This document shows positions 1 through 41,440 of a stretch of DNA of 41,440 bases, in pieces. Location: positions 1-41,440 of the forward strand of contig JAKAFH010000008.1 in the NCBI GenBank assembly GCA_021818025.1, given 5' to 3'. Position 1 is the stretch's first letter. Each line of letters starts with the position of its first letter. Both the position numbers and the translations under genes were made by a program. Below the pieces are notes generated by a model. It was given only the letters and a program-made list of their open reading frames with translations, searched no databases and was not told where the DNA came from. The stretch is from Actinomycetes bacterium (lineage in GTDB: Bacteria; Actinomycetota; Acidimicrobiia; Acidimicrobiales; RAAP-2).

Positions 1-290
1 CAGCTATCCGTCGTAGCCTTGGTGGGCCGTTACCCCGCCAACAAGCTGATGGACCGCGAGCCCCTCCCGAAGCAAAATTCATTTCTTCCCCCAACCATGC
101 GATTGAGGGGAGGTATTCGGTATTAGCACCGGTTTCCCGGTGTTATCCCAATCTTCGGGGCAGGTTGCTCACGTGATACTCACCCGTTCGCCACTAAATC
201 TTTCGGAGCAAGCTCCTTGGATTCCGTTCGACTTGCATGTATTAAGCACGCCGCCAGCGTTCATTCTGAGCCAGAATCAAACTCTCCATC
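1..290 (-). rRNA. rrs: 16S ribosomal RNA, 5' portion (3' part lies beyond the window start)
   Basis: Reverse complement contains AGAGTTTGATTCTGGCTCAGAATGAACGCTGGCGGCGTGCTTAATACATGCAAGTCGAACG (bacterial 27F site and helix regions) and GGCGAACGGGTGAGTA. Exact 5' end estimated from 27F position. Confidence 0.97.
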
Positions 291-465
291 AAGATCTTCA
301 GGGTTTCCCCTTCGAATCAGAGAGCCGAATGGACGACTCTAATATCCATTCGACAACAGTTTCCTCCACGGGGTGGATTCCACTGCCTACTTCTTTTTGA
401 CGAACGACGCGTCCGGTTAGGTCCGTCCATCGTCGCCCGTACTGGCTTTTGGCTCTCGTTCTTCC

Positions 466-480
466 GTTTTCAAGGAGCGA
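466..480 (-). promoter_or_regulatory. boxA-like rRNA antitermination element in the 16S leader
   Basis: Reverse complement TCGCTCCTTGAAAAC resembles bacterial rRNA leader boxA (TGCTCTTTGA/AACA), about 180 nt upstream of the mature 16S. Confidence 0.5.
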
Positions 481-572
481 CATCGCACACGACCGAAGTC
501 GGAGGTGCGAAGTACACCACCAGGATCTCTCCCGGTTCCCGCCGCCGTAAACCTCCCGGCTGCGGGATACTT

Positions 573-602
573 ACCCTATCAGCGCGTTACGGTCGCGTGC
601 AA
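573..602 (-). promoter_or_regulatory. Putative rRNA operon promoter
   Basis: Minus strand TTGCAC (597-602) - 18 nt - TAGGGT (573-578), followed by a ~280-nt leader into 16S. Confidence 0.55.
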
Positions 603-897
603 ATCGCGTGACCGGCGTCTCTGACGGGAAGACCAGTGTAGCAACTGCCTCGGGGACGAACGTGCATTTCCCAGAGTTTTTTCTTCCCTCTCGCCATCGA
701 CCCACTGGCGCGCGAAAACGCGGCACCGATGCGCCCGGAGGTCGCCCGAAGCGTACGACGAACAGGAGCTTGACATTGTGTCCAAACGCACCGGCGTGAC
801 CCCGACAGCGAGTGAGTTCTCCAGCGTCGTCCCCACTGCTCGCCTCATAGCCTGCGACACGGGCAAACCGTATCGAACGGCGATTACGCCTTGAGCG

Positions 898-1392
898 TCA
901 GTCGTCTCCCACGTTGAAGGCGACGCCGTTGGTGATGCGCACGAGTTCCTCGTAGGTCGTGGCGAAGACGTAGTGCGGGTGGCCACCGGCCGCCCAGACG
1001 ACCGGCCAGTCACCCAGCGTCGTATCAACGATGGTCCGAATCGGGTTGGGGTGGCCGACGGGTGCAACACCACCAATCGGCTGTCCCGTGTGCGTGCGCA
1101 CGAAGACCGCGTCGGGACGACGCACCGCGTGTGCGCCGAGGAACGTCGCCAGTCGATCAGTGTGCACGCGGTGTGCACCCGACGTCATCACCAGGATCGG
1201 CTCGCCATCAGCCTCAAAGATCAGTGAGTTGGCGACCTGGCCGACTTCGATGTCGAGTTGGGCCGCCGCCGCGGCGGCTGTCGGCGACGAGTCGATCGTC
1301 TCGACAATCGGGCTCGCGACCCCAAGACGATCGAGTGCATCACGCACCAACTGTCCGTTGGGATGCAGGTTCTCGACCGATCGAATGTTCAC
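898..1392 (-). CDS. YbaK/EbsC family aminoacyl-tRNA deacylase
   Basis: 164 aa; YbaK-type sequence (VANSLIFEADGEPILVMTSGAHRV, GQPIGGVAPVGHP). Start overlaps argH stop by 4 nt (ATGA). Confidence 0.85.
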   Translation of the reverse strand: MNIRSVENLHPNGQLVRDALDRLGVASPIVETIDSSPTAAAAAAQLDIEVGQVANSLIFEADGEPILVMTSGAHRVHTDRLATFLGAHAVRRPDAVFVRTHTGQPIGGVAPVGHPNPIRTIVDTTLGDWPVVWAAGGHPHYVFATTYEELVRITNGVAFNVGDD

Positions 1393-2795
1393 GCACTCGC
1401 CTCGGCGATGTCTCCGCCGACCTCACGCAGTCGACGGTGCAAATCGGCCGCCACGCGGTGCCAGGTTTCGGCCTGGTTGGGCCACGCGACGGGTCCTGAC
1501 GCACCGCGTGAGCGCCGGCTTCGCAGCGTCTCTCGCGAATCGAACACCGCGAGGAAGCTGGCAAGAGCTGGCGTCTCGGCGACCACGTCCTGAAACGAAT
1601 GTCCCGTCCTGATCGAGGTCCCCACCGCCGCGCCGACCAGCTCATGGGCCTCGCGAAACGGCATCCCCGTCTCGACGAGTCGTTCGGCGATGTCGATTGC
1701 CGCCAGATACGGGTCGTCCGCGGCCCGCGCGGCGACCACGTCATTGAACGTCATCGACTCATAGGTGCCGCGCAGCGCGTCGAGCACGAGTCCGATGTTT
1801 CGCAAGGAGTCAAAGAGCGGCTCCTTGTCCTCTTGGAGGTCTCGGTTGTAGGCGAGCGGGAGACCCTTGAGCACGACGAGCAGCGACGTCAGGTTGCCGA
1901 TGAATCGACCCGTCTTGGCGCGAGCCAGTTCGGCGACGTCGCTGTTCTTCTTCTGGGGCAGCATGGACGAGCCCGTCGTATAGGCGTCACCGAGCGTGGC
2001 AAAGCCAAACTCCGCACTCGTCCAGAGCACCAGCTCCTCGCCCATTCGTGAGAGGTGTACGCCAAGCAGTGCGATGTCGAACAGCGTCTCGGCCACGAAA
2101 TCCCGGTCGCTCACCGCGTCCATCGAGTTCGCAAACGCCCGGTCGAATCCCATCAGCGCCGCCGTCGTGCCCGGGTCGATCGGCAGCGACGTTCCCGCGA
2201 CTGCGCCCGCGCCAAGCGGGGACACGTTGAGCCGGCGGCGGGTTTCGAGGAGTCGATCGATGTCGCGCGTCAGGGCCCACGCGTGGGCTCCGAGGTGGTG
2301 CGCCAGCAGTACGGGCTGGGCCCGCTGGAGGTGGGTGTAGCCGGGCAAGTACCGCTCCGGGTCGCTTTCACCGACCGCGAAGAGGGTCTCGGCGAGCGCC
2401 AGGACGCGTTGGGCAACGTCGACCAGCGCATCACGCACGAAGAGCCGTACCGTCGTCGCCACCTGATCGTTGCGGCTACGAGCCGTGTGCAGCTTCGCAC
2501 CCGTTGGCCCCGCCAGCTCCGTCACGCGCCGTTCGATGGCCATGTGGATGTCCTCGTCGCTGCCAGCCCGCACGAAGACGCCCCGGTCGAACTCGCTCTC
2601 GACCTCGTCGAGCGCTGCCACGAGGGTTCGCCCCTCGTCGGCCGAGAGCAAGTCCGCCTCAACCAGTCCTAGGACGTGGGCCCGCGACCCCACGATGTCG
2701 TGGTGGTACAGCGCGCGGTCGAAGGGATAGCTCTCCGAGAGCTGCCACAGCGAGCTCGCCATGGACGACTCGAAGCGACCGTGCCACAACGTCAT
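1389..2795 (-). CDS. argH: Argininosuccinate lyase
   Basis: MTLWHGRFESSM..., GSSMLPQKKNSD fumarase/lyase signature. Confidence 0.96.
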   Translation of the reverse strand: MTLWHGRFESSMASSLWQLSESYPFDRALYHHDIVGSRAHVLGLVEADLLSADEGRTLVAALDEVESEFDRGVFVRAGSDEDIHMAIERRVTELAGPTGAKLHTARSRNDQVATTVRLFVRDALVDVAQRVLALAETLFAVGESDPERYLPGYTHLQRAQPVLLAHHLGAHAWALTRDIDRLLETRRRLNVSPLGAGAVAGTSLPIDPGTTAALMGFDRAFANSMDAVSDRDFVAETLFDIALLGVHLSRMGEELVLWTSAEFGFATLGDAYTTGSSMLPQKKNSDVAELARAKTGRFIGNLTSLLVVLKGLPLAYNRDLQEDKEPLFDSLRNIGLVLDALRGTYESMTFNDVVAARAADDPYLAAIDIAERLVETGMPFREAHELVGAAVGTSIRTGHSFQDVVAETPALASFLAVFDSRETLRSRRSRGASGPVAWPNQAETWHRVAADLHRRLREVGGDIAEASA

Positions 2796-4015
2796 TTCGA
2801 GCGTGGCGCCGTGTTCTTCGCCCCTTGGCGGGCCGCCCAGGTCTTCACACCTAGACCATAGATCCTCACGTAGCCCTCGGAGTCTGCGTGACGGAAGGTG
2901 TCCGCCGCGTCATAGGTGGCGAGCCCGTAGTCGTAGAGCGCCTCGTCGCTGCGCCGTCCGATCACGCGCATGACCCCCGGTGCCTCGAAGCGAAGCCGGA
3001 CGTCGCCCGAGATGTGGCGTTGGGTCTCTGCGACGAAGGCGTCGATCGCCTCCTTGAGCGGCGAGAACCACATGCCGTCATAGACCAGCTCGGACCAGCG
3101 AGGCTCGAGGCGGGCCTTCTCGTGGTGGACGTCGCGTTCAAGGTTGAGATCCTCGAGGTCCGCGTGCGCGGCGATGAGGGCGAGCGCAGCCGGGCATTCG
3201 TAGACCTCGCGACTCTTGATTCCGACGCGGCGGTTCTCCACCATATCCAGCCGACCGAATCCCGTAGAGCCCGCCCGGTGATTGAGCGTGCGAATCAGGT
3301 CGGCGAGTGACATCACGATGCCATCGAGGGCCACCGGCACCCCCTCGCGGAAGGTGATGGTGAGCTCCACCGGCTCGTGGGTGGTCACCCGCGTCAGGGT
3401 GTAGGGCTCACTCGGTGGTTCGGCCCACGGGTCCTCCATCTCGCCGCACTCGATCGCCCGACCCCACAGGTTCTCGTCGATCGAGTAGATCTTCTCCTTG
3501 GTGGCCCGAATCGGGATCTCCCACTTCTCGGCGTAGTCCACGGAGTCCGCGCGGGTCATGCCCCAGTTGCGCGCCGGTGCCAAGACCTCCAGATCGGGCG
3601 CCAGCGCGTGCGTGCCGACTTCGAAGCGCACTTGGTCGTTTCCCTTGCCCGTGCAGCCGTGCGCGACCGCCGTCGCGTTGAACTTGCGCGCCTGGTCGAC
3701 GAGGTGTCGCACGATCACCGGGCGCGAGAGCGCCGACACCAACGGGTACTTGCCCTCGTAGCGGGCGTTGGCCATGATCGCCGGCGCACAGAACGCCTCG
3801 GCCATCTCGTCGCGAGCGTCGACCACCACGCAGTCGATCGCGCCGGCCGCGAGCGCCCGATGCTTGATGTCCTCGAAACTCTCCGAGCTCTCGGGGTCCT
3901 GGCCCACATCGACGAGGACGCACACCACCTCGGCGTCCCACTCTTCCATCATCCAGCGAATGGCCACCGACGTGTCCAGCCCTCCGCTATATGCCAGTAC
4001 CACACGTTTCGTCAT
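2792..4015 (-). CDS. argG: Argininosuccinate synthase
   Basis: VVLAYSGGLDTSVA, HGCTGKGNDQVRFE motifs. Confidence 0.98.
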   Translation of the reverse strand: MTKRVVLAYSGGLDTSVAIRWMMEEWDAEVVCVLVDVGQDPESSESFEDIKHRALAAGAIDCVVVDARDEMAEAFCAPAIMANARYEGKYPLVSALSRPVIVRHLVDQARKFNATAVAHGCTGKGNDQVRFEVGTHALAPDLEVLAPARNWGMTRADSVDYAEKWEIPIRATKEKIYSIDENLWGRAIECGEMEDPWAEPPSEPYTLTRVTTHEPVELTITFREGVPVALDGIVMSLADLIRTLNHRAGSTGFGRLDMVENRRVGIKSREVYECPAALALIAAHADLEDLNLERDVHHEKARLEPRWSELVYDGMWFSPLKEAIDAFVAETQRHISGDVRLRFEAPGVMRVIGRRSDEALYDYGLATYDAADTFRHADSEGYVRIYGLGVKTWAARQGAKNTAPRSK

Positions 4016-4039
4016 CGACGTTCCTTTCTCAACACCCGT

Positions 4040-4504
4040 TCATTCCAACCCGGCGAGTTCACGGAAGCTCTCCGCAATCGCGGCGCCCCCATGCTCATCG
4101 CTCGCGATGACCACCAACGTGTCATCGCCGGCCACGCTGCCGAGCACGCCTTCGAGGGCGCTTCGGTCCAACGCGGACGCTACGACGTGCGCACAGCCGG
4201 GCGGCGTGCGCAGGACCACGAGGTTGGCCGAGCTATCGACCGACACCACCCACTCGCCCATCATCCGACGCAGGTGGTCGAGTGGCGGCGAACTGACTTT
4301 TGGTGAGCTGGCGACGACGATTCGCCTCGAGCCGTGCTCGTCGCGGACCTTGATCGTGCCCAGCTCCTGCAGATCGCGCGTGACGGTCGCCTGGGTTGCG
4401 GTGATGCCCTCGGCCTGGAGCCGGGTCACCAGTTGCGCAGCGGTCGAAATCACCTCGCGTTCGATCAGCTCGTTGATCCGATGCTGTCGTTGCGTCTTGG
4501 TCAT
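4040..4504 (-). CDS. argR: Arginine repressor
   Basis: 154 aa; N-terminal winged helix (ATQATVTRDLQELGTIKV), C-terminal GDDTLVVIA oligomerisation region. Confidence 0.95.
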   Translation of the reverse strand: MTKTQRQHRINELIEREVISTAAQLVTRLQAEGITATQATVTRDLQELGTIKVRDEHGSRRIVVASSPKVSSPPLDHLRRMMGEWVVSVDSSANLVVLRTPPGCAHVVASALDRSALEGVLGSVAGDDTLVVIASDEHGGAAIAESFRELAGLE

Positions 4505-5421
4505 CGTTCACCGTCCTTTATCCATCGAAGTGCGCCGATCATCGCCGAACGCCGATGCGCCACTTGCCGCCAGACGAGTGACTGGGGTCCGTCGAGCACG
4601 TCGTCGGTGATCTCGTCACCGCGATGGGCGGGCAGGCAGTGCAGCAGCACCGCCTGAGGCGATGCGGCGTCCAGGAGTGCCTCGTTCACGCGGAATCCGG
4701 CGAGGTCGGCGCGCCGGCGCTTCGTCTCAGCTTCGAAGCCCATCGATACCCACGCGTCGGTGTAGACGACGTCGGCGCCGCGCACCGCCTCGAGAGCCGA
4801 CGACGTGAGCCGCAGCTGGGCGCCTTGGACCCCCAGGGGATCCTCGTCGGTCCCGGCCGTGAGTTGGTAGCCTTCGGGCGCCCCCACAACGACTTCGGCG
4901 CCCAGTCGCACCAACGCCACCGCGAGGGACCGCGCCACGTTGGTCGCGTCGCCGACGTAGGCGACGCGCAGTCCCGCCAGCTGGCTCGGGTCACCACCCG
5001 CGAAATGATCCGCGATCGTCAGCACGTCAGCGATCGCCTGGGTGGGGTGGGCCACGTCACTGAGCAAGTTAATCAACGACAGTCGGTCGTTCGTCGCGCT
5101 GCGGATCCGGCCGAAGACCGAATGGTGGCGAATGCGCATCGCACAGATCGCGTAGAGGGCGTCGATCGTTCGGCCGACGTCCTCGGCAGACTCTCGGCTG
5201 TCCAGACCGATCTCCTCGTCACTGAAGAAGGTCGCGTAGCCACCGAGTTCGTGCACCGCAGTCGAACACGCGGCCCTGGTGCGCAGGCTCGGTCGTTCGA
5301 AGACGAGCGCCACCCCCTGGCCCGCGAGAAGCGAATCGTCGATCGGCGCACGCGCACCTTCGAGAATCGCTCGAAGGTCGTCGTCCGCCAACTCACTGAT
5401 CGTCACGACGTGTCGGCTCAT
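4501..5421 (-). CDS. argF: Ornithine carbamoyltransferase
   Basis: FERPSLRTR, AHPTQ, DAWVSMG, HCLPAHRG motifs; arg cluster context. Confidence 0.93.
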   Translation of the reverse strand: MSRHVVTISELADDDLRAILEGARAPIDDSLLAGQGVALVFERPSLRTRAACSTAVHELGGYATFFSDEEIGLDSRESAEDVGRTIDALYAICAMRIRHHSVFGRIRSATNDRLSLINLLSDVAHPTQAIADVLTIADHFAGGDPSQLAGLRVAYVGDATNVARSLAVALVRLGAEVVVGAPEGYQLTAGTDEDPLGVQGAQLRLTSSALEAVRGADVVYTDAWVSMGFEAETKRRRADLAGFRVNEALLDAASPQAVLLHCLPAHRGDEITDDVLDGPQSLVWRQVAHRRSAMIGALRWIKDGER

Positions 5422-6206
5422 CGCTTCACCTCCGTACTGGGAACCGAGCCGTCGAGCACGCTGGCCAGCGCGTGGCGTCTCGTCCCGTTGGCGAGGACGA
5501 TCCGTGCGGCGCCGGCGTCCAGTGCGTCGAGCGCCGCTCGCATCTTGGGGATCATGCCGTCGCGAATGGCGCCGTCCGCCAGCATCGCGCGCACGTCGGT
5601 GACCGTGACCGAGTCGAGGGCGCTACCAGGGTCGTCGGGGTCGCGACGCAATTGGTCGATGTCGCTCAAGAGCACCAGGGTGTCAGCCTCGAGTGCGGCG
5701 GCGATCGAACCAGCGACCGTGTCGGCGTTGCAGTTGAGCAGCTCGCCCTCGGCGTCGCTCGCCACGGGCCCGATCACTGGCGTCCAGCCCTGCTCGAGCA
5801 GGTTCGTCACGAGTCGAGGATCGACCGTGACTTCGCGGGCGACTCGTCCGAGCCGCCCGCCGTGGGCTGCGGCGCGCACGAGGGCACCGTCGACGCCGCT
5901 CAGCCCGACTGCGGCGAGCCCACCCCGCTCCAGCGCCGCGGTGAGGCGCTGGTTCACGAGTCCGAGGGCCATGGCGACGAACTCCATCGTTGCGCCATCG
6001 GTGACGCGAAGTCCGTCGAGGAACTCACTCGCCAATCCGACCCGCTCAAGCAGGCTCGCGATCTGCGGACCGCCGCCGTGCACGACGACCGCGGGGGTGT
6101 CAGTGCGAATCGCGCCAATGTCCTCGGCGAGGTCGCCCAAGATCGGTGAGGCGGGGTCCAGTTGATCGAGCGCGTGACCACCGATCTTGACGACGATCCG
6201 GCTCAC
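5418..6206 (-). CDS. argB: Acetylglutamate kinase
   Basis: VVKIGGHAL, VVHGGGPQI, NCNADTVAGSIA motifs. Confidence 0.95.
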   Translation of the reverse strand: MSRIVVKIGGHALDQLDPASPILGDLAEDIGAIRTDTPAVVVHGGGPQIASLLERVGLASEFLDGLRVTDGATMEFVAMALGLVNQRLTAALERGGLAAVGLSGVDGALVRAAAHGGRLGRVAREVTVDPRLVTNLLEQGWTPVIGPVASDAEGELLNCNADTVAGSIAAALEADTLVLLSDIDQLRRDPDDPGSALDSVTVTDVRAMLADGAIRDGMIPKMRAALDALDAGAARIVLANGTRRHALASVLDGSVPSTEVKR

Positions 6207-7213
6207 GGCGTCACGCCACTTCGGGGCAGTCCGAGCGCCTCGTCAAAGCCCGTGGCGACGTTCCAGGCCTGGATCGCCTGACCCGCCGCCCCTTTCAAGA
6301 GGTTGTCGATCGAGCTCATCGCCAGCAGCCAGCCGGTCCGCTCGTCGACGCGCGCCGAGACGAAGCAGAGATTGCTGCCGACGGCGTCTTTCATCGTGGG
6401 CGGCTCGACCGTGACGACCACGAAGGGATCGCTGTCGTACGCCTCGTGGAGCACGTCGAGTGGGTCGAAGGTCGCGCCGCCGATGAGCGGCGCGTACGCG
6501 CTCACCAGCATTCCCCGACTGACCGGGACGAGGTGAGGCGTGAAGAGCAGTTCCGCGCCTAGCTCTTGTTGCATCTCGGGCGTGTGCCGGTGGTCCAGCA
6601 GCCCGTAAGCCTCGGCATTGGACGCCAGGCGTGCGAAGTGCAGCCGATCAGAGGTCCCCCGACCCGCTCCCGAGACGCCGCTGAGGGCGTTGACGACGAT
6701 CCCCCGGCGCGACACGACGCCGGCGTCGATGAACGGCCCGAGTGCCAAGGACGTCGCGGTCGGATAGCAGCCCGGAGCGGCGATGAGCGACGCACCGACG
6801 AGCTCGGACCGGTGCCGTTCGACGAGGCCGTAGCGGGCCTGACCGAGCAAGTCGGGCCGCGTGTGCGCGTGGCCGTACCACCGCTCGTACTCGACGGGAT
6901 CGATCAGGCGAAAGTCGGCGCCGAGATCGACGACGGCGGCCCCGGTCGCCAACAGGTCGGGTACCAGGCGTTGGCTATGGCCGTGCGGCAAGGCCACGAA
7001 GACCACGTCGAGCGCCGCTCCCAGCGCCGCGTCGGTCGATTCGTAGACGAGGGTCGGAGCGAGCGCCGCGAGTGCCGGAACGTGCTCGGCTACCGATTTG
7101 CCCGCGTTGGACTCCCCCGTTGCCACGACGACGTCCATCGCCGGGTGGGTCAGACAGAGCCGCAGCACCTCCGCACCGGCGTATCCAGTGGCTCCGATGA
7201 TCCCGACTCGCAT
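6203..7213 (-). CDS. argC: N-acetyl-gamma-glutamyl-phosphate reductase
   Basis: MRVGIIGATGYAGAEVLRL, APGCYPTATSLAL (active-site Cys). Confidence 0.97.
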   Translation of the reverse strand: MRVGIIGATGYAGAEVLRLCLTHPAMDVVVATGESNAGKSVAEHVPALAALAPTLVYESTDAALGAALDVVFVALPHGHSQRLVPDLLATGAAVVDLGADFRLIDPVEYERWYGHAHTRPDLLGQARYGLVERHRSELVGASLIAAPGCYPTATSLALGPFIDAGVVSRRGIVVNALSGVSGAGRGTSDRLHFARLASNAEAYGLLDHRHTPEMQQELGAELLFTPHLVPVSRGMLVSAYAPLIGGATFDPLDVLHEAYDSDPFVVVTVEPPTMKDAVGSNLCFVSARVDERTGWLLAMSSIDNLLKGAAGQAIQAWNVATGFDEALGLPRSGVTP

Positions 7214-7281
7214 AGTGACATTTTATGCATGTGAGAGAACAATTGCGCAACACCGAATTTCTACAGTAGGCTGAGCACATG
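7211..7281. promoter_or_regulatory. Divergent argC / EamA promoter region
   Basis: TTGCGCAA palindrome (7243-7250) usable as -35 on both strands. Plus: TTGCGC-N18-TAGGCT-N6-ATG(7279). Minus: TAAAAT (7220-7225)-N6-ATG(7213); alternative -10 CATAAA at N17. Confidence 0.5.
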
Positions 7282-8175
7282 TCACGGCGCGGCTGGTTGC
7301 TCTTCGCGACGATGGCCGTCTTGTGGGGCATCCCATACTTACTGATCAGAGTGGCCGTTCGCCAACTCGACCCCGGTGTGCTGGTCTTTGGACGCACGGG
7401 CCCCGCGTCGCTGCTCCTGCTCCCGCTCGTGATCGCCCGCGGTCAATTCCGTGCGATCGTTCGCAACTTCGGGTGGATCGTGGTCTTTGCCTTCGTCGAG
7501 TTTGGCGTGCCGTGGTACTTCATGGCGACCGCCGAGCAGCACATCACGAGCTCGCTGACGAGCCTGTTGATATGCGCCGTTCCACTGTTCTCGGTCGTGG
7601 CGCAGCGGTTCCGGCGCACCGAGGAGCACATCAGTCGTCGCCGGCTACTCGGCCTCGGCGTCGGCGCGCTCGGCGTGGCCTTGCTCGTCGGCTTGGGTAT
7701 CCACGGCGGCTCCGTTGGCTGGATCGGCCTGATGCTTCTCGTCGCGATCGGCTACACCCTCGGACCCATCCTGCTCGCCACGAAACTCGCGGACGTGCCC
7801 GGCATTGCGGTCGTCGCGGGTGCGACGGGTGTCGTCGCACTGGCGTGGCTCCCGTGGAGCATCCTGCACTGGCCCCACCACGTCGACCACGAGACCTGGG
7901 AGTCCGTGGCGATCCTCGCCGTCGCGTGCACCGCGGCCGCCTTTGTCACCTTCTTCGAACTCGTCCAAGAGGTCGGCTCCACGCGCAGCGTCGTCGTCAC
8001 CTACGTGAACACGGCGCTGGCGGTCGTGCTCGGGGTCGTGTTCCTCAGCGAGCCGATCACGACGGGAATCCTGATCGGCTTTCCCTTGGTCCTCGTGGGC
8101 AGCGTGATCGCCACCAGTCGCGGATCCTCAGCGGAGAAAGTCACCAGCGACGCGGACGAGCTCATCCACGGTTAG
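7279..8175 (+). CDS. EamA/DMT family transporter
   Basis: 298 aa, ~10 hydrophobic segments with the two-fold EamA pattern (WGIPYLLIRVAVRQLDPGVLVFGR ... FLSEPITTGILIGFPLVLVGSVIA). Confidence 0.9.
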   Translation: MSRRGWLLFATMAVLWGIPYLLIRVAVRQLDPGVLVFGRTGPASLLLLPLVIARGQFRAIVRNFGWIVVFAFVEFGVPWYFMATAEQHITSSLTSLLICAVPLFSVVAQRFRRTEEHISRRRLLGLGVGALGVALLVGLGIHGGSVGWIGLMLLVAIGYTLGPILLATKLADVPGIAVVAGATGVVALAWLPWSILHWPHHVDHETWESVAILAVACTAAAFVTFFELVQEVGSTRSVVVTYVNTALAVVLGVVFLSEPITTGILIGFPLVLVGSVIATSRGSSAEKVTSDADELIHG

Positions 8176-8829
8176 CCACCAGCGCGCGCCTTCGCTCACG
8201 AGCGTCACCGCCTCGCCGAACTCCACCGAGCCGTGGAAGGTCACCGACCCGTAAGCCAACGGCTCCGGGGCGACCTCGACGAGCGGTGACCACAGGGCCG
8301 CGTTATTCACGTGGCCGACGACGTCCAGATCGGTGCGACGAATCGGCCACGGCCGTCGGACCGCATCGGCACCGGGCTCGGTTCGCTCCACCCGACCCGA
8401 AACCCGCTGACGCGAACCCTCGCCGTAGGCGTCGTAGAAGGCGGAGCCGATGCGAACCGGGTGACCCGAGGGGTTCACGGGGACCCACAGCGCCACCGTC
8501 TCGATCGCGACCCGGCCGCCGCAGGCAACGTCAGTGCGCCGCTGCGCCCACGCCGCCCCCGAGCCCGAACACCACGTCGTGAGCGACACCTCGTCCCCGA
8601 GGCGGGGCCACGACCCGCCAGCGACAACTCGGAACGCCGCACGCCGCACCAGCCAGGTGTCGCTCGACTCGATGCCCGTGTCGTCCCAGTCGTCGGTGGC
8701 GATGTCCTGGAGATATCGCGCGAGGCCGTCGGGTCGCAGTGAGCCATTCGGTCCGCAGTCGCTGAGCCGCACCGGGCGACGGGCGCTGAAGCGCCGCCCC
8801 GTGCCGAGTGGTGCGAACTCGTCAGCCAT
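8128..8829 (-). CDS. Acyl-ACP thioesterase family (double hot-dog) protein
   Basis: RPVRLSDCGPNGSLRPDGLARYLQDIATDDW, SYDTWLVRR-like segment, RRTDLDVVGHVNNAALWSPLVE. Confidence 0.75.
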   Translation of the reverse strand: MADEFAPLGTGRRFSARRPVRLSDCGPNGSLRPDGLARYLQDIATDDWDDTGIESSDTWLVRRAAFRVVAGGSWPRLGDEVSLTTWCSGSGAAWAQRRTDVACGGRVAIETVALWVPVNPSGHPVRIGSAFYDAYGEGSRQRVSGRVERTEPGADAVRRPWPIRRTDLDVVGHVNNAALWSPLVEVAPEPLAYGSVTFHGSVEFGEAVTLVSEGARWWLTVDELVRVAGDFLR

Positions 8830-8853
8830 TACCCGTCAACCTTAGGCCAGGTT

Positions 8854-11328
8854 CTAGCGCAAGACTGCACCGTGACCAGCGCCGACGGCGATCAACGCTT
8901 CGCGCGCGCTCGCCACTTCGGTGTCGCTAAGCGTCCGGTCCGTAGCGCCCAAACGAACCGTGAAGGCGAGGCTCCGGGTTCCCGGGGCGAGTGCCGCGCC
9001 GTGGTACACGTCAAAGAGCACGACCGACTCCACGAGCGGCGACGACGAGGCGAGGTCGTGACCGAGGTCAGCGGCGTGCACCGATTGGGGTGTCACAAAG
9101 GCCAGGTCGATGACCGCACTCGGGTACCGGCTCGGCACGACGGCGAGCGTCGAGCGTCGTCGCACCGCGTCGGTGTCGGCGAGGACGTCGAGGTCGAAGT
9201 CCAAGAGGCCGAGACGGCGACCCTGATGCCCGGTCACGGCCTCGACGAGCTGCGGATCGACTTCGCCAACGGTACCCACAATCGCTCCGCTCCAACGGTC
9301 GACCAACGTGGCCGATCGCGTGGGGTGAAGCCCTGGGCCAGGACCGTCGGTCGTTCGCACGACCACGTCGGCGAGCCCCAGCCGATTGGCCACTTGGGAC
9401 CAGAGCACCACGGCACTCGTGGCGTCGTCCGTGCGATGGCCGAGGACTACCGTTACGCGCTCGTTCTCTGACGGCAAGCGAAGGTTGACCGATCCACCGG
9501 CACCGCCCCGGGTGAGTCGCGCCTGATCGGTGTCGTCGGGGTGGGTGAAGACGACGCCGATCTCACTGAGGCGAACGTCGGGGAATCCGCGCTCCACGTT
9601 TCGCCCCCACGCGGCGACGAGCCCCGTGATCATGGTCGGGCGAAGGACTGACTCTTCCTGGGCGAGCGGATTCGTGATCCTGACCGGCGTCGAAGTCTCG
9701 TGGGTCAGCTGGAACGAGGACTCGCTGCCGAGCGTCGGTGTCCAGGCCTCGAACGTTCCGGCGTCCACCACGATCGCGCGCACCTGGCGTCGAAGCCGCT
9801 GGCGTTGCGTCATGCCGCCGGGCTGGGGCCACGTCGGCGTGTGACGCGCCAGCCGGGAATAGCCCCACACCCGGGCGATCTCCTCGATGACGTCCGCGCG
9901 ACCCGCGGCGCCAGTTCGAATGTCGGGTCGCGACGACGGTGCGGTCACGACGAGGGCGCCGTCGTCAGACTCGGCGACGACGAATCCCAAGGCACCCAGG
10001 TTGGCGACGACCGCCGCGGTCGGTAACGCCGTTCCGAGGGCTCGCTCGACGTCGTCACGACGAACCGTCACCGTCGACGGCGTCGGGACGACGCCTCGAA
10101 CGTCGATCGGCGCGCCCATCCACTCGAGCTCGGGAACGCTCTCGGCGAGGACGGCGACGAATCGCGCGACCGCGCGCAACGCCAGCTCGGGGTCCACGCC
10201 CCGCTCGAACCGGTGGGAGGCCTCGCTGCGCAGACCGTGGCGCTTGGACGAGCGCGCGATCGTCATGGGATCGAAGTAGGCCGCTTCGAGGAGCACCTCG
10301 GTCGTGGTGTCGCTGATCTCACTCGTCGCGCCGCCCATGATGCCAGCCAGACCCAGCACCTGGTCGTCACCGTCGGTGATGACACAGTCCTCACCGGTGT
10401 CTCCCAAGCCCCGCCCGGGGTTGGCCAGGGAACGCGTGACGCCGTCGAGGGTCACGAGGGTCTCCCCAGCGCGAGCCCGGCGAACTCGCAGGGTCCGTCC
10501 CGCGACCCGGTGGGCGTCGTAGGGGTGCGTCGGCTGACCGAGCTCGAGCATCACCAGGTTCGACGCGTCGACCACGTTCGATATGGGTCGCATACCCGCT
10601 CGCTCGAGGCGGTTCGACACCCACGCGGGTGAGGAGCCCACGCGCACGTTGCGCAGCACCGACACCGTCAGTCGCCCACAGAGGTCGGGTGCCTCGATGA
10701 CGCCGGCCGCCACCGCGTCACTCGACGAGTCCGAACGAGGTGTTGCCAGCGCGGGCTCTCGAACCGGGCGACCGAAGCGCGCCGCGAGGTCGCGCGCCAC
10801 GCCGGCGATCGACCAGGCGTCGGGACGATTGCCCTCGATCGAAAGGTCAAAGACGACGTCCGCCTCGATGCCCAGGGCTTCCATGAGCCGCTCGCCGGGT
10901 CGCGGCTCGATCATCCCGTCGAGGACCATCAGACCCTCGTGCTCCTCGCTCAGGCGCAACTCACGCGCCGAGCACAACATGCCGTTGCTCACGACGCCGC
11001 GCATCGAGCGCCTCGCGATGGCGAAACCGCCGGGCAGCACCGCGCCCACGGGGGCAAGGGGTACGTGCTCGCCGACCTCGAAGTTCCACGCTCCACAGAC
11101 GATCTCGAGCGGTCCGTTACCAGCGTCGACCACGATGCGCCGAATTCGATCGGCGCCGTCAATGGGATGGATCTCGTCGACCCGGGCGACAACGACGTCT
11201 TCGAGACCCTCGCCCACGTAGTCGATGCCCTCGACCACCAGGCCGAGGTCGTCGAGCGCCGCGCGGATCTGCTCGACCGACTCGGGTAGGTCGACGAAGT
11301 CGCGCAGCCACGAAAGGGGCGTCTTCAC
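8854..11328 (-). CDS. pheT: Phenylalanyl-tRNA synthetase beta subunit
   Basis: Starts VKTPLSWLRDFVDLP at a GTG overlapping the pheS stop (GTGA). The longer track ORF (to 11907) runs out of frame across pheS. Confidence 0.95.
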   Translation of the reverse strand: MKTPLSWLRDFVDLPESVEQIRAALDDLGLVVEGIDYVGEGLEDVVVARVDEIHPIDGADRIRRIVVDAGNGPLEIVCGAWNFEVGEHVPLAPVGAVLPGGFAIARRSMRGVVSNGMLCSARELRLSEEHEGLMVLDGMIEPRPGERLMEALGIEADVVFDLSIEGNRPDAWSIAGVARDLAARFGRPVREPALATPRSDSSSDAVAAGVIEAPDLCGRLTVSVLRNVRVGSSPAWVSNRLERAGMRPISNVVDASNLVMLELGQPTHPYDAHRVAGRTLRVRRARAGETLVTLDGVTRSLANPGRGLGDTGEDCVITDGDDQVLGLAGIMGGATSEISDTTTEVLLEAAYFDPMTIARSSKRHGLRSEASHRFERGVDPELALRAVARFVAVLAESVPELEWMGAPIDVRGVVPTPSTVTVRRDDVERALGTALPTAAVVANLGALGFVVAESDDGALVVTAPSSRPDIRTGAAGRADVIEEIARVWGYSRLARHTPTWPQPGGMTQRQRLRRQVRAIVVDAGTFEAWTPTLGSESSFQLTHETSTPVRITNPLAQEESVLRPTMITGLVAAWGRNVERGFPDVRLSEIGVVFTHPDDTDQARLTRGGAGGSVNLRLPSENERVTVVLGHRTDDATSAVVLWSQVANRLGLADVVVRTTDGPGPGLHPTRSATLVDRWSGAIVGTVGEVDPQLVEAVTGHQGRRLGLLDFDLDVLADTDAVRRRSTLAVVPSRYPSAVIDLAFVTPQSVHAADLGHDLASSSPLVESVVLFDVYHGAALAPGTRSLAFTVRLGATDRTLSDTEVASAREALIAVGAGHGAVLR

Positions 11329-12395
11329 GCGAACTGCCCCAGGAATCGAACGTCGTTGTCCACGAGCGCGCGCATGTCCGAGAGTTCGTGTCGCATCTGC
11401 GCGCACCGATCGATGCCGAACCCGAAAGCGAAGCCACTCCACTGATCGGGATCGATGCCCACGGCCTCGAAGACAGCCGGGTCGATCATCCCGCACCCTC
11501 CTAGCTCGATCCAACCCGTGTTCGAACAGGTTCGACAGCCCGCACCGCGACAGATCGTGCAGGTGATCTCGAACTCGGCGGAGGGCTCGGTGAAGGGGAA
11601 GAACGCCGGCCGGAGCCGCGACTCGATGTCGGGCCCGAAGTAAGCACGGGTGAAGGTTTCGATCGTGCCCGCTAGGTCGGCGAACGTGATCTCGCGATCC
11701 ACGACCAAACCTTCGATCTGGTGGAACGCGGCGAGGTGTCGGGCGTCGGGCGTGTCGCGTCGGTAGCACCGTCCCGGAGCGACCGAGTGGATCGGCAGCG
11801 AACCGGCCGACACGGCCGCCTCCATCAGGTGGACCTGGGTCGGCGAGGTGTGGGTACGCAGCACGACGGTCTCGGGGTCGCCCAGGTCGACGTAGAACGT
11901 GTCCCACATCCCGCGCGCCGGGTGCGCCGGCGGAATGTTGAGGGCCTCGAAGTTGTACCAGTCGCTCTCGACTTCGGGACCTTCAGCGACGGTGAAGCCC
12001 ATCGCCACAAAGACGTCCTCGAGTTCGGCCTGGGTCGAACCGACCAGACCGGCGTGCCCGGGGGTCACCGCCCATGCACGGGTCTCGACCACCACGTCGC
12101 CGAGGTCCAGCCGGTCCGCCTCGAGCATCGCCGCGCGCTCCATCGCGCGCAGCTCGATCCGCCGACGCTCCACGGCATCTTCCACCGAACGTCGAGCCTC
12201 TTGCAGCCGCGCACCCATGGTGCGCCGTTCGTCGGGCTCAAGCGAGCCGAAGGACTTCTGCACCGCAGCGAAGGCCGAGCGCTTGCCGACGATCGAAGCG
12301 ACGCGCTCGTCCAGTTCCTCGATGCTCGCCACGTCGGCGAGCATCGCGAGCGCCTCAGCCGTTATTGCTGTTATCTGATCATCGGGTTCGTTCAT
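11325..12395 (-). CDS. pheS: Phenylalanyl-tRNA synthetase alpha subunit
   Basis: HPARGMWDTFYV, LRTHTSPTQVHLME, class II motifs; FGFGIDRCAQMRHELSDMR. Confidence 0.97.
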   Translation of the reverse strand: MNEPDDQITAITAEALAMLADVASIEELDERVASIVGKRSAFAAVQKSFGSLEPDERRTMGARLQEARRSVEDAVERRRIELRAMERAAMLEADRLDLGDVVVETRAWAVTPGHAGLVGSTQAELEDVFVAMGFTVAEGPEVESDWYNFEALNIPPAHPARGMWDTFYVDLGDPETVVLRTHTSPTQVHLMEAAVSAGSLPIHSVAPGRCYRRDTPDARHLAAFHQIEGLVVDREITFADLAGTIETFTRAYFGPDIESRLRPAFFPFTEPSAEFEITCTICRGAGCRTCSNTGWIELGGCGMIDPAVFEAVGIDPDQWSGFAFGFGIDRCAQMRHELSDMRALVDNDVRFLGQFA

Positions 12396-13213
12396 GACCC
12401 TCCCAGGCTACGGGGAATCAGCCCCGCCACTCGACCCCCGCGCTGCCAGTACGCCATGAAGGCGACTAGCGACGCCGCGACGCCGGCGTTGAGCGATTCG
12501 TTTGCGCCCGCCATGGCGATGCTCATCGTGGACTGGCAGCGTCCAACCGATTCGTCGTCTAGCCCCTCGGCCTCGTTGCCGATGACCACGACCGACGGCC
12601 CCGACAGCTCACAGTCGAGGAGTTCGGTCCCCCCGCGCACGACCGTCGCCCAGGTGTGCGACCCCGCCGCGGCGTAGTGCGCGAGCGTGGGCTCAAGGTC
12701 GCCCACGACGACGGGCAGGTGGAAGATCGAGCCGGCCGTCGCGCGCAGGGTCTTGGGATTGAACGGATCGACGCTCTGGCCGGTCAGCACCACCGCGTCC
12801 ACGCCCGCAGCGTCGGCCGAGCGAATGATCGTGCCGACGTTGCCGGGGTCACGCAAGTCGTGCAGCACCATTGTCAAGCCACCCGTGGGCAACTCGGACA
12901 ACGCCGGTGTGACGAAGCGCACGGTCGCCGAGATGGGCTGTGGCGTGAGGGCATCAGAGACCTTCGCGAAGACCGCGGGTTCCAGTCCGAAGGCTCGCAC
13001 GCCTCGCGCGTTGGCTCGCGAAACGATCGCGCGAATATCGGACCGGTCGGCGAGCGACGTGTCAGCGAAGAGCGCCTCGAATTCGACGTCGGCCTCGAGG
13101 GCCGCGACCACCAGGTCGGGACCCTCGAGGACGCAGACGTGTTCACTCCAGCGAAGCGAGCGCTTCTGGACGAGTCGACGGAGTCGTCGTACTCGCTGGT
13201 GTGATGATCCGAT
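12392..13213 (-). CDS. TrmH/SpoU family RNA 2'-O-methyltransferase; 5' end uncertain
   Basis: LHDLRDPGNVGTIIRSADAAGVDAVVL, VVIGNEAEGLDDE, SMSIAMAGANESLNAGVAASLVAF. TrmH-like N-terminus (SSHQRVRRLRRLVQKRSLRWSEHVCVLEGPDLVV) continues upstream of the tracked start at 13111 with no ATG/GTG/TTG; end given at candidate ATC codon. Confidence 0.8.
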   Translation of the reverse strand: MGSSHQRVRRLRRLVQKRSLRWSEHVCVLEGPDLVVAALEADVEFEALFADTSLADRSDIRAIVSRANARGVRAFGLEPAVFAKVSDALTPQPISATVRFVTPALSELPTGGLTMVLHDLRDPGNVGTIIRSADAAGVDAVVLTGQSVDPFNPKTLRATAGSIFHLPVVVGDLEPTLAHYAAAGSHTWATVVRGGTELLDCELSGPSVVVIGNEAEGLDDESVGRCQSTMSIAMAGANESLNAGVAASLVAFMAYWQRGGRVAGLIPRSLGGS

Positions 13214-13231
13214 CGATTCGAGCAGGGTGGC

Positions 13232-13591
13232 CTACTTCGCCAGCGCCGCCGAGGCCTGGGCGACCAGGGCGCCGAACGCGGCCTGGTCGTTCACGGCGAG
13301 GTCGGCCAGCACGCGCCGGTCGACTTCGATGCCGGCGGCGTTGAGACCCGCGATGAAGCGGCTGTAGCTCACGCCGTGGAGTCGCGTGCCCGCGTTGATG
13401 CGCTGGATCCATAGTTTGCGGAACTCGCCCTTGCGTGCGCGACGGTCGCGAAACGCGTAGACCCCGGAGTGCTGGACCGCCTGGTTCGCCGCGCGGAACG
13501 TGCGGCTCCGATCACCGTAGTAGCCCTTGGCCTGTTCGAGTACTGCCTTGTGGTGCTTCTTGGCGTTTACTGCGCGCTTGACTCGTGCCAT
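13232..13591 (-). CDS. rplT: 50S ribosomal protein L20
   Basis: [39 protein letters not shown]. Confidence 0.98.
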
Positions 13592-13614
13592 GTCAGTGTC
13601 TCCTCACTCGTTCC

Positions 13615-13809
13615 TTACAGACCCAACATCTTCTTGACGTTCTTCTCGATGCCCGGCGAGATGTCAGCCTCGCGTCCGAGGCGACGCGCGCGCACCGAGG
13701 TCTTCTTCTCCATGATGTGGCCCCGGAACGCCTTGCGACGCCGCAGGCGGCCAGTACCGGTGATCTTGATGCGCTTCTTGGCACCACTGTCGGTCTTCAT
13801 CTTCGGCAT
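13615..13809 (-). CDS. rpmI: 50S ribosomal protein L35
   Basis: MPKMKTDSGAKKRIKITGTGRLRRRKAFRGH; start trimmed from the 88-aa track ORF. Confidence 0.97.
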   Translation of the reverse strand: MPKMKTDSGAKKRIKITGTGRLRRRKAFRGHIMEKKTSVRARRLGREADISPGIEKNVKKMLGL

Positions 13810-13810
13810 C

Positions 13811-14419
13811 TCAGCCCTCCTCACTCGAACTCTTCGACGGATCTGCGGACCCGTCCACCGACTCCTCGACCTTCGAGGCATCGGTGCCCTTGGCCTTGAC
13901 CCGCTTCTCGGGGCCGAGGACCATGATCATGTTGCGACCATCGATCTTGGCCGCGGACTCCACCCGAGCCGCATCGCCCAGCTTCTCGACGATTCGGTCG
14001 AGGATCTTGCGACCCAGTTCGGGGTGCGCGGACTCGCGACCGCGGAACATGATCGTTACCTTCACCTTGTGACCCTCGGCCAAGAACTTCTCAACGAGGC
14101 GGGTCTTGGTGTCAAAGTCGCCAGGACCGATCTTCGGCCGGTACTTCATCTCCTTGACACCGACGTTCATCGTCTTGCGGCGCGACTCCTTAGCCTTTTG
14201 GGCTTCGTCGAATTTGAATTTCCCGTAGTCCATGATTCGACAGACCGGCGGGCTCGCGGTTGGCGCGATTTCGACGAGGTCCAGGTCCAAGCTCCGCGCT
14301 AACGCCAATGCCTCACGGCTCGACATCACGCCACGCTGATTGCCCTCGTTGTCAATGAGCCGAACGGTTTCGACTCGAATACGCTCATTGACGCGGTGGT
14401 CTCCAGGTCCTGTTGCGAT
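13811..14419 (-). CDS. infC: Translation initiation factor IF-3 with proposed ATC start codon
   Basis: Track ORF (to 14329) lacks the IF-3 N-terminus. In-frame upstream codons give ATGPGDHRVNERIRVETVRLIDNEGNQRGVMSSREAL. ATC at 14417-14419 is preceded by AGGAGAGG. Confidence 0.93.
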   Translation of the reverse strand: MATGPGDHRVNERIRVETVRLIDNEGNQRGVMSSREALALARSLDLDLVEIAPTASPPVCRIMDYGKFKFDEAQKAKESRRKTMNVGVKEMKYRPKIGPGDFDTKTRLVEKFLAEGHKVKVTIMFRGRESAHPELGRKILDRIVEKLGDAARVESAAKIDGRNMIMVLGPEKRVKAKGTDASKVEESVDGSADPSKSSSEEG

Positions 14420-14422
14420 ATG

Positions 14423-14430
14423 CCTCTCCT
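14423..14430 (-). promoter_or_regulatory. Shine-Dalgarno for infC (AGGAGAGG)
   Basis: Minus strand AAGGAGAGGCAT-ATC. Confidence 0.8.
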
Positions 14431-14444
14431 TGCTCTATGCGACG

Positions 14445-14461
14445 CCATGGCGCCGCCACGG
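14445..14461 (-). promoter_or_regulatory. Predicted leader RNA hairpin upstream of infC
   Basis: Minus strand CCGTGGC-GGC-GCCATGG, 7-bp stem with one G-U wobble. Confidence 0.4.
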
Positions 14462-14512
14462 CAAGCGAGGCGAAGACTCTGGACCCGGCGTACTGCGCAT
14501 ACCCAGGTGGAC

Positions 14513-14527
14513 GTTGGCGTCGCCAAC
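14513..14527 (-). promoter_or_regulatory. Second predicted leader RNA hairpin upstream of infC
   Basis: Minus strand GTTGGC-GAC-GCCAAC, perfect 6-bp stem. Confidence 0.4.
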
Positions 14528-14780
14528 CTCACTTGCTGTGAACTGCCTGACAAGGCTAGCAGAGCGACGACTTCGACAACGACGTCGGGCGAGCCCAGCG
14601 GACCACGAGTGCCGACCCTAGTATCGACCGACTACCGACTCCGGCGCCTTGGAGGCATTTCGCTCCTGATCAGCACTTAGTTCGAGACGACAACCGTCCA
14701 GGCCCGCAGCGCCCACCAGGGCCCTCGGTAGGCTCGCGACGTGGATCGATCTCGATGCCCGCAGCGGAGCCGAGCACTCG

Positions 14781-15410
14781 ATGGGCCGCTGGTCGGCGCC
14801 CACGCCTGAGACCCGCCGGCGCGTCGGTCGCCGGGGGCTCGCGTGGCCGGCGCTGTTTCTCGCACTCGTTGGAGCAGTCGGCGGCGTGCTGATGCTTCGA
14901 TCGGCCGCGGTGCATCGCGTCGGTGACACCCCACGGGCGACACGGGCCTGTCGGGCGGGTCTCGTCGAGGTCACCAACGGACCCTACGTCGGCGGTGCGA
15001 CCCAGGAGGAGGCACACTCCCTGGCAATTATTAACACCTCGTCGGTCGCCTGCTCACTGCACGGCTACGTCCGCCTCGTCGTCTACGGTGAGCACGGGCG
15101 GCCACTTCCGTTGCGCTTCGCGCATCACCCGACCGGCGGCTGGCCCATGGCCACCGTGGTGCCGAGGTCGTTCGCGATCGCAACTCGGGCGTCGGGCTAC
15201 GTCTTCGTGGCCCAAAACGCCTGCTACACGGGCTACGCCACGATCAGCCGGCACATCGCCGTTACGCTTCCGAGCGACCGCCGCGCGCTGGCACTCACGC
15301 TGCGCCGTCCGATCGCCCTGTGCACCGGACCCTCGGCGCAGGTCGGTAATGTCGTGGCCATCTCACCCATCGAGCCGTCGATCGCCGCCACACAGGGTCC
15401 GATCCCCTAG
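14781..15410 (+). CDS. Membrane-anchored DUF4232-like extracytoplasmic protein
   Basis: N-terminal TM (LAWPALFLALVGAVGGVLML), then ATQEEAHSLAIINTSSVACSLHGYVRLVVYGEHGRPLP, typical of DUF4232 proteins. Confidence 0.65.
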   Translation: MGRWSAPTPETRRRVGRRGLAWPALFLALVGAVGGVLMLRSAAVHRVGDTPRATRACRAGLVEVTNGPYVGGATQEEAHSLAIINTSSVACSLHGYVRLVVYGEHGRPLPLRFAHHPTGGWPMATVVPRSFAIATRASGYVFVAQNACYTGYATISRHIAVTLPSDRRALALTLRRPIALCTGPSAQVGNVVAISPIEPSIAATQGPIP

Positions 15411-15467
15411 TCGTGACCTTCCGAGCCACGACATCGGTGGTGGGTCGTGGGCCGCTACCGTGGAACC

Positions 15468-15752
15468 ATGAGCGACGACAAGGGTGTCGACGAGGAGATC
15501 GAGTGGATTCGCTCCACCCCCGTTGAGGTCATCCTCGGCAACCACCTCTTCCGAATGATCCAGATGGCGGCCGTACACCTGGCGGACACGCCGCCGAACC
15601 TGCCCGCCGCGCAACTCAGCATCGACCTCGTCCACGCCATGATCGAGGCCGGTGGCGACCGGCTTGGTGAGCACGTCGGCCTCTACCGAAGCGCCCTGGC
15701 CGAGGTCCAGCAGGTCTATGTGCGAGCGGCGAGCGGCTCGCCCGCCTCGTAG
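15468..15752 (+). CDS. Small DUF1844-like conserved protein
   Basis: MSDDKGVDEEIEWIRSTPVEVILGNHLFRMIQMAAVHLADTPPNLPAAQLSIDLVHAMIE; start trimmed from the 101-aa track ORF. Confidence 0.6.
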   Translation: MSDDKGVDEEIEWIRSTPVEVILGNHLFRMIQMAAVHLADTPPNLPAAQLSIDLVHAMIEAGGDRLGEHVGLYRSALAEVQQVYVRAASGSPAS

Positions 15753-15952
15753 CGACGCGGGCGCACCTCACTCACCTCGTCGGCGCCTCGGTGTCCGGCC
15801 ACCCGGATTCCGCTGACTTCGAGTCCGTTGTCGACGTGGCGGCTGCCATCGGCGATGGCCACGCAGTGGAAGTACCACCGGCCGTCGCCGTCGTCAATCC
15901 AACCGTCACCCCGGTCGTCGTCGAAATCGACGACGACGCCCTCTATCCTCAT
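15716..15952 (-). CDS. Cold-shock-domain-like protein
   Basis: 78 aa: GVVVDFDDDRGDGWIDDGDGRWYFHCVAIADG..., RNP1/RNP2-like GDGWI and YFHCVAI. ATGA overlap with ribH stop. Confidence 0.7.
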   Translation of the reverse strand: MRIEGVVVDFDDDRGDGWIDDGDGRWYFHCVAIADGSRHVDNGLEVSGIRVAGHRGADEVSEVRPRRYEAGEPLAART

Positions 15953-16485
15953 CGACCCGATCGCTGGCGCAGCAGGGAGACCATTTCCAGTGCCGTCAGC
16001 GCCGACTCGCGTCCCTTGTTGGTCTCGTCAGGCAGCGATCGCTCGAGCGCCTGCGCCACGGTGTTCGTCGTCAGCACCCCGAAGATCACTGGCACTCCGG
16101 TGGTCAGCTGCACGTCCTGGACGCCACGGGCGCTTTCGCCCGCGACGACCTCGTAGTGACCGGTGTCCCCGCGAATCACGGCGCCGAGGGTTATGACCGC
16201 GTCAACCGGTGACGGCCCGTCGGCGAAGGCGAGGGCCATCATGGGAATTTCGTAGGCGCCGGGCACCCAGGCCAGGGTGATGTCCGAGCGCGAGACACCA
16301 GCCTCGTCGAGCGCGGCCAGAGCGCCGTCGATCAGCCGCGTCGTCACCCCACCGTTGAATCGCCCGGCCACGATCGCGATGCGCAAGCCTCGCCCGTCGT
16401 GGCTGCCTTCGAGGTAGCTGCCAACGGCGGCGCGGATTGCCTCGCCCTTGGCGGGGTCGAACTCGGTCTGGTCATTCGACGTCAT
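15949..16485 (-). CDS. ribH: 6,7-dimethyl-8-ribityllumazine synthase
   Basis: RIAIVAGRFNGGVTTRLIDGA, WVPGAYEIPMMALAF, ITLGAVIRGDTGHYEVV. Confidence 0.97.
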   Translation of the reverse strand: MTSNDQTEFDPAKGEAIRAAVGSYLEGSHDGRGLRIAIVAGRFNGGVTTRLIDGALAALDEAGVSRSDITLAWVPGAYEIPMMALAFADGPSPVDAVITLGAVIRGDTGHYEVVAGESARGVQDVQLTTGVPVIFGVLTTNTVAQALERSLPDETNKGRESALTALEMVSLLRQRSGR

Positions 16486-17692
16486 CGAGACCTCCCAGGA
16501 TGTGGCCCATGCGCTCGCGCTTGGTTCGCAGGTAGTCGATGTTGTACGGGGTCGGCGTACTCTCGATTGGCACCCGCTCGACGATGTTCAGGCCGAAGCC
16601 CTCCAGCCCCCCGTACTTGCTCGGGTTGTTGGTCATGAGCCGCATCGAGGTCACCCCGAGGTCCACGAGGATCTGGGCGCCGATGCCGTACTCGCGCGAG
16701 TCGACCGGCAAGCCCAGTTCGAGGTTGGCGTCCACGGTGTCGTGACCGTTCTCCTGGAGCGCGTAGGCGCGGATCTTGTGACCAAGGCCGATCCCGCGTC
16801 CCTCGTGGCCGCGCAGGTAGACCACGACGCCGGCACCCTCGGCGGCGATCTTCATCATGGCCGCCTGCAGCTGGGGACCGCAGTCACAGCGCAGCGAACC
16901 GAGCACGTCACCCGTCAGGCACTCCGAGTGCACCCGCACGAGCACGTTCGGCGTCGACTCGATGTCGCCGTAGACCAGGGCCAGGTGCTGCTCGCTGTCG
17001 AGGATCGACTCGAACACCACCGCTTGGAAGTTGCCGAACTCCGTGGGCAGCGCCGCCTCGGCGATCCGCTTCACCAACTTCTCGTGGTGGCGCCGATAGC
17101 GGATGAGGTCGGCGATCGACACGATCGGCAGGTTGTGACGCGCGGCGAACGCCTCGAGCTCGGGGAGGCGGGCCATGTCGGACTTGTCGGCACTCACGAT
17201 CTCGCACAGCACGCCCGAGGGCGCCTTGCCCGCCAGCCGACAGAGGTCAACGGTCGCCTCAGTGTGCCCGGCACGCTTGAGCACTCCACCGGGTCGGTAG
17301 CGCAGCGGAAAGATGTGTCCGGGGCGGTTCAGATCGGTCGGGCGCGTGTCGGGATCGATGAGCGCGCGCACCGTGGCGGCGCGGTCGTGCGCCGAGATGC
17401 CGGTCGTCGTGCCGTGTCGGTAGTCCACGGTCACGGTGAAGGCCGTGCGCTGGGCCTCGGTGTTCGCCACGACCATCAGGGGCAGGTCGAGCTCGTCGGC
17501 CCGGGCCGACTCCAGCGGAACGCAGAAGACCCCCGACGTGTACTCGAGGTAGAAGGCCATGGACTCGGCCGTCACGTCCTCGGCGGCCATGATCAGGTCG
17601 CCTTCGTTCTCGCGGTCCTCGTCGTCGACGACCACGACCATTCCGCCGTCGCGAATTGCGCGGACTGCCTCTTCAATCGTCGATAACGCCAC
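16472..17692 (-). CDS. ribBA: Bifunctional DHBP synthase / GTP cyclohydrolase II
   Basis: VVVVDDEDRENEGDLIMAAE (RibB), HSECLTGDVLGSLRCDCGPQL and LRGHEGRGIGL (RibA). GTG start at 17692, SD GGAGGT; the track ORF is N-terminally over-extended. Confidence 0.96.
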   Translation of the reverse strand: MALSTIEEAVRAIRDGGMVVVVDDEDRENEGDLIMAAEDVTAESMAFYLEYTSGVFCVPLESARADELDLPLMVVANTEAQRTAFTVTVDYRHGTTTGISAHDRAATVRALIDPDTRPTDLNRPGHIFPLRYRPGGVLKRAGHTEATVDLCRLAGKAPSGVLCEIVSADKSDMARLPELEAFAARHNLPIVSIADLIRYRRHHEKLVKRIAEAALPTEFGNFQAVVFESILDSEQHLALVYGDIESTPNVLVRVHSECLTGDVLGSLRCDCGPQLQAAMMKIAAEGAGVVVYLRGHEGRGIGLGHKIRAYALQENGHDTVDANLELGLPVDSREYGIGAQILVDLGVTSMRLMTNNPSKYGGLEGFGLNIVERVPIESTPTPYNIDYLRTKRERMGHILGGLDDVE

Positions 17693-18675
17693 TAGACCTC
17701 CAATTCGATACGAACATCTTCGCCGACCGTTCGCACATCCACCAATCGGCCGCGCCGCAGGTCGCCGATCGTCGACGTCGTCAGGTCGACGAGGGCACCG
17801 ACGGTGCCCGTCGCGCCCGCGAGCGCCGGCGCCACGTACCAGACGATCCGGTTGACGAGACCCGCGGCCACGAAGGCGCTCGCGGTCTTGGGCCCGCCTT
17901 CCACCAACGCCTGGAGCACGCCACTCGCGCCGAGCTCGTCGAGTACCGCGCCGACGTCGCCCGAACGCTCCCAGCACGGTCGGACCTTGGCGTGCTCTGG
18001 CGCACGACCAAGCACGACGCGCAGCGGCTCGAGCACCACGTCCTCGAGGCGTGCCGTGAGACGCGGATCGTCACGGCGCACGGTTCCCGCGCCGACGATG
18101 ATCGCCTGGCTGCGCGCACGCAGCACGTGGGCGTCTCGGCGCGCGGCCTCCCCGGTAATCCACTGACTGGACCCGTCCGGCATGGCGACGACGCCGTCCA
18201 GGGTTGCGGCGACCTTCATGACCACGTACGGCCGCCCGGTCTCGCGGTGCCAGAGGTAGGCCGCGAGCTGCTCGCGCACCGCTGCCTCGCCCACGCCGAC
18301 TGTCACCTCGATACCCGCGTCACGCAGAGCGGCGACGCCCGATCCCGACACGCGTGGATCGGGATCGAGGGTGCCGACCACCACCGACGCCACCCCGGCC
18401 GCGACGATCGCCTCGGTGCACGGGCCCGTTCGACCCGTGTGGCTGCACGGCTCGAGGGTGACCACGAGGGTGGCGCCAGCGGCCGACGTACCGGCGTTTC
18501 GCAGCGCCACCACCTCGGCGTGGGCGTCCCCGGGAACCTGCGTATGGCCGATGCCAACGATGCCGCCCCGGCGATCGACGACCAGCGCGCCGACCCAAGG
18601 GTTGGGCGGGGCGTGGTAGCGGGCCTTCTCGCCCTCGGCCACGGCGCGAGCCATGAGGTCCTCGAGATCGATCAC
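17692..18675 (-). CDS. ribD: Bifunctional riboflavin deaminase/reductase
   Basis: PNPWVGALVV, GDAHAEVVAL, LEPCSHTGRTGPCTEA, KVAATLDG. GTG start overlaps rpe stop (GTGA). Confidence 0.95.
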   Translation of the reverse strand: MIDLEDLMARAVAEGEKARYHAPPNPWVGALVVDRRGGIVGIGHTQVPGDAHAEVVALRNAGTSAAGATLVVTLEPCSHTGRTGPCTEAIVAAGVASVVVGTLDPDPRVSGSGVAALRDAGIEVTVGVGEAAVREQLAAYLWHRETGRPYVVMKVAATLDGVVAMPDGSSQWITGEAARRDAHVLRARSQAIIVGAGTVRRDDPRLTARLEDVVLEPLRVVLGRAPEHAKVRPCWERSGDVGAVLDELGASGVLQALVEGGPKTASAFVAAGLVNRIVWYVAPALAGATGTVGALVDLTTSTIGDLRRGRLVDVRTVGEDVRIELEV

Positions 18676-19355
18676 GCCGCCCCCGCCGCGAGTCGCAGCG
18701 CCCGGGCCGCCGCCAGGGGGTCGGGTTTGGCGAAGATGGCCGAGCCCGCGACGAGCACGTTCGCGCCGGCGCCAACCGCGACCGGGGCCGTGCGCTCGTC
18801 GATGCCACCGTCGACCTCCAGGTCGACCGCGAGGCCCTGACCGTCGATCTCGCCGCGCGCCTGGACGACCTTGTCCATGACCTCGCCGATGAAGGACTGT
18901 CCGCCGAAGCCCGGGAACACCGTCATGAGCAGCAGCAGGTCGATCCCGCCGAGGAACGGGGCGACGGCCGAGAACGGCGTGTCCGGGTTGGCCGCCAGCC
19001 CCACCCGAAGTCCCACGGCGCGCGCCTCGGCGATCAACGCTCCCGTGTCGCCGATCTCGACGTGGATCGTGCACCCGTCCGCGCCGGCGGCCTTGAAGGC
19101 CTTGAAGTACCGGCCGGGCTCGGTCATCATGAGGTGGCAGTCAAAGAACCGGTCGCTGTAGCGACGAAGTGAGGCCACGACGGGCGGCCCGATCGAGACG
19201 TTGGGCACGAAGTGACCGTCCATGACGTCCACGTGCAACCAGTCCGTTTCGTCGTCAATGGCGCGAACCTGCGCAGCCAGCGATCCGAAGTCCGCCGCCA
19301 GGATCGACGGGGCGACACGAAGGCGGCCCGTCGGACCGGCGTCAATGGTGGTCAT
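18672..19355 (-). CDS. rpe: Ribulose-phosphate 3-epimerase
   Basis: VAPSILAADFGSLAAQVRAI, HVDVMDGHFVPNVSIGPPVV; start at MTTIDAGPTG. Confidence 0.96.
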   Translation of the reverse strand: MTTIDAGPTGRLRVAPSILAADFGSLAAQVRAIDDETDWLHVDVMDGHFVPNVSIGPPVVASLRRYSDRFFDCHLMMTEPGRYFKAFKAAGADGCTIHVEIGDTGALIAEARAVGLRVGLAANPDTPFSAVAPFLGGIDLLLLMTVFPGFGGQSFIGEVMDKVVQARGEIDGQGLAVDLEVDGGIDERTAPVAVGAGANVLVAGSAIFAKPDPLAAARALRLAAGAA

Positions 19356-19378
19356 GCCCCCCAGCCTAGAGAGCCCCG

Positions 19379-20257
19379 TCACCGCCACCGCACGATCTCG
19401 TCCGATCGAACCCGACCCCGCCACCAGTCAGCGGCCGGCATGGTGCGACCGCCCTCGGGACGCAGGGCGTCGAGCACGAGTGCGCCACCCTGGACGCCGA
19501 GCAGGATCTCGCCATCCTGGCGGCAGAGGGTCCCCGGGGCGGTCGCGGCGTCAACGGACAGCGCGTGGGCCTCGATCAGCCGGATCCGCTGGTCATCGAC
19601 GAGCAGCCACGAACGCTCCAGTCGCACGATCCGAAGGTTCTCGTCGACCGAGCGCGCGGGGTCGAGATGGAAGGTCTCAGCGTCGAACTTCGTCGCGTAG
19701 GTCACCTCGCCCGACTGCGCGACGGGGTGGTCGAGCAGCGCGGAGTCGCCGAGCACCTCGAGCAGCGCCTGCGCGCCGAGTCGAGCCAGACGCTCGAGCA
19801 ATACCCCGAGCGTCGCGTCGGCGATCTCGATGCGTCGCTCGAGGTGCACGGGGCCCGTGTCGAGGCCCTCGTCGAGCGTCATGATCGACACACCAGTCTC
19901 GCGGTCGCCGGCGAGGATCGCGCGCTCGACCGGCGCGGCGCCACGCCAGCGCGGCAGCAGCGAGAAGTGGACGTTGAGCATCGGGACCCGCTCGAGGACC
20001 GCGGCGGGGATCATCGCGCCATAGGCCACGACGACGCCGCGATCGACGTCGTAGGCCGCCAGGTCGGCAATCCGGTGGATCACCGGAATGCCCCGCGACA
20101 CCGCTTCAGCCTTCACCGGGCTCGGGGTCTGCCCCGACCCTCGACTCCGACGCCGGTCCGGTCGCGTTACGACGACCGCGACGTCGTAGCCCGCGTCACA
20201 GAGCGCCCCGAGTGACGCCACCGCCGGCGCCGGTGTTCCGAGGAAGGCCAGGCGCAT
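19379..20257 (-). CDS. fmt: Methionyl-tRNA formyltransferase
   Basis: MRLAFLGTPAPAVASL, NVHFSLLPRWRGAAPVERAILAGD. Confidence 0.97.
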   Translation of the reverse strand: MRLAFLGTPAPAVASLGALCDAGYDVAVVVTRPDRRRSRGSGQTPSPVKAEAVSRGIPVIHRIADLAAYDVDRGVVVAYGAMIPAAVLERVPMLNVHFSLLPRWRGAAPVERAILAGDRETGVSIMTLDEGLDTGPVHLERRIEIADATLGVLLERLARLGAQALLEVLGDSALLDHPVAQSGEVTYATKFDAETFHLDPARSVDENLRIVRLERSWLLVDDQRIRLIEAHALSVDAATAPGTLCRQDGEILLGVQGGALVLDALRPEGGRTMPAADWWRGRVRSDEIVRWR

Positions 20258-20788
20258 CTACTCGCCGAGCAGCTGACCGAGACCGTCGACGTCGCGTCCG
20301 AGCGTGAGGCGCCGATGGCGCAGCAGCTTCTTCGCCTCGCGTCGCTGGTCCTCGTCCAGGCGCTCGACCAGGAGGACCCCTTCGAGGTGGTCCATCTCGT
20401 GCTGGAAGATCCGGCCCTCGTACTCGTCGGTCTCAATGTCGATCTCGTTGCCGTCGAGGTCGTAGCCCCGCAGGTGCACGGCGTTGGGACGCGTGATCTC
20501 CCAGCTGAGCCCCGGTACGGAAAGGCAACCCTCCTCGAAGGTCCACTCGCCGTCGGTCTCGACGATGACGGGATTCACCACCACGACGGGTCCGTCGCCC
20601 TGGTCGTAGACGAAGAGCCGCTTCTGCACGCCGATCTGGTTGGCGGCGAGGCCCGCGCCGGGCGCCTCGTACATGGTCTCGATCATGACCTCGGCCAGCG
20701 CGGCGATCCGGCCGTTGATGTCCTCCACGGGCGTGGTGACCTGGGTCAGCACCGGGTCACCGTACACGCGGATGGGCAGTGTATTCAC
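20258..20788 (-). CDS. def: Peptide deformylase
   Basis: GAGLAANQIGV, EEGCLSVPG, QHEMDHLEG motifs. Confidence 0.98.
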   Translation of the reverse strand: MNTLPIRVYGDPVLTQVTTPVEDINGRIAALAEVMIETMYEAPGAGLAANQIGVQKRLFVYDQGDGPVVVVNPVIVETDGEWTFEEGCLSVPGLSWEITRPNAVHLRGYDLDGNEIDIETDEYEGRIFQHEMDHLEGVLLVERLDEDQRREAKKLLRHRRLTLGRDVDGLGQLLGE

Positions 20789-20805
20789 GGCCCCAGGCTA
20801 CCGGC

Positions 20806-22509
20806 TCAGTCGACGGCGATACGCAGGGAGGTCGGGCGATTCGGTGCCCGAAGCGCCTCGAGCAACGTGGCGAGGTCTCGCGCGCGCACCGACACGTCCG
20901 ACGCACCCTCGCTGACGCGCACTCGCGCGCGATCGAGTGTCTCGGCGAACGCGGCCGCCCCGTCGCCACGCAGTGACGCCGCCGCGCCGAAGGGCGCGAG
21001 TTCGAGGAGGCGCGCCGTCTCGAGCTCGTCGGCCAGCAGCTGGTCGAAGGAGCCCTCGGCGACGGCTCGAATCACCGGGTCATCGCCGCGGCGCGTCTGG
21101 ACGATCACCTGTCCGCGACCCTCGCGACGCGAGCCGACGAGCCGGCCGGCGCGACCCAGCACGCTCACCGCCTGGCGTCGAGCCGACTCGCGTGGCGCGA
21201 GCAGGTACTGGTCAAAGTCATCAATGACGACCAGCGGGGCCCGCCGCACGCGCTGGAAGACGGCCTCGGTACCGACCACGACCCGCGCCAGCGCACCGTC
21301 GGGCGCGTCGGCCGCGGTCACGACGCTCACCGGTTGACCGATCTGGGCCTCGAGATCGCGCTGGGTGGTGCTCACGCCCTGACGTAGCCGCCGCACCCGC
21401 GTCGATCCACAGGACCGGCAAAACCGCTCGCGCGGCTGGTGGGCGTTGGCACAGGCGACGCCCTCGGGCACCTCCTGCTCGGCCTGCGTGCAGACGGCAC
21501 AGCGATAGAGCTCGTGGCACTGCGCGCACGCGAGTAGCCGACCTCGTCCCAGGCGCTGGTGCACGATGACCGCGGCCACCGGTTCGCTCTGAGCGAGCGC
21601 GCGGTGCACGGCGTCGAGCGTCTCGCGGGCGAGCACGCCGTCGTGCGGGTCACCGCCTCGACGATCGACGACCGTCAATCGCGGCCACCCGCCATCGACG
21701 CCCGCGTCGCGCCGAAAGCCACCGAACATGAACCGCGGTTCCGGGAACATCGACGTGGCCCAGAGCGGCGCTCCCTCGCGCCGGCACCGTTCCGCGAGCA
21801 CATCGAAGGCGTGCCAGGTGGGAACCGCGTCAGACCGGAGCGACTCGTCTTCGAGGTCCAAGACCACCGCGCCCGCCACGTGGGCGACTGGCGCCATCGC
21901 GGCGCCGCGGGCTCCCACGACGATCGGCCACCCGGCGCGCATTCGCTCCCACTGATCGGCGCCGGCGACGTCACAGCCTCGCTGTTCGAGGCGCCCGCGC
22001 AGCCGGCGCGCCCACGAGTCCGTCGGGGCAACGACGATCAGACTGCCGGGCGCCAAACGCGTCGCGCGATAGGCCGCGAGCACCAGCCCGAGCGGATCGG
22101 TCGTTGGCGCGAGTTGGATCACGCCTGGCTCGTAGTCGACGAGTTGGCCGCTAATGGAGGCGAGCAGCGGCTTCGCCACCGGTGGCGTGGGCAGCGACGT
22201 CACCAGGCGGGTCGGCGACGCCGACACGAGCAGACGCGCCAAGGGCGCGAGCCAGCGGTCGCTCGCCCACGAGAGGAACCCGAGCATCTCGGCCGGCGGG
22301 CCGTAGCCCAACCACTTGCCAATCGGCTTGAGCTCGGGGGTGGGCGTCGCCTCGTCGAGCACCCAGGCTCGCACGCTGCGGTGATTGAAATCGACGCGCA
22401 CGCGGTCGCCCAGGCCGAGCGAGGCGATGCGCTCTGGTACCAGGTAGTCAAAGGGGCGATCAACGGCGGCGACCTCGGTCACCACGCGAACCGCCCGCGG
22501 CTGGGCCAC
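20806..22509 (-). CDS. priA: PriA-like primosomal protein N', apparently lacking helicase ATP-binding motifs
   Basis: PFDYLVPERIASLGLGDRVRVDFNHRSVRAWV N-terminal domain; CAQCHELYRCAVC...FCRSCG zinc region; no GxxGSGKT or DEEH. GTG start overlaps metK stop (TAGTG). Confidence 0.85.
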   Translation of the reverse strand: MAQPRAVRVVTEVAAVDRPFDYLVPERIASLGLGDRVRVDFNHRSVRAWVLDEATPTPELKPIGKWLGYGPPAEMLGFLSWASDRWLAPLARLLVSASPTRLVTSLPTPPVAKPLLASISGQLVDYEPGVIQLAPTTDPLGLVLAAYRATRLAPGSLIVVAPTDSWARRLRGRLEQRGCDVAGADQWERMRAGWPIVVGARGAAMAPVAHVAGAVVLDLEDESLRSDAVPTWHAFDVLAERCRREGAPLWATSMFPEPRFMFGGFRRDAGVDGGWPRLTVVDRRGGDPHDGVLARETLDAVHRALAQSEPVAAVIVHQRLGRGRLLACAQCHELYRCAVCTQAEQEVPEGVACANAHQPRERFCRSCGSTRVRRLRQGVSTTQRDLEAQIGQPVSVVTAADAPDGALARVVVGTEAVFQRVRRAPLVVIDDFDQYLLAPRESARRQAVSVLGRAGRLVGSRREGRGQVIVQTRRGDDPVIRAVAEGSFDQLLADELETARLLELAPFGAAASLRGDGAAAFAETLDRARVRVSEGASDVSVRARDLATLLEALRAPNRPTSLRIAVD

Positions 22510-23708
22510 TAGTTCAGCGACAGCTCCCGACGCAGGTCGTCGACCCGCGGCGTCTGTTCCCACGTGAAGCCTTGATCGCTTCGCCCGAAGTGCCCGTAGG
22601 CGGCCGTGCGCTGGTAGATCGGTCGACGAAGGTCCAGGTCGCGGATGATCGCGGCGGGACGCAGGTCGAAGATGGCGTCAACGGCCTTGGCGATCTTGGC
22701 CCGGTCGACGGTCTCGGTCCCGAAGGTCTCTACTAGTACCGAGACGGGACGGGCCACGCCGATGGCGTAGGCCACCTGCACCTCGCAACGCTGCGCGGCG
22801 CCGGCGGCCACGACGTGCTTGGCGACCCAGCGTGCCGCGTACGCCGCGGACCGGTCGACCTTGGACGGGTCCTTGCCCGAGAAGGCACCACCACCGTGGC
22901 GAGCCATCCCGCCGTAGGTGTCGACGATGATCTTGCGCCCCGTCAGGCCGGCGTCGGCGTGCGGACCGCCGAGGACGAACTTGCCCGACGGGTTGACGAT
23001 GACCCGCATCGAGCTGGTGTCGAGGTTGGACGGCAGGACCGGCTTGATCACGTGCTCGAGGACGTCGTGGCGGATCGTGGTCTGGGAGTCGTAGCCATCC
23101 TCGTGCTGGGTGGAAACGAGCACGGTGTCGACCGCGACCGGACGACCGTCTTCGAAGGCAATCGTGACCTGGGTCTTGCCGTCGGGACCGAGGTACGGGA
23201 TCAGGCCGGATCGGCGTACCTGGGCCAAGCGCATCGAGAGCCGGTGCGCGAGCCAGACCGGCACGGGCATGAAGTCATCGTTGTCGTCACAGGCGTAGCC
23301 GAACATCATGCCCTGGTCACCCGCGCCGAGCGCGTTCAACTGGTCCTCGCCGCCCGAGCCGCTTCGCAGCTCGAGGGCCGCGTCGACGCCGCCGGCGATG
23401 TCGGGGCTCTGCTTGTCCAAGGACACCAGGACCGCGCAGGTACGGCCGTCGAATCCCTTGCTACCGCTGTCGTAGCCGATGTCCAGGATCGTCTTACGCG
23501 CAATGGCGTTGATGTCAACGACCGCGGTGGTCGTGATCTCGCCCGCGACCACGCACAGTCCCGTCGTGAGCAGTGTCTCGCAGGCCACCCGCGCGTGCGC
23601 GTCCTGGGTCAAGATGGCGTCCAAGACGCTGTCAGAGACCTGATCTGCGATCTTGTCGGGATGTCCTTCCGTCACCGACTCCGACGTGAAGAGGGTGCGA
23701 TCGCTCAT
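22509..23708 (-). CDS. metK: S-adenosylmethionine synthetase
   Basis: [56 protein letters not shown]. Confidence 0.99.
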
Positions 23709-24934
23709 TGGTCTCCTTGCGGTAACAATGCAACCACCCTAGTCAACACCTCTAGCGCAACGTCCTCTTTTGTTCGCATCGACACCGTCACCGGGTCGTG
23801 GTCGCGAAGCAGCAGCACCACTTCATTGGTCCTGGACTCGAAGCCCGCCCCGGGGGTCGTGACGTCGTTGACGACCAGCAGATCAGCACCCTTGCGTTCG
23901 AACTTCGACTGCGCATTGGCGAGCACGTCGGTCGACTCCGCGGCGAAACCGACGATGACCTGGCCGTCGCGCCGAGCGCCGGTCAACTCCACCAGGATGT
24001 CTGGGGTGGCCACCAGTGACAGCTTGGGCGGACCCGCCGCCTTCTTGAGCTTGTTGGGTGCCGGCGCGACCGTGAAGTCCGCCACGGCCGCCGCCATCAC
24101 GATGACGTCAGACTCGCTGGCCCGCGCGAGCACGCGATCGCGCAGCTCGGCCGCGGTCACGACGGGCACCACGTCGATTCGGCGTTGCACGTCGAGGGCG
24201 AGCGGCCGGACGGTCGTTGTGACCAGGGTGACCGCGGCTCCCAGGCGTGCGGCGACCTCGGCGATGGCGTGACCCTGGCGGCCCGAGGACCGGTTCGTGA
24301 TCACCCGAACGGGATCGATCGGCTCACGCGTGCCACCCGCGGTGACCAGCACCCGCCGGCCCGTCAGCGGGCCACGGTACCCCTCGACGATTCGCTGCAC
24401 GAGCGCGACGATCGTCGCGGGATCGGCCAGTCGTCCGGCCCCCTCGTCACCGCCCGCGAGGTGGCCGCGCTCGGGCTCGAGCACGAGCACCCCACGTCGA
24501 CGCAGGGTCGCCAAGTTTTCCTGGACGACGGGCTGCTCCCACATCTCGGTGTGCATCGCCGGACACAGCAGCACGGGCGACGCACTCGCCATCAGGGTCG
24601 CAGTGAGCAGGTCGTCGGCGAGGCCGGCCGCGAAGCGCGCGATCAGGTGGGCGGTCGCGGGTGCGACGACGATGAGATCAGCCGACTGACCGAGCTTGGT
24701 GTGGGGTATCGGCAGGTTCGGGTCATCGTACAGGCCGACGCGCGCCGGTTCGCTCGCGAGCGCGGTGAAAGTCAGCGGCGCCACGAAGCGCGTGGCGTCA
24801 GGAGTCAGGATCGGAGCGACGTGATAGCCGGCGTCGCGCAGGCGCCGGAGCACTTCGACGGCCTTGTAGGCCGCGATGCCGCCGGCGACGCCCAGAACGA
24901 TTCGAGGTGTCGGCTCAGGCGTCGCGGAGGGCAT
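23705..24934 (-). CDS. coaBC: Phosphopantothenoylcysteine decarboxylase / phosphopantothenate-cysteine ligase
   Basis: [51 protein letters not shown]. Confidence 0.97.
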
Positions 24935-25265
24935 CGGTGAAGGCGTCCAGCTCGTTCGCCTCGTCCTGGTGCGCCTGGGCTGCGTCTCGGTCGCGACGCT
25001 CCTGCTCGAGCTCCTCGGGCGTCGGACGGTGGAATTCGAGCTTGCCCTCGTAGAGCTCCTGGAGCGACAGCGACAGCGACTTGTTCGACAGTGACGTCAC
25101 CTGGGGTGGGATCATCGCGCCGTGGCCCGTTCCGAGTCCGTTGTAGTAGTCGTTGATCTCGCGTGCGCGAATCGCCGACACCGCGACCAGGGTGAACTTC
25201 GAGTTGCCAACCTTGGCCAGCAGCTCCTCGATGGGCGGATCGACAAGCGATGGGCGCTCGGTCAT
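24915..25265 (-). CDS. rpoZ: RNA polymerase omega subunit with charged C-terminal tail
   Basis: MTERPSLVDPPIEELLAKVGNSKFTLVAVSAIRAREINDYYNGL; start trimmed from the 195-aa track ORF. Confidence 0.9.
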   Translation of the reverse strand: MTERPSLVDPPIEELLAKVGNSKFTLVAVSAIRAREINDYYNGLGTGHGAMIPPQVTSLSNKSLSLSLQELYEGKLEFHRPTPEELEQERRDRDAAQAHQDEANELDAFTDALRDA

Positions 25266-25281
25266 GGATTCAGTCCTTTGA

Positions 25282-25848
25282 TTACGCGAGGGTTCGACGG
25301 TCTCGTCGGAGTTCTTCCAGTATAGAGAGGATTTCGCTGGTGGCCCGCTCCACGTCGTCATTGACGATGACGTGGGTCGCGAGGCGTTCGCCGACGCGCA
25401 TCTCGCCCGCCGTGCTGTGCAGCCGCCGCTGGACGTGGTCCTCGGTGTCACCGCGCCCGCGTAGGCGGGCTTCGAGATGGTCCATCGAGGGCGGAACGAC
25501 AAGGAAGATCACGACGTCGTCGTAGTGTCGCCGCACCTGCTCAGCCCCCTGGACCTCGATCTCGAGCAGCACATCGGCGCCGCCGGTTCCCGTGGGAACG
25601 GGCGTGCCGTAGAGGTTGCCCTGGAACTGCGCCCACTCGAGGAATCGGCCCTCGTCAATCGCGCGCTCGAAGGTCTCCCGGTCCACGAAGACGTACTCGT
25701 CACCCGTCTCGGTCTCGCGTTTGTTGCGCGTCGTCCAACTGCGGCTGAGCCACAGCCGGGGATCGGCCTCGACGAGTCGCCGGGCTATTGTCCCTTTGCC
25801 GACTCCACCAGGACCAATCAGTACCGCCAGCAGCGGTTCAGCGCACAA
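25282..25848 (-). CDS. gmk: Guanylate kinase (TTG start proposed)
   Basis: LIGPGGVGKGTIARRLV, SRSWTTRNKRETETGDEYVFVDRETFE. Start uncertain; overlaps mihF stop. Confidence 0.93.
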   Translation of the reverse strand: MCAEPLLAVLIGPGGVGKGTIARRLVEADPRLWLSRSWTTRNKRETETGDEYVFVDRETFERAIDEGRFLEWAQFQGNLYGTPVPTGTGGADVLLEIEVQGAEQVRRHYDDVVIFLVVPPSMDHLEARLRGRGDTEDHVQRRLHSTAGEMRVGERLATHVIVNDDVERATSEILSILEELRRDRRTLA

Positions 25849-26173
25849 GGGCTCGAAACAGCTCGGCGCGCTGCTTGGGACCAAGCCCGCGAATCCGGCG
25901 CGACTTGGCGATCTGGGCCTTTTGCATGATGCGCTCGGCCTTCACGTCACCGATGGCCGGAAGCGCGCTGATCAAGTCATACGCGCGCATCTGGGCGACG
26001 CACTCCTCGCGGTCGGCAAGTTCGAACAACTCCTCTAAAGAAAGTTCACCGGACTTGATCTGCCGCTTCACCTCCGCCCGGCGTCGCCGGTTCGCCACGG
26101 CGAGTCGTGAGGCTTGAACTCGCTGCTCTTGCGACAGTGTTGGCGGAGTCGGTGTCACGGGCACAGAATACAT
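25838..26173 (-). CDS. mihF: Integration host factor, actinobacterial type (mIHF)
   Basis: PPTLSQEQRVQASRLAVANRRRRAEVKRQIKSGELSLEELFE...LPAIGDVKAERIMQKAQIAKSRRIRGLGPKQR. ATG at 26173 preferred over TTG at 26197. Confidence 0.92.
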   Translation of the reverse strand: MYSVPVTPTPPTLSQEQRVQASRLAVANRRRRAEVKRQIKSGELSLEELFELADREECVAQMRAYDLISALPAIGDVKAERIMQKAQIAKSRRIRGLGPKQRAELFRALVR

Positions 26174-26200
26174 CGTGACGAGCGCAAATGCACTCAAGAA

Positions 26201-27037
26201 CTAGGGCAGGGCGTCAGATATTTCGTCGCGCCAGCGCCGAGCGGCGTCGTGCACCGCGCGGCGATCCGGACCCCGCTCGAGGATCGACCGAGCCACGTTG
26301 ACCAGGACTGATGCACGAGGGACACCGCCGAACAGCCGGCGGACCCGTTCGGGCGTGGCGCCCTGGGCGCCCACGCCTGGCACCAGGATCGGCCCCTGCA
26401 GCCGCGTGAGGTCAAAATCCGGGCGATCCCTGGTCGCGCCGATCACCGCACCGATGGCGCCGAGCGACTCGGCACCGGCGTTCAGGGCGGCGATCGCACC
26501 CAGGACCGCGACCTCAACGCTGCGCTCGCCGTCCACGATCGCGCCCTGGACCTCGCGACCCTCGGCGTTGGAGGTCGCGGCGAGTACGAAGAGCCCCCGG
26601 CCGCTGCCTTGCGCCGCGCGCACGAGTGGCGCCAGCGATCCGACACCGAGGTAGGGGTGGGCCGTCAGCGCGTCGACGGCGAGTGGCGAGCCGTCGGTGA
26701 GCCACGCCTGGGCGTAGCCCTCGACCGACGAGCCGATGTCGCCGCGCTTGGCATCGGCGACGACGACGAGCGACGCGTCACGGGCCTCGCGAATCACCCG
26801 CTCGAGGATCCGATACCCGGCCGAGCCGAATCGTTCGAAGAAGGCGACCTGGGGCTTGACGGCCACGGCGGTGCCAATCGCTGCCTCGACGATGGACAAC
26901 GCGGCGAATTCGAGTCCCTCGACGTCATCGCGTCGACCCCACTGCTCGAGCACTGTCGCGCTGGGGTCGACACCGATGCACAGCGGACCGCGCTCGGTGA
27001 TCAGTTCCTGCAGCCGCACGCCGAACGATTCAACCAT
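26201..27037 (-). CDS. pyrF: Orotidine 5'-phosphate decarboxylase
   Basis: LCIGVDPSATVL, VVVADAKRGDIGSSVEGYAQAWL; start MVESFG. Confidence 0.95.
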   Translation of the reverse strand: MVESFGVRLQELITERGPLCIGVDPSATVLEQWGRRDDVEGLEFAALSIVEAAIGTAVAVKPQVAFFERFGSAGYRILERVIREARDASLVVVADAKRGDIGSSVEGYAQAWLTDGSPLAVDALTAHPYLGVGSLAPLVRAAQGSGRGLFVLAATSNAEGREVQGAIVDGERSVEVAVLGAIAALNAGAESLGAIGAVIGATRDRPDFDLTRLQGPILVPGVGAQGATPERVRRLFGGVPRASVLVNVARSILERGPDRRAVHDAARRWRDEISDALP

Positions 27038-27940
27038 GGGCCACCCCGATAATCTCGCGCACGTCAGCCACGCCGTGTGACCCCAGCCACGAGAGGACCT
27101 CGCGTTGGATGCGCCACGGCGCACGAGGCGACGCGAAGATCGCCGTTCCGACTTCCACGGCGCTGGCGCCGGCCATCAGCATCGCGATCGCGTCCTCGCC
27201 CGAACGCACGCCGCCCACGCCCACGATCGGCACGTCGGGCAGGGCACGGCGGCAGTCAAAGATCGCGCGCAATGCGACGGGGTGGATCCCGGGACCGCTC
27301 ACCCCTCCCCCGATGCCGCCGAGGACGGGACGGCGGCGCTCGACGTCGATGGCGAGACCGAGCACGGTATTCACGAGCACCAGCGCCTCGGCGCCCGCGT
27401 CGACCGCGGTCGCGGCAATGCGCACGAGATCGGGCGTGTTCGGGCTCAGCTTGACCCACACCGGCCGCTTCTCGCTGACGGTCGCGCGCACGATCGCGGC
27501 CGTCGCCTCCGGTGAGTGGGCGAACATCGTCGCGCGGTCCTCGAGATTCGGACAGCTCGCATTCACCTCGAGCGCGATCGCCGGCGATTCGGCCAGCCCA
27601 TCGGCGGCGTCAGCGAACTCCTGGGTGTTGCGTCCCCAGATCGAGGTGACAATCGTCGCACCCGTGGCCACGAGCGACGGTTCATAGTCCTGACGCCACG
27701 CCGCCACGCCGGGCCCCGCGAGTCCGACGGAATTGATCAGATGCTCGCCGACCGCCGCGATTCTCGGCGCCGGGTTGCCGGGCCAGGCGAAACTCGCCAG
27801 CGACTTGGTGACCAAGGCCCCGAGGCGGCTGAGGTCGCCGTAACCGGCGAGTTCGTCGCCAAACCCCGCGGTGCCCGCGGCAGTAAGGATCGGCGAGCGC
27901 AGCGCCACTGAGCCCACGCGCGTCGTGAGCGATGCCTCGC

Positions 27941-27944
<4 letters not shown>
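27030..27944 (-). CDS. pyrD: Dihydroorotate dehydrogenase (class 1B-like)
   Basis: [55 protein letters not shown]; start MSEASL, ATGA overlap with carB. Confidence 0.95.
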
Positions 27945-31227
<3,283 letters not shown>

Positions 31228-31228
<1 letters not shown>

Positions 31229-32316
31229 TAGTTGGCCCTCAGGTCTTCGCCGCGAAGCAGCGACTCGAAGCGTTCGAACAGGTACCGCGCGTCGTGGGGT
31301 CCGGGGCCGGCCTCGGGGTGGTACTGGACCGAGAAGCAGCGCAGCTTCGGCGAGACCATCCCCTCCACGACGCCGTCATTGAGGTTGCGGTGACTCACCT
31401 GCGCATTCAGCGAGTCCGGGTCGACGGCGTAGTTGTGATTCTGGGCGGTGACCTCGATCCGCCCGGTCGCGAGGTCCTGGACCGGGTGGTTGCTGCCGTG
31501 GTGGCCGAAAGGCAGCTTGTAGGTCGAACCGCCGAGTGCCGTCGCGAGCAGTTGGTGCCCGAGGCAGATCCCGAAGATGGGGACCGTCCCGACGAGGCCT
31601 TCGATCTCACCCACGTACGAGCGCAGTGCCGCGGGATCACCTGGACCGTTGGACAAAAAGACGCCGTCGGGCGCGAGGGATCGGATGCCGTCGGCCGAGG
31701 TGCCCGCGGGCACCACGGTCACGCGAAAGCGCTGGGCGAGTTGCTCGACCATCGTCGTCTTGATGCCGTAGTCGATCGCCACGACGTGACGGCGTCCTTC
31801 GCCCCGCACGTAGGCCGTTGGCGTTGTAACGAGTGACACGTAGTCCATCCCGTCGGTTCCCTGGGCGGTCGCGGCCGCCGCGGCGACGACGCCGGGGCTC
31901 GCGTGCCCGAACGCGCCCGGCAGGGCCCCGTGTGCACGCAGGTGGCGGGTGAGTCGACGCGTGTCCACCCCGATGATGGCCGGGACGCGGCGCTCGACCA
32001 GAAACGGCTCGAGGTCGTTCTCGGCACGCCAGTTCGAGTGGCGTGCCGTCAGTTCGCGCATGACGACGCCCCGGCACCATGGACGCACCGCTTCGTCGTC
32101 TCGGGGCGTGACGCCGTAGTTGCCCACGTGGGGATAGGTGAAGGCGATGACTTGGCCCGCGTAGCTGGGATCGGTGATCACTTCCTGGTAGCCGCTCAGG
32201 GCCGTATTGAACACGAACTCGCCGGTCGTGACGCCATCGTCGGGAAGGTAGCCGGCCGCGTAGCCCTCGAAGACGGCGCCATCACTGAGTACGAGTGTTG
32301 CAGGTTGACGGTTCAC
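31228..32316 (-). CDS. carA: Carbamoyl-phosphate synthase small subunit
   Basis: [18 protein letters not shown]-type glutaminase Cys motif, [13 protein letters not shown] junction with carB. Confidence 0.98.
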
Positions 32317-33626
32317 GCGAGCGCTCCGTCGGCGACCACGAGCGAGCCCCGCACAATCGTCCAGCGCACCCGTCCCACCAGCTCACGACCGTGGTAGGGC
32401 GTATTGGCGGCGAGGCTCTGCAGGCGTTCTGCGCGCACTGCCCACCGTTCAGCCGGGTCAAAGACGACGAGGTTCGCGTCCTCGCCGGCGACCACTGAAC
32501 CACCGTGCGCACTGTGGCGAACGGGGGCGTCCTCGCGGCGCAGCTGCGCGATGCGCGCCGGGTTGCGGCTCAGCAGCGCGAAGAATCGAATCGGGTCGGC
32601 CTGGGAGGCGCCGAGTGCCTCGAGGGTCAGCGACGCCGCGTGCTCGAGGCCGAGCATTCCAGCTGGTGCCTCGTCAAAGGGCAGGTCCTTCAACTCCGCC
32701 GTGTGCGGCGCGTGATCGGTCGCGACCGCGTCCGCGAGTCCGTTGGTCAGTGACGCGCGCACCGCGGCCGCGTCGGTGCTCGAGCGAAGGGGTGGGTTGA
32801 CCTTGAAGTGCGCGTCATAGTTGGCGCACGCGGACTCGTCGAGCGTGAAGTGGTGTGGTGCGACCTCGGCGGTGATCGGTAGTCCCTCGTCGCGTGCGGC
32901 ACCAACCATGGCGAGGGACCGCGCGGTCGACAGGTGCAAGAAGTGCAGTGGCGAGTCAGTCAGCCGAACCAGCTCGATGTCGCGCGCGACCATGATCTCC
33001 TCGGCGGCCGCGGGTCGTCCGATGAGGCCGAGTCGGCTGCTGAGCGCACCTTCGTTCATCGATCCCTCGCCCGCGAGGTGCCCATCCTCGCAGTGCTGGG
33101 CGAGGCGCACGCCGAGCGGACGCGCGTAGCACAGCGCGCGGCGCATGACGGCCGCGTCCTGCACGCCGGTTCCGTCGTCGGTGAAGAGCCGTACGCCGAG
33201 TGCCGCCAGTTCGCCCATGGGCGCGAGTCGCTCGCCGAGTCGCCCGTGCGTGATGGCGCCGGCGACGGCGACGTCGACGAGCGCTCGCGAACCTTGGTCC
33301 AAGACGTAGGTCGCTAGCGCGACGTTATCGATGGCTGGCTCGGTGTTGGGCATGGCGATCACGGCGGTGAAGCCACCGACCGCGGCCGCCCGCGAGCCAC
33401 TCTCGATGGTCTCGGCCGACTCGCGTCCCGGTTCGCGCAGGTGCGTGTGCAGGTCCACGAGGCCTGGCCCGACCCAACAGCCCGTCGCGTCAATCTCGCG
33501 GCTATCGCGCGGTGCCTCGAGGTGCTCCCCGACCGCGGCGATCACGCCGTCGACCACGAGCACGTCGGCTACGGCCACCGACCGCGGACCGACGACCGTC
33601 CCGTTTCGCACGACTACCGACGCCAT
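32313..33626 (-). CDS. pyrC: Dihydroorotase (class I)
   Basis: GPGLVDLHTHLREPG, AMPNTEPAIDN, ATDHAPHTAELK; start MASVVVRNG. Confidence 0.97.
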   Translation of the reverse strand: MASVVVRNGTVVGPRSVAVADVLVVDGVIAAVGEHLEAPRDSREIDATGCWVGPGLVDLHTHLREPGRESAETIESGSRAAAVGGFTAVIAMPNTEPAIDNVALATYVLDQGSRALVDVAVAGAITHGRLGERLAPMGELAALGVRLFTDDGTGVQDAAVMRRALCYARPLGVRLAQHCEDGHLAGEGSMNEGALSSRLGLIGRPAAAEEIMVARDIELVRLTDSPLHFLHLSTARSLAMVGAARDEGLPITAEVAPHHFTLDESACANYDAHFKVNPPLRSSTDAAAVRASLTNGLADAVATDHAPHTAELKDLPFDEAPAGMLGLEHAASLTLEALGASQADPIRFFALLSRNPARIAQLRREDAPVRHSAHGGSVVAGEDANLVVFDPAERWAVRAERLQSLAANTPYHGRELVGRVRWTIVRGSLVVADGALA

Positions 33627-34609
33627 CAGGCCACCTCCCGGTTCGCTCCGGCCACGGTGAGGTACAGCACCGCCATCCGAATTGGTACGCCGTTGCTGAC
33701 CTGGCGTTCGATGATCGCAGCGGGAAGATCCGCGACGATCGAATCGAGTTCGACGCCGCGGTTGATCGGACCCGGGTGCATGATGAGCGTCTCGGGTCGC
33801 AGTCGCCGAGCCCTCGCAGCCGTGAGGCCGAAGGTCGCGGTGAACTCGCGCAGACTCGGCACGAACAGACCGGTCCCGCGCTCGTTCTGGAGCCGTAGCA
33901 GCCCGATGACGTCGGCCCATTCCAGCGCCTCGTCGAAGTCCCCCACGACCTCGACGGGCCAGGTTTCGATATCGACGGGCAGCAGCGTCCCCGGCGCCGC
34001 GACCCGGACCTGTGCGCCGAGGGCCACGTAGGCGTCGACGTCGCTGCGCGCCACTCGACTGTGCACGATGTCGCCCACTATCAAGACGCGCAACCCGTCG
34101 AACAGCGTCGCGCCAGTCTCGGCGCCCGACAGGCCACGGCGTTCGGCGAGCACCTGGCGCACGGTGAACGCGTCCAAGAGGCCCTGGGTCGGGTGCTGGT
34201 GCAGTCCATCGCCCGCGTTGATCACGCGCACGTGGGGCACGTAGCGACTCACCTGTTCGGCGGCACCGCTCGATCGATGGCGCAGCACCACCGCGTCGAG
34301 TCCGAGTGCGTCGATAGTGGCGATCGTGTCTCGTAGCGACTCGCCCTTCTTCACGCTGCTCGAGGCGACCGCGAGCGAGAGCACGTCAGCGCTCAACCGC
34401 TTGGCCGCCGTCTCGAAACTCAGCCGTGTCCGCGTCGACTCCTCGAAGAAGAGCGATGCGACGACTCGGCCCTTCAGTGCGGGCACCTTCTTGATCGTTC
34501 GCTGGTGAACCTCGACGAAGGATTCCGCCGTGTCGAGCACTTCGACCAGCGCGCCGCGACTGACACCGTTGAGCGACAACAAGCTCTGACCCCGAATGCT
34601 CTCGATCAC
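33626..34609 (-). CDS. pyrB: Aspartate carbamoyltransferase catalytic subunit
   Basis: FFEESTRTRLSFETAAKRL, HQHPTQGLLDAFT, MHPGPINRGVE. Confidence 0.98.
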   Translation of the reverse strand: MIESIRGQSLLSLNGVSRGALVEVLDTAESFVEVHQRTIKKVPALKGRVVASLFFEESTRTRLSFETAAKRLSADVLSLAVASSSVKKGESLRDTIATIDALGLDAVVLRHRSSGAAEQVSRYVPHVRVINAGDGLHQHPTQGLLDAFTVRQVLAERRGLSGAETGATLFDGLRVLIVGDIVHSRVARSDVDAYVALGAQVRVAAPGTLLPVDIETWPVEVVGDFDEALEWADVIGLLRLQNERGTGLFVPSLREFTATFGLTAARARRLRPETLIMHPGPINRGVELDSIVADLPAAIIERQVSNGVPIRMAVLYLTVAGANREVA

Positions 34610-35172
34610 GAGCCCGCCTCCTCACCGATCCAGACCCCGTCCACCGTCGCCACGATCGCCTCGTGCTGCGCGGTGGGCAGGTTCTTGCCCACGAAGTCGG
34701 CGCGAATCGGCAACTCCCGATGGCCCCGATCGACGAGCACTGCGAGCTGTATGGCGCGGGGGCGGCCCCATTCGGCCAGGGCATTCAGCGCCGCGCGGAT
34801 CGTTCGGCCGGTGTAGAGCACGTCGTCGACCAGCAGGACGGTCCGGTCGGTCAGGTCGACCGGGATTGTCGTTGCGGTCGCGCCGAGCAGCGGCCTCCGG
34901 TCGTGGTCGTCGCGAAAGTACGCGACGTCGAGCCGTCCGACCTGGACCGCTAGCGCGCCGATGGCCGCGATGTCCGCGGCGAGTCGCTCGGCGAGCACCA
35001 CGCCACCGACCTGGAGGCCGAGCACGACGATCTCGGACTCGTCGGCGTTTCGCTCGATGACCTCGTGGGCCATGCGCCGCATCGCTCGGTCGACTTCGTC
35101 TCGCGAGAGCAACTGTGAACGGGGCTCAAACTGACTATTCGGCACGTTCGGCGTGCCCGGTCTCGTGGTCAC
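34606..35172 (-). CDS. pyrR: Bifunctional pyr regulator / uracil phosphoribosyltransferase PyrR
   Basis: SRDEVDRAMRRMAHEVIERN, TVLLVDDVLYTGRTIRAALNAL (PRPP loop). Confidence 0.97.
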   Translation of the reverse strand: MTTRPGTPNVPNSQFEPRSQLLSRDEVDRAMRRMAHEVIERNADESEIVVLGLQVGGVVLAERLAADIAAIGALAVQVGRLDVAYFRDDHDRRPLLGATATTIPVDLTDRTVLLVDDVLYTGRTIRAALNALAEWGRPRAIQLAVLVDRGHRELPIRADFVGKNLPTAQHEAIVATVDGVWIGEEAGS

Positions 35173-35176
35173 AGTT

Positions 35177-35216
35177 CCTCCCGTCGTACGAGCCTCACGG
35201 GACCCGCTTCACGACG
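35177..35216 (-). promoter_or_regulatory. PyrR-binding RNA element overlapping the pyrR ribosome-binding site
   Basis: Minus strand CGTCGT-GAAGC-GGTCCCGTGAGGCT-CGT-ACGACG-GGAGG-AACT-GTG. GGUCCCGUGAGGCU (35191-35204) matches remembered PyrR consensus ARUCCNGNGAGGYU except the first A. Lower stem CGUCGU/ACGACG abuts SD GGGAGG. Confidence 0.7.
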
Positions 35217-35245
35217 ATGGACCAAGGTTAACAGACGACGACCGG

Positions 35246-36163
35246 CTACCGAGAACCGTCCGCGGGCGCGGTCGGTGTCGAGATCGTCAGATCCAGCGTC
35301 GAAGCGCGCCCCGTCAAGCGGTCGAGCACGCTGCCCATCGAACCTTCGGTCTCGATCGCCCGGCGGATGACGATCGCCAGGGTCGGCAGCGCCCAGAAGT
35401 CGCCGCAGATCCAGAGGATCGCCGCGCCGATCTGCTGGTCGGCGAATGGCGACAACGTTACGCCAGGCACGTGGGCGTAGACCGCGTACCAGCTGACCGT
35501 CGTCAGGATGCTCATGGAGATCGCGAGCACTGTCATGAGCCCGTTGGTGAGCAGCACGGCGCCGATCTTCCACACGGTCCCCTTCGCCGGCTTCATCGGC
35601 GCCGAGGGGTAGATCTGGAGCCAGAACAAGGTGCCCGCTACGACGAAGCTCCCGTGCATCAGCCAGACGTGCACGAGGCCGTTTCGCTCGCTGAGGTCAA
35701 AGAGGGCCGGCACGTGCCACGCGAACATCACCCCGTTCATCAAGAACAGTGCGAACCACGGGTTGCGCGCGAATCGCCCGACAGCCCGCAGCCAACCCGT
35801 GGACCGGCGCAGGAACAGAAACCGTCCAACGCGTCGTCGCGCTCCGACGGGCAGCACGAAGAGCAGGGGGATCCACGGAGCACCCGCGACGATCAGCATC
35901 GGAACGAAGAACGCGATCACGACGTGTTCGATCATGTGCACGAAGAAGTACTGAGCCGCCCAGTAGTCCAGTGGCGACGCGATGGCGATCACCAGGAGCG
36001 CAAGACCCGCGTAGAACCGGTACGACCGGTTCCGGCGGCGCCGTCGATTGGCGGGCGTCGAGTGGCTCGCCATTCGGCGCAGCCCGACTTCGTGGGCGAA
36101 CGCGGTGGCTGCAAGTACGACGATCATGGGATCGAACGTCCAGTGGTGCACGAGGTAGTTCAC
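35246..36163 (-). CDS. ctaG: caa3-type cytochrome c oxidase assembly factor, CtaG family
   Basis: 305 aa polytopic; HMIEHVVIAFFVPMLIVAGAPWIP, WHVPALFDLSERNGLVHVWLMHGSFV, ADQQIGAAILWICGD. Confidence 0.85.
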   Translation of the reverse strand: MNYLVHHWTFDPMIVVLAATAFAHEVGLRRMASHSTPANRRRRRNRSYRFYAGLALLVIAIASPLDYWAAQYFFVHMIEHVVIAFFVPMLIVAGAPWIPLLFVLPVGARRRVGRFLFLRRSTGWLRAVGRFARNPWFALFLMNGVMFAWHVPALFDLSERNGLVHVWLMHGSFVVAGTLFWLQIYPSAPMKPAKGTVWKIGAVLLTNGLMTVLAISMSILTTVSWYAVYAHVPGVTLSPFADQQIGAAILWICGDFWALPTLAIVIRRAIETEGSMGSVLDRLTGRASTLDLTISTPTAPADGSR

Positions 36164-36174
36164 GGCGCCATCCG

Positions 36175-36600
36175 TTACGGCGTTTCGGTGGGTGTCTGGT
36201 CGCCAAGGCGTTCGCCTCGAAATGCCGCCCCGCTATCGCTTTGCTCGGCGTCGGCCCGCTCGGCGTCGGCGACCTCGGCCTGGTGAGCCTGCCAGGCCCG
36301 CAGCATCCCGTCGTACTCTGGCGCGAGGCCGGGCTCGGTCTTGCGGCGCCGCTTCGGCGTGGCGTCGCCATGCAGCACCTTCCACCACATGTAGACGGCG
36401 AAGATTCCCAGCAGTGGCCACTCGAACACGTAGGCCCAACTCAGGGTATTGCCCCTTTCGGCCCGTCCCAACTCGAACCAGAACGCCAGTGAACACAGCG
36501 CAAGTCCGAGTACCAACACCGCATGGGTGCGCCACGCCTCGGCCCCGCGAAGCCGGCGCGGCGGCTGTCCGGGCGCGTCCTGACCCTTCGCACCACTCAT
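36175..36600 (-). CDS. Small membrane protein of unknown function upstream of ctaG
   Basis: 141 aa, two hydrophobic segments (HAVLVLGLALCSLAFWFEL; YVFEWPLLGIFAVYMWW), charged C-terminus. Confidence 0.7.
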   Translation of the reverse strand: MSGAKGQDAPGQPPRRLRGAEAWRTHAVLVLGLALCSLAFWFELGRAERGNTLSWAYVFEWPLLGIFAVYMWWKVLHGDATPKRRRKTEPGLAPEYDGMLRAWQAHQAEVADAERADAEQSDSGAAFRGERLGDQTPTETP

Positions 36601-36671
36601 TACTTGACTGTATCCCTGGCGGTCGTCGCACGACGCTGAGAAAACTTTCGGCTTGGGTAGAGTGCGAGACG

Positions 36672-37496
36672 ATGACCAGCGCCCCCCACGACGCCCCCGA
36701 TGACCACGACTCCGTGACTTCGGCGCCGATCATTTCTTCCGATGAACGAAGCGCGGCCTTTCACGCGGGCCGAACCCCGATACCGCCGAAGTTCTTTCTC
36801 TTGGTCGCCGTGGTCTTCGTTGTGCTGGGCCTGGGCGGCGTCGTGCTCGAGCGCGTTGTCGGCACGCCGGGCCAGACACCCATCGCGAGTCCTCCCGCCA
36901 CGACGACGCCATCCTCCCTGCCGAGCACGACCCACTCGATACTCGGCCTTGAGCTGCTCCCGAGCCGTCCCGCACCCCCGATCACCTTGACGGACCAACG
37001 CGGCGCCACCTGGCGGCTCGCGGCCCAACGGGGTCGAGTCGTGATCCTCGCCTTCTACAACCAGACGTGCAACGACATCTGCCCGGTCCTTGGCGCCGAA
37101 CTGCGCTCCACGATCTCGCTCCTCGGCACCAACGCCGGGCGCGTCGACGTGGCGATTGTCAATACCGATCCGACCCACGCCGCGGTCGTCGCCCTACCCG
37201 CGGCGCTCGTGCGACCCGGGTTGATCGGTCAACCGACTGTCGTGTTCCTGACTGGAACCCTCGCCGAGCTGGACGCCGTCTGGACGCACTACGGCGTCGA
37301 GGTTCGCGTGGGTCCCGCGCCGACCCCGAGCCTCCACAACGACCTGCTGTACTTCATTACGGCCGACGGGCGACTCCACGCGTTGGCGACGCCGTTTGCC
37401 AATGAGAGTCGAAAGGGGGTGTTCTCACTCGATGCCGCTTCACGGCGCGCCTTCGCCGCGGGCGTCGCAGAAGTCGCCGATAGTCTGTTGCCGTGA
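36672..37496 (+). CDS. SCO1/SenC-type copper chaperone / thioredoxin-fold protein
   Basis: N-terminal TM; VVILAFYNQTCNDICPVLGAEL (CxxxCP), downstream His in PTPSLHNDLLYFI. Confidence 0.88.
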   Translation: MTSAPHDAPDDHDSVTSAPIISSDERSAAFHAGRTPIPPKFFLLVAVVFVVLGLGGVVLERVVGTPGQTPIASPPATTTPSSLPSTTHSILGLELLPSRPAPPITLTDQRGATWRLAAQRGRVVILAFYNQTCNDICPVLGAELRSTISLLGTNAGRVDVAIVNTDPTHAAVVALPAALVRPGLIGQPTVVFLTGTLAELDAVWTHYGVEVRVGPAPTPSLHNDLLYFITADGRLHALATPFANESRKGVFSLDAASRRAFAAGVAEVADSLLP

Positions 37497-38170
37497 GTAC
37501 CCCCGAGAGCGAGGTCCGAGCGAGTTCGTACGACCCCGCGTCGATGCCGGCGTCGTCGTTGATCGCGAGCAAGGCGGTCTGGTACCGACGCCCGTGGTTC
37601 CTGATCGCGATAGTGATCGTCGTCGCCATCGCGGTATCGGTCGTCTCAGATTTGCCCCATACGGTGACCAAGAGTGAGGACGCGGCCCAGCAAAACGGGA
37701 CGATCGCGCTCATCAACACCGACATCGCGCCGTGCGCCTATGCGCTCCATGAAAGCTTTCTCATCTACAACCGGCTTCGCTCGGGGACACTCACGTCGGG
37801 AGACATTCAGATGTCGGCCAATCTCTTGACCCAGGATCAAGCTTCGTGCACCTTGGCCACTGGCCCGATCTACGACCTCGCGACCAACATCCAACCCGTC
37901 GACACCGCCGCGGGTAAGAAGATCGATGCGATGTACGGCGTCGTCATCACGTGGACGACGAACGACGCTAAGGACGCCATCTACGATATCGCGATGGCCG
38001 TTCGCCAGCCCACCAATCAGAAGTGGGTACGCGACCTCACCACCCGCCAGCGCTACCTAGCCCAGGACCGCGCGCGCATCGTCAAGTTGGTCGCCGAGGC
38101 GAGTCACCTCGTTGGGGTCACGCTCACGCCGGTCAAAGTTCCCCAACTCGCCCCGCTGCTTGGAACCTAG
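37493..38170 (+). CDS. Single-TM extracytoplasmic protein of unknown function, coupled to SCO1
   Basis: 225 aa; TM WFLIAIVIVVAIAVSVVS; GTGA-type overlap with SCO1 stop; two Cys (IAPCAYAL, QASCTLA). Confidence 0.75.
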   Translation: MSTPESEVRASSYDPASMPASSLIASKAVWYRRPWFLIAIVIVVAIAVSVVSDLPHTVTKSEDAAQQNGTIALINTDIAPCAYALHESFLIYNRLRSGTLTSGDIQMSANLLTQDQASCTLATGPIYDLATNIQPVDTAAGKKIDAMYGVVITWTTNDAKDAIYDIAMAVRQPTNQKWVRDLTTRQRYLAQDRARIVKLVAEASHLVGVTLTPVKVPQLAPLLGT

Positions 38171-38944
38171 TTAGTTCTTCGTCCCAAAGAAGCCCCGAGC
38201 CCGCTCGCGGCGCACCAGCCGATACAACTCGGCGTCAGGATCTTCTTCGGACTGCAGCCACTGCACCAGGTTCCAGAAGATGATGGGCAGGAAGACCGCC
38301 GCGGACACGAGCCAGATGGAACTGACACTCAGCTGCTGGTCGGCCGCGAGTGACGGACCGTGTCCCGGGACGTGGGTGAAGGCGTGATACCACGACGATC
38401 GCGACATGCCATTCATGTACGCCATGATCCACACGACCCACATCACCACCGCCGAGATGCCGATTCGATATGGACGAGTGGCTCGGGGCGTCAGCGGCGG
38501 GGACTCGATCAAGTCACGAAAGAGCGCCACACCGCTGACGCCGAGCGTGACGAACTCCACGACGGTGAGCCACGGGTGCCGAACGACGGCGTCGACCACG
38601 GGCGACACGCGCCACAACACGGCGATGGCGAGGAAGATTCCCGCCGCCACGATCGATCGACCGTGGTTGACACCGGTCGCCACCGGATCACGCGAACCGT
38701 CCGGATCAGCGACGCTCGACGGCGTCGAGCGCGACCAGACCGGCCAGCGCCGCACGCCGAGGCGGCGCCACGGCCCCCCCGCCACGAACAACACCGGCGC
38801 CACGAAGGCGAACGACTCGAACTGCAGGGTCTGGACGTATTCGTACTGGCGGGCCCACGACCCGAGTGGCGGGACCAACCAAATGAACCACCACACGACC
38901 CCTAGGACCGCGAGCACGTCGCGGAATCCTCGGTGCCCCAACAT
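38171..38944 (-). CDS. Divergent CtaG-like membrane protein
   Basis: 257 aa polytopic; RQYEYVQTLQFESFAFVAPVLFVAGGPW and AADQQLSVSSIWLVSAAVFLPIIFWNLVQWLQSEEDPDAE resemble caa3_CtaG proteins. Confidence 0.6.
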   Translation of the reverse strand: MLGHRGFRDVLAVLGVVWWFIWLVPPLGSWARQYEYVQTLQFESFAFVAPVLFVAGGPWRRLGVRRWPVWSRSTPSSVADPDGSRDPVATGVNHGRSIVAAGIFLAIAVLWRVSPVVDAVVRHPWLTVVEFVTLGVSGVALFRDLIESPPLTPRATRPYRIGISAVVMWVVWIMAYMNGMSRSSWYHAFTHVPGHGPSLAADQQLSVSSIWLVSAAVFLPIIFWNLVQWLQSEEDPDAELYRLVRRERARGFFGTKN

Positions 38945-38962
38945 CTTCGGCGCCCCCTTTCG

Positions 38963-39076
38963 TTACTCCGACGGGTGTCGCTGGAAGAACCCCCAGATCA
39001 GCACGCCAAACAAGACGCCGAGTAGGACCACCATCGTCTGGACCTGCGGTCCGATGTAGATGTCAACTCCCTGCAC
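38963..39076 (-). CDS. 37-aa single-TM small protein in the cytochrome oxidase cluster (not in ORF track)
   Basis: GTG...TAA gives (M)QGVDIYIGPQVQTMVVLLGVLFGVLIWGFFQRHPSE, with strong upstream SD GAGAGGAGGAAG; lies between ctaE stop and the CtaG-like start. Confidence 0.7.
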   Translation of the reverse strand: MQGVDIYIGPQVQTMVVLLGVLFGVLIWGFFQRHPSE

Positions 39077-39105
39077 GATCGCTTCCTCCTCTCGTCAAAC
39101 TCGAG

Positions 39106-39762
39106 TTACAGCAGATAGAACATGGCGAAGAACAGGACGCCACTCAATCCGACGAAGCCCCAGAAGTAGGTCATCGCCGATACGTTGGCCCGGAACGACT
39201 GGGCCGTCGCGTGCGCCGAGAGTTCGGGTCGATCGCCGCCGATCTCGCGGTGCAGGCGCAACGAGCGAGCGAGGGCGGTCTCGAGCCAGTAGGCACCAAC
39301 AACCAACGTCGCGATGTTGATGACGACGAAGCCGATGAACGTCGACGCGTAGCCGCTTGAGCCCGGGTAAAAGGACAACGCCGTCAACTCCCAGATCTGC
39401 AGCACCAATGCCAGCACCGCGGCGAAGAGCGCGGTCCAGCCCGCCACCTGCCAGTCCACGACGCCACCCTTGCGCAGTCGCCACTGCCCGTAGATCGCCA
39501 TCAGAGCGGCGAGGATCGTCAGGGAGAAGATCGTCCAGCCGTAGGCCGTCGGTGCCGTGACGTGATTCGGGCGCCACAGCAGACCGTTGTTGCTCGATCG
39601 CAGATAGAAGTACGCGAAGGCGAGCGAGGCCAGCAGGAACGTGTACATCCCGATGAACAACCGCCCGCCGGACCACACTGATCCGATGTGCGCGCGTAGT
39701 TCGAACTCATCCTCTTCCGGGGTCGAGGTGTACCCGTTTGACTGTTTCATAGTTCCACTCAT
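39106..39762 (-). CDS. ctaE: Cytochrome c oxidase subunit III
   Basis: FIGMYTFLLASLAFAYFYLRSS, STFIGFVVINIATLVVGAYW; start MSGTMKQ. Confidence 0.93.
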   Translation of the reverse strand: MSGTMKQSNGYTSTPEEDEFELRAHIGSVWSGGRLFIGMYTFLLASLAFAYFYLRSSNNGLLWRPNHVTAPTAYGWTIFSLTILAALMAIYGQWRLRKGGVVDWQVAGWTALFAAVLALVLQIWELTALSFYPGSSGYASTFIGFVVINIATLVVGAYWLETALARSLRLHREIGGDRPELSAHATAQSFRANVSAMTYFWGFVGLSGVLFFAMFYLL

Positions 39763-39778
39763 CAGCTGTTCTCCGTTC

Positions 39779-41440
39779 CTACGCCACGCCACTGCCGTCG
39801 TGAGACGACACGACCGGTACACGTTCGTCGCCGCCTAGGTCGGCAACCGCGGGAGCGCTCGCCTCGCTGTAGTGATACGGGTCGGTCAGGATCACCGGGA
39901 TCCGCTCAAAGTTGTACGCGGGCACCGGTGTCGCGGTCTGCCACTCCAGGCCGAGGGAGTCCCACGGGTTGGCGGGCGCCTTCTGGGGACTGATGTACAG
40001 CGACCACACCAGGTTGAAGAAGAAGATAAGGAACGAGAAGCCCAGCAAGAAGGCGCTGATCGACGAGAAGTCGTTCAGGCCCTGGAGGTTCTTCGCGTAC
40101 GTGAACACCCGTCGTGGCTGGCCGAGCAGTCCGATGATGAACATCGGGAAGAAGGTCAGGTTGAAGAAGATGAACATCGTCCAGAAGTGCCAGAGGCCGA
40201 TCTTCTTGTTCATCATCCGCCCGGTCATCTTGGGCAGCCAGTAGTAGAGGCCACCCATGAAGGCGAAGAGCAGTCCACCCATGATCGTGTAGTGGAAGTG
40301 CGACAGCACGAAGAATCCGCCGTGCACCGTCACGTTCACGGGGACGTCCGACAGGAACACGCCCGTGACGCCACCGATCAAGAAGTTGAAGTAGAGCGCC
40401 ATCGCGAACAGCATCGGTATCTCGAATCTGATCTTCGATTTGTACAACGTGCCCATACCGACCAGGTAGATGAAGCCAGTGGGAATCGAGATCAGTTCGG
40501 TCGTCAACATGAACAGCGGTCGCATGTCAGGGTTGATGCCGCTCTGGAAGAGGTGGTGCTGCCAGACGAAGAACGACAGCAGTGACACGCCAATCATGCC
40601 CGCGGCACCCACCTTGTACGCGAAGAGCGGTTTACGGGTGAAGACCGGCAGGATCTCACCGACGATGCCAAAGCCCGGCAGCGCCATGATGTAGACCTCG
40701 GGGTGCCCGAAGAACCAGAAGAGGTTCTCCCACAGGTACGAACTGCCGCCGTGCTCGGTGACGTAGAACGCCGTCTGGGCGGTCTTGTCGAGCAGGCCGA
40801 ACAGGCCCGCGGCGAAGAGCGTGGGCGTGGCGAGCGTGAGCAGAGCTGCCGTAGCGAGGATCGACCAGACGAAGATCGGCACCCGGCTCCAGGTCATGCC
40901 CGGCGCGCGATAGTTGATGATGGTCACCGCGATATTGAAGCCCGCAGCCATCATGCCCATCCCGATGACCGCGAAGCCAAAGAGGTAGGACACCATGCCC
41001 GGGCCCGCCTGGGTTTGCAGCGGCGCGTAGCCGGTCCACCCCGTCGGGAAGCCACCGTAGGGCAGCGCCGAGAAGATGACCATGTAGCCCGCGACGAAGA
41101 TCCAGAAGCTGAAGGCCTCGATGCGCGGGAACGCCATCCGGCGCGAGCCAATCATGAGCGGCACGAGGTAGTTGCCCAGCGGACCGACCACGATTGAGGT
41201 GGCCATCATCATCATGATCGTGCCGTGCTCGCTCACGATCTTGATGTACGTGTCCGCGCTGAAGTAGTGCGTCGTGGGGTTGAGCAGCTCGGTGCGAATC
41301 GCCATGGCCAGCAGACCACCGGTGAACATGAAGAGCAGCACACCGACCACGTACTGCAACCCGACCGTCTTGTGGTTGGTGCTGTAGCGGAAGTACTTGG
41401 ACCAGTCGTCAACCTCGACTTCCTTCCGTGGCTGGCGTCC
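39779..41440 (-). CDS. ctaD: Cytochrome c oxidase subunit I, 5' end beyond the window
   Basis: WENLFWFFGHPEVYIMALPGFGIVGEI, SFFVWQHHLFQSG, VHGGFFVLSHFHYTIMGG. Frame stays open to 41440 (GRQPRKEVEVDDWSKYFRYSTNHKTVG...). Confidence 0.98.
   Translation of the reverse strand, partial: GRQPRKEVEVDDWSKYFRYSTNHKTVGLQYVVGVLLFMFTGGLLAMAIRTELLNPTTHYFSADTYIKIVSEHGTIMMMMATSIVVGPLGNYLVPLMIGSRRMAFPRIEAFSFWIFVAGYMVIFSALPYGGFPTGWTGYAPLQTQAGPGMVSYLFGFAVIGMGMMAAGFNIAVTIINYRAPGMTWSRVPIFVWSILATAALLTLATPTLFAAGLFGLLDKTAQTAFYVTEHGGSSYLWENLFWFFGHPEVYIMALPGFGIVGEILPVFTRKPLFAYKVGAAGMIGVSLLSFFVWQHHLFQSGINPDMRPLFMLTTELISIPTGFIYLVGMGTLYKSKIRFEIPMLFAMALYFNFLIGGVTGVFLSDVPVNVTVHGGFFVLSHFHYTIMGGLLFAFMGGLYYWLPKMTGRMMNKKIGLWHFWTMFIFFNLTFFPMFIIGLLGQPRRVFTYAKNLQGLNDFSSISAFLLGFSFLIFFFNLVWSLYISPQKAPANPWDSLGLEWQTATPVPAYNFERIPVILTDPYHYSEASAPAVADLGGDERVPVVSSHDGSGVA

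Follow-up and report, generated by a model that had tools for sequence, protein, structure and literature searches.

A 37-residue membrane peptide encoded after ctaE as a probable overlooked subunit of an unusual A-family oxidase in Acidimicrobiales

The gene for a 37-aa peptide with one predicted membrane helix lies directly after ctaE in the window (the whole stretch of 41,440 nt that was analyzed, from an acid-habitat actinobacterium), and the peptide is probably an overlooked oxidase subunit, since it follows one unusual oxidase branch in every genome examined. Judged from sequence and gene neighborhood, we consider it likely that the peptide serves the adjacent A-family oxidase as a fourth, single-helix structural subunit, packed against the subunit I/III core. 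The features of the cluster are listed in Table 1.

Table 1. Oxidase-cluster features of the window, with the basis of each assignment.
Feature	Position	Strand	Basis
Second Caa3_CtaG-family protein	35246..36163	-	PF09678, 2.7e-43; synteny
SCO1/SenC-like copper chaperone	36741..37496	+	neighborhood synteny; opposite strand to oxidase genes
Caa3_CtaG-family protein, first copy (probable CuB assembly factor)	38171..38944	-	PF09678, 5.3e-18; synteny
37-aa single-helix (predicted) membrane peptide gene	38963..39076	-	ORF, conservation, hydrophobic segment
Shine-Dalgarno-like AGGAGG	39085..39090	-	8 nt 5' of GTG
Subunit III (CtaE-like), highly divergent	39106..39762	-	alignment-based model, COX3 fold
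Subunit I (CtaD), truncated by contig end	39779..41440	-	PF00115, 2e-127

The minus-strand frame (39076 to 38963) starts with GTG, runs for 37 codons to a TAA stop, and encodes (M)QGVDIYIGPQVQTMVVLLGVLFGVLIWGFFQRHPSE; the gaps on its two sides are 29 nt from the ctaE stop (39106) and 18 nt to the ATG of the CtaG-like gene (38944). The original prediction had described this GTG-to-TAA frame and its placement between the two genes, 18 nt ahead of the second, and both were reproduced, the coordinates and reading frame exactly; the AGGAGG it had reported 8 nt ahead of the GTG was located at 39090-39085. Most relatives start the gene with ATG in place of the GTG of the window, and all 24 loci scanned with a permissive motif list have a ribosome-binding-like motif ahead of the start. 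A promoter and terminator scan gave no signal above shuffles.

The original prediction had also named the findings that would count against the peptide: no conserved ORF in relatives, or no codon-level constraint. The ORF is conserved, and over 25 same-genus loci its codons have a mean pS of 0.716, a pN of 0.151, and a pN/pS of 0.21. Third codon positions are by far the most variable (entropy 0.52/0.30/1.24 for the three positions), and the window peptide differs from its nearest homologue by synonymous changes only (pS 0.435, pN 0). By this substitution pattern the ORF is a genuine protein-coding gene under purifying selection. Its short length would suit a non-coding spacer, leader, or RNA element; that reading is extremely improbable and, on the sequence comparison, already strongly contradicted by the pN/pS value and third-position variation, by the frame conserved across genus and GTDB loci, by the ribosome-binding-like motifs ahead of the starts, and by an Rfam search that gave no match.

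Genus neighborhoods were fetched with the CtaG-like protein as query. When the ctaE-ctaG interval of relatives was inspected, as the original prediction had proposed, the peptide was found in-frame at the same position in 25/25 same-genus genomes with an intact region (the window's own counted); the sole further same-genus CtaG-like match, L027, is truncated by the end of its contig and was left out of the 25. In a scan of GTDB contigs, which overlap partly with the same-genus genome set, 58/58 loci show the order CtaE-peptide-CtaG, and CtaD lies upstream in 56 of them, i.e., wherever the contig reaches. By their record titles the GTDB loci come from metagenomes of bog, palsa, and other sources, with the label Acidimicrobiaceae or a broader one. 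Peptide profiles were then built stepwise and run on genomes of the order, where they match 43 of 397 at E<=0.01, the weakest few being doubtful. The distant copies span several other families of the order, mostly within a ctaE neighborhood, and the confident ones among them are mostly directly 3' of CtaE, or follow an intervening CtaG gene in family f41 and some of family f26. A search of the phylum beyond the order gave no convincing peptide, only weak matches (E>=0.002) that we read as chance; most of them fell within long frames or in short stretches of low score. Apparent peptide fusions in open frames of 245-330 aa were likewise set aside, as they resembled upstream read-through or unrelated genes.

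The hydrophobic segment of the window peptide is predicted to form a membrane helix at about residues 12-31. Conserved positions are T14, G20, W28, G29, F30, F31, and R33, and the wider consensus reads T-x-[AV]-[IV]-[PL]-L-G-x(7)-W-G-F-F-Q-R; in A3, neither T14 nor F31 varies. A permutation test for a helical face of conservation found none significant (p = 0.63), and the contact surface of the peptide therefore cannot be named. In the mechanism that we propose, the peptide would be made from the oxidase cluster just after subunit III and would insert with the N-terminus on the outer side and the C-terminus, rich in R/K/H, on the cytoplasmic side, the probable orientation by the positive-inside rule. 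Its conserved T-x(3)-[PL]-L-G and W-G-F-F-Q-R segments would then pack onto the I/III core, and the packing would stabilize the oxidase complex. Pfam gave no match to the window peptide at E<=1; Pfam and NCBIfam searches with the peptide and 36 homologues returned nothing beyond weak matches to FixQ and to small membrane proteins of unrelated kinds, and a PDB sequence search with two peptide profiles found no relative, the CD20 matches being judged chance. Going by these searches, the peptide family is unlisted among the Pfam, NCBIfam, and PDB families covered.

The adjacent oxidase is itself divergent. CtaD of the window belongs to the A family of subunit I proteins; its best NCBIfam match, TIGR02891, falls below the cut-off of that model, and its closest solved relatives are mycobacterial COX1 and Bacillus aa3-600. 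It retains the heme/CuB histidines, the GHPEVY motif, E278, and Y280 (Paracoccus numbering). The metal ligands are thus present, and the canonical D-channel Asp and K-channel Lys are absent: D124 is replaced by R, N131 by E, K354 by I, and D404 by G. Across 52 peptide-positive genus loci with readable columns the same replacements recur, with R, K, or Q at D124; distant peptide-positive loci show T-I/L-G at T351/K354/D404, or the last column only where the stretch is short. The window CtaE has no Pfam match, and a CtaE profile found no PDB sequence match. A single-sequence model was too poor, and we used one built from 52 aligned relatives (pLDDT 88.9), which matches subunit III chains, best of all mycobacterial CtaE (E 3.9e-5, TM 0.70/0.81). 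The ctaE name given to this gene in the original prediction is therefore borne out by the predicted fold.

Within the sampled set, the peptide is confined to a single CtaD branch. A FastTree phylogeny of 107 CtaD C-terminal parts splits 48 peptide-positive from 59 peptide-negative sequences with zero errors (support 0.86); this split is an association along a tree, so that few independent events are counted. Peptide-less genomes of the same genus or family carry CtaDs about 35-44% identical to that of the window, of two types, one keeping D124 and N131 but not K354, the other canonical. In same-genus and same-family loci L151-L173 the CtaD keeps the D-channel residues, F, I, V, or M replaces the K-channel Lys, and D404 is G; among these inspected loci no such peptide was seen beside this second unusual type. 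A neighboring branch holds a natural CtaD-CtaE fusion (L211, G058:C2; 848-aa open frame, CtaD 55% identical). No peptide was detectable in that genome, and the peptide is therefore not universal among related oxidases. The plasmid collection holds no CtaD above 60% identity and therefore no annotated relative of the window oxidase.

The window's contig breaks off inside ctaD, and its assembly showed no ctaC, only one COX1, and no CtaF. In contrast, CtaF occurs in 15/15 other peptide-positive genomes sampled, either on another contig or at a distance of over 100 kb from the peptide, and beside the other, canonical CtaD in the cases checked; the missing second oxidase may therefore be an assembly gap. 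The relative L056 shows the order cupredoxin-like gene, ctaC (CuA motif; COX2, 3.5e-15), ctaD, ctaE, peptide gene. The cupredoxin-like protein upstream of ctaC (513-1301, +) has no Pfam match and is provisionally named for its Cys/Met motif; it is a possible electron donor. At this one locus, the N-terminal extension of CtaD has two hydrophobic stretches by eye, one of them above a strict hydropathy threshold. On the far side of the peptide, the two different Caa3_CtaG proteins of the window flank the SCO-like gene and a gene for a 225-aa protein, an arrangement kept in most genus loci. The 225-aa protein (37493-38170, +) has no convincing Pfam match, is kept in most relatives' clusters, and is encoded convergently to the CtaG-like gene. 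A 141-aa membrane protein (36175-36600, -) also has no Pfam match, and in many relatives its counterpart lies at the opposite end of the cluster (L056 236-511, -).

The main rival to the subunit reading is a transient role in assembly or stability, in which the peptide would assist the CtaG-like protein in inserting heme a3/CuB, or would help subunits I and III to come together, and would then be missing from the mature oxidase. CcoS, an assembly peptide of the cbb3 oxidase, is likewise a small membrane protein, and assembly factors can display gene linkage identical to that of a subunit. The peptide gene directly precedes the Caa3_CtaG gene in the window and most relatives, and in the f41 genomes and in G073, which carries the homologue MFASVTGYSAAADMTFAIPIGIFAASLVFGFFARRRLGSRR, it adjoins the CtaG-like gene with CtaE not directly adjacent. 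However, at f26 loci L119-L121, L123, L126, and L130 no CtaG match was found in the fetched stretch, and the peptide comes after CtaE. CtaG is therefore not the constant partner; the constant companions of the peptide are CtaE and CtaD. The relative rates point the same way: median identity to the window is 87% for CtaD, 79% for the peptide, 68% for CtaE, and 49% for the CtaG-like protein, so that the CtaG-like protein changes far faster than the peptide, which favors a subunit over an accessory factor. The family also conserves no Cys, His, or Met motif for copper or heme throughout its members. Taken with the finding that, among the genes sampled, the peptide marks exactly one branch of CtaD, the f26 loci lead us to favor a subunit, and we regard an assembly role as rather unlikely.

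Small membrane proteins often serve as regulators, and the cupredoxin-like gene described above stands ahead of ctaC in one relative; both would suit a reversible oxidase regulator or a bridge to the cupredoxin donor or another complex. Because the peptide is constantly present in the cluster and is strongly conserved together with the core genes, a fixed component is suggested instead; no independent regulation was seen, and we hold this regulatory or bridging role to be very unlikely. The original prediction of an accessory subunit or assembly peptide thus gains support from the conservation and the CtaD-branch linkage, with the subunit favored.

Small single-helix subunits are familiar from other oxidases. 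CcoQ/FixQ has a single helix with an aromatic, basic C-terminal end, as is predicted for the peptide, and CydX is encoded after the bd oxidase genes. The original prediction had likened the peptide to CcoQ and CydX, a likeness that holds for size and predicted topology and does not extend to membership. The window peptide has no match to the FixQ profile (PF05545), which gives a weak score in 4 of 36 homologues (best E 0.035, with power limited at 37 residues), and its neighbor is an A-family COX1 (PF00115), not a cbb3 ccoNOQP operon. CydX of Escherichia coli cytochrome bd, with 37 aa and a single helix (PMC4325964, PMC6005532), matches the peptide in length and predicted topology but belongs to an unrelated bd oxidase and gave no sequence match. 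CcoM of the Pseudomonas stutzeri cbb3 oxidase, with 36 aa (PMC10433244), is alike in size and as easily overlooked; it belongs to a C-type oxidase, whereas the peptide stands beside an A-family enzyme, and the likeness is one of size. CtaF (PF12270) is the fourth subunit of the actinobacterial aa3 oxidase, from the same class as the peptide host, but it has about 130 aa and several helices and is encoded elsewhere in peptide-positive genomes. The peptide has no match to its profile, and true CtaF is present elsewhere in the other carriers.

A parallel in gene order is the rus operon of acidophilic iron oxidizers, cup-coxB-coxA-coxC-coxD (PMC10654088). Like CoxD, the peptide is encoded after subunits II, I, and III in a cluster with a cupredoxin-like gene, a likeness of gene order only that is taken from L056. 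COX1 of iron-oxidizing bacteria is reported to bear a two-helix extension (PMC8239418), and the window-type subunit I of L056 is extended as well; many peptide hosts come from acid habitats by record title. The peptide thus occupies the coxD position, that of the fourth oxidase gene, in related operons, which also favors a subunit over an assembly peptide. By analogy it may be said to resemble CcoM, CydX, and CoxD in size or place, with membership in none of them shown.

CydX and CcoM, both small oxidase subunits, long escaped notice and later proved important for enzyme function. The peptide family provides a sequence tag for an oxidase branch without the standard D- and K-channel residues and with a subunit III that profiles do not recognize, and the peptide is a specific component to seek by mass spectrometry or cryo-EM. 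It is conceivable, if quite unlikely, that the peptide is a subunit found specifically in A-family oxidases lacking the usual entry residues of both proton channels. If true, the peptide would help to build a substitute proton path or would seal the core against the steep proton gradient of acid habitats. The peptide family also bears on proton handling by the oxygen reducers of such habitats.
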